From: Symbiodinium sp. CCMP2592
Lineage: Eukaryota; Sar; Dinophyceae; Suessiales; Symbiodiniaceae
NCBI GenBank assembly: GCA_905221615.1
Contig: CAJNDT010004624.1
Span: 496,001 to 560,000, forward strand
DNA: 64,000 nucleotides
Direction: 5' to 3'
Shown: piece by piece, positions 1 to 64,000 of the stretch
Position numbering within the stretch: position 1 is the first letter of the stretch
How the letters are laid out: the number at the start of each line of letters is the position of its first letter
Notes under the pieces: generated by a model
What the model was told of the DNA's origin: nothing
The model's input: the letters and a program-made list of their open reading frames with translations, nothing else
Databases searched by the model: none
Program-made: the position numbers and the translations under genes

Positions 1-502
1 TACGAGTGTGATCTGGTGCCGTAATCCGTAAGGTGTTTCCTCCGACTCAAGTTCTACACCAGGGCTTCAACGAGCTAAAGCTCATGCAAGCTCCATGTGC
101 AAAGTTCTGTTAGGTTGATGACAACATATCTGCCCGGACTGAGTCCCCACTCCCCACGGAGTTCAGAAATTGAGTTGGTTTTCGCCGATGCGCGCAAAAT
201 CTTGCTTGCTGCAAGCCAGAAAGCCGAGGGACCACGGCACCTGCCCCGATTGGGACCTTAACCTCCGGGGCCATCCGGGGCCGAGCTGTCAAAGCCAGGT
301 CGGAGACATGGGTGAATCCATGGCCACAAGCCCTGGACATGCCAGGCCCTGGATTTTTCCGGCTCGTGAGAAGGGTTTTCAGACACGGCAAGTTCCAAGA
401 TGCGCCTAAAACGAAAGAGGGAAGGAGAGAGGGTGTCACCCCCAGCCCCGCATCAGACCCGGTGCGCAGCAGTGGGTCCCGCATCCGCATGCCGGGAGAT
501 AG

Positions 503-917
503 AGAGAGAGAGAGAGAGAGAGAGGGGCCCACTCTAGTCAGGAAAGACCCCGTTGCCAGCCACTCCATAACACAGGGGGTGAGCTGCGCGGGCCTAAGGC
601 CTGGGGGGCGCGCGCGCGACCCCTACGCCCTGCAGAAAGAAAGAAAGAAAGAAAGAGAGTGGGCCTTTGCGGCCGGGGGGGCTTCCAACCCTTCATGCCG
701 CGAAGAAAGAGAGAGAGAGAGAGAGAGGCCCACTCTAGTCAGGAAAGACCCCGTTGCCAGCCACTCCATAACACAGGGGGTGAGCTGGGCGGGCCTAAGG
801 CCTGGGGGGCGCGCGCGCCCTGCAGAAAGAAAGAAAGAAAGAGAGTGGGCCTTTGCGGCCGTGGGGGCTTCCAACCCTTCATGCCGCGAAGAAGAAGAGA
901 GAGAGAGAGAGAGAGAG
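503..917. repeat. Two tandem copies of a ~201-bp GA-flanked repeat
   Basis: Each copy starts with a (GA)n run and then a core beginning ACTCTAGTCAGGAAAG (at 531 and again at 732, so the period is 201 bp). The core continues through ATAACACAGGGGG, a GGCC-rich GC block with a GCGCGCGC run, a (GAAA)n run and a GGGCCTTTGCGGCC palindrome, and ends at another (GA)n run. The two copies are nearly identical apart from a short indel near 620. Open frames across it come from the repeat and show no protein-like composition. A diverged relative lies at 5335-5530. The family is not one I can name. Confidence 0.85.
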
Positions 918-1147
918 CGAGCAAGTCCTGATCGTGTTTGTGTGTGTATTTATAAGATATCGTGTCTTGCTCATGATGTGACTGGGTTGTTTTCTACCCC
1001 TCTATTGAATTCTAAGTACTCGCAGCGGTGCCTTCGCAATCGGGCCTGTCACTGATGGGTCCTCGCTGCAGCTAGGCTGCTCAGTCTTTAGCTGGGAAGA
1101 CTCTTGGATGGCACGGAAGCTGACATAATTTCGTGCCGATTTCCTAG

Positions 1148-1188
1148 ACTATTTTCGGGGCTCCTTATGATAATTATGGTATAACGGG
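1148..1188 (+). repeat. Dispersed ~40-bp motif, copy 1
   Basis: The block reads ACTATTTTCGGGGCTCCTTA and continues TGATAATTATGGTATAAC. Recognisable relatives occur at 4971-5002 (reverse), 7330-7368 (reverse), 38007-38044 (forward) and, in part, 17097-17125. It probably marks one end of a small mobile element, but no second end was found here. Confidence 0.5.
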
Positions 1189-1219
1189 CCGCAAACCTTA
1201 TTCTAAGTATAAATGCCAG

Positions 1220-1283
1220 GAAGTGCGCGCTGCGTGCGCCTGGCCTGTGGTGCTAAGCACACGCTCTTCCTCACAGCAACCGG
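1220..1283 (+). CDS. Orphan exon with an RCC1-type half repeat
   Basis: The frame entered after GCCAG|GA encodes VRLACGAKHTLFLTATG. This matches the second half of an RCC1 propeller blade (V-x-x-x-A-C-G-x-x-H-T-x-x-L-T-x-x-G). The segment is bounded by an AG|G acceptor and a GC donor (gcagct), the same splice style as the well-resolved genes in this window. RCC1 repeats form seven-bladed beta-propellers used in nucleotide exchange or protein scaffolding. No other blade could be recognised within several kilobases on either side, so this is either a remnant or one exon of a gene with very long introns. Assignment rests on a single half repeat. Confidence 0.4.
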
Positions 1284-4200
1284 GCAGCTGCCGGAGCCTT
1301 ATCCGAAGTCACATTTGGAAGCTTCTTTCAAGTCTAGGTTTAGACAGGTGTGGATTCTAGACAATGGCTTTTCGTCCTGTTATCGACTCTTCGCTTCAAG
1401 ACCGCGGTAGTAGGCTTTCTGACCTTTAAGTCCAATTTCATTGCTCGAAGAATGCTTTGTACCCTTAGTTCTGTGAGCCTTTCACCCATGGCCGAGATAC
1501 GGCTGCGGACAGAACGCGTCTTCCCTGCATGATTGAGCTGTTTCCCACCAGGCCTTGGTAGCCTTCGCAGGGACAGGGAACTGCAAACTGCCGACGTCTT
1601 TTTGCGATCGAATGCAAGACTTTCCCAAGAGCTGCAAGGCAGCGACAGCTCAGCAGTGCTGTGTCTGGCTGCGTGACCACCACGGAGCTTCCTTTCAGCC
1701 TGGGCTCTCAGGATGTGTCGGGAGTGTGCCATGGCTTTCGTAAACTCACAAATGAGTGTGTTTAGTTTTCGGCCTGCCAGACTGACTGGCTTGAGAACTT
1801 GCTCCCAATAGCCTTGTAACCGCAACCTTCGAAATGGCCCCAAAGCTCAGCCGACACGAAGCCATGCTTGCCCGGTGCGCGCGTGCAAGTCGAAACAGCA
1901 GCGTGAGGCCACGAAAACGGCCTGCCGGTCGATATCTTCTGCCACCCCAGTCTGAACGTTTCAGTGGTGCTGACCAAGGAGAACAGGTGCATGCCCCGGG
2001 CGGGTTCCCTCTTTTTCTAGATTGAGGGGCCCCTGTGTTTCTCTTCAGGCCTCCAGTTGGGATCTCTGTGATTTCCAGTCCGGTCGGGGCTTGCGGGTTG
2101 CCTTTTAGGCTCCTTGTGGTGCATGGGTCAATCTTACTGCCCTGTCAGGTTCTTCATCTGCGGCGAAGCCGGCAGTCTTTTTCACACAGCCGGGCTGATT
2201 GAGCATTTCCTGCCATACGACAGGCTTGGCACGGGTTGCAGGTTGCCGAGAGTGCGCAATGTGTCTTGCTGCACTGGTAAGCGCAGTATAGACGCAGGCA
2301 GACACACGAACTGTTGCGCAGCCCATGTCGATGGTGCCGCGTGGAGGGATGCGATCATGATCGAGAACCGCATCGTGTGCATGAAGCACAGCACTAGCCA
2401 GGCCGCTTTGGATTTTGCGGGTCACTTGCACCGTTGAGCGAGACATGTTCTTCGACGGTTTGGAAGACTCGCTTTGCCTATTGAAGGTGTACATACCGGG
2501 GTTCAACGATCCCAAGGCGCGGTGCCTGCGTGACAGAGTAGACTCGGGGAACTCCCGGGAGTCGTGGACTTTGGACTTCTGGAGGGCTCTGGTTTGGAGC
2601 TCAAGGCCAATGTAGAAACTTGGGTAAGTCCGCAAAGCCCTTTGCCTATGCTTCTCCGCTTGTAGTGATCCAGCATAATACAAACCTATCTGTTTTTTAA
2701 GCACGACAGGGAGAATTCGGGAACATGCTCAATCAACAGAGTTGATCGGAATGCCGCAAATGCGAGCTGAATTTCCGTGTCGGCACGCGGAGGTCGGCAC
2801 AGTTGAGCTGGTTGCAGCGCAGGAGGCCGCCAAATTCTCGGACCGACTGTCTGTGAATATCGACCCATGGTTTCGCGGCGGGTCTTCAAGGGGCCGTGGT
2901 TTTGAGGTCTCAGGGACCCCGTGCGTCCCCAGCCGGCACCACGACAAGCACTGCCAGATACTGCCAAAGAGAGGAGCCACGCCCATAATGGTAACAACGA
3001 AAATCAGCAAAGTGCACTTCTAAAAATGGCAGAGATATCCAGATCAGACGTCGAGTACTACTAGTGCTAGCGAAATCCAGTGCAGAGGAGTGCAAACAGG
3101 CATGAAGTCAGAAACCAGTGAAGCTGTCCGCCCTCCTCGGGCCCACACCCGACAGGCCGAGGAGCCCGAACCCGATGGAGCAAGAGCCCCAGCTTCCCAG
3201 CCCGCTGCGCTCTTCGTCGGTTCAGGATGTGCCGGGCGAAGGTTGGGGCCAGGACGACGAGACTGAAAGCCTAGGGCCCCTAGGCCCTACGCCTGCCAGA
3301 GCTCCCCGCACAGACGGATGCACACAAAGATACACGTAGCTTCCACAGCTTCCGTGTGTCCTGTAGGGATCTTGCCATGCAGAGCAGCCAAGGGAGGACT
3401 CGGGTTGTCATCGTGTGCTGTGGCAGTAGCTGGAGCTTTCCAAGACTGTGTCAAGACGTCTTTGCGTCGCACTCTCCGCCTGGAGAAAAGGCAGCACTTC
3501 AAATCTCAGCTATGTATCGCGGCCATGCTTGCAAGCGCCACATTGTACTTCACCACAACGGTCACACAAAACCTGCTCCCAGAAAGCTGCGATTGTCCCA
3601 TTCCGTCGAACCGAGGCTTATGCTTGTCGGCTGCTGGAACGGCATTTAGCCGTGGACAGCCTGCGGCGCTTGACTCATCAAGCACTGGAGGCGGCCTCCA
3701 GCAAGAGTGCGGCAATAGCGCGGCAGTAGATACTATATAGTCTGACGAGTAGACTCTCAATACCGGCAATGATAGTGATAATCGCAGCTGCGTAACAAAC
3801 TGTTACTCATGAAGCCGGCTACAGCAGCAGACCGTCAGAAGCACCTTGCGTAACAGGAGGTAGTGAGCTTATGGAACACTTCCGGGGGCTTCCAATGTGG
3901 TCAAGCAAGGTAATCTGCAATCTGCCCACTGGACAGACGGTCCACAGCGCAACTGTGAAGAGCCGCCGCACCTCCCCGCCGACTTTGATCTTTGACTTCT
4001 ATACACTTCCCCCATTCGGACTTCAGTTGTTCAATATCACTCGCTTCGTGCGGCCTTTGCCGGGAGTCGAGATTCTCCTGGCCGAAGGAATCTCCAAACA
4101 AGATGTGCTGTAAAATAGATGTAGAGCGAAGCGACAGCTTTGACAACGAAGAAATTGGTAAGTTGCAGAAGCCTCGGATCGACCCGGCTTCAACCCAACT

Positions 4201-4970
4201 CATGATGGTTCCAGGGGGGCTCTTTGACACCACAAGATGTGATCAAGGAGTACGCCGGCCGGGGTCCCAGAATTCGCAGAGAAGGATTCGAAAAAGCTTC
4301 ATGCCTGCCACGTAGCCCGGAGTCAGCGCCAGAAAAGTTTGAATACTTCGGACTTGGTTTTGGTCTAGGCTTCGATTTCTCTTTCTTTACAGGCAGCCCT
4401 CGTCAGTCGTGTGCCTAAACTATCTCAAACTCCTTGTTTCACAACATGTCTTGTCAGACTTGTGCGCAGGTGGGTCTGCGGGGCCCAGCCCCGGGGTGGT
4501 AGACGCAGCCAAGGCTTGTCAAAACTCTGGCTTTTGGGCTTGGAGCTTGAGGGAAGAACCAGCCCTTTCGAGACAAGAAGGGTTGAGGGCTTAGGGGTTT
4601 GCATTCGGGTTGTGCTGGCTTCGTTCTCGGAGGTTTGATGCTGGTATGTGAGGCTCGACCGCGCTGGTTTTTGTTTTGTCTCTGTAAATGCATGTTGGCT
4701 TCGTTGCTCTCAGTTTTGTGACTCGACCAACACTGTCAGTTTCAATGGCTCAGACCAAAATTCTCAACGCAAAAAGCGTGAGCCCTGCAGCATCATGAAC
4801 AGAGCTTTCCTTAGGTTCCTTCACGACACCTCTCTGAAGATGTGTCCTAATGTGGAGCTCGAGAGACTGCGTCTCGAGGTTCCGGATATTCATATTGTTG
4901 CCAAAAGTGGCCCAACTCGGATGTTGGAAGCTGACATCTCGGGGCCTTGAGGTTTTGGGGGCCCATGTGG
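1284..4970. other. No gene recognised
   Basis: Open frames up to 199 codons exist on both strands (for example 2105-2704 reverse and 3318-3740 forward), but none shows a known motif, consistent codon bias or plausible splice partners. Composition is mixed and mostly non-repetitive. Small diverged exons of the RCC1-like gene could be hidden here. Confidence 0.5.
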
Positions 4971-5002
4971 CGCAACTTATCATAAGGAATCCCCAAAATA
5001 GT
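4971..5002 (-). repeat. Dispersed ~40-bp motif, copy 2
   Basis: Read on the reverse strand this gives ACTATTTTGGGGATTCCTTA followed by TGATAAG, which matches the block at 1148-1188 with few changes. Sequence on both sides is unrelated between the two copies. Confidence 0.5.
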
Positions 5003-5334
5003 ATTGGCAATTGTTCGGGCCCCTATACTACTTCCTCACAGTTGGCGTTTCTGGCCACTTCACTTGCGATGGCGGCGCGGCCAGCCGGACCTCCCGAGTC
5101 CTACCAATGGGAACCTTGATCGCTTGTGCTTGGGACGGCCGTCGGGTTCCCTAAGTTAGAGGAACTCGAGACCTCAAGAAGCCCTGAGGTACCAAAAAAT
5201 CCAACAAGCTGCTGCGAACAGCGGTAGTGTGTGTCGATATTTCGGTATCTCGAGATTCAATGCATTTTGTGCCGAAAGTGTTGCTGCTCCGACATCTCTA
5301 CGGGATTTCACCTGTACCGAATTGCAGGCAGGGA

Positions 5335-5530
5335 GTGAGGGAGGGAGAGAGAGAGAGAGAGGCTTGCCCTGGTAATCTAGAGTCCAAATATACACCTTCT
5401 GCACATAGGGGGACTCACTGTGTTGTCACACCCTTCCACAAGCCCCATAACACATGGGGGGCCTATGAGGCCGGGGGGCTTAACACGCTCCCCAAGCCCT
5501 GCGGAAGAAGAGGCTTGTCGCCCACATGAA
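5335..5530. repeat. Third, diverged copy of the GA-flanked repeat
   Basis: A GA run at about 5345-5360 is followed by a segment with the shared signature CCCATAACACATGGGGGGCC, then TGAGGCC, GGGGGGC and CCCTGCGGAAGAAGAG. This is the same order as in the tandem pair at 503-917. A possible fourth, weak relative ends near 33840-33911 (GGCCACAGGGG, then CTCAAGCCCC and an AGAAGAAG tail). Confidence 0.55.
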
Positions 5531-5784
5531 ATTGTCCCGTGAGATGCGGATGACCTGAGTGAGACCTGAGGAGCTCTGGTTCTGCGTTATGGTTTAGGAG
5601 GGGTGGGGGCGGGGGTCATGCAGGCTCATTCAGGGGAGCGCACTCACACCCCCGAAGGGGACGGAGCCTCATGGGGCCAGGGATCCTTCCCAGCCTTCCC
5701 CATACCCCGAGCAAGAGAGAACTGCCGGAGCCTCACCCTCCAAGGCAAAGCAAAGAGACCTGCAGACAGATACATGGGCATACT
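5531..5784. other. No gene recognised
   Basis: GC-rich, with G runs near 5600-5620 and no motif-bearing frame. It separates the GA-flanked repeat from the hairpin element at 5785. Confidence 0.4.
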
Positions 5785-5881
5785 GTTGATGATATAAATC
5801 CTGCATTACCCACAATAAGGAACATGCCATCATTCCCATAGTTTAGGGTCCTTAAGGTAATGCAGGATTTATCTCATCAAC
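5785..5881. mobile_element. 97-bp hairpin (MITE-like) element
   Basis: Two 26-bp arms (5785-5810 and 5856-5881) are inverted copies with 25 of 26 positions matching. They begin GTTGATGA and end CCTGCATTACC on the left arm. The 45-bp loop contains a GGGTCCTTA motif. The size and near-perfect symmetry fit a short non-autonomous inverted-repeat element. No clear target-site duplication is visible, so this could instead be a stable structured repeat. Confidence 0.7.
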
Positions 5882-7329
5882 CGTAGATCGTTACATTCGA
5901 GAGACGAGCTGAGCAGCTAAGGAAGCTGAGATCGAGGGTGCAGCGACGAGCTTTGCCGCTTGGTTGCAGTGCCGAAGGCCTCGGAAGGCTTCATGTCGGC
6001 GATTATGACACTAGCGACGACAACGACAATCGTGACGTTGAGATATAAATGATAGGCATGATCGTCAACATGATGGTGATGATGGGGATGATGATGACGA
6101 GGCGGAGGAGGAGGATCATAATTGTCGTCAAAATCCGCAATTGCCCGGTGTCAGATGGCATCCCACGGACCTCAAGTTTCCAGCCGTTCAAGGCTGACTG
6201 CTCTTGGGGTTCGCTCGTATGAGACTCTTGTACCGGGCTGCTGAGGTTGAAGGCAGAGAGAGTATTCGTCCCAATCCGAAATGGGCCAAGCCCCTGAAAG
6301 CTGAGGTCATTACCGACTATGGCCGGGTTGCCCAGGAGACCAGGCTGTGAGGTGCCGAGGCGAGTTCTCTGGTTCAGGCCGTCGAAATCGGAAGTTTCTC
6401 CGTCTTATCCTGGGGCAGCGAAGGGTCATTTTGAAAGAAACAGGTTCCTGCATGCTGGTAAATCCACAAGTCTACACCCCAGGGTGCCAAGCACGAATCC
6501 GTTCTCTCCGATCAGCCACATTGTGTTTCTTGTCGATCTCTAGATCTTGAAAGCACGTGCGAGGCTCGGAGCTGTTTTTCTTGATCACGCAGAATGCCAA
6601 GATTGGTTCGCTCATTCAGGAGCCCGCTTGCACTTCGTAGTGCTGGGGCTTCGTTGCTTGAATTCGGGGTTCCAGGGCAGAGGTTCAGCAGTTTATTTAC
6701 TGGCCTGAAGTGACGCAGGGATTAGATGTCAGACCTTTCGCGATTTCAGCATACCTAAGGGCGTCTCATTGGGGTCCACTGGACGCCATGGATTCGTTGC
6801 AGGCAACCCTAGCATGACACCAGTCCAAGACGAGGCCCGAATGCATCCCTAAACATCGACAAACAAATCACTCGCAGCGCTAAACTCGTCCCGATATTTC
6901 TGCTCAACCCCCTCATGTGGGAAGATAACCCAGGCCGTCATCGAGTTTTGAAACCCACGATTCGGTCTCAGCCACGTAGAAAAAAGAGCACGTGAGCTTG
7001 AGCTTTCGAGTGTCGCGAAGGCCACAGCCTCTGCGCCGAACTCCGGCGACACGGCAGACTTAGGAGGCACATCGAGAGACCGCTCACACGGATTTCTGCT
7101 GCTTTCTCGGATGCGCTTGCTTTAGGACGGAAGAGCTCTTTGCCGAAATGAGGTAAGGTTTGCCGGCACCGTCGTTTGTAGTTTGGGACTGTTGTGTGAG
7201 GCAGTATAACTTGCGACTGATCCCGAAAGTCTGAGCTTGGACCCAGCGACCTGATTTTAGCAGGTCTGGCCAGAGGTGAGCGCACCTATGACGTCCAGGT
7301 GCCTAGAATCCCAAAATCGCACTTCACTA

Positions 7330-7368
7330 CATAATACTATAGCTATAAGAAGGAGCCCCTAAAATTTG
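7330..7368 (-). repeat. Dispersed ~40-bp motif, copy 3
   Basis: On the reverse strand the block reads AAATTTTAGGGGCTCCTT, then CTTATAGCTATAGTATTATG. It matches the core of the copy at 1148-1188, including the trailing TAT-rich part. Confidence 0.5.
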
Positions 7369-8173
7369 TTTAGGCCCCCTACATTGCAGTAAGATGGGAG
7401 GAGCTTGTGCTCCCGGAGCCCACACCCTCGTGCGGCGAAGATCTTAGTGAAAATTTTGTTTTTAATGTCAAACACGCCCTACAAAGTAGGGATTGCGGTA
7501 ATAGATACACCTGTTCGCAGACCTGATTGTGAACATTTGGGCGCGGTTCAGGACAAGCCTTAGATAAGTCAAGGCAATTTAGGTGTAAATAATAGCTACG
7601 GTAAATATAGAGTTCAGGTTCCATATATGAGGTACTTGTCGCGAGACGGAGACAGAGATCAACACCCGATGCCAGTTAGAACAGCTCACGAAGAACCTGC
7701 AAGAAGTCGTTTTGACGAAGTGATTGGCCAGTTCCGCGAGCAGAGGCCCGTTCGCAAGATCTCGTACAGGGCTCCGCAAGCAGCTCGTCCCTTTCGCCGT
7801 CTTCTGTTTGGGAATGCATGGGGTGAGGCTGGATCAAGCATGGCCCACAGTGAGGAGGTCAGCGCGGAAGCGAAGTGGAAGAACATGGATGAGCATGTCA
7901 GCCAGGGTTCGAATGAAGCAGCGACGACACAAAGAATGCATCGCTTTAAACTCATCCCCGTCAACTGGTAGGCAACCCCACGTACATGGCTCCAAGGTTA
8001 ACTCGTATCTTGTAGTCTCTGATGAGAGAATCAAGAGTTGAGCAGAGAGTTTGTGTTGATAGTGATTCCAGTGATTCCAGATGCCCAGCTCAATGCTGCA
8101 AGGCATAGCAGCAGGGGCAGCAGTCGAGTCCCTGCGGAACAAGGCTTTAATTCTATACAAACGTGCTCAATTC

Positions 8174-8290
8174 TCAATCTCTCTCTCTCGCTCTCCCTAT
8201 CCCTCAACAGACAGAGAGACACCCAGACAGAGAGACAGAGCCAGCGGTTGACACCTGGACAGAGAGACAGACAGACAACAGACAGTCGAG
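8174..8290. repeat. Pyrimidine tract followed by GACAGA repeats
   Basis: A (TC)n run at the left switches to imperfect AGAGAGACAGAC repeats at the right. It is an ordinary compound microsatellite. Confidence 0.8.
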
Positions 8291-11200
8291 TCAGAACCAA
8301 CTGCAGGTTAGGTCCGGTTCATTGTAGGCATTGTGCTGCGAGGTGATCTTCGGAGATCGGCGGGCAGAGCATTACAGAGCCGCTCCACTCAGAGCTCAGA
8401 GGGCTTCGGCTCGAGGGGTTATCCGGAAAGGTTTGTGCAGGGCTCGGGTCTGTGGTTGAAAGATCACGGATACCTTCCACTTCGGAGACCTTTTGAACTT
8501 GCTGATTCAAATCTTTCCCGAACTGCAATGGCAGAGTTGAAGTTGCGAATGGTGAGGGGGTGTGGTAGGTAGGGTTTGAAGCAGAGGATATGGAGCGAAT
8601 CTCCGGGGGGTGGTGGTGCACGTTGCCTGGACACAATTCATTGTTTGCAATCAGATTGTCACCGAAGCCGCTTTCAACTTTATCCCTGCAATGCGGGCAT
8701 CGTCCTTTCTAGGTAGAAGGCAATATAGCATTCAAAACCTGCGGTTATTTGCAGGGTCCTGGACACTCAATACATCTAAGTACTGAGTAAGATTTCTATT
8801 TCAACACCTTGTCTCTCTGAGGGCGGCGCAGAGAGGAAGAAACGGACAAATTCTATGGGCAAACTTTCAACTCTTCTTTGCTGCTTAGGGTTCAGGTTCT
8901 GGGCCCTTGCAAACCGACAAAGAGCTCCGGCTATGAATGCACCCGCTCTTCGAATTGGAGCTTCTCGACCGAAGAGCATTCCCCGGAGCTCAGGCAATCG
9001 CACGGTCTCTCATCGAAGTGGTGGCGCAGAAATCTTCGAAGCCCATCCTATTAGGCCCCGGGGCGTTTGATCAACAGGTGACATCAGAAGCGACGCTCAA
9101 TAGCAAGCGGTTTCTTGTCAAAGTTGTGATCTTGCATATGTAGAACTTTGGAAATTCCTGCCGTGACCGGTCTGTCCTTTGTTATCGGCATGGTAGTTTT
9201 TTGCTGTTTCCTCATAGCCTGACAGAAGTCATGTCAGGGTGCACGCAGTGTTGCCGATTAGTGCGCAAGATCACCTGCTGCCAATGTGCGTCGCGATCAT
9301 TGCATGGCTCCACGACCCCAGTTGATGCCGGCCAGGCATCCAACTCAAGGAGCACAACGTCCAAGTCTTTAGGCCTTGGTTCCGGTAATTTTCTGTAAGC
9401 TTGCTTGGGCAGTGTGGTTGTGGGCATGTGCGGTGAGCTGCCCCTTGCGTGAGCGGTCGCAGTCGGAACCCGGCTGCAGCCATGTGTCCGGATTGCAGGA
9501 GACCAATGCACATGCTATGCTGACCAGGGCGATTCTGCAGCAGCTCCGCGACAAGGTCGGTCCTGTCGTGGCGGTAGAGGAGGCGCGCACAGACTTTTGT
9601 GTTGCTGTTGATGGCTGATCGTGCCCGTTCAGGTGTTGCCTGGTGCTGAGAGAAAGCCCCATCCAGACCCTGACCCCTTGTAGTCCTTGTGCGAGGTGGA
9701 TGAGTTCGCGGATTTTGAGGGGCGGGGCTCGTGACCTCGCTTGATGAAAAAGCGCGTGAAATCCCTCTATTAAGTGCTTGTGCATGCTTGCGGCTGCTCG
9801 GCAGGTCAGGTTTGCACAGCCAGACGTTAGCAGAGTCCAGGGCCGTCATAGGCTGATCTTGTCCCCCGGCTCGGAGACTGCCAGAGCTGAACCCGCAACC
9901 AAGACCCATAGTGCCAACCATTGCATGCAGGAGAGCCAAAGCCTATGCCATGAACAGAAACCGTCGTCGTTCGTAATGTCTGTTATCGGAGAAGCAAACA
10001 GGTCGGCAAACCACTTTGTGTTGTGCCGTGCCATGTTTTTTTGCAGCACGCTCTTGTAGTATCAGTGATATCTGTTCGAGTGTCATGCTATGTCACCTTG
10101 TCCTGTGTACATCATGAGTCTTATGTTTTATCACATGTAGAGCATCGCGCTGCTGCCAGGCTAAGAAGTTCGACTCGCCTACCTTCTCTGTGCATGCCGT
10201 CGCCTTTTCTGCAGAGCCTGTACTGTCGGGTTTCGGCTGAACCGAAGTGTGGCAGACAGGTGTAGCAGACTGCAGATCTTGGACGCTGGAGCGTAGCAAG
10301 CTGCGCTGCAGGTGGGCTTGGATACCATCAAGGTCCGCTCTCAGTACTTGTGGAGGCAGGTCTGCTGAGCTCGGGATCCAGTCGAGTTCATCCCAGAGTG
10401 AAGACGGTAGCGAACTCCGTGTCTCATGCGTGGTTTTGAAGCCTTCAGGCTTCTGGAGAGCCCTTGCAAGGGCAACGTCACCCGGCACGAGGACCGGCAT
10501 TTGAGCTCGTGGTCGGGCATAGGGCATCCCACTCGACTCCTGTTCAGCAACATGTTCGATCTGGCGTGCACCAACATCCTGACCCTGCACGCTGTTGCCT
10601 TACAACCTTTCGTGCTGAACAGTCGCACCTGGGGCTTTGCGTGGATGGCTAGCGGAGTTTCGCACACGCAAGAGAGGATGAGTAGGCATGAGCGTGTCAG
10701 TGCACATGCTGATAAATTCAAGCAGCAGAACCAGGACCGTGACGCTGCAAGCATGATTTGCTGTCAGGGGTGCTGTCAACTGAACCTCGACATACCAAGC
10801 CGCAGGTAATCTTTGTCTTAGGCACGTCATGGAACTGCAGTTAGGGATGCTGGAGCATCGAAGTGTGTTGTTGTAAGGACAACTAACTCAGTTCACACCA
10901 AACCTCGCCTGATGCGTCGAGTGCGAGTGCTAAAAAGTGCCTCCCTGGGTTTCTTTGCCCAGCTGTGTCACCTGGGAGGATGGTCGCTACACAGTGCGGA
11001 TACACAAGTACTCCTATGAGGCAAGCCGACCTGGGAACTGCCGGTTTCGTGTTGAAGCATCGTATAGTACTTGTGCAGCTCTTGAAGTCCATGCATCTCG
11101 TCACGTGAAGGAAACTCAGGGCCTGTTTAGGCATCGGAAGTTCTCTGCAGCTTTGTCCTTCGCCAGGCGCTGCTTGCGTATGGCCAATATCTCCACGAGG

Positions 11201-11689
11201 ATCGAGTGGACTGCAGGCGACCTTGCTGCCAAGCTTACTTTCGGAGTCTGTGGGAGTGCTGAATAAGCTGTTGACAGCCGACCCCGTGCCAATTCACGAG
11301 ACAGAGGCGGATTGGAGGTGGCAGCGACGAAGCAGCTGGCAGGTTTCATTGGAGTATTTGCTGGCCCCTGAACCCCGTATGCGAAGTAGGATGCAAAAAT
11401 CCAGGAGGCAAAAGCCAAGCTACAAAAGCCGTAGAAACCCAAAATTAAACAAGGATTGTCTGAAGTTGCGAACGCCGACATCCCCTTATGCTCTAACAGA
11501 CTGTAACATGCTAGAAGAAACTATAGACGAGATTCTGAATTCCGTTGTAATATACTAGAGAGCACAATACGACACCTATACCTATGTTAGGCCTCTACCT
11601 CTATCTGTATACCTCCACCTCCTCCTGCAGAGATCTATGACTTAAGTATGAAAGCTTTGGTTGTCATACTGTAACCATAAAATGAAAAG

Positions 11690-11860
11690 TTGTATATACT
11701 AGGGCATACTATGAAGCAGTATTTTATACTATAACATACTATACAGTGCTAGAGCAAGCTATCATATACGATAATAGTTTTTAGTTCAGGAAAGTATAGT
11801 ATAATGTAGTACAATGTACTATAGTATACTATCGTATACAAGAGTATATGTTATACCCTT
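11690..11860. repeat. AT-rich island with recurring TATACTA words
   Basis: The words ATACTATA, TATAGTATAC and close variants recur on both strands, giving several overlapping small palindromes. Similar islands lie at 12300-12385 and 31480-31612. Confidence 0.6.
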
Positions 11861-12487
11861 ATCCAAAAAAGAAGCAGTATTAGTATTAGGTACTTCTGCG
11901 CCTGCGATTTGAAGGCCTGAGGTGGCGGTGGAGCTCCTGGAGCTGGCAGAGGACGTATGGGAGCCCGTGCTATGTAGAGTACGGGACCCTTAACGCAGGT
12001 TAGGAATGCTAGGGTATTCTTCGTTGTGTCAGGTTGTAATACGTTACGTCCCAACAGCGTGAGCTCTGGGCTCTTCAGAAATTGAAAGGTTTGGCGCAGG
12101 TTGGGGCAAGACCCATGGCAGGTTCCGGGGCAGGTTCCGGGCAGCCACCCAAAAACAGCTCGAATCATAATCTTCTGTTCAACGCACGGCCGGGCATGGA
12201 CAACCCATCTATAGTTCTGTTAGCTTTTCTGGTGCTAATGTGAGCCCAACGAAAGCCATTCTGCTGTTCGGGATTCCAATGGGGTTGTCGTAGACACTAT
12301 GTTACGGATAATATCGTTCCGTATATTCCAGTATGCTTTTGTATGTGACGTGTATTACAGCATGTCATAGTATGTTATCGTAGGGCAGAGGGAATATTGG
12401 AAGACACTCCTCGATGCGGAGCGGAGCATGTGGAGGAGAGCGCTGCAAGATAACTTCCTGGACGTGTATTTGCCTGGTTAAATAGTG

Positions 12488-12545
12488 CATGGATGGATGG
12501 ACGGATGGATAGATGCTTGGACGTCTGGGTGTATGCATGTATGCA
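12488..12545. repeat. GGAT-rich short tandem repeat
   Basis: Imperfect (GGAT)n followed by TGGACG and TGTATGCA words. It is a minor microsatellite. Confidence 0.7.
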
Positions 12546-13165
12546 TTTCCTACGTGTTTGGAAACTGTTGGCTGGCTAATTCATGGTGCGGTAAGGTGCA
12601 GTGCATTACAAATCCGTCGTTTTGCTGATCACAGGTGGTGTCGTTCCACACTGATACCTCGACCCCCCTGTATTCTCTGACATCGTGATCCCTGGTTGTC
12701 GGCATCCTAGCAAAAACCAATGGGCCCACTGTCGAGGAGTATGTCGACTCGACCGGACTGGCCGAGAAATGTGCTCAGCTGGTGAGGCCGGAAGTTCACG
12801 TAGAGAGGCCAACTCAATGCTTCCTGTTCGGCTCAATGCTTTTGAGTCGTTTCATCGGTGCTGACTTCGGACGTGCTGTTCGGTTTGATTGGCTGGTATT
12901 GTGGGAGGAGTGCTTACAGTAGGAGTTTCGTGTCACTTCGCCCGAAGTCGGCTGTGTTCTGCCAGCTTGCCACCTCCGCGCAAGTTTCGCATGAGGCTCC
13001 AATATCTGAAAGAGTGGTTTTCAAGATTTGATGATTTTTTATGCAGCCGCAGCAACAGGCGAAGCTCAGCAGTCAACTGTTTCTTATGCTTTCGGCGTGA
13101 TTGGCCTTTTTCATGCCATTATGCTTGGTTGACGCACTGCTGCTTCTTTTTCAATTTGCGGCGCC

Positions 13166-19194
<6,029 letters not shown>

Positions 19195-19993
19195 GACGAG
19201 GTTCGGCGTCTACAGTTCAATAAACTAGGCACCATCGCTGCGAGGGCGTCCCCCCGATCTCACTTTCGGTTTTTGTTGAGTACACGTGCTATGTTCCCTC
19301 GTTACAGTCTCAGTGATTCTTAGAGCATTGAGACTGAGCGCAGCTTATCGTTGACGCCCTGTCCTTGTCAACTTGTTCACGACTTCCTTTTCAAGAAGCC
19401 TTGCGAAGAGTCTTGCACCAAGCATCTCCAAGGCACGGGCTGCACGACCTGGCAACGATAAAGCCCATGATCCACAAGATCCACCGCAAGCACAGCGTCG
19501 AGGACCCCTTGCTCCTTGATAAGGAGTTTCAGGGCTTTTCTCAGCGCTGTGTGAAGCAGGGTGCTCTTGGAACCCTGGGTTCGTGATACTCGCGGAGGCT
19601 TCCTGCTACGATTGTACCCAAAGCTGCTTGGGTGGTTACAAGTGTCTTCTTTCGACCAGGATGATGATATCCGGACTGAAGTTGAGGCTCTCATCAGAGA
19701 CGAAGACAGTACGGCATCTTGGCGCAAGGAAGCACAGCGAACAGTATGCCCGAGGTACTGGGATTACAGTATCAGGATCGGAGCCTACAACAAGATCATG
19801 CGAAGATCATTCCCTCAAGTCAAGGGCAATCAAAGCGGCTTGTCATCTGCCGGACTCGTTGCTGCTGTGGTTCCATGCATTTCGCGCACAAGCGGTGAAT
19901 ATTTCCCGGGTAAGGAAACAGTACATCAAATGTGCGTGCAGGATTCAGAGCCACTAATGACAGCATTTGTGGTGCTAGTAGCATGGCTTCGGC
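19195..19993. other. Intergenic stretch, possible uncharacterised exon
   Basis: It lies between the channel stop and the start of transporter homology. A frame at 19365-19586 has GC-rich third positions and looks more coding than its surroundings (it includes MIHKIHRKHSVEDPLLLDKE), and the frame beginning at 19561 is open for 221 codons. Neither shows a family I recognise, and no equivalent exists upstream of transporter copy 2. It could be an exon of an unrelated small gene. Confidence 0.3.
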
Positions 19994-20004
19994 TCCAGGG
20001 TGCC

Positions 20005-20014
20005 TTGGCTCAAG
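20005..20014 (+). other. TTGGCTCAAG, possible remnant of the dinoflagellate spliced leader
   Basis: The 10 bases TTGGCTCAAG equal the 3' end of the known trans-spliced leader of dinoflagellate mRNAs (which ends CCATTTTGGCTCAAG). It lies 39 bp before the transporter start and at the left edge of the duplicated unit. Copy 2 has CTGGCTCAAAAC at the matching place (46786-46797). The match is short, so chance cannot be excluded. Confidence 0.35.
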
Positions 20015-20053
20015 ACCTGGACATTTTGTCTTTTGGCGCCCCTGTCCACAGCC

Positions 20054-21784
20054 ATGTCTGTGCCGGCCACTACGGAGCAGGAGTTGGAGCACACGGATAT
20101 CACCAAAGCTGCCTCATCCCTCTCCCAGTGCACCACGCTGGCTGGCGATTCCAGCGCGGAAGAGCTGTGCCCGGAGATATCGGCCATCAAGCCCGATGTC
20201 GAGAATGCCTTGGAGCTGCAGCCTGAGTGCCATGAAATCAGCATTTGGACAAAAAAGTCCATGGGTATCGTAATCGGGGGCTTCCTTCTGGCGTTCCTGA
20301 CTGCGATTTTGGCGGCTGTTCCATACGGATTCTTCCTCGGCTACATGGGGCTGGATTCGTACGTAATCTCTTCGATTACGCAGCTGATGCAGCTTCCGCA
20401 CGTGTTGCTTCTTCCGTTCGGCTTTCTCACGGATTGTTGCCCGATTCGGGGCAAACACCGGAAGCCTTATTTCGTGGCATCATGGTGCCTTGCCGGTTCT
20501 GCTCTTCTTGCCATGGCTTTAAAGCCACTGCCTGCTCCCTTCTACTGCCAAAACGAGGATGGCAGCTACAACTTTATGGTCCCTCCATGTAACCCGAGCA
20601 TCCGCACCGAGAAGAACTGGTACGTTTTCTGGTTGTTCATCCTGACAGCAGGCATCCAGCTTGGCATCGCGGCCGGTGAGGGTCTCCTGCTTGAGTACTC
20701 GCAGCGTGAGCCGGTGGAACGCCGAGGGCACATCAAGGCGGAAATGATGATGGTGTCCACAGCGGGGGCCTTGACCGCCACTGTGGTCGTTGGCGTGCTC
20801 ATGAACAGCAAGCCCTACCTGGGGACGTTCGACTGGGGGTTCTCCTTCAGCGGTCTCATGGCCTTTTGCTTCGTTCTGGTTGTCTTCATGATCCCGCTCT
20901 CCGTCTGTTGCGTGCACGAGCTCCCGAAAGCCAGGCAGTGCGGGGACCGAACCTCCTGCCGCGCCCATGTAAAGTCTTCGTGGGAGCTCGTGCGGAAGAA
21001 CTCGTTCTCGAACCTCCTTTTCTTTGCGTTCTTGGCGCAGCTGCTTGTTTCAATAACAACCACCGCCGCGCCAATGGTGAAGAGCCGATGGGCTGAGGTC
21101 AAAGTCCTACAGCAACAAACGTTTGGCCTTGCTGGGCTGGCTGTCATGATGCTGGCGACCTGGATCTACAAGGTTTGCCTGCTCCAGTCCAGCTGGCGAA
21201 AGGCCATCTTCGTCTCAATCGTTGCCATCATTGTCTTCGATGCAATCCCGACATTCCTCACCATTTTCGGCGTCGTCCGCAACCCGTATTTCTACCTCGG
21301 TGAAGACGTCCTAGGCAGTATCCCCAAAGCCGCACTCCAGTTAGTGTCCAATTTGATGATCATCGAACTTGCTGAGCCGGGTCGAGAAGGGCTGTGCTTT
21401 GGCCTCATCAATACGTTCCAGAGCTCGAGTACACCCTTTGGGGCAGTTGTGAGCAATCAAGTCTTCGGACTTTTCAGCCCGAACCTATCCATGCTTGAGA
21501 ACTACGTTGCAGACACTAGCACCTTCCGCTCTACAGTTGCCTGGTCCTATGTGCTCAGCTATGGCAGCTCCCTGATTGCTTTGTTTTTGCTGCCCATGAT
21601 CCCCTGGCAGAAGAAGGATGCTCAGAGGCGAAAGAAAGAATCAGGCTCCAGCTCTGTCAAGGCCACATTGGTCACTGTGATCCCGGCCTTGTGCCTCATG
21701 TACGGAATCATGGTTCTGCTTCTGACCAGCCAAGAAGAGACGGCTTGCCTCAAGTGGATCGGTGGCCATGGCTGCGAAAACTAA
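20054..21784 (+). CDS. BT1/folate-biopterin-type MFS transporter, copy 1
   Basis: The intronless 576-residue frame starts at an ATG at 20054 (MSVPATTEQELEHTD); the frame stays open upstream but only with non-ATG codons, and copy 2 has ATG at the matching place. A ~65-residue polar N-terminus precedes about 12 hydrophobic segments, the first being MGIVIGGFLLAFLTAILAAV. The loop GFLTDCCPIRGKHRKPYF matches the conserved signature between helices 2 and 3 of BT1 transporters (G-F-x-x-D-x-x-P-x-x-G-x-x-R-x-P-Y). A second typical stretch is GLCFGLINTFQSSSTPFGAV. BT1 proteins move folates or pterins across membranes, but in protists the family is broad and the substrate here is unknown. Lack of introns beside an 18-intron neighbour suggests origin through an mRNA copy. 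It differs from copy 2 mainly in the N-terminus. Confidence 0.85.
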   Translation: MSVPATTEQELEHTDITKAASSLSQCTTLAGDSSAEELCPEISAIKPDVENALELQPECHEISIWTKKSMGIVIGGFLLAFLTAILAAVPYGFFLGYMGLDSYVISSITQLMQLPHVLLLPFGFLTDCCPIRGKHRKPYFVASWCLAGSALLAMALKPLPAPFYCQNEDGSYNFMVPPCNPSIRTEKNWYVFWLFILTAGIQLGIAAGEGLLLEYSQREPVERRGHIKAEMMMVSTAGALTATVVVGVLMNSKPYLGTFDWGFSFSGLMAFCFVLVVFMIPLSVCCVHELPKARQCGDRTSCRAHVKSSWELVRKNSFSNLLFFAFLAQLLVSITTTAAPMVKSRWAEVKVLQQQTFGLAGLAVMMLATWIYKVCLLQSSWRKAIFVSIVAIIVFDAIPTFLTIFGVVRNPYFYLGEDVLGSIPKAALQLVSNLMIIELAEPGREGLCFGLINTFQSSSTPFGAVVSNQVFGLFSPNLSMLENYVADTSTFRSTVAWSYVLSYGSSLIALFLLPMIPWQKKDAQRRKKESGSSSVKATLVTVIPALCLMYGIMVLLLTSQEETACLKWIGGHGCEN

Positions 21785-21869
21785 TTCTCACGACTGGCAC
21801 CCTTCTTCAGTTTTCAGTTCGGACGAATTTCCTGCGGGCCGACTCTGTCAGCTGGGCTGGTGGGAAAAA

Positions 21870-21996
21870 TTACCAGGACTGTGGAGCAGTCTGGAATTTC
21901 TGACCAGCCAAGAAGACATGACACAGCTTGCCTGCGGTGGATCGGTGGCCAAGGGTGCGAAAGCTAATTACCAAGACTGTGGAGCAGTCTGGAATT
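21870..21996 (+). repeat. Tandem partial copy of the transporter's 3' end (copy 1)
   Basis: Downstream of the stop, 21900-21965 repeats the last coding segment of the gene (CTGACCAGCCAAGAAGA, then GTGGATCGGTGGCCA), degraded by small indels. The block ACCARGACTGTGGAGCAGTC occurs both before it (21872) and after it (21970). The same arrangement exists at 48670-48798. Confidence 0.8.
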
Positions 21997-22460
21997 TAAT
22001 CTCGATCGCACCTTGTGTGCCACAAGAAGTACGCAGCATGCACTTGAATTTATGAGTGCGGCCAAGCCAACCGCCACGCCGCTACGCACTTCGATTCTCG
22101 TATGCCTCGAGAGACTCTGATGCTGAAAGAGCACGGTCAAGAAGCTGCGCCAATTCAATTCTGTGCAAGGGTGTACCTGAAGACACAAGGTCTCAGTGCA
22201 CATAGTTTCGTTTTACTGTTGTTCATATGACTTGGGTCTTGCAAATTGAGCGTCTCGTGTCTGATCTCTGAAATATCGAGTTGGATGCAAGTTAAGTCTT
22301 GCATCATTGTTGCTGTGAGCTGTTCGGAGAACGCTCCTCCGTCCGTCACACGCCTCGGCCTCAGGACGGGTTCACAAAAAGCAGTGCGTGGTAGTGCGCA
22401 GTAGTTGTCGCCGACGTCGTCATTGTCGTTGTTAGGTGGGAAGGCTGGGCGTGTTGTCAT

Positions 22461-22605
22461 CGTTGTTGTTGTTGGTGGTGGTGGCTGTGGCTGTGGCTGT
22501 GGCTGTGGCTGTGGCTGTGGCTGTGGTTGTGGTTGTGGTTGTGGTTGGTTGTTGTTTGTTGTTTGTGGCTTGTTGTTTGTTGTTTGGTGCTGTTGTTGTT
22601 GTTGG
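22461..22605. repeat. (TGTGGC)n / (TGTGGT)n minisatellite
   Basis: A hexamer array, TGTGGC shifting to TGTGGT, is followed by imperfect TTGTTTG words. Frames through it are poly-Val/Ala/Gly or poly-Thr/Ala artefacts. Confidence 0.85.
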
Positions 22606-23826
22606 CCCAGGACGACAAGTGGTCATGGCATTCCCAGGATGTTGAGGCTTAGTTTCAGATTCAGCATTCCGGTTGCGATGCCAATGCAAGGGTTGTCGTC
22701 ATCACCGTCGCCATCAACTGGGCAAGCACATTACCATTTAATCATTTCTCCTCCGTGACGTGGTAGAAATTTTGGTGACGGGTCTGAAGCCATGCATGCA
22801 GCTGAGGTGGCCATGTGAGAATTCCGGGCACAAGGCCTGGGGAGGAGGGCGGGGTTTGAGGCTATCGGAGCACAGTTTCGATAGATCTGTGTGCGACGGG
22901 TTGGGCATTGAAAAGGACGTGACCGCAGGAGGTGTGATGGCAACCTTGAGCCCGTGGCTGCAGTTTTTCATAGATGACTCAAGGATAGTGGTGCAAAGGA
23001 TGCATAGCCTTGCGGTACGGGGCGAGTTGCGCAGACAAACTTGAGTTGCTGCACAAGACTCCCGCTACGTTCATCGCAATTGCTGCACATAGGTTTCTCT
23101 GCATCTCATAGCCGGTGCTTTTGGAAGGTTTCGGATGCCACGCTGATGTGAGCTTGATGGTGCAACGACCGCAGTGTACAGTCTGGCCTTGCTCCTGCCC
23201 AGACGAGAAGGATTGCCGACAAAGTGGCAAGCCTTCCCCGATGCCTTTTTCAAACCGTCTCTCCGTGACATAGGCCACTAGCTGGTAGGCACGGCCTCAA
23301 GCTAAAAAACTTGGGGTTTTCTCAAACGCAAAGATGAGAACTTGGCGAAAGCGATGAAACTGCTCCCCGACGCTGTAGGTGCCGGCCGAGTGGACATGGT
23401 AAGCCTTTTCGGTCCTGCATTCACGTTGGCTAGTAGTTTTTGGTCGCCAAGATCCGAGCTGATACCGGCAGCCTGCATGTGATGTGCGGCCTCGATCCCG
23501 ACTACATTTCCTAGCTCAGCGCCCCTCGATCCCGAAACTGGGATCGGGAGCTTAAAACCACAGGTCGCCATACCAACTTTTCAGTTGACATGAACGCACC
23601 CGGCAGTATAGCCACAAGCCCGGCAGTCAAGTCCTCAAAGGCCCATCTAAGGCCCATCTAACGCCCTGAAGGGGCATGAACTACGCAGCACCTCGCCTCT
23701 CGGTTGTCTTGTCGTGTCCATGGCCGAACCTGGCCTACAGGCAGTCTCGGACGCACACGTCAGGTGGTCTCAGTGCAGGGTTGACGGAAAGCTTTGCTGC
23801 AGGCCTAGGTTACGCCAATCCTTCTT

Positions 23827-23960
23827 GACCTCATGCCACCACCGGCACCACCACATCATCACTACCAGCATTGATGCAATGATAGAACCATGCGGATCCT
23901 CATCTTCCGTATCACCATCACCAGCGCCACCCAGCAGCACACACCGGCTTGAGCGTCGTC
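23827..23960. repeat. CAC/CAT-rich imperfect repeat
   Basis: Low-complexity CACCACC, CATCATCAC and CACCAGC words without a constant period. Confidence 0.55.
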
Positions 23961-26900
23961 CTCGTCACCATCAGCAGGGCTTCAGCACCACCGACAGCTG
24001 ACAGCTCATCATGGGCCACGGGCTACAACCTTCAGATGTGCCATCGTCACCATGACCGGTAATGAGTCTATCCCACGACCTGTGGTAGCCAAAGTTTCAC
24101 AACAAACCTCGAGAGAGAGAGAGCAGGTTGGTGCAGCAGATGTAGCTGTCCAACTCGCTGCAACTGCAGGTGGAAAAAAAGAACACCAACTCCGCTGCAT
24201 TGTATAGAAGTGTGGCTGTCGTCGCGCTTTACACAGAGCTCGAACTCCTGTGATTCCTAGTCGGTATGGCTTCCCACAGACCTGGACGGATTCCCTGGAG
24301 TGTCTGAGTCTGAGTTTGAGATTCTGCGGCCCGAAGCATCCCCAGAGTGCGTGGCAGAGTCGGATATGTTGTGAAACCCGGAGTAAGCCTTAGGCCTCAA
24401 ACTCTAATCCTGCCCGCTGTCAGGCGGGCGGCCACGGCCGGGAGCCTGGCGCAATGCGTCTCGCCGGGCCGCCTGGGCTGCTGGTTGTTTCGTGGGCCTG
24501 AATACTCCTGCGTGATTCAGAGGATAGTTGGTTGTTGTGCTGAGTAAAGTTTACCGGAATAGTAATCCGCGAGCAGAAGCCCTTGGACGGGCATGCCGTC
24601 ATCATTGGTCGCCTGCTCGATGTGAGAGGACATATCAAAAGAGCATGTCACAACAAAGAGCAGATCACAACGAGGCTCCCTGTGTCTGCTAACGGCACCG
24701 TGCAGAAAAGCGAGGGGTACGTTCTCGACCGATCTTCTTGTCACCTCCGGGAGCAGCCCACAGACTGCAGTTGTCGGGTTGCGGAAACCTTTCAACACCT
24801 GAAGAACTGAAGGTCGTGCCTCTTCCTCCACCGCAGCGCTCTCGCGGTGGAGGTCACAAAGCTGCGACTTTGCGAGGGGCCCATCGTTCTCAGCGAGCAT
24901 TTGATGTTCGCGAGCCCTGGCGCTGGATGGCTTGAAGTTGTAACTACGAATTTTAATTTGTTGTTGCATGCCCCTCGGCCCGTGAAGTATGGCCGTTGTT
25001 GTCTACTGCTACTCATGCGTGTAGCGCCATTGCCGTCTGCTCCTTCGTTTTTCAGGGGGCTGCGAGTTTCAGTGCTGTACAATGATTTGTGAGGTGTAGA
25101 CAATGCCTGCGACATCATGCAAGTGGTCGACGCGTGTGACCTCAATGACCCGCAGGCCAGGGCGAGACTTTCCCAATCTTGTCACACCCTGAATGTTTTT
25201 CCGTGATCAGTAGTCGGTTTAGTATTCATGCGATGAATACTGTCCGGACACAGCAGCAGCCGCCGTGAATGCAGGCACAATACATTCAAGATATCGTCAT
25301 GAACTTCGCTGCTGGCAATGCGACTGCAGCAGCCCCAGCTATTTGTGGCAGAATGCTTTTCCCCTGAGGTCTGGCCTTGAACCGAACCTAGCATCGGGTT
25401 GAGCCAGCACCCAACACCTTGTTTTGTCTGGCCCAGGCCATCGTAAAGTCCGATCGCTTCAGCTCCCTGGACGATGCCCTGAAGTCCCGACTCTTCGTGA
25501 AGTTGGCTTCCATGGGCCTTCTGAAGACCTGAGGCTAGCAAACAGGACCCAGACACAGAGATGTTCTTTAAGACTCGCGACTTCATCCTCTGCTGAAGTC
25601 TGAAATCCCAGCCCTTCTGCACCACAAGCACATCTCTGGGCAGCTGCGAACGGATAGCCTGGTTGTGTTCTTGTTGCGATTGCTCCTTGCCATTGTCATT
25701 GCTGTTGCGATGGTGGTTCTTGTCTTACAATGTCCGCCGCTCCACCGGCCGGCTGTTGAGATGCCGCCAGACTCTTATTCTCGGGATGGTTTAAACGACA
25801 CCGTGAAGTTTCATGATTTGCAGATTTCGTGTTGCACTCCTCCACCTTCGCCCGAGAGGCCCTACCCTTGTCCTGGACCATGCGGCTGCAAAGGCGGTCC
25901 AACACGAACGTGACCGATCCAAGCACTTTTGATGTTCTGAACTAGCATTGCCTTGACGCCTGCAAAACTGGGTTGGTCACGGTGTTAGTGCATGCCGATG
26001 CCTTGCATCGCCAGGGCAGCACGCCAAAGTGCGTGCATACTCTTCGTACATAGACTCCGCATGTCGGACCATGTGCAAATGCGGATGCGGAGGCACCCAT
26101 GTGCGGCTGGGCTTTCAATAGTCATGTTGCATCTTTCGAACTCGTGACTCATGTCCTTCACCTTTGTGGATTTCAGTCGACGGTGAATTCAAGATTCCGT
26201 CTCTGCACAGGTAGCTGCGTTGAAACACGGCCTTCCGTGAGCGTGCCGCTATGCATTTAACCCGGCATGCTTCAAGATCTTTGAAAAGCGTGATTTCGAT
26301 GATCGCCAATAGGGGGCTCGCCAGTGGTTTCAGAGTTGGCAGTACTAGTAGGTCGGCCGGCTAAAAAGGTTCGAACTTCCGTGTCATGAAAGTGACAGGT
26401 GGTCGCTGCAGCCAACCTCTTGATGTTGAAATTACCGTAGAGTAGCTGCTTGCATGCCTGGAGTCTCTGACCAGATGCCGTTGTACTGGTATGCCCCGGG
26501 GAGCACCAACACAAGTATATGGAGGCGTGTGCTCAGATTTGACATGGTAAAGAGCTGCGTTTCCGGCCTTGTCTAGCAATCCGCCATTGCACTAGAGACC
26601 CGAAGGACAAACACACAAATTCCAGCCGTCCGAGTCTCCGAATGTGTCAAGCGCTCTCATGCAGCGGTAGGTTTTTCATGAATCAGCTTCCAAACCCTTT
26701 TGTTGTGCCATTGCCCATTCCCTGCCTCACCCCCTACTGTCGAGCCCAACGCGGCCAATTCCTGGCAAAGTCTTTCAGCTTGGAGCCGCCACCGTTCTCT
26801 TAAACACGTTCCCCAAACGCGAGCGGCCCTATTAGCCCTTGGCTCGATTACGGGTGCTGGCCCGAGATCCAACTGGAAGCCCGAGCCTTTGTGCCTTTAC

Positions 26901-27463
26901 TCAAGGGTCTTTGCAATGCCGAGGGGTTGAAAAGGTTGACAGTGATTGCTTTGAAAAAACCTGGCCCCAGCCCCCATGTGCTTCTGTCGGGGGCGACGAG
27001 TAGCAACTAGCTGCTAGCTCTCTCCGTGCTGCCGACACTCCTGAGCGTCTAACCTGATCATGCGCAAACGCTTTTTTGTGGCACGTTTTTCGCCTCGCAC
27101 ACGATCCCCTCCTTGAGCTGCCGTCCTCGAGCCCCTGGCCGAGGAGAAATATCTGAATTGCCCATCATGTTCCATGTTTGTGGTTGATTGTAACATTGAT
27201 ATGATTCGTGGTTCGTGGCTTCAACCATTCTTGTGATCGTCAATGCTTTTTCGTTTCGACTGCCATCTTGTGCCTGCATCTGTTTTCTTGATTTTTGTTT
27301 ACACTGTTACCATGCGCTTGACTGATGAGGTCCGCATGTTCACCCTGGCTCCGCCTCGAGGTTTTGGGCAAGGGCCCAAAAGAAGCCATGGGTAACATTC
27401 AAGCCGCCAGAAATCGTGGCTGTCTAAGGAGACAGAGAGAGAGGGCGTCACGACGCACAACAT

Positions 27464-27590
27464 AGCAGCAGCAGCAGCAGCAGCAGCAGCGGCGCAGCAG
27501 CGGCGCAGCAGTGGCGGCATCAGTGGCGGCATCAGTGGCGGCAGCAGCGGCGGCAGCAGCAGCGGCATCAGGAGCAGTAGCAGTCCCGCT
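27464..27590. repeat. (CAG)n with GGC interruptions
   Basis: About ten uninterrupted CAG units are followed by CAGCGGCG and CATCAGTGGCGG variants. It gives poly-Ala or poly-Leu/Pro frames on the reverse strand that are not convincing as genes. Confidence 0.85.
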
Positions 27591-30500
27591 ATTCGTGTCG
27601 ATGTCCGGAAGCATCAGATTTTGCTAAGGCCGACGACCCACAAGGAAGTGGAGGCGCACTGGCTGGCGCAGTACCTCTTGACTGCTCAGAACTGTGCAGC
27701 CACACATGGTTATTCGTACTTTTCGACCAACATGGTCACACGACCAACACGGTCACACCTAAAGCTGCGCGCCAATTGCATCAGGGTACATGCCTCCTTG
27801 CTGCACAACTAGGATGGCTTCGCGGGATGGCTCCTTGTCGCGGGATGGTTCCCCATGAGCGCCTGCCTTGCCAGATCTTCCAGCAGCAAGTGCGTGGTGA
27901 GCGCAAGGCGGAGATTCAGGCTTTGAGGCCCGCCGTGCGATCGAATCGTGGGCTGTGGTCCGCGTTGATGTATTGAAGCTTTCCCCTACCTCCCTTGAGC
28001 TCGGAGTCTGAGCATGTGCATGCGTGTCTACCTGTGTGGACCAGAGCTTGACAACTGCCGCCCCGGCCCTGGCTGACAGGGACAGGATGCCCCCCCCCCC
28101 CCGCCCCTGACAGTTGCCGCTGCTGTCAGTCAGCTGCAACGTGAGAAGCCCTGGCCCCCCCGCAGCCCCCAGCTGCATCCATGCAGGGAACGAGCACAGA
28201 CCCTGGAGCGAAGCGCAAGCACCGGTAGCCTGCTGGCCAGGCCATGGGTTCTCAGTGCAGGGCCTTGCAGGTGGTGATTTGGAAGTCCTTGATGTTCGCA
28301 CAGATTGCACATCATCTCCTGTGAAGCACGGCCTTACACGAAGTTGCCTGCGAGACATTGCAGCGAATGACCAGAACGGACCCATGCGTCAGGCTCGGCC
28401 TCTACACATATGCAGGCAGAGTTAGTACTATGATCACTGTAACTATCCTGATTGCTTGACCCAGATCAATTTCCACATAGCAGATACTGAATGCCCAGGT
28501 CCTAGACGCCTCCGGCCTGCACTCTTTTGAGTTATCTTGGCACCAACCAAGACATGGTCGCAAAGAAAACACAAACACTACCAATCACACACAGCATGGA
28601 TTTGTCCGAATGCCCGAAATGCCCCTAAGCCAAATTCTTCAGGCCGGAGCCCCTGGCTTTTGAAACCACCCTGGCCGACTTCGAATTCCCGGAGCCCCTG
28701 CAGGGAACTGGGCTTCCAGGGTTTCGTGACAGACGAGAAAAGCGATGAAGACGAACCTAAGAAACCCCAGCATGCTGGCACTAGTGGCAACATGAATCAT
28801 TGTCATAATCTGTGGCTCAGTACTTCTACTGGAGCAGCCATTGTCGCAGGAAAAGTCGCATGAGTACCAAGAAATACGGAGTTCTAGCAGAGGCCCGTCG
28901 TCGCGTAGGCTGAAGCATTGATAACAAGAACAACCGTAATTGCAATCATCTCCATGCCGTGCTCTGTCAGCTATTATGGCATCGACGCCTCGTCGACACG
29001 TGAGTCCTGAAGAAGCCCAGTGCACCCCTCGCTCGAAAGGAGTCTCCGAGTGTCTTGGCTTCGCCAGCGCGCGGGTGCCAAGTTGAACAAACGGAGAACC
29101 CACCAAAATGACGCCCAGCAGCCTCGCAGTTTGCAGGAAAGCCATTTACAGCAGACAGGTGGAGTTTGTTTGGAGTTTGGGAGGGTCTGCACAGAGGCAG
29201 ATGATCGACGATGAAGCCCATGTCGGTGATGGGCTGCTCAGGTTTCGTACGCTTCGAAGTGCCGGCCGGATGGTATCTGCCTGTCGCTCAGGATACACAT
29301 AGCTATGTCGTGTGTTGAAGCAGCCTTGCTGCGCGATTGCAACGCCAAGGTAGGTCGGATGTCAGCTGTAGCTTCGGCCGTCGGCCAGCCGTTCGGAGTT
29401 AGGCGTTGGTGAACAAAAGCACGCAGAGCTTAGGCCTGGGAGGGGGTAGTAGCCCAAGACCGAATTCCTCAGCGCATGCACCTCGATGCTGCCCACTGTT
29501 CAGGTGCCGTCGCCGTCCGAATCTTGGATCGAGTGCAGCTGGTTTCAAGACCTTGGCTGTCTTCGCCGCACGGACTTTTCACGTGTTCTGGTGTTCTAGA
29601 ATTCTTTGCAAACTCCGGACCGGTCAAAGAGAAGTCATTCTCAAGTGCAGAGATGGGTTAAGCCGCCAAGGATTTGTTGCCAGAGCCTGCGTAACTTTAC
29701 TTAACTGGCGGGCTCACTCCAGGTCAACCCAACATCATGCCAATGTCCGAAAACTTGTTCTCAGGAAAACTTCACAGCAGCAGAACACAACAAATTTTGT
29801 TGCTAGTAGTGATTTTATACTTTCTTGTATTGCTGGACTGCGCAAGCAGTAAACTATAGTGTCCTTAGGTTTTCTATTTTTTCCATATAAAACCCAAGAG
29901 AATTTCAAAAGTATTATTTTAATTCGGTTCTAAGGGGGCTATAGTAAAACACCACGGAGACATATAGATAAAAAGGCCAGAAAGCTGAACCCACACCCCA
30001 AGCAAAGCCAGTTCGCTCCCTTCGTCTCGGGAGATTCCCAGATGCTTTTTGAGGCTCCATGGCGCGTCCAGGGTTCATTTTTTGTGTCTCTGTTTGTCGT
30101 TGTGTCAGTCGGGGGTGGCTCGCTTGGCCAGAGGCGGTCGCTGAAAAGCTCGATATGTACGTCATCATCCCCCCACCCCCGCCCCCCCAAACACCCAAGA
30201 AAGCAATGGTCAAACAAGCAGAAAATCAGGGCGCAGAAACTCACGTATAGTTCCTGCGCCGTGGGAGTCCTCAGAAGCAAAGACAGTAACAATTCAAGAT
30301 TGTTGAGTTAAGTCAAAAAATATAGCGATTTTTTCGTACCTGCCACGCTTTCTAGCAAGCCCGAGTTTAAGTGCAAAAGGCCCTGACCCAGAAGGAACTG
30401 CAAAACACTGTAAAATCGTCCCTGTTAGCGAACCCGCTTGCTGAGTTTAAGATTAGATCCGAATGGTCGAAATCCTGTCCAGAGGTCTGGAACGGCAACC

Positions 30501-30909
30501 TTTCAGATGCCGGGAGCTCAGAAACCGTTTGAGCTGTGGCACGGGCGCAGCACGTCGTGAACGAGTACAACATCTTGGAGCCGGAATTCCTGCAGAATAG
30601 GGTGTGCCAGTCCATTAATCCATCAGAGCGGGGTCAACAGAAAAGAAGCAATTTTTGCGGTTTGGGGTTGGGGTCCTGTGCCGCGGTCGGCCAACAGTCA
30701 TCAGATTCAGGTCTGGATCATTTTGCTGAGATGCCACGGCCGGGATTCAGGTTGGGACTGGCCATGTTTCCGAACTCCTCCACGCTCATGCTTCCAACAG
30801 CTTCAGCGACCAGTCGATTACCCAAAAGGTCTATGAAAAGCTATTGAACGAACACGAACCACAGACCACCAAGCCCGAATACGTGCTCCCAAATTTTAGG
30901 TGCCCAGCT

Positions 30910-31007
30910 GCTCGCTCGCTCTCGCTCGCTCTCACTTTTTGTTCTGTCTCTCCCTCTCTCTCTGTTTATTTGTTTTTTTCTTGTTCTCTCTCTCTCTCTC
31001 TCTGTCT

Positions 31008-31079
<72 letters not shown>

Positions 31080-31204
31080 ATATATATATATATATTGTTA
31101 TTTATATACACGGTATGATACACATATCTAGCTATATAGATCAATAGTTATGTACATATATATATATATTTAGATATATCTAGACGTGCATATATATATA
31201 TATA

Positions 31205-31285
<81 letters not shown>

Positions 31286-31355
31286 CACATACATATATAT
31301 ATAGATATAGATATAGATATAGATATAGATATAGATATAGGTATATAGATAGATT
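30910..31355. repeat. Compound microsatellite: (TC)n, (TA)n and (ATAGAT)n
   Basis: Pyrimidine repeats (30910-31080) pass into TA repeats (31081-31097, then a long run ending near 31284) and a hexamer array of ATAGAT (31298-31345). This is the largest simple-repeat block in the window. Confidence 0.9.
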
Positions 31356-31479
31356 TATATGTCTTTATATGTGCGCCTCCGAGGCGACCTGTTACGGCGG
31401 ATTTCCCTCGACAGCGGGCCGGGAGCTGAAGAGCCTGTTCACGGCGTTCGGAGGATGTGGGCCACTGAAGGTATATTCA

Positions 31480-31612
31480 GAGTATACTATAGATCCGTAG
31501 AGTTTATTCTGGTATATTATGGTTTATTGATGCAGCAGTATATTATAGTATACTATGATATGTTATAGCACATTATGATATTAGTATATACTATAGTATA
31601 TTATCGTAAACT
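31480..31612. repeat. AT-rich island with TATACTA words
   Basis: It contains AGTATACTATAG, TATTATAGTATACTATGATA and TATACTATAGTATA, matching the style of the islands at 11690-11860 and 12300-12385. Many small palindromes overlap. Confidence 0.6.
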
Positions 31613-32398
31613 TAATGCTTGGGACTCTTGTGCGCTCTGTACCATCAACCGGAGAAAGTGCCCAACATCCGAGCCTGATGCCAAGCCCCCGAACTTTCCC
31701 CAGTCCGGAAAGTTCTGAAACGTCCAGGTTTCGCCACCGATGAGCTACACGACCCGACTGCTGGGGCCCACGAGGGTGCCACACTTCATTTCGATTGGAT
31801 GCTCGGGTTTTCAAGATCAGGATCGAAGCACCATGACAGCTTTTGCAGCTCATGCTGGCGAGCGCCATGGAGTTGTTTGAGTGACCTGGGGGCCTCTGGG
31901 CATGAGAGTTTTCAGGAGGCAGGAGGCCCGACCATGCCCGAGCAAGTCAGTTTATGCATGATAGATGACATCGTGACACAGCTCGGTTAGCAGCCAACCT
32001 TGCAGTTCTGGCCCGAGTCAAGGTCGATGGGATTGGGTTGTTGCACACCAATGGAGCGCTACGGCGTAGGACGGCTGCGCGTGAGAAGGGGTCTCGGGAG
32101 TCAGGGGCGCATTCGACATCTTTGTCCTTTGTCGTCGAAGTAGGTTGAATCTGAGATGAAGGCAAGCCGTCCATGTGACCGTGCCGTGTCGGCTCTGGCA
32201 TGATCCTGTCCGGACTAAGCCCGACATTCTTCGTTTGGCTGCCGTTTCCCAAGCTATGAACCTGCAAGAGCTGTGGATTGTATTCACTTTTGTATCATAC
32301 TGCATCATACTGCATTGTGAGCCCAGTCGATATCCACATGTTTCTGACGTGCTCGACTTGGGTTTTGAGCACTGTTTCTGTACATGTGTGGCCCATCT

Positions 32399-32500
32399 AT
32401 GCGGGTGCTGGTGTCCTATGTCAGCGGCGCCGAAGTTGCAGAGGTGGAGTTGGTGCCTGGGCTGGCGAGCTTGTCGTCGTTGTTATGGTTCCTGCTAACT
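32399..32500 (+). CDS. Possible first exon with a ubiquitin-like start
   Basis: The frame from the ATG at 32399 reads MRVLVSYVSGAEVAEVELVP and continues GLASLSSLL. A short beta-hairpin start of this type (M-x-V-x-V-x-x-x-S-G-x-x-V-A-x-V) opens many dinoflagellate repeat proteins with ubiquitin-like N-termini. It lies about 2.3 kb upstream of the first WD40 exon on the same strand and could be that gene's first exon, but the intervening exons were not found. The donor site is undecided (GTGCCT at 32453 is one option). This is inference from a short stretch. Confidence 0.3.
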
Positions 32501-34717
32501 TGTCAGAAAGAGTTAGACTTGGGATGTCGAAGGACGTCCTCGCACAAGCCTCACCAGCACGCAAGACTCAAACACAAAATATGCTCAAACGATCTCAAAC
32601 GTACCTTGACTCTTTCTACATGCAACAGTGAGCCTTCGGCGCTCACACCCAATGGCCTGAAAAATCGCGGCGGCAAGCTCCTAGACCCTGGGGAAGAAGG
32701 GACTGGACAGGAAGAAATGACCGATGCGAAGTCCGTGAAGAGTGAGTCTGTAGAGAGGAGACTTCATTTAGCTTGCGGCCTCGCTCCACGCATTTGTCAG
32801 TGACAGGCTGGGTTTCTGGTTTGATATACCTGTGGCGGATGGCTGAGTTCTGGGAAGGACTCTTCTTTCCAGGCTTTGTCTTCATGTCTTCACGGCAAGC
32901 GACAGGCCCCAGATAGTCGATCTGCGAGCCGAGGAACGAGAGGCTTTGGTCGAAGCCGTTCACCGGGCCGTGACGAAGGCGTCAGCCTCGACTGGGGGTT
33001 TGCGGTTTGGCAGGGCAATGTCGGCAAGAACTAGGAATCCGATCCGTTTGGCTGGGCTCCCGCCGCGCAAAAGAGGCCAGTGGACTTTACATACATGCGG
33101 CTGCGGGCATGCAGCCTATCTTATGTGACTATGCCCGAGAGCACCTCCTTCCAGTTCCCGAAGGTGCTGATTTAGATTTCTGGAGTCCGCCATCGCCAGG
33201 CCACGGGCATCCCGGGCACGCGCCAGCAGCTCCTGCGAGGCCGGTTTCAACCCACGCAAGAAACCCAATGCTCGAAGACGGGGAACCATGTGCGATGCAT
33301 AACGTGATGCCCGGCACAACGTGTGGAACCATAATGACTCACATAAGATCCCTTTTGTAGCTGGATGGCTGAAGGTGCGACGTGCCCGGACAGCGTGATT
33401 GCATGTAGAGAAACAACATGACCGAAAGAGCGGGCGAGAGAGTTAGCTGTTGGGGGCCCACACGGTCTCCACACCCTTGGCAACCAAGGAAGCAAGAGCG
33501 AGCAAGCGAGCAAGCAGGAGAAGAAGCTGTACTGAGAGAGTGTCCGCGCAGTGCCAACCTTTTGAGCCGACCAGAGCCTCCATGCGGGGGCTCGCCGCTA
33601 GGCCCTGTGAAAGACAAGGTACATACAAGCAGTGGTGGCACGGGACTGCTGATTTTCCTTGCACATATTTGGGGATACCCAGTATGCGGGTATAGCTCAG
33701 AAGGGAACTCTGAAACAGCTTGTCCGGAGCCTTGTCGATACAGTAAAAGCCTTAATCACATACACACTCACGCTCGGAGCACCTGCCCCCAACAACAAGC
33801 ACACAGCCCCACATCTTTTCGTGCCCGTCCCATGAAAACTGGGGCAGGGCTTTGAGCGGGCCACAGGGGACAACCTGTTCCTCAAGCCCCTACTAGAAGA
33901 AGAAGAAGAGAGGGATGCAAGATCTGGAACAACGGACTGGTTCCAGGAATGCCCGCGAGTTCCACTTCCAAGCAATAGCTAGTTGCTGGCTAGTTGAACG
34001 GAGATTACCAAATGCCCTCGAGAAGAACATGGTTTTATGGAGGTTTTATGGGAGTTGCCAGATTTCGAAGACATGTTTCCGAGGACGGATAAATGCAGAA
34101 GACGTCTCGGTAGTACACGACCACAGTGTCCAAAGCAACGGCAGTGCTCGAGATGCAGATTTCGGACACACCCAAGGAACTAATCGGAGTATGTTCTGGT
34201 GGGAAAGGATGAGACCTCAGATAAGTTCAAACCAGTGCCGACGTGCATGTGTTGGACATGGAGTGGGTTGGAGGTGGGCGGGAAGAAGTCGGCAGAACAG
34301 AACACACGAGTCTGGGCGTGGTGTAGGTTCCAGAAATTCAGGTCCTTCTCTTAAGGGCCGCAGCGGACCCCAGCCCTACATTGTGCTGAAGACCGTTGCC
34401 AGCGAAAACGCAGTGTCTTGCAAACCAGGAGTCCTAAACCATTCAACAGTGATAAGATACTCTTTGGCAGCCCTTGCATCACAAGGGTGCTAGGCGCAAA
34501 ATCAAGTGCACCAGACTGTATTGTGGAGGTCATGACCTCCTCTGGCCAACCATGAGACTGTCACAGCTTGGGGACGAGGCTTCTTGTCAGAGTGAGGAAG
34601 GAAGATCTTGCAAAGCCCAGATCTGCAAGCCATATCACGAGCTGCTGATTGCAGACGAGAGCATGCAGAAAGGCGAGCTGAAGCTTCGATGCTGTCACAA
34701 CTGTCAGTCCGCAGCAG
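32501..34717. other. No gene recognised; possible linking introns
   Basis: If the exon at 32399 belongs to the WD40 gene, this would be intronic. It contains GCAA/GCGA-rich words around 33485-33530 and a weak relative of the GA-flanked repeat at 33840-33911. No exon with a known motif was found. Confidence 0.35.
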
Positions 34718-37700
34718 GACGAGCTGTTCCTCAGCCTGGTGGTGCACCGCGCTTCCTTTGTTGCCACCGCATCGGATGATGGCACAGCTCGCATCTGGAA
34801 GCTTGGCAGCACGTATCTGTGCAATCTTTCCGTTGGTGTTCTGGTCATGTGATTGAGTGCTTGGGGACGTTGTCGCCGGTGCCTCTTCGAGCTTTGTGTT
34901 CGGTTGCCTCTAGAATGGCTGCATGTCAGGCACACTCACCGAGGCAACTGTGCAACAAGGATGCAGCTTCAGAAACGGCGGTTTAGCAACTCTCGGAGTT
35001 GGCATGCTGGGTCCTATGCAGCAGGCTAGGGTTGACGCCAGCGCCAAAGAAACATGGCTTGTTGGATGCTTCAGCATGCATGTGTTGAAGACATGCGACT
35101 CCGCATGGGTATATGGTCTATTAAGAGTCTATTAAGCTGATTCAAGCTACTGTCGTAGCAGTCAGCACAAGCTGGCACTCTTTGAGGTTCACACACTCGA
35201 AGGTCACGGAGAGCCTCGGCTGACAAGTGGACAAGTGTGCATCCGTTTCTGCTGCTTGAGGGAGAGTTGAGAGTGGCTTCGAGTGGGGGTTTCAGACATA
35301 AGGGCCGTAGCGGCTTTACTGTACGATCTATATAGGATGTGGGTTGCATTCATTTCAAGTCGCAACCAGAACTTGAGGACGTCGTGCGCTCGGCCGTTTT
35401 TTCTCCCGATGGCTACTTCGTGCTGACAGCAACATCTGCCGGCAATGCCAAGATCTGGAATGCAACAAGGCCGCAAGTAGTCGCTGAGCTGCCCTTGCGC
35501 CGTTTTCTGCATTACAGGATGCCAAGAGAATCTCAGCCTTGAAGGCTGGAGACTCGTTTGCCGACCTGCGCCCAGGTGCTGACAGGACAGTGTGTGCGGG
35601 CACTGTGCCCCAGCTTCAATTGAGGTATCCCAAACTCAATTGTGGTGTTCCAAAAACATGAACGGCCCAGAGACTTGAAGGGTTTTGAGAATGGCATGGA
35701 GACTTTGCAAAGCTGCAATCGTGCCCCACGGCCAGCCTGCGCACTAGCCTTTCTCAGTCGCACCTGTACCTTGGCCCTGCTATGATTGCCGCTTCGGTTC
35801 AGTGTATCATGTCTTGCGAGTGGCAGGGGGAAGGCCTTCCTATTGCTTGCCCCACTGCAGGTTTCGTTACCTTGCACTCGGGCTGCTCTGGCATGTGCAC
35901 GGTTTTAAGTTGCTTTTTGGAGGGCACTACAACTTCACCCCGAATGTGCGTCGGTGAACCCTGTGGTTGCTGAAATACTAGCAGGAGTCGAAAGCCCAAA
36001 AATCAGAGCAGAACATTGGCAAGCCATCCAGGCCAGTGCAAACCTACGCCCTGTCTCTGGCGGTCTTCAATGCTGACTCTTCTCTGGCAGCTTGGAAGGG
36101 TAATGGTAATGGATGGTGGTGGGTGGCTTGTAGGGTTTAGGTCCGAGTGTCAGCTGCATTTTGGTACAATCAGAAGTTGAGCATGGCCCTCAAAGTTAAC
36201 AGCCGAAGTTACTGCACGAGGTGTTTGTGTGCGTGCCGTGCCTGCATCCGCGCACTTCTTGGGCGTGCCAGAGCGCACGTGCGACCGTGTGTGAGTGTGC
36301 ACATGTACATCTAGCCGAATGAGCAACTTTGTCAAGTCTGCATCATTCTACCACTACATGATACTACATGCATACATATACTGACAAACAGAGATGCAGG
36401 GAAATGGGCTAAATGGACAGCACAAACTGGTGCCGTCGCGGAGTTTTTTGCTCAATTGTGAATGCATTTGTTCTTGTCTGTTCTTCTTTGTGATATGGGA
36501 GTTTGGTGTTGCTGCGAATTTATTTCTGGTCCAGCATCGTACCCTCGCCTGCTTCGTCTTCCGGCTCAGGTGCTTACTGCAGCCATTGACGGGACGGCGC
36601 CTGGCTTGATCGAATGAATTATGAATGTCTAGCTCCTTTGAGCATCTGCGGCAAGCTCAGCTGTGTCTTTTGGACAGAACGTGCAAGCCCCAGTGAGAGC
36701 ATGTTGCTCATCAGGTGCGGGAAGAATGAGATTACTAGATTGCTAGGTGATGAGATGGCGGTCTTTTACCCTCAGGTGCCGCGTCTTAATCCCGTACCTC
36801 CAGCTGCTAAATCCTTACCTGGACACCGAACTGCCGAATGCGAAGCCTATTTGTGTATGAGGCGAAGATTTGGCGGGTGCCATGTGGTGGCTGCTTTCAA
36901 ACATTGCGGGGCCACCAAGGCCTGACAGTGATAAAGATCCTCTGATTATTTGACGACTTCCCACGGCTGAACCGAGGGCATAGGGAGGTTTGCTGTCTAG
37001 AGGTCTGTCTGGGGAAAAAGGAACAGGGATAATGATAATGTCATCTATAGAATCATCAGGAAATTGCAAAGGGATCTCAATGGCTTGGTACAGTTCATGG
37101 AAGAGCAGGGCCAGGATGTAGGAATCCTGCCATCGAAAGCAAACAGCCACCTCACCCAACGCCGCATTGGCTCTCCTCCACAAAGTGCTGTTTCTGTGCT
37201 TGGCTAAGTCCCGGATGGAGAAAGTCGAGAGCGTGTGTTGCCGATCAGCAGGCACTGTAACCTCTGCGGAGTTCTCCAAGGACGGCACCCAGGCTGGAGC
37301 ACTGAACTTTGGCCTACGTGCATACCTGCATCTACTCGTCCCGTTCGCAAACAGAGTTCTGGAGGTGCTCACTGGGTCCTGGGACAAGACCGCGAAGATC
37401 TGGCCACCGGGCACGCATAGGCGTAGCCAAACGCGCCTAGGGGCTTTTAGACGCATAGATAAGACTCACTGTCGTTTGCTACCTCGGTTCAGGCGAAACG
37501 CTTCAGTCGGAGTCGTACGTATGTCGTTTAAGTCAGGTTTCCGAACCTTGCGGCTGCGTACATGTGCAAATTGTTAACGACAAGGTTCAACGACAGCAGA
37601 TATGCCGAAAACACGAGACACTGCAGCATCCAATTATCAAACATCGACGGCGGTCCTGCTCGAATGTGTTGAAGATCATCTTCATGTGTGGCACCCTGTG

Positions 37701-40700
37701 GGCCCTTGACGGATCATCTTCCCAGGCATGTAGCACCGACCAGCCGTGAGCAGAACCGTGCGGAGGCGGGTGCTTAAGCTGCTTCTGGCGTGGGTTATCA
37801 GCTCAACAGGAGGCTCAACATGGATACGGGTTGGAGCTTTAGTGTGGTGGATTTGGGCTGAAGCCAGTGTGTAGGATGAATTGATCTGGAAGATGTCGCA
37901 TGACAAGGAGGGGAAGCTTTCGTAAGTCCCGACGTTGGGCTGTGAGATCTCGGACGCGTTGTTTTCTGGGGCGGGTTAAATCCGACCACCCTAAACAATT
38001 ACCTCTACTATTTTCGGGTTCGTTATTATAGTTATAGTTACTTGTAATGCTTTCTACCCAGGGCCAAGTTCATGCGGAAGCTCCCAGCTTTGCGGCCCCC
38101 GGATGTCTCAGAGGACTGCAGAGCAGACCTCGGCTCCTGCCTTGGCTGCGTTGGCTTTTTCCTGAAGTCCTGGTGTCAGACGCGCAGCAGGGCTTGCAAA
38201 AGTACGGGGCTTTTGGCTCCTCCATGTTCGGAAATGCTGGTTGTGTGAAATGCCACCTCTTCTGCCAGCAATCAACTTGTTAGTGACCCCTTTCGTGGCC
38301 ACCAGCATCGTCACAACTCTGACTGCCAGTAGTTTGCTCAGCTGAGGCAACGATCGCCTTTGCCTTCGCACACTCCGCGGGCATAGTGCCTCCCTCGATC
38401 GTTAGAAGAAGTCATAAGAATCTTGAGATGAGGGCTTGTCAACTGCCTGTGCAGAGTCTTCGGCTGAGTGCCTACACGATAGAAAGCTTGGCGAGTTCCA
38501 GATACCTTTGAACAAAGAAGACACATCCATACACACGTGCAGGCATGCCTGTCCACTCTTGTCTTGTGTGGACGGTGCCCAAGTTACCACTGTGGGTTTT
38601 TCTAACGAGGTCATCGGCCCGTCCGGATAGCCAACATGAGGTGCATGACCTTCTCACATACCTTACTCATGACCATAAAGGTCGTCAACCATGATGGGAT
38701 GTCCCACATAGTCGAAGAGTACGAAGCATGCTCGTGCTCACTCCGTGACTTATTTTGGAGTGTATGCAGGGGGAGCATGTGGCACGGTCACTTGTGCCAG
38801 TGCATCCACTTGCAACCCGAACACCACCGCAGTGTGCATGAGTGGTACGTCCAGCACTATTATATCGCTCTTGTTGCACCTCCAGCGATTGTTTTCATCC
38901 AGCCAGCATGCTTACTGTATGTCTTGTGGTGCCAGAGACAACCTGAGATGAGGCCACCGCAGCTTCTGAGCCACTGAAAGGATGATAATCAATTAGCTCC
39001 ACTCACAGCTTTACGAGGCTGGCTGTAGCTAGAGGGGCTGCATGTATGCATGCTGTTTTTGTGCACATTCGGGGGTAGAACGACAATAACCTGAGGTCAT
39101 GCAGTGCTCTCGGCTGCCTACGCTCCTGATGGTGATGCCGTGCCTTCCTGCAATTTTTCGAACAGTGCCGGCTTCAAGTGAGGCATGAACCGAGGAGGAT
39201 AGTGCGTTTTGCAAGAATAGGTGTGTAAACATCTGGGACAGGACAGGCAGATTTTGAGCATGTGTTGCGTATTCAAGGCATGGTCTTGTCTGTCTCTTAG
39301 AACTCCGATGCGGAGCCCCATCTCTGGAGATCTCCCCGTAAGCTTTGAGCCGTGAGCAGACGGAGTTTGCAGTTGGAGCTCGCGGTTGGGGGCATGGGTA
39401 GAGTAGTTCTTGCCCTCTCTAGGTGCTGTAATTGCATAAAACAGTAGTTATAAGTATTGCGCACTGGAGGTGCTAACCGCCTCTGTGGATGGTACCGCGA
39501 GGATATGGCGCGGAGGCTGCACTGCAACGTCGAGGATAAATGAAGCTCTTGTGGCGTCGCCCTGTAGGTTTACGTTACAATGTGAACGTTTCAAGCAAGC
39601 AGAACTCAAAATAGGAGCAAGGCCATGAATCGATTCAACACATCAAACATTAATGAATGTTTGTGCCAAGCTGCTGTCCAGAGGAGCTGCGAAAGTTAGC
39701 TGAATCAATACGGGGATACCAACTACAGCTCCATCCGAACACCCGACAGCACCCCGACAGCGCCCTGGTGACAGGTGAGACTATACAGATCCTAGAGGGG
39801 CATGGCTTGGGAGTTTTCTCAGCCGTGTTCTCAGCAGCCTGGCATTGATAGATGGGTGTGACAGGAACCGCCAGCCATGAAACCTGCAAACCCTCGAAGT
39901 GAGGCTGACTGTGCTGTCACCGTCGTGCTAAAGCCACAACCCCTATAATTCCCGCACGCCACAACTTCCTCACGTCCCTTCCCCTTCCGACCCTTCTGCC
40001 CGCCTCCCACTGAGTTGCCTTAGATTGCCTTAGGTGGATAGCCGGTTGATTCTGACCGCCTCTTGGGACCGCACAGCAAAGATCTGGGAGGTCGCCTCTG
40101 GCACATGTCTCAGGACGGGGAAAATGCCTTTGGGCGCAGATGCAGACGGGCTGGGTGGGAGAAATAGACTGGCAGTGTGTAAACACAAGGAATGACCAAT
40201 ACGTGACACGGAAGTGACGTGCCTCTGGGGTTGCTAGGGCCATGCCACACAGAACCCTATAAAAGCTTTGTTGGGAGGACGCTGAAGGGCCATGGACTCC
40301 CGGTGCGTTCCGCCGTGTTCTCCGCGGATGATGCTGCCGTACTCACTGCCTCGGACGACGGCGGGCGGAAGGGCTCGGGAGGAAAGCTTCTGCACAGACC
40401 CGCGTTTCGCGCGCTTGGCATGACATGAGTGATGCCGCAGCTGTGGAAGTAAGGGGAAGAGAGACAAGGACAGAGAAGTTAATGAAGTTTCCGAGGATGT
40501 GGATAAAACCGACATAGCTTGCAAGAGGTAGCGCGAAAATTTGGAGTGTGAAGACCGGGACATGCCTGCGAACGTTGGTGAGGCATCTTGGCTGATGCGT
40601 ATGTGCTCCCCATGCTTTGCAAGAATTCCCCCACCCCACACCAGCTAGAGTCGTTCGGGTTTCTGAGAGGCCCAGTCCAGCAGAATGCTTGTTTCAGAGT

Positions 40701-41150
40701 TGCACTTGATGCAGCACGCAGGGTCGTGCACGTTTGAACGCCTGCTGGCGGCTTTGGCCACAAGCATGCACAGAGCAAGTCAAGGCCCCCCCCCCCCTCG
40801 CCTACCAGGGAGAATGTAGCCAAGGCCGGGTCACTTCGTTCGCGTGGCGCTTTTCAGCAACCTGGCATCATAACGACATCTAGATTGTGGCATCGCCAAC
40901 GCATGGAGTGCTGCAGTGCCAGCAGCATGGGGCCCTAGAGCCACAGTTACCAGGATCTCAACCATCTCGCTCTGATGCTCAAAATTCACAATCTCTAGAT
41001 ACCAGCGTCCAGCTGGCCATGATCGTTCTTTCAAGGGCCTGGGCATTTACAGCCCGCATTTGCAGCGCCCCAGAAAACCCTGCCAGGCCCTGACGCAACC
41101 TTGGTCCTCACGTCCTTCGAGGATGGCAGCCTTGCTGTAACACTACATGG
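34718..41150 (+). CDS. WD40-repeat protein gene in many micro-exons (partial model)
   Basis: Exons that encode WD40 halves: 34718-34805 (FVATASDDGTARIWK), 35187-35210 (VHTLEGHG), 35378-35469 (VVRSAVFSPDGYFVLTATS, then NAKIWNA), 37252-37292 (TVTSAEFSKDGTQ), 37375-37410 (VLTGSWDKTAKIW), about 38540-38609 (AQVTTVGFSNE), 39470-39509 (VLTASVDGTARIW), 39775-39836 (ETIQILEGHGLGVFSAVFSA), 40034-40113 (LILTASWDRTAKIWEV), 40278-40360 (TLKGHGLPVRSAVFSADDAA), and 41087 onward (PDATLVLTSFEDGSLAV). Most adjacent exons join in phase, always at AG|G acceptors with GC, GA or GT donors. At least six blades are represented, enough for most of a seven-bladed propeller. WD40 propellers are protein-binding platforms; nothing here names the partner. 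Some exons are missing from the model, and the start and stop are not fixed. The final segment may be diverged or decayed. Confidence 0.72.
38007..38044 (+). repeat. Dispersed ~40-bp motif, copy 4
   Basis: ACTATTTTCGGGTTCGTTAT followed by TATAGTTATAGTTACTTG aligns with the block at 1148-1188. It lies in a WD40-gene intron. Confidence 0.45.
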
Positions 41151-43919
41151 GCCGTTCGAGGGATTGTTGACAAGGGCTCCATCCCACTTTTTCACCCTAA
41201 CCTCGTACGATCCAGGCAACCATTTAGAGGGGTGGGTTACATGTACCCGAGTCAAGTTATCACTCCAAGAATTTGGTTACATTTGTAATGTAGGCTGAGA
41301 GTCCTGAGAGCCCTTTCAAGTGCCCTTGCCCGGCTCAGGAACAGCCCAGCTCTGGGATCCTTGCACAGGGGACTGCCTGCAAACCCTGTCTGGCCACGAC
41401 CAGTCGGCGGGGCCTGGCTCAGGATATTTGAAAGAAGGGGCGTTCCGGCTTCGGATGTGGCACTCAAGATAGAGATCACTTTCCTTTGAGACAAGTGCAA
41501 GACATACACGTCCCGTGGCAGGTGAAGTTCGCGCGCTTCTCGCCGTAACCTGACGTGGGTGTTGTTCCAAGAGATGTATCTATTCAAGGTGGTCGCAAGT
41601 GAGAGTGTACTAACTACCAAAAGCCCCGTCAAGGGCCCCATGAAAACAACACCCACTTGAGCGCCCCTCCGCTTGACTTCGACCGCCGGAGCCAAGCCGG
41701 CTGCATAGCCAGGGCAACTCTCCAAGAGGCTACTGACCAGCACTCGTACGGACCTCATTCTCCTTATGGAAAATTGTTTGTATGTTTCCTCTTTGCCACA
41801 GTAGACTCGGGTTTGAAGAGTTGCCATGTTTCAAGTGCATCATATCGAATCGCCGAGTATGGAGGTCCCACATGGCCACAGCCCCCGGTGTGGTTCACAG
41901 CTCCTGGGAATTTCTTGTAGAGTCGTGCTTGTGTTGGCTTGGGCACTGACCTCCTGCCCCGCGCCTTCGTTCCGCCACCAATTTCATTCAGTGCTGCTCG
42001 TGCTTGTGGAATGGCTGCATGTGAATGTTCGTGAAGACTTTCGTACCGGTTAGAGGTTAGAACCGGTGTAGATTGTCGGTCGCGGCCACTTTAACCAGTC
42101 TGGCCTCTGGCCTGCAAAGTGGCAGCACCTTCATCTACATTCTGCATGCTGCCATAATTGGCACAATGCTTTGCGGCACGTCTGGTATTTCCGGTGTTGA
42201 CAGAAAGGTTATACAGGACATTGCAGGTCAATCAGGTCTTCAGAAGTGCTACTTATGCGCCTGGATCGTTTTGGCAGGGCATCTTGTTCCTGCCCTGTCG
42301 GCAAAGATAGCGGCACATTGCAGATCTGCGTGAGCATAAAAGTCTTCTGATACCAGGCCCACCAAGCAAGTCGCATACGAGTACCACTCGAGCACTGCGG
42401 ATGTTCTGCAGTAACTAGGAAGCAGCGAATACGCGGCAATGGAATGCGGAATCCCCGCTTCGCAGATCTTTCTGATTGATATGTCGGTCAGCCAGTCCGT
42501 GAGCAACCCCTCGGGATCGAAAGGAGGCATTCAAACGAAACTTTGAAGCAGGGGTGGGCTAACTGGCCAGTTGGGGAGCGTTGAGCTCTGTTGACCTTGC
42601 TAAGAGACGCGAACGGCGTTGTGCATGAAAATCTTCTTGCCTCAGCAAATCATTCGCTTCACACAAGCCTGAAGAGAATCGGTGGTTGTTCTACGAGAGC
42701 CCGAGTGAATGCACTTACTTTGATAGAACAGTAGCAAGACTGTCAAGACTGTCTATAAAGTTGAACAACCCCCAGTTCTCGGGGTTCAGTCTGATGAAAG
42801 GATCAGGCCGACCCATACAGGAGGAACAAGCAGCGTGCTTTAAAAAGCGCGAGCGTTTGCAACTCCTGTGGCCGATGTGGAAGATGCAGTTGTGTTTGGC
42901 ACGGTCTTGTAGCCAATGAAGATGGAACTTGTTCAAGACATCACTATACATCACGCCTGAAGACGAGGGCAGGACGCATGCAGACATATGTGTGTATGCA
43001 TGATTGCGTATGTATGTACGTATACATATATATATAGATATCTATATACATACATGCAGGCACACATGCATGTAGACATACATACATATACATATGTATA
43101 ATTACATACATATGTATATCTGTTAATCTATTACTTATATTCAAATACATATGGGCAGACATACATATGCTTGAACATAGGAGTATATGTAAACATGAAC
43201 GGGTTTGTCCGTTTACATCTATTCATGCATTTGTCTCTTTTGATAATCTATCTTGCTACCCATTTAAGCTTCTGTGCTCAGACTTTTCGTTTGCACGTAG
43301 GAAAATCTATCTATCAGTCTGTGTGTCTGTCTGTTTGTCTGTGTATCTTCCGATCTTTCATTCGATCTATCGAGTATCTATATCTCCACATGAGTAATTT
43401 ACATATATATATATATATATACATATACACATGTTCATATACACGCAAACACATGCATATTGCAAGTGTCAGTCTGTTTCAGGCCTGACCTCCCGTATAC
43501 AACTGCCAGCCACTGTCGGGACTGGGCTCAAACCATGTCGCATGCATGCCTGCCTTGTGCGAGTGTGTGAGTCGAAACCATGTCGCATTGCCTAACTTTC
43601 TGACAAGCGTCCGCTGTGCAGCATCGGTGACCGGAAAACCGTAGTCTTGGATAATATGAAGGCCATCACTTGTACCACAGTGGATGCTAGTACTCGTTAC
43701 CTCAACCCACGGTCTCAACCCAAAGCCGCACACCGCTTCCCGGCATTGGGATCTCCACAAAAGCTGGAAAGATAACGGGTCTGCCTTCTTTTGGAAATGC
43801 AAAGATTTGCTTTGGATCCCAAACACCGAGCTCAACCCCAAACCTCTACACCCGAAGCTTCAGGACCTGCACCCGCCAAACCCGCCTGTACCCTTGAACC
43901 CTTGAGCCAAACCTTCAAA
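41151..43919. other. No gene recognised
   Basis: A frame remains open to 41298 after the last WD40-like exon and may be its read-through. A reverse frame at 41252-41827 (191 codons) lacks motifs. TATG/CATA-rich microsatellite lies at about 42985-43165 and a short (TA)n run near 43402-43422. The last ~100 bp before 43920 are C/A-rich and could be 5' leader of the next gene. Confidence 0.4.
42985..43165. repeat. Imperfect TATG/CATA repeat
   Basis: Recurring TACATA, CATATGTATA and GCATGTA words without a strict period. Frames through it are Tyr/Ile/Met-rich artefacts. Confidence 0.65.
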
Positions 43920-44016
43920 ATGACCCAGTTCTCTGCCATGGCTTTGCTAGTGCTGGCGCTGCTTGCGGCCTTTGCCGTTCCGCTGGCCACTGGCGAGGAG
44001 GGCTACTGTGCTGCCG
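43920..44016 (+). CDS. First exon of a predicted secreted or plastid/ER-routed protein
   Basis: The ATG at 43920 opens a textbook signal peptide: MTQFSA, then the hydrophobic core MALLVLALLAAFAVPLA, a small-residue cleavage region around TG-EE, and a mature start GEEGYCAAG. The frame ends soon after at a stop (44039), but a GC donor (gccagg) follows directly at 44017, matching the splice style of neighbouring genes, so an intron is likely. No downstream exon could be joined with confidence. In dinoflagellates such a leader sends a protein to the ER, the cell exterior, or the plastid. Function is unknown. Confidence 0.5.
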
Positions 44017-46773
44017 GCCAGGACAGACGACCACTTTGAGGATCTGTGCCAAGGTCATCGTTTTTCCGACGTTGAGGGTTGCTGAGCTCCGCGGACCAAA
44101 ACAGCTCCGGCACGAGCTCAAGGCCTACCCGATACCTGAACATAGTCACCAAGTGGAAGCAGCTGGGTCCTGATGAAGAACCTGGACAAGACTACTACAT
44201 GAGCCGAAACTGTCAAGCCGCCGCACCATTAGGAAGCCACTGCAGGACTGCTCGGCGGACCAGCCCAGGAAAGCAAAAGTCAAGTGGCTTGGCACGATTC
44301 AGTTCGGCCGTGGCAAGACAAATCGAGACAAGTTCAGCTTGTTTTCCTACATTGGTCCTACAGCAAAGAGGTGTCGGAAGGTGATTCTTTTTGGTGCCAC
44401 AAGCCCATTTTTGGTTTGTTCGAAAACAAGGAGCTGCTCCGTGCCAGATGGCAGGGAGGTGGCACCACCCAGGCACGACAGGGATCCAAAACTTGGATCG
44501 AAAAGCCAAAGAGGGGCAAAGATGCTTGTATTCTGCTTTGGCTTGCTTCCAGACATTTGCCAAAGTGGTTCTCGCATACTCGAAGTGAAGGCAGAAGGCT
44601 AAGCAATTGCGAGCTTACACTTATAATTCGTAGTGATGTTAGCCACCGCGAAGAGGACCTACACAGTTGCTTCTGAAAGTCTAGAGGTGAGCAAACACTA
44701 ACACAGGAGTCTGATCACATGCCGGGCCTTCTCGAGATGCTTGGGGTGACATGCAAGCGAACCGCCGGACCCTGAGGATGTTGGACCTCCAGGCAGCAGC
44801 CAAGGAATGCTTCGCGGCAGCAGCCATTTTCATCTCCCCCATTCAGTTTTCTGCGACATCCTGTGAATTTGCTCTGGTTTTCACAGGATGGACTACCTGT
44901 CATGAGCCATGCGGTACAATCGGACAATCGGGCATGCCGGCGTCGACACAAGCATGTGCACCATGCAAGGCAAGCACTTGAGCGGCTGCCGAGCTGTCAC
45001 TGCGTTTGTTGGGACCGATTTCCAGCACCACGACTGCACAAATTCAACATCCATGGATGCATTGCTTGACACCCAACTTTGAGTGTGTGAAATCCGAGGA
45101 AGAACCAGGAATATGAGTTCCGCTTCGTGACTGGGCCCCTGGCTCTGTTTTCATCCTTCTTTGCTGTGCACGAAAACGGTCCTTGCCAATTGGCCAAGCC
45201 ATGAACAACAAACTTTCTGTTAAGTTCAGCGGACCAAGATCAACAAATGTGAATATGATAGACTGGAGACGTTTTTGGGGTAGATACTCGGACATGAAAG
45301 ACAAGACGCCCCCCATCATGCCAGCTGATCAAAGCCCCAAGTGCAAGACTTTCGAATCATAGAAGAGCTGGATTGTCTTGGTTTCACTAGCGTCGCAACA
45401 GGATAAAGCCTTGCACGGCGGATCCAGAATACCGAACAGTGCTGCTGCCCGCAGACTCAAAGGCAAGACGCTCGGACCTTTGCAAAACGCATTTTGCTAT
45501 TCTGGGGCCTCCTCAGCCGTCAGCTCGGTGCAATCTAAATTTTGCCTTGCAGTAGGAGGGCTGATGAATGTTCAGGGTCAAGGACATCAGGTTGCATTAA
45601 GCCGTCGATTCACAGGGCTTGAGTTCTTTCATTTCAGAAGTTGCAGTGCTGCGATGTGGACCAAAGCGGAAGTATTGCCGCATTGCGGCCTCTGAACGAG
45701 CATGTCTGAAACTACACCTTCGTCAGGGGTCGCTTCGTGGTCAATGGGGTGGTCCGGTACCGCTGGAAGTCTTGGCAGCGCAGGGAGCCACGCTGGCCCG
45801 GCACGCGAGAGTCGGTTCAGAGTTGTTCAGCGGGTTCTGGCCCAAAGGCTTGTAGTGTAGGACAGCAGTTGGCGATGCAAGACAGCTTAGCTTTGTGAGG
45901 ATTCTCAAGAGCGTATCACCTTTATCTGGACAGGCTGCCGAGGTAAATTTTCAAGAAAAGTTGCACGAGGGGTTGGCCGTGAGCTCGATTGCGGCGTTCG
46001 GCGTGGTTCTATCAGTGTCTCTGTTCCATCTTTGAGGTGCCGGAGAGCTCACCCCGCAACAACAGTTCCGGGCCTTCAAACAAGTCGTCGACCTGTGGCA
46101 CAGATCAAAGCGCCTGAGCCTTTGGAACTTAGACCCACGCCGTACTTGACACAGACGCAACGATATTGCGACATCGCAAATCCCTAACCAGCAAAAGCCC
46201 TGCGCTTCATGGAAGGTGCGGGAGAATCCGCCGATCGCAAAGTTCGACGGCTTTCTCTCCGAAATCTGTCTTGCACTGGGCCGAAGATAGAAGTAACGCA
46301 CGGCTCCTGTACCTTTGAGCTTGCCAGTTGTGCCAGCGATACATCGTCACGGGCGGAATACCTTTCCGCCTCGCATCATGTCCCACGTTGTGGAATTTCT
46401 CATGCCCCTTTGAAGTGAAGAGTATTTGCATGGGCTGGGTTGGTTTTGCCTCTTGCTTCCCGGAGTCGAGCCTACACCCCTTGAGCCGAAGAGATGTCCG
46501 ACCTGAACGGAAGTATCCTGAGGGCAAGAACTGCACTCCCTCTAGCCCTCGCTCCAAGGGTTACGGCCTCAGCCTACCAGCTTCCATCCAAGGATGACGA
46601 GATCCAGCATATCATGGAGCTGGCTCGCCCGCGCTTTGTCAGGTCCACCACGGGCATGACCTACGACACTTGGCCTTGCTTTGTGAATGTCGGCGCGAGG
46701 CTAAGCCCAATCCGGGCATCCCAGTCTCTGAGATCCGAAATCGAAAGCAGGGATTCTTTTGCATCATCTGCTC
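44017..46773. other. No gene recognised; may contain later exons of the secreted protein
   Basis: Several overlapping frames at 44079-44680 on both strands compete with one another and show no motif. A frame at 46494-46802 (102 codons) runs into the transporter duplication but has no counterpart near copy 1. Confidence 0.35.
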
Positions 46774-46835
46774 TGCAAGGGTGCCCTGGCTCAAAACCTT
46801 GAGAGTTTGGTTTTTGGCAGCCCATGTCCGCAGCC

Positions 46836-48584
46836 ATGTCTGTACCGGCCGCTGCGGAACAGGAGTCGGAGAACACAAATATCAGCAAACCCGGCTCATA
46901 CCTCTCCCAGTGCACCACGCTGGCTGGGGATTCCTGCGCGGAAGAGCTTAGTCCTGGCCGTCGCCGGCGCCGGGAGATATCGGCCATCAAACCCGATGTC
47001 GAGAATGCCCTAGAGGTGCAGCCTGAGTGCCATGCAGTCAGCATTTGGACCTGTAAGTCCATGGGTATCGTGGTGGGGGGCTTCCTTCTAGCGTTCCTGA
47101 CTGCAATTTGTTCGGCTGTCCCATATGGATTCTTCCTTGGCTACATGGGGCTGGATTCATACGTAATATCTTCCATTACGCAGCTGATGCAGCTTCCACA
47201 CGTGTTGCTTCTTCCGTTCGGCTTTCTCACGGATTGTTGCCCGATTCGGGGCAAGCACCGGAAGCCTTATTTCGTGGCATCATGGTGCCTTGCCGGTTCT
47301 GCTCTTCTTGCCATGGCTTTAAAGCCACTGCCTGCTCCCTTCTACTGCCAGAACGAGGATGGCAGCTACAACTTTATGGTCCCTCCATGTAACCCGAGCA
47401 TCCGCACCGAGAAGAACTGGTACGTGTTCTGGTTATTCATCCTGACAGCAGGCATCCAGCTTGGCATCGCGGCCGGTGAGGGTCTCCTGCTTGAGTACTC
47501 GCAGCGTGAGCCGGTTGAACGCCGAGGGCACATCAAGGCGGAAATGACTATGGTGTCCACAGCCGGGGCCTTGGCCGCCACTGTGGTCGTTGGCGTGCTC
47601 ATGAACAGCAAGCCCTACCTGGGGACGTTTGATTGGGGGTTCTCCTTCAGCGGTCTCATGGCCTTTTGCTTCGTTCTGGTTGTCTTCATGATCCCGCTCT
47701 CTGTTTGTTGTGTGTACGAGCTCCCGAAACCCAGGCAATGCGCGGACCAAACCTCCTGCCATGCCCATGTAAAGTCTTCGTGGGAGCTGGTCCAGAAGAA
47801 CTCGTTCTCGAACCTCCTTTTCTTTGCATTCTTGGTGCAGCTGCTTTTTTCAATAACAACCACCGCCGGGCCAATGGTGAGGAGCCGATGGGCCGAGGTC
47901 AAAGTCCTGCAGCAACAAACGTTTGGCCTTGCAGGGCTGGTTGTCATGATGCTGGCGACCTGGATCTACAAGGTTTGCCTGCTCCAGTCCAGCTGGCGAA
48001 AGGCCGTCTTCGTCTCAGTCGTTGCCATCATTGTCTTCGATGCAATCCCGACATTCCTCACCATTTTCGGCGTCGTCCGCAACCCGTATTTCTACCTCGG
48101 TGAAGACGTCCTTGGCAGTATCCCCAAAGCCGCACTCCAGTTGGTGTCCAATTTGATGATCATCGAACTTGCTGAGCCGGGTCGGGAGGGGCTGTGCTTC
48201 GGCCTCATCAATACGTTCCAGAGCTCGAGTACACCCTTTGGGGCAGTTGTGAGCAATCAAATCTTCGGACTTTTCAGCCCGAACCTATCCATGCTTGAGA
48301 ACTACGTTGCAGACACTAGCACCTTCCGCTCTACAGTTGCCTGGTCCTATGTGCTCAGCTATGGCAGCTCCCTGATTGCTTTGTTTTTGCTGCCCATGAT
48401 CCCCTGGCAGAAGAAGGATGCTCAGAGGCGAAAGAAAGAATCAGGCTCCAGCTCTGTCAAGGCCACATTGGTCATTGTGATCCCGGCCTTGTGCCTCATG
48501 TACGGAATCATGGTTCTGCTTCTGACCAGCCAAGAAGAGACGGCTTGCCTCAAGTGGATCGGTGGCCATGGCTGCGGAAACTAG
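46836..48584 (+). CDS. BT1/folate-biopterin-type MFS transporter, copy 2
   Basis: This intronless frame of 582 residues counts from the ATG at 46836, the position shared with copy 1; an in-frame ATG at 46824 would add four residues (MSAA). It carries the same signatures as copy 1: GFLTDCCPIRGKHRKPYF, about 12 membrane segments, and GLCFGLINTFQSSSTPFGAV. Most changes from copy 1 lie in the cytosolic N-terminus and are otherwise scattered. An 18-bp insertion adds GRRRRR-type residues (five consecutive Arg codons) before EISAIKPD, which could add a basic trafficking or binding signal. The retained open frame with mostly conservative changes argues that both copies are functional. Substrate unknown. 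Confidence 0.85.
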   Translation: MSVPAAAEQESENTNISKPGSYLSQCTTLAGDSCAEELSPGRRRRREISAIKPDVENALEVQPECHAVSIWTCKSMGIVVGGFLLAFLTAICSAVPYGFFLGYMGLDSYVISSITQLMQLPHVLLLPFGFLTDCCPIRGKHRKPYFVASWCLAGSALLAMALKPLPAPFYCQNEDGSYNFMVPPCNPSIRTEKNWYVFWLFILTAGIQLGIAAGEGLLLEYSQREPVERRGHIKAEMTMVSTAGALAATVVVGVLMNSKPYLGTFDWGFSFSGLMAFCFVLVVFMIPLSVCCVYELPKPRQCADQTSCHAHVKSSWELVQKNSFSNLLFFAFLVQLLFSITTTAGPMVRSRWAEVKVLQQQTFGLAGLVVMMLATWIYKVCLLQSSWRKAVFVSVVAIIVFDAIPTFLTIFGVVRNPYFYLGEDVLGSIPKAALQLVSNLMIIELAEPGREGLCFGLINTFQSSSTPFGAVVSNQIFGLFSPNLSMLENYVADTSTFRSTVAWSYVLSYGSSLIALFLLPMIPWQKKDAQRRKKESGSSSVKATLVIVIPALCLMYGIMVLLLTSQEETACLKWIGGHGCGN

Positions 48585-48669
48585 CTACCAAGACTTGCAC
48601 CCTTCTTCAGTCTTCAGTTCGGACGAATTCCCTTCGGTGCGACTCTGTCAGCTGGGCGGGTGGGAAAAG

Positions 48670-48798
48670 TTACCAGGACTGTGGAGCAGTCTGGAACTTC
48701 TGACCAGCCAAGAAGACCTGACACAGCTTCCCTCCAGTGGATCGGTGGCCAAGGCTGCGAAAGCTAAGTACCAAGACTTGTGGAGCAGTCTGGAATTT
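48670..48798 (+). repeat. Tandem partial copy of the transporter's 3' end (copy 2)
   Basis: The block repeats the terminal coding segment (CTGACCAGCCAAGAAGA, then GTGGATCGGTGGCCAAGGC) after the stop codon, flanked by ACCARGACTKTGGAGCAGTC words. This matches 21870-21996, so the internal repeat predates the duplication. Confidence 0.8.
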
Positions 48799-49152
48799 AT
48801 CTCGATCGTACCATGTGTGCCCCAAGAAGTAAGCAGCATGCACGTGAATTTATGAGTGCGGCCAAGTCAACCGCTGCACACTTCCATTCCATCTCCATAC
48901 GGAGTGCGGCCAAGAAACCGCGTCAATTCTGTGCAAGGATGTACCTGAAGATACAAAATCTCGGTGCACATAGTTCCGTTTTATGTTGCTACTTCGACTT
49001 GGGTATTGCCAATTGAGCATCTCACGTCTAATCTCTGAAACGAGTTCCTGAGTTGGATGCAAGCTACACCTTGCATCATTGTTGCCGTGAGCTGTTTGGA
49101 GAACGCTCCTTCCCGTCGCACACTTCGGCCTCAGCACGAGTTCAAAACAGAA

Positions 49153-50324
49153 AGAATAGCAGATGGAGTTCTTCTGTTTGTTTTTCTTGAAGCTTGCCGA
49201 TGCACATACTGGTAGACAAGTCTGCTTCGATCTCTGTGCTAAATGAGGACTCCGGTGACAGCCGGACTTCAGAAACGGCCTGGCTCAACGCGCAACAGGA
49301 CTCTGGGTCGCTGACCGCCGGGATGCAGTTGCTGCGGGGTGCCAGGGCTGACTTGTAAGCTGAGCTTCCGGCACTCTGACCTGGGGACAGCTTCCTAGAG
49401 CCTACACATGGAACACCACGCGAAGCACGGGCGTCCGCAGTCCGCACAGGCGAATTCTTTAAACAACGGGGGAGTAATTTCGGAATAATTGACGATAAGC
49501 CTCAGCCATCCTCAGCCTTCGATGCGCCCTTCTTACGGCGCCGGTCTTACTTCGAGGCTTCATCCGGCTGTCGGCATGCGGAGACTGCTAGCCTGCTATG
49601 CAAGGACATGCTTTGCAAGCCACATCATCGCCGAAGTTCAGAATGTTAAGCCTTGCGAGAGGGGAGTGCGATCCCTCCCTGCGATGCAGTGCTAGAGTTT
49701 AGCGTTCGCCGTGGAAGGATTCAAATGATGCGATTCTGGCGAACATCACCGCTCGCATCACTGAGCTCACGCGACTGCCGCATGAGCACATGGAGCCTTT
49801 CCAGGCATTGAGCGTGTGCGAGCAAACCAGTTGCGATGTCTAGATGTGACCATGCAGTCGAGCAAGCTATCCAAACAGCGAGAACACAGCAGTAACAATC
49901 ATCCCGCTCTTTACGAACAGGTCGCCGCGAAGTTGCCTGGCAAATTTGCGAGCCTCTAGACATCCTGACACTGCTTGCCTTCTTAATCTTCAGTACAAAA
50001 CATCTCACACAGCCCCGCCAAAAACCACACTATGGTTTTGCTGGTGCGGCAAGCACGATCGCGCTCCTGTCCTTCATACATCGGAGCCAAATCGCGGCAG
50101 GCTTCGGTTCGAGCCTAGCACTAGGCGCCTTACAAGGTCGGTTTGTGCATTCTGGAGATAATTTGCAAGCATGGTCGTCGCCTGTATGGGGTATGTGGGT
50201 CTGTCATTGTCATGTAGGCACGGTCGCAGTGCAGGTCGTCCGTTACCAAGCTGGTCAGTTCTTCCAAGGCCACCAGGCCGCTCGGGTGCTTTGCAATGCT
50301 TATATGGACCACCCCTCGAACCCA
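49153..50324. other. No gene recognised
   Basis: Short frames only, none with a motif. No notable repeats were seen. Confidence 0.45.
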
Positions 50325-50425
50325 GGAGTTTCCGAAAAAAAGGGGTGCCTTGCTTTGGGTCCTTCTAAAAAGGATCCTACTAATTAGGGTATTATATACG
50401 GGTCCCCAATTTTCGGAAACCCCCA
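50325..50425. mobile_element. ~100-bp inverted-repeat (MITE-like) element
   Basis: The left arm GGAGTTTCCGAAAAAAAGGG and the right arm CCCCAATTTTCGGAAACCCC are inverted copies sharing an uninterrupted GTTTCCGAAAA/TTTTCGGAAAC core plus a G4/C4 block. The interior holds smaller inverted words (GGGTCCTT and AAGGATCC) and a TAATTAGGGTATTATATA segment. A target-site duplication is not evident. Confidence 0.6.
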
Positions 50426-52508
50426 ACTGTGAATGCTAGGCACTGTCGTGGCCGGAGGTAGGATCCAGAAGTGACGGTCCAAAAAGGGCAAAGAGTGAGA
50501 ACAGGAGAAGGTTCTGAACAAATACGGGTAATGGTAGGCGCCTACAGCTCCAGAATGTTTGTGGACCTTTTTCTTGCAGCAAACAACCCGATATGCGTGG
50601 AAGGACTACTTGGACGCACAAGAGGAGCAGGTGTGTGGCGACTTGTCAGAAGTGTAGGCAGAGACGTGGCACACCACATCATCATACGGCCGTTTCTTTG
50701 CAAAGTCTTTCTTCTGTCATATGCACATGTGGTTTGAGAGGTGCAGCTCGCAAAAAACGACAGGGTTTCTGCCTGACGCTGTCTTTCAGACCCCAGGAAT
50801 GGAACATGGGTCACTTGATGTTTCATGGACCTGTAAGGTGGGCGAGTTGGAACCTTCTTCATGTATCTGAACGATGTACCTGAAGGAGATGGGGCAAGTT
50901 GCTGATTTCAATCGCAAATGATCAGATTCGAGAGGCAGCAACATGGCTTCGGCTCAGATCCTGTCCTTCAAACCACTCGCCAAACGCCGCAGATGTACGA
51001 GAGCTGCAGGCTGCATGATTCTCCTTTGCAGGAGGTGAGACCCACTTTTCCAAGTGGGACTTGACAATCACGCCTCGGACGCTTGGTGCACGGGCACGGC
51101 CACACCTCCGCAGGTTGGTTTTTACTTGAGCTCTGTGGTTCACAGGGTTCTCACAGGATGGGCATCCTGCAGAAGCCGGCTTTCTGGCCTGGCAGTCGGC
51201 CACACAAAGATACCGACATGTTTCCAAGAAATGCAGCAGATAGGCGTCCACGACAACTGCAACGAAAGGCAGGAACAGCCGCACTGCTTGTGTGCTTGTG
51301 CATGTGTGTGTTTGTCATTCAGGAAAGGCTTGGCTCTTCTTTGGTGGAACGTCAATTACACAGCCCTCCAGCATGGCATTTTCGGATGCTTCGTCTGCAG
51401 ATGTCCGTCTCGGTCTTCTCTCGAGCCAGAGTCAGTTCGTGAGTCGTTTCTCCTAGTTTAGTGAAAGGCCGTTTGCGTTGGGTCAGTGTCCGATGCATGT
51501 GCTGGCTGTGGGGACTTTTTGTTTGCACTGTCGGATGAAGATGCGAAATCGATTGGAGCTGTTTGTGAATGTCATCCCATCAGCCCCCATTCAGCTAGGT
51601 CCACATAGGTTGTGAAGGCATGCAGGGCACAACGTTGTTTCTAGCTCGAAAGTCCTTTTAGATGTGTTCAAGGCGGCACAAAGGACGAGGACGCCTGGCA
51701 CCAGTCCCTTCCAGTGGTAGAGGGTGAAAAGCCGTGGCCTTAGGCATGCTTCTTACTTCGAGGCACCCCTGCCTGCAGAAGCTGTGGAGAAACTCTCAGC
51801 ATGCTTTAACCGGGCCCACCGCAGCGCTTCCAGGTTTGAAGCATTGAGCACACGGAGAGGCATGAGTCACTTCTGTATGATTCTGAGGTGGGTTGTCAAT
51901 CGCTGGCTCCACCCGTATGACTTCCTGACGCCCTACTTCGAGGGAAAGCTAAGATGAGCTCGCCGAGCGGAAAATCGCTGTTTTGCATTGCTGGGATGCA
52001 GCTGCTCTTCACATGCACCATGTGTTTGTGTTTGTGTGTGTGTGCATATGTATGTAATTAAGTATGTATGACAATGTACATATGGGTAGTGTGCGTTAGT
52101 GCGCGCCTAGGAGCATTCGTTTGTGTTGATCCATGCTACCTTCGCTTCGGTCAGGCGGCTGCAGAGGTTAAAGTTGGCAAGCAAGTTACGTTTGTCTGCT
52201 GCATCTCTGGGTTGCAGTGCAACTCAAACCTAGATCGCCGCATCTTTCCGCCTGCCAGGAGGAGCTCGCCGGCAAAGATGACCAGTTCCTCGAAAGGACA
52301 CCGCTTGAGCAATTGCTAAGATTGCTGGTGCATGAAGGCTCGGTGCGCACCTGGTGGCCTGCCCGCTTTGTTTATTTTTGGCTCGGTAAAAGGGCTATCT
52401 ATGCGACCAGGCCCGCTCCCAGATCTTGAAAGCTCCACAGAGGTCACTAGGCCACTCAGTGGCTGTCTATCGTCCCGTAGACCCTCCCAGACCACACTCC
52501 ACCTTGAG
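50426..52508. other. No gene firmly recognised; possible upstream exons of the TIR-like gene
   Basis: A (TG)n/TATG tract lies at about 52021-52075. A frame at 52217-52429 includes EELAGKDDQFLERTPLEQLL, which could be an N-terminal coiled segment. The frame of the next gene stays open upstream to 52332, so its start could be earlier than chosen. Confidence 0.35.
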
Positions 52509-54979
52509 ATGCCGCTTGGGGGTGCTGGCTTCATCCGCCTGCAGAGCCCAGATGCATTCGATGAAGTCCTTGAGTCGGGAAATTATCGCAGCATCAGCGC
52601 GCAGCAATTGCTGTCGGGCTCCTTGGCAATCATAGAGAGCTCCATGCTAATGCCTAGAGAGGGAGCCGTTGTTAGCCTGGCATGCCGGGTTAAGACAGCT
52701 CTCGATCCTTCGGGCTTGCGGCCAGGTCACGGAAGTATTTTCGATGACACCCTATTCAGCCTTTTCGCGGCAAGCGGAAGTCCTGCACGCCGCTTTCCTA
52801 CGAGAGAGGAGGTCCAAATGGCAGGCGACTCGCTGTTCCAGAAGTCTAGAGAGGCAGGCCACGTGGACTTTTTCATCAGCCACTCCTGGAAAGCAGAGAG
52901 GTGGAGCAAGTTTCTGGCACTCTGCATGCCACCCGGCACCCGTACGGTATCCTCTCACCTGCGAGCATTGTAAGTGCGCAGGGTCTCTGCGCATTGCAAT
53001 CTGAGGTTCTTCAACCTGACACTAGCGATCAAGTGCTCTTTTGCCATGTGGTGCGCCGCGGCCGTGGCCTTGATTGCTTCCACTGGCTGGACATCACTGG
53101 GCGGCAGTTACTTCAACTTTCCTTGCCTTGTGTGCTTACCTATGGCCACTTTCTTCATCATGTTCTTCTGGGGACAGCAAATCTCTGCTGGACTTTGGTC
53201 CCCCACAGTGTGGCTGGATAGGTTCTGTATTCACCAGACAGACCTTGAGAGGAAGCAGCAACAGATCGTATCCCTTCCCGTTTTCGTTGCACGCTCCTCT
53301 CGAATGCTGCTTCTTTGGGATGACGCTCGCTTGCCAGGGTCAATCATACTGTAGGTTTCGGGTTAGTGCTTCGAATCCCAAAAGAGAGAGACGAAACCTG
53401 TTAACGTTTGTCTTCTTGGTATTCTAGCGCCGGCGATACCTAAAATTGTCAACTTCTGAAATGTTCTCAAAAAAACACAACGTCGTTTTTCGTCTACAAC
53501 AACAACAGGATACCTACTTCGACAGGCTTTGGTGCCACTTAGAGCTTGCCACCTTCGCATGCTACGGAGGTGCGGAAAAGGTGGATGTGGTTCCGCTGTG
53601 GCTGGCCCCGTGGCTGCTCGCTTCGATCCTTTCGCACCTCCTCAGCGTGACCTTTCTTGAGCTGCTGGAGCATGCGTTCCCGAGTTGGAGCGCCCAGTGG
53701 TTACCTGGCATCCTCAGTGTGTTGGAGTCACACTTCGGGGACAACCAGGCCCTACAGAAGTTCGCTGCTATGTGGGTTATCGGGATGACTTCCAGCATCA
53801 TTGCGCTCCCTGTGTCGATCCCAAGCTTCTTCGCATTCCGCCTGAAGCTACACAGTCACCAGTTGATGCTGAGTCAGATGGCCAGCTTCGACGTACGTGC
53901 TGCGAGCTGCACTGTGCCGGCCGACCGGAGCGCGGTCGAGCAACAGGTGCAGCAGCTATTCAGAAGTGATTCGGGAAGCCGACACCAGCTTCTTGATGAG
54001 GGGGAGGCCGGCATTGCGAATGGCGGGCTGGGGAATCTTAGACGTAGGTCGGCCACAGAGGCAACAGAGACTGCTATCTCCACCTGAATCCGAGTTTCCA
54101 ATCTGATGCAAGGGTCCCACATGCCAGTACATCAGAAAAGAGGGGGAACGGAGATCCGAGGTTCCTGCATCTAGCTCATCCTAGGCAATCTTGTGTTGAC
54201 GGCGTTCCCTCGAACCTTTGTTGCGCAGGTCCATCTTCAGAGATTTCTGGCACCTTGGGATCCACTTGACGGCTTCAACACTTATGTGAGGGGAACTCTG
54301 CGCGAGGCTGTCATTGCGCAAATCGGAAACGAGCTGGAGGTGCCTTGGCACACCTGCATGACTGCGATCCTCCCCATGATCCTTTATTCTTCTGTGAATA
54401 TTCTCGGGTGTGACAATGGATCATGCGAAGAATCTGCTCGGGTTTCAGGCTACAGCTCAGTGTTTCAGTACATGGAGGTCCAAGTGGTGGCTTGGGCACT
54501 TTCCCTCGTCACTTGCTACGTCTTGATCTTCCCCGTCCTTCTCAGGATGGTGAAGTTCGTTGTCTCATGCGGAAGCGGTAGCTATCCGTTGCAATGTGTG
54601 CTGGCTGGCATTTGGTGCCCGCTGGCCTTCGAATACTGCTACTTTTGCGTCAGCTTGACCTGGGGCTCGATCGTGTCTCTCGTCCAGTGCCTCGGGTTTT
54701 TTTGAGGGGGCCTGTAGAGGTTCTCTAAGGGTTAGAACTATTCCTGATGGGTTGAATTCCGTTGTGTTCGTGACTTGGTGTTGTAGATTTTCAACACAGC
54801 CTAGGAACTACTCAAGAGTTCAACTGATTATCTCCCTGGCGATCATGACCGGCCTGGTGGCACAGGTCATCTTCTTATTTTGCGGCTATACGATGCCCCG
54901 CAGGCAGCATGTTTCGTGCCGCTGTGTGACCCGAGAGGCAACGGGCCCGGGCCCCATGGCACAATTACAGCATGCGTAG
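52509..54979 (+). CDS. TIR-like domain protein with ~8 membrane segments, five exons
   Basis: Inferred exons: 52509-52927, 53006-53324, 53509-54006, 54229-54674, 54805-54979, in phase, 618 residues ending at TAG. Donors are GC, GC, GC and GT, and every acceptor is AG|G. Sequence landmarks in order: VDFFISHSWKAERWSKFLAL (start of a TIR/SEFIR-like fold); two hydrophobic segments (around MWCAAAVALIASTGW and MATFFIMFFWG); VWLDRFCIHQTD; LPVFVARSSRMLLLWDD; and FDRLWCHLELATF, matching the W-C-x-x-E-L helix that carries the catalytic Glu in NAD-cleaving TIR domains. Six further hydrophobic stretches follow up to IISLAIMTGLVAQVIFLF. Likely a membrane signalling protein whose TIR-like domain faces one side. 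Whether it cleaves NAD is unknown. The start is uncertain; upstream exons may exist, and the last exon's tail is poorly supported. Confidence 0.72.
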
Positions 54980-55345
54980 CTTGCCCATCGTGAAAGAAAT
55001 CATGACGGATGACGCGGGGTGAACAGTGAAGGCCGGGAATGTTCAGAAACACTTTGTGATGACAACAGCGATGACCGCAATGAAACTGACGCTGAAACTG
55101 CTGCTGCTGCGGGTGCCCCACGACAGCGAATACCATTGCGCCGGCCAATCCTTCTTGAACACTTCGATATCTAAGAACGTCGTCGGAAACCCCACTAAAC
55201 TCTGAAACCCATGAACCCTGCGGAGTCCCATGACGACATTACCATTACACGAATCCCTTCCAAAACCCATGAAAAACCTTTGCATTTCGCAGATTTCTTA
55301 CATGGGGTGTAAACGTGGTGTAATGTGGGCGGTTGTGGCAGCGCG
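54980..55345. other. No gene recognised
   Basis: Downstream flank of the TIR-like gene. A slightly GC-poor stretch with GCTGCTGCTGC near 55098 and no motif-bearing frame. Confidence 0.4.
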
Positions 55346-55483
55346 GGGTCAAAACAACAGACGGGGCTCCAGTTTTTATCCCTACCATCAGGTAGAGACA
55401 AAGTCCTGATTTCAACTGGGCCTTTGTGTCTACCTGCCGCTACGAGAGACAAAAACTAAAGCCCCGTTTGTTGTTTTGACCCG
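55346..55483. mobile_element. 138-bp foldback element
   Basis: Arms of about 60 bp are inverted copies. They start GGGTCAAAACAACAGACGGG on the left and end with the complementary GTTTGTTGTTTTGACCC on the right. Near the centre, GGTAGAGACAAAG pairs with CTTTGTGTCTACC, leaving a loop of about 16 bp. The outer ~28 bp and the innermost 13 bp are nearly perfect and the middle is diverged. A half copy lies at 55813-55865. Confidence 0.7.
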
Positions 55484-55642
55484 CTCCCAGCCTACACCGG
55501 ATTTCTATCATGGGGCAGATGCTGTGTAAACCATGGCCTGCATTCCCCAAAAACTCTACAGGCACCCTATGCGGTCGCCGGAAGCATTCCCAACTGTTTC
55601 TGATCAACGTAAGTTACGGGTTGCCTTTTTTGTCTGTACCAA

Positions 55643-55689
55643 CCACAAGAACAAGAACAAGAACAAGAACAACAACAACAACAACAACA

Positions 55690-55727
<38 letters not shown>
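55643..55727. repeat. (ACAAGA)n-(ACA)n-(CTA)n microsatellite
   Basis: AACAAG units change to AAC and then to CTA units. It gives Asn/Tyr/Thr homopolymer frames that should not be called genes. Confidence 0.9.
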
Positions 55728-55728
<1 letters not shown>

Positions 55729-55812
55729 TGCTTCTGTTTTTTCTAGGAAGAGGCAACTCCTCGAGGCCAGCAGGCTGTTTTGCGTGGGGGGGGTGTTGTT
55801 CCCCTCACTCCC

Positions 55813-55865
55813 GTTGTGTCTCTTCTGCAGGACAGGAGACAAAACCTGGTGCCCCCTATGTTGCT
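55813..55865. repeat. Half copy of the foldback element
   Basis: CAGGAGACAAAACCTGGTGC followed by CCCCTATGTTGCTTTGACGG aligns with the right arm of the element at 55346-55483 (GAGACAAAAACTAAAGCCCC, then GTTTGTTGTTTTGACCC). No matching left arm is adjacent. Confidence 0.5.
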
Positions 55866-57434
55866 TTGACGGGGGGTTGTTGTTCTGGTGTTGTTCCCCG
55901 GTGTTTGTCTCTGCACTGGTAGAAGAAACATAGTCGCACTCGGGGTGCTATATCCAGTGCTCAAAGACGCCTGCCCACCACCGCCTACCCACCACCGACC
56001 ACCAACAACAACCACAACAGTCACAACGACCACAGCAGCCACAGCTGCAACCACACCACCATACAGCTGGCCTTTTTGTCGGAAGATGCCTTTAGCCGCG
56101 TCCGTCTGACTGAGAGACATTCCTCGAGCCTAGGTTGATCGCACAACGCCGAGATCTAAATCTGACAGCGTTCCCTTGAGCCACGGTGGCAATTCTCAAT
56201 CACTTATCAAACATGTCCTCAGCTTTCGCAAGAGCTTTGTCAGTAAGAAGTCTGGGATGTTTTGCATAGCATCTGGTAGCTGAGGACACAGTACCTTTGC
56301 ATGATTGTTCTATTTTAAACTTGCAGATGTTTCACCAAGGGTCGTGCCATTACCATCCTCCACACACTTCTGCAGAAGCTGGAAATCTTTCTTCGTTTTC
56401 ATAGGGAACAGTCAGCCCTTAAGCTCCTTGAAAAGGCGACAAAGGGCCGTTTGACAAAATGCAGCAGGCCATCCGACCGCTACACATGCATTACTGTATG
56501 TCGGGGAGCTGCTGCCTTGCCGGCACTGGAAAGGCCGGATGCACGTGAGCCGCAGTGCACTGGTGAGAAGCGATAGGGGTGTCCGCCCACATGTGTTTTT
56601 CGTGAGAGACTCAGAGCAGATACCATTATCATGGCCGATGACGCTTCCAAGTCTCTTCAGGTGCTGGTTGCAAGCCGGGAATCCTCGCAATCCGTGCCGA
56701 ATACGGCTCAAGCACCAATCGGGCACCTCTCCGATACCTAAACCCCTCCACGAGAAGGTCGGAGTTCCTCCGGCCGTGATAGCGAACAATTCCAATGGCA
56801 AGCGCAAGCCGAGTCATTGGACTCTTCGACTGCATCTTTGTGCAGCACCGCTTCTTAGTGCCTTGGGCATCAACAGGAGACTGATCAGTGCATGGGTCAG
56901 AGAAATTACGAGGGCAAGACCCATAAGTACACGAGCAACAAGAAGAACAATGCTCATGGGAAGAACAGCGACAACCACGAAACGCAAGCAGCACGCAACA
57001 CGCAAACACGCAACAGACGGCAAACGATAAACCACAGCCAAAGGCCAACAACCACAACAAGAACAACAAGAACAACAACAAGGTAGCACGTGCGTTTGCC
57101 GCCGCGCAGGGTTCGTTTATTTTTGGTAGGTGTTTTGGTCATTTGCTGGAAGCCCTGAGTTTTGTGTGGTTTCGCCAACAAGATGATGTTTCAGATGTGT
57201 TGTCCATAGTTTTTTGTCTTGCTTTTTTGGTGTTATTTTTCCGAAATTATCGCAAATACCATGGTTTTCGTTTTTTATGTTTGATTTCTGAGGTTCGTTG
57301 AGAAGCTTTTATCTGGAAAGCCTCAAAACTCGATGTTTTTGCATGGTTGACGTTTCAAAAGTGAAGCAAGAAGAAGCGGCAACAAGGGCTTCACAGAGCA
57401 AGCGGCAGCGTTTGAGAAGTTACGCAACAAAAGA
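55866..57434. other. No gene recognised; AAC/CCA-rich patches
   Basis: It contains CCACCAACAACCACAACAG-type sequence (55975-56060) and an imperfect ACAAGAACAACA patch (56925-57080). Frames at 56539-57030 and 56412-56807 overlap on opposite strands and lack motifs. Confidence 0.4.
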
Positions 57435-57790
57435 AGCAGCAGACACAAGCCGCGTTCGCATGGACGTCATCACCACCCCCCTCCCCCATCCCCCCCACCC
57501 CCCGCACAGGGCTGAAAGCCAAATGCAAGTCTAAGCTGGCATGTGCAAAAAGTCGAGAGTCAGCAAAAACACCGCAAAAACCGATGCGAAATGCGACACA
57601 CATAGGAAGCAACAAAACAAACAGAAGACACAAGCCGCATGCGCATGGACATCATCACCCATCCCCCCATCCCCACGTCCGCACAGAGCTGAAAGACAAA
57701 TGCAAGTCTAAGGTGGCATGTGCAAAATGTCGAGACTCGGCAAAAGCACCGTAAACCGACGCGAAATGCAACACACCTAGGAAAACACCG
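57435..57790. repeat. Two tandem ~177-bp repeats plus a degraded third
   Basis: Copies are anchored by GCACAGRGCTGAAAG at 57504 and 57681. Each contains GACACAAGCCGC, CATGGACRTCATCACC, a C-rich run, AAATGCAAGTCTAAG and GGCATGTGCAAAA in the same order. A poorer copy of the second half (GCAAGTTCAATTCCGG, GTGGGCAAAGTGCC) lies near 57903. The array abuts the large inverted-repeat element. Confidence 0.75.
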
Positions 57791-58019
57791 AAACAAAACC
57801 GTTGCGAAATGGAGAGCTTAGCATTTTTTTGTGCAGTGTAGCTCGCCTTCCGTTGCATTTTTGGCAACAAAACACCGCAAAAAAAAGATGCGAACACACA
57901 ACGCAAGTTCAATTCCGGGTGGGCAAAGTGCCAAAACTCTAGTTTCAGCACATGCCAGCAAAGAAATCGCACCACCCCGCGCGGCGGCAGACGCACGTGC
58001 TGCCAACAACAAGGTCACG

Positions 58020-58024
58020 ACAGC
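58020..58024. repeat. Probable target-site duplication, left
   Basis: ACAGC directly precedes the left terminus GTAACGGATCCCA. The same five bases follow the right terminus at 60198-60202 in direct orientation. Confidence 0.55.
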
Positions 58025-60197
58025 GTAACGGATCCCAGGGTTTTTGTGGTTTTAGACAGCGAAAACGCCGCTCCCACCGGCAAAGTTGGACTTGGCGGGG
58101 TGGGGGGGAGGGGGGGGTAATAGGGTAATGTTTTGAAAACGCGACTTTCGGTTTTTTCATTTTTTTCTTCAGAAATAGGGTTTCGCTTGGGTTTTGGACA
58201 CGCCTGCGTGCAATAAACTGTTTTGACAGCAGCGAAAATGGCTCTTGAAAAATGAGGATAATTTGGTGCTGTGCGCTTTTAGCACATTGGCAGCGTTCTA
58301 CATGACTAGCAAGATGCGTTTTCGCTTGGGTTTTTGCGCATCACAGGATTGCATGTACTTGTCTTATGGCCAAAAAGCGAACAACACGGAAACTGCAAAA
58401 CATGGGATCCGATCACTTTAGCAGCAACAAAACATGTACGGGCAACAACAGCATCCACAGCAGAGCAATGGTCTGATCTGGACGTGATCATGGTTGGCCC
58501 ATGGATGCTCTGCGGCAATGGATATGGTCTGATCTGGACGTGATCATGGTTGGCCCATGGATGCTTTGCGGCAATGGATATGGTCTGATCTGGACGTGAT
58601 CATGGTTGGCCCATGGATGCTCTGCGGCAATGGATATGGTCTGATCTGGGCACGATCATGGTTGGCCCATGGATGCTCTGCGGCAATGGATATGGTCTGA
58701 CCTGGACGTGATCATGGTTGGCCCATGGATGCTCTGCGGCAATGGGTATGGTCTGATCTGGTCGTGATCATGGTTGCCCCATGGATGCTCTGCGGCAATG
58801 GACATGGTCTGATCTGGGCATGATCTTGGTTGGCCCATGGACGCCCTGCGGCAATGGATATGGTCTGATCTGGACGTGATCATGGTTGGCCCATGGATGC
58901 TCTGCGGCAATGGATATGGTCTGGTCTGGACGTTAACATATGGTTGGCCCATGGATGCTGTGCGTGAACGGATATGGTCTGATCTGGACGTGATCATGGT
59001 TGGCCCATGGATGCTCTGCGGCAATGGATATGGTCTGATCTGGACGTTATCATTGTTGGCCCTTGGATGCTCTGCGGCAATGGATATGGTCTGATCTGGG
59101 CGTGATCTTGGTTGGCCCATGGACGCCCTGCGGCAATGGATATGGTCTGATCTGGACGTGATCATGGTTGGCCCACGGATGCTCTGCGGCAATGGATATG
59201 GTCTGATCTGGACGTGATCATGGTTGCCCCATGGATGCTCTGTGGCAATGGATATAGTCTGATCTGGGCGTGATCATGGTTGGCCCATGGATGCTGTGCG
59301 TGAACGGATATGGTCTGATCTGGACGTGATCATGGTTGGCCCATGGATGCTCTGCGGCAACGGATATGGTCTGATCTGGATGTGATCATGGTTGGCCCAT
59401 GGATGCTCTGCGGCAACGGATATGGTCTGATCTGGACGTTAACATGGTTGGCCCATGGATGCTCTGCGGCAATGGATATGGTCTCATCTGGACGTGATCA
59501 TGGTTGGCCCATGGATGCTCTGCGGCAATGGATATGGTCTGATCTGGACGTGATCATGGTTGGCCCATGGATGCTCTGCGGCAACGGATATGGTCTGATC
59601 TGGACGTGATCATGGTTGGCCCATGGATGCTCTGCGGCAATGGATATGGTCTGATGTGGACGTGATCATGGTTGGCCCATGAATGCTCTGCGGCAATGGA
59701 TATGGTCTGATCTGGACGTTAACATGGTTGGCCCATGGATGCTGTGCGTGAACGGATATGGTCTGATCTGGACGTGATCATGGTTGGCCCATGGATGCTC
59801 TGCGGCAATGGATATGGTCTCATCTGGACGTGATCATGGTTGGCCCATGGATGCTCTGCGGCAACGGATATGGTCTGATCTGGACGTGATCATGGTTGGC
59901 CCATGGATGCTCTGCGGCAATGGATATGGTCTGATCTGGACGTGATCATGGTTGGCCCATGGATGCTCTGCGGCAACGGATATGGTCTGATCTGGACGTG
60001 ATCATGGTTGGCCCATGGATGCTCTGCGGCAATGGATATGGTCTGATCTGGACATGGTTGGATGCAGCGGACAATCGCGTTTTCTAAAAACGGCCCTATA
60101 ACCCCCCCCCTCCCCCCCCACCGCTCCGAGGCCGACTTTGTCGGCAGGGCCAAGGTTTTCGTGGCCTGACAAGGCGAAAAAGCATGGGATCCGTTAC
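58025..60197. mobile_element. 2.17-kb terminal-inverted-repeat element filled with a minisatellite
   Basis: The ends 58025-58145 and 60075-60197 are inverted copies of about 121-123 bp. Three blocks are strongly conserved: the tip GTAACGGATCCCA; a CCG(G/A)CAAAGT(T/C)GG block; and a G-rich run (GGGGTGGGGGGGAGGGGGGG, TAATAGGG or TTATAGGG) ending in GAAAACGCG. ACAGC flanks both ends directly, as expected of a 5-bp target duplication. The interior holds about 300 bp of unique sequence on the left, then the 56-bp array. No transposase frame is present, so it would be non-autonomous. The family is not known to me. Confidence 0.75.
58462..60053. repeat. 56-bp minisatellite, about 28 copies
   Basis: The unit begins GGTCTGATCTGGACGTGATC and continues ATGGTTGGCCCATGGATGCT, CTGCGGCAATGGATAT. 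Variants include GACGTTAAC in place of GACGTGATC and GCTGTGCGTGAACGG in place of GCTCTGCGGCAATGG. The second variant recurs at 58958, 59293 and 59741, spaced about 6 and 8 units apart, so blocks of units appear to have been copied together. Fifty-six is not a multiple of three; long frames (for example 58656-59192 reverse) arise because the unit lacks stops in some frames. Confidence 0.95.
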
Positions 60198-60202
60198 ACA
60201 GC
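60198..60202. repeat. Probable target-site duplication, right
   Basis: ACAGC directly after the right terminus CCGTTAC; see 58020-58024. Confidence 0.55.
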
Positions 60203-60540
60203 CGCTACCAACAACAACAACCACAACCACCGCAACAACCGCAACAGTAGCAGCCACAGCCACAGCTACGGCGACAGCAACCTTAAAAGAACCACCAGCA
60301 GCAGCAGCATCAGCAGCAACAACATCACCAACACCACTAGCAACACCAACAAACCACCACTACCACCAACAACAACAACAACAACCACCACAACAACAGC
60401 AAGCAATAACAACAGCAACAGCAACCACAACCACAACGACAACAGCAACAACAGCCAACAACAACAGAAAACCAACAGAACCAACAGCAACAGGAGCAGG
60501 AGCAGCAGCTACGACAGATGCAACAGAAGTGTTTGACTCC
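60203..60540. repeat. CAA/CAG/CCA-rich low-complexity tract
   Basis: Imperfect CAACAACAACC, CAGCAGCAGC and ACCACCAC words run for about 330 bp. Three forward frames are open with Asn/Ser, Thr/Ala or Gln/Pro bias, as expected of a trinucleotide repeat with interruptions. No folded domain is suggested. Confidence 0.75.
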
Positions 60541-63500
60541 GCTCCGTGCCCTCCTCTGGCAGCAGGTGAGACTAAGACTAAGTTAAGCCGAGTTTACGGA
60601 GTTTCTTTTCCAATATTCAGAGAGCAACAGTGAAGCAATTAGCCGTGCAGTTTGCGCTCGGTACAGCTCTCTGCCAGAGCCAGACTTGCGCCCCTGGCTG
60701 AAGTGCATCGGCCTTCCAACCCGACCAGCCTTTACAGGAAAATCCGCGCAGAGCCGGTGAGTCGCTGCCCGCACAACCCGACAAACCCGTAAACAGTGGC
60801 AACAGCCACAACAACTACAACAACGCAATGCGAGGAATGAGACTGATAGCAGCTGCTAGCAGCTAGCAAGACCAAGGACCAGGAGAACAAATAACGCGTG
60901 ACAGCGATTCAAGAAAACGACCAGCATGAACACAGATCCCAAGAGGTGTTGGCTGCTTGGGCCTTGGCAGTCTTCCTCGGCAAGGGTGCCGAGGCCCCGA
61001 TATCCCTCCCACAGCTGAATGGAGTAGAGCTGCTCCTCGGCGGCAGGGGTGGGCTAGCAGCTGTCAGCTGCGGGTTGAGTGGGTTAGGGTGTTTCGGATC
61101 CAACCAGTTCCGACAACCAGCGAGGTTGAGTGAGACATGTGTGCGCGTGCGGTGCCCATGGAAACGAACGGTATCAATATCTTGATTTCTCAAGAGGTCG
61201 TGATACGGTTGACAATCTGACTGACGAGTCCGTCACACGTCATGCATCACCACCTTTATTATCGCGGCTGATCGCTGGCAGAAAACCCCGAAGTCTCGAC
61301 GTGTCTCTGTTCTTTGCATAGTGGCCTGCCTCATACTTTGAAATTCAATGTTGAGGGTCCAATCGCCACAGCCAAAGGCTCAATCCCGAGGAGGCCATAC
61401 CCCTCACACGCGCATCGGTCCTCGCCCACGTGCCTTGGACACAGGAGCGTTGACTCCATGTTCCTGCTCTCATTCTGTACCTAGCTTCCAGCTTTCATGC
61501 TTCACGTCTGATCTGGTGGCTTTAGTTGAGACGTCTGCTGAGGGAATCCGGAGCCCAAGGTCAAAGCGAACAGACATGTTTCCGGCTCTGGCTCTGGGCT
61601 GCTGATGCGTGCAGCCAGAGAACTGGAGCCTCGACGGAGTCTATTTTCACACCCCACCCAAGAACCCTCCAAAAAGTCTTGTGAGCACAGAGACAGCATT
61701 CACCGAGGAGGTGGCGGATGAAGTAGCAGATGATGTGGAGCCGGGCACAGGCGCATAGATCGCCGGCTACACATGTGTGGCTCCACAGTCCCCGTCACCA
61801 GCCTGCCAGTCATGCAGCGCTTAGTCGCTGCAGAAGTTGGAAGATGAGCTGAGTGCAGACATCGAGCAGCTGAGAATTGAAAAGAGGTACCAGCAAAGTG
61901 GCAAGCTGTAGGCACGTCTATAGATCCGTTGAGCTTTTGCCATCCGTCCATTTGCTTGAAAAACTTCGTTGAAAAACATCTCACTGCACAGAAGCTATGC
62001 GCACATGGCGTGACCTCGGGGAGTAGTTGTTCGCCTTGAAATCGTACCTTCGCGCCGCCAACTCCGAACCTTCTTCTACAGACCCCAAACTGCAGTCATC
62101 TCCAGTCTGACCGATTGCTGCGATTTGGAGTAGCACTGGAGCTTCTCTTCGTGTATTCCTACTGGGTTCAGAGAAGTGCCTCCACAGAGGACAGTTGGTT
62201 GAGAGCTCGGTTCCGCCCCCTGAACGTGTGTGAGGTCTCCTGAAGCTTGCAAAGGCGCACCCTTGCATGTGAGCAATCTTGTTACGGCTGCATGTGCTGA
62301 TGTTTGTCTGCAGGACCAAATGATCTTGACTGCTTTCTGGTTGAAATTGCGGATTAGCATCCAGCCCACTGATTTTCGACCTGTTCCCGGCTTGTCCGGC
62401 TATACTCAAGACTGAACGGCATCACGTGTGAGGAAGCTAAGTCGACACGGTGAAGACTTGCAGTTCAGGCTTGTACGGGTCTGGTAATGTCCACAATGGC
62501 ACACGGCATGCTTTTTCGCGGGCTGGCCTGGCATGTGCACGCAGCCTGTGCCAGCACATCAGGGCCTCCCGGACATAGCTTTTCAACGTGCGTGCCCTTG
62601 TTCATAGCACCGAGTCAGGGGATGCTCACGTGCGAGTGGAACACTACTGCAGTGTCCAGGCAACACTTCCTTTAGCAATACAAGCATCTTCGAAGCTCGA
62701 GCCCCTGAATCGCCAAGAGTCGGATTCAGATTTAGTGGTGTCCCACCTGACATCTGTCGCGTCACATAGATGACGTGCTTAGCTGCCTCGTGCTTACTTA
62801 GTTTAGAGATCCTGCCTGGGGCCCTGAAGTGGCTAACCCCTTGTGCAGCATCGAACCACGAGCTTCCTTGCGAGGGTTCAAAGGCCGACTGCGCCCCAAG
62901 CCTTTTCCATGAAGCTACACTCCACTTGCCCTAGAAGATCTTGGCAGTGGCAAGGTCTTTTGGTGTGCTTTTGGCTGATGCTTCCCATTTCGTGCCTAAA
63001 GCTCCACGACTGGATGAGGGAAAGTGTATCATGCAACAGTTGGTTTCGCAGAGGATGGCCACTCGACTGCTAAGGGCACGGATACGTTAGTCATCATATC
63101 GGTTTGTCGCTGACTCAACACCTCCTCGGAGACCGTCAGCTTCCACGATCTCGAACACAAGGAAAACTGATGCCCTGAAGGTAGGAAGAAGACGAAGCAG
63201 GGTGTAGTTACAGTGTAGCCTCGCAACAGGCAGATGCAATCGAGACGGGTGCCCCAAAAGCTTCGCTCAAGCTGCTGCACGATGTGAGCTGTCAGCTGGA
63301 GATCTCTGCAGCATGCTCCGGCGTGTGGCGGCTGTTGCCGCTCCCTGCGCCATAGGTGCGGCCGTGGGATTATCGGTCCTGGACTTTCTGTGCGCCAGAG
63401 CAAACGTGTACGCGCGCGATCCGTCTGACAATAGAAGAACAGCCGTGTCCATCCGCCTTTGTTGGGCGGCACCAAATCAAGGCACCAGCATGGTCGGAGC

Positions 63501-64000
63501 AACGGAATGGGCGTAGACGCTTGGATTGCCGGCCGTTTCACCCTGTGAACATGTAGGGCCAGAACCCAGAATACTTCCCGTTAGAGGTGCAGTCGTCCTC
63601 CTTTCCGATCGAAGGACTGACGGCCATGTGCCAAGCAAAATTTCTTTCCTGAAGCATGTTTAAGTAAGCATCTGTTCGCACAAGGCTGCTCAATTCTGCC
63701 AATGGTGTACAGCCGGCCTGCCCAATATTCTGTAATTTGACAGGCTGCTTCCACCTCGACTGCTGCTATGGCGGTTACTATTATTACTATTAATTACTAG
63801 CGATTCGAGTACTTGTGCTAACTAGCATACCACCACTAGTTCTCATACGAATGCTGTTACTGCTGCTTCTTCCTTCCCCGGCGAACATCCACAGATCATC
63901 CACAGTCCCCAGTCGGCAGGCTTCGCGTGGCTACGGAAGCCGCATTGTCCCAGACAATCCAATAAGCAAAAAGCGTAATTAATGGAGGATGCACCGACAC
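60541..64000. other. No gene recognised
   Basis: Frames up to 170 codons exist on both strands (63029-63541 and 61981-62409 reverse; 60898-61185 forward) but lack known motifs and conflict with one another. Near 63770-63850 there is a TTACTATTATTACTATTAAT word cluster with ACTAG repeats. Exons of a gene continuing past the window edge cannot be excluded. Confidence 0.4.

Follow-up and report, generated by a model that had tools for sequence, protein, structure and literature searches.

A 56-bp minisatellite in Symbiodinium sp. CCMP2592 is dispersed through the genome together with the inverted-repeat ends of the element that contains it, and the same unit is common to several element families. 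The copy described here, an approximately 2.2-kb non-autonomous element of what we call family A, has inverted-repeat ends and occupies positions 58013-60209 of a 64,000-nucleotide stretch (the window; G000:C4623:496001-560000) of an assembly of 1.098 Gb in 5383 contigs. We consider it probable, with considerable confidence, that family A is a non-autonomous transposon with terminal inverted repeats (TIRs) that inserts at CAA sites with an 8-bp duplication, and that its minisatellite is a passenger exchanged among families. A sequence-only reading of the window had already proposed that the satellite is carried and spread by a DNA transposon-like unit; that idea is right in kind but was mistaken about where the element ends, about its target duplication and about block amplification in the array, and it was too narrow: several CAA-targeting families have the minisatellite in common, and some arrays lie in no recognised element.

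The organisation of the element and of its neighbour, element C, is given in Table 1. The inverted arms (58025-58144 and 60075-60197) are imperfect, about 120 bp long and 74% identical over 123 bp. An array of about 28 copies had been described as lying exactly between inverted repeats of about 122 bp, and both array and arms are real, but the array is set off from the left arm by a 323-bp spacer and from the right arm by some 20 bp. Alignment of copies places the termini at 58013 (GGTCACGACAGC) and 60209 (GCCGCTACC), outward of the GTAACGG and CCGTTAC motifs that had been taken for the ends, and once the ends are corrected in this way AACAACAA is found on either side of element A. The pentamer ACAGC (58020-58024 and 60198-60202), formerly regarded as a 5-bp target duplication, can be rejected as such because it is internal to the element and is repeated from copy to copy: in family A, 11 of 14 left ends and 13 of 15 right ends have it.

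Table 1. Features of elements A and C in the window, and the ends of family B.
Feature	Position	Strand	Basis or remark
Left target-site copy of family C, AACAACAA	57074..57081	+	Junction alignment
Element C (family C), without 56-bp array	57082..58004	+	31-bp TIRs 57082-57112 / 57974-58004, 90% complementary
Left target-site copy, AACAACAA	58005..58012	+	Junction alignment of copies; also the right flank of element C
Left TIR, family A (GGTCACGACAGCGTAACGG...)	58013..58144	+	Recurs on other contigs
Left spacer	58145..58467	+	BLAST to L018-L024 and others; unique in the element, common to many A copies
56-bp minisatellite, 28.3 copies	58468..60053	+	TRF (92% matches, score 2769), unit split, nhmmer
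Right TIR, family A (...CCGTTACACAGCCGCTACC)	60075..60209	-	Comparison of copies
Right target-site copy, AACAACAA	60210..60217	+	Opens a CAA/CAG-rich tract
Family B ends, CGCGCGGACGCC ... GTGGTCCGAGCC			In CAA sites; unrelated to A ends

Searching the assembly with the left and right ends gave 22 and 24 matches, respectively, which together define 21 distinct places with family A ends, the window included, and so bear out the proposal of a dispersed carrier. The 56-bp unit was detected by nhmmer at 17 of these 21 places, at L014 merely as a 25-base trace, and is absent from L013, L015, L050 and L051. Thirteen copies match both end repeats (the window, L010-L014 and L018-L024), and units lie inside 12 of them, among which L011 has two partial units and L014 the trace just mentioned; the exception, L013, is about 200 bp long and has no units and an unrecognisable left terminus. 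The 11 copies whose ends could be placed range from 610 to 2197 bp. Among these 11, only L020 and L022 have flanks in common (95-96% identical over approximately 1.5 kb), and on that identity they are taken to be a segmental duplicate. The mutual flank matches of the other nine do not exceed 77% over at most 250 bp, plus a single 27-bp match at 96%, and resemble CAA-rich repeats or element C. Element C also accounts for the 81% match over 423 bp between L020 and the left flank of the window copy.

The array is the most labile part of the element. Left modules (TIR plus spacer) are 88.6-100% identical among the eight best copies, and the window copy and L018, which agree at 99.6% in the left module and 95.1% in the right, have arrays of 28.3 and 7.3 units, respectively; in L010 and L023, units occur on both strands of a single array. 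Because such a difference in size coexists with a left module that is 99.6% identical, and because strands are mixed, the array changes in length and strand more rapidly than other parts of the element. The earlier suggestion of block amplification, based on variants recurring 6 and 8 units apart, is true of where one variant (C43G G48T C49G T52C) falls, in units 9, 15 and 23, but not of the array in general: no lag of 13 units or fewer has an excess of unit similarity (p 0.57 at lag 6 and 0.26 at lag 8; maximum statistic over these lags, p 0.95; 2000 shuffles), and block amplification at lags 6 and 8 is rejected as unsupported.

The 56-bp unit is not confined to family A. When the best 40 of 388 first-look candidates were scored, a search with the unit gave 274 matches, of which one array may contribute several, and among the matches listed 12 contigs have family A ends and 26 do not. 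The sequence-only reading had held that finding the unit widely without the inverted ends would speak against carriage by an element, and taken literally this is what is seen, on at least 26 contigs, but 13 of 18 such arrays lie in other elements. These 18 arrays are on 17 of the 26 contigs (L053-L060 and L061-L070): 12 have family B sequence on at least one side, and that of L060 follows an end, ACAA and then GGTAACCGGC, which represents family D, known from one copy and its left end only. With 12 arrays in another family and one in a third, transport by elements is real and is not tied to one pair of ends. In the remaining five (L061-L065) no known type of end appears in the sequence inspected, which for L063 consists almost entirely of array. 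Seen from the side of family B, a unit match lies within 2.5 kb at 12 of 17 left ends among the matches listed, including those on C5125, C5259 and C3691.

Despite unrelated ends and spacers, A and B share their unit closely. One and the same consensus is found in four of 12 A arrays (the window, L018, L023 and L024) and in seven of seven B arrays; the remaining eight A arrays depart from it by one or two bases. Units differ on average by 0.082 when taken from a single element, by 0.087 when taken from different elements of one family and by 0.101 when taken from different families, and the A to B value of 0.094 is not above the A to A value of 0.110. As the consensus is shared and units differ no more between A and B than within A, the array has either moved between families or been homogenised across them. 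A second repeat of family B, of about 54 bp, resembles the 56-bp unit, but weakly: its alignment score of 35 is no higher than shuffled sequences can reach (mean 22.1, sd 4.6 and maximum 45 in 300 shuffles). An exact 33-base unit pattern was found nowhere in prokaryote and virus sequence collections, which is weak evidence. Other features of the arrays may be recorded here. Many units at L060, L062, L063 and L064, all outside A and B, are of a subtype with GGCACATGG in place of GGCCCATGG. At L049, two 56-bp arrays (3685-4284 and 7678-8251) separated by roughly 4 kb have a spacer-side flank in common, and no family A end accompanies the second; L016 contains a different minisatellite at 7004-8603 (66 bp, 24.4 copies).

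An 8-bp target duplication is supported by the flanks of 14 copies from families A, B and C that have both junctions, counted after merging duplicates. Paired 8-mers match at a mean of 7.57 of 8 positions, 10 of 14 pairs exactly, which exceeds the agreement between shuffled partners (p 0.00075). The set is without L010 and L011, in which the right terminus is altered or lost, the truncated L012 and L013, and all one-ended copies; L022 was merged with L020 as a duplicate, junction letters were transcribed by hand, and the left junction of L055 is ambiguous, its first bases being CAA rather than CGC. When duplication lengths from 4 to 10 were tried, only 8 combined high identity with an excess of own over foreign partners (0.946 versus 0.866), whereas at 5 the identity is high but there is no excess (0.886 versus 0.889). 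The commonest pair, AACAACAA/AACAACAA, which accounts for most of the set, says little about duplication, because a CAA microsatellite alone would give it. Informative are five of the 14, four of them with mismatches: L053 (TACAACAA/TACAACAA), L024 (TGCAACAA/TGCAACAG), L056 (CAAAACAA/CGAAACAA), and L014 and the C element in L020, each at 6 of 8. Since the right flank of C and the left flank of A in the window are the same eight bases, those two pairs are not independent. L052 is known from its right end alone, where the flank TACAACAA borders directly on non-repetitive DNA.

Families A, B and C and the single D end occupy their CAA sites in one polarity that is nearly fixed. ACAA ends 24 of 25 left junctions across these families (duplicates merged) and stands at positions 5-8 of 19 of 22 right flanks, TTG occurs in none of these junction 8-mers, and the left end of a B copy at L070 is preceded by AAGAA rather than ACAA. 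A further view of the flanks, indirect in that it relies on BLAST extension from a query including 24 flank bases, is in agreement: with the query's own copy counted for B and left out for C, the same-strand alignment runs 5 or more bases into the CAA flank at 16 of 17 B left ends (L070 among the 16) and at 36 of 39 for C, the latter drawn from the best 40 of 105 candidates. One-way insertion is notable for family C because its 31-bp ends are near-symmetric; a nearly fixed polarity is unusual for such ends, and we count it against the transposon explanation.

Elements of these families are also found next to one another. In the window element C abuts element A with only the 8 bp of AACAACAA between them, the order in L020 and L022 is A and then C, and L070 has right-end and left-end sequences of family B separated by 5 bp. 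Family C is represented genome-wide by 105 first-look candidates, 40 of which were scored. Such stacking, with microsatellite flanks in most copies, is also characteristic of SaTar-type elements. Within element C, TRF reports a 177-bp direct repeat in two copies at 57424-57783.

What we infer about the action of a transposase, the mode of transfer of arrays between families and the superfamily would run as follows. A transposase encoded elsewhere would recognise the two unlike ends of family A and insert the element at asymmetric NNCAACAA-like sites, mostly in CAA-rich microsatellites and almost always in one direction, an 8-bp stagger at the asymmetric CAACAA motif giving rise to the 8 duplicated bases. 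The 56-bp minisatellite would travel inside element A as a passenger, and the array could then grow, shrink and invert locally through unequal exchange or slippage. That at least two other families, B and D, combine different ends with the same type of site and the same unit implies transfer of the array from family to family, with recombination of elements stacked in the same CAA tracts as the probable means. Microsatellite expansion around insertions, as cited for maize TAFTA elements in the part available of PMC5907723, may in addition lengthen the CAA tracts. It is a tentative further idea, and one we hold at somewhat less than even chances, that CAA tracts serve as docking and recombination ground, so that families with unrelated ends, a CAACAA target used in one direction and a shared 56-bp cassette would make up a polar trinucleotide-targeting system.

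The driver of these elements is probably a transposase of the Merlin or Mutator type, with a Merlin-like enzyme slightly favoured. GG begins the ends of A and C, the single D left end and the right end of B, while the B left end begins with CG. The 8-bp duplication (14 pairs, 5 informative) agrees with the 8-9 bp of Merlin; together with a TIR of about 120 bp it also agrees with the 8-11 bp duplications and long TIRs of Mutator-like elements (MULEs), a combination that is not exclusive to them. PF12762 (DDE_Tnp_IS1595, Merlin) has 23 matches in the genome, all above cut-off and with no stops in the match. The best of these, at G000:C4623:11622-12053, is on the same contig outside the window, in a stop-free frame of 312 aa. 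For one PF12762 frame, inspection by eye of the next 500 bp on the 3' side showed no family-type end; no transposase is apparent in the copies examined, and an autonomous partner was not found.

A Mutator-like transposase would make the elements CAA counterparts of the plant SaTar, Micron, TAFTA and MuTAnT elements. Published accounts of MULE relatives, as far as their available parts go, describe microsatellite targets, TIRs of 40-250 bp and end-to-end stacking (PMC5907723, PMC4486113, PMC8449440), all of which recall the approximately 120-bp TIR and the 8 bp between C and A; but in those relatives the duplication is 9-10 bp long and the target is most often (TA)n, where we find 8 bp and CAA, and we regard this assignment as possible but on the unlikely side. 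The polarity, being nearly absolute, would also be accounted for if no transposase were involved and circular copies, their ends joined across CAA, entered CAA microsatellites by recombination, since polarity would then be fixed automatically; a route of this kind has been put forward as speculation for SaTars in the part of PMC5907723 available. However, L024 and L056 are in almost non-repetitive sites with near-matching flanks, TACAACAA at the right of L052 gives way to unique DNA, and flanks match their own partners better than those of other pairs, all of which makes insertion by recombination improbable.

A different kind of alternative concerns the array, which might primarily be a host repeat that spreads independently and was merely captured by A, B and D. 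The 388 first-look unit candidates (40 scored) stand against only 21 A places and 17 B left ends, and five of the 18 non-A arrays are outside recognised elements; yet 13 of those 18 and 17 of the 21 A places are in CAA-targeted elements, and because only about 600-750 bp was read upstream of four of the five unassigned arrays, truncated or unknown elements may be present there. We regard capture of a host repeat as possible but less likely than not. Descent of all copies from segmental duplication of a single CAA-rich locus would fit the 95-96% identical flanks of L020 and L022 but is largely refuted by the other nine of the 11 copies, which share no flanks beyond weak matches, and we hold it to be extremely improbable.

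The reading that we prefer, of a CAA-targeted transposon with an exchanged passenger array, has partial parallels elsewhere, drawn here from the available portions of the reports cited. Microsatellite-targeting transposons have been described in plants and moths, mainly in (TA)n (PMC5907723, PMC8449440, PMC4486113). Similar in habit are the SaTars of guayule and rice (PMC5907723), small non-autonomous TIR elements that lie in microsatellites, are stacked end to end and have ordinary target duplications outside microsatellites, but which are mostly in (TA)n, make 10-bp duplications and are MULE-related; no shared minisatellite is described in the portion available, and the word 'orientation' is absent from the text of that paper. 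MuTAnT of Medicago truncatula (PMC4486113) is likewise a DNA transposon of microsatellites but is mudrA-type, with (TA)n targets and 9-bp duplications. Among Symbiodinium Merlin families (PMC8101967), Sy.m_F1, Sy.k_F1 and Sy.k_F2 resemble the present elements in their 5'-GG ends, imperfect TIRs and internal tandem repeats, and Sy.m_F1 also in its 8-bp duplications; these families encode a transposase, whereas the copies here show none and have a strict target, in contrast to Sy.m_F1, for which that report gives no clear target consensus. The foldback element Tetris of Drosophila virilis (PMC4079207) is likewise non-autonomous and TIR-ended, has tandem repeats inside it, duplicates 8-10 bp and is linked to longer satellite-like arrays, but its tandem repeats are within the TIRs, as is the rule for foldback elements of this type, whereas in element A the array is between them. 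BrickBuilt of Porphyromonas gingivalis (PMC4596501), a miniature inverted-repeat element (MITE) with a 23 bp minisatellite inside, is bacterial and differs in its small inverted-repeat ends and unit length. Finally, Dada elements (PMC3706591) are DNA transposons with asymmetric, specific targets usable in one direction, but they make 6-7 bp duplications, lack TIRs and target RNA genes, the direction of the U6 families varying by species, unlike the 8 bp and TIRs found here. Among the literature entries listed, mostly titles and opening lines of abstracts and with few subscription journals, none dealt with CAA-targeted elements in dinoflagellates.

These elements provide a concrete and countable case of minisatellite dispersal in which the array rides transposons and passes between unrelated ones. 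The near-strict direction of insertion into CAA is a mechanistic clue, pointing either to asymmetric target recognition or to recombination, and CAA tracts would serve as safe landing sites.

Elsewhere in the window, no Rfam families were detected at gathering thresholds and no tRNA by ARAGORN. The dinoflagellate spliced-leader motif had no match in the window at three or fewer mismatches, nor did its exact 18-mer occur in 71 loci. At 503-915, TRF reports a 201-bp repeat of 2.1 copies with a GA-rich tract. Two long BT1-family transporter frames (20000-21784 and 46824-48584), about 25 kb apart, are very similar by eye, which suggests a tandem gene duplication.
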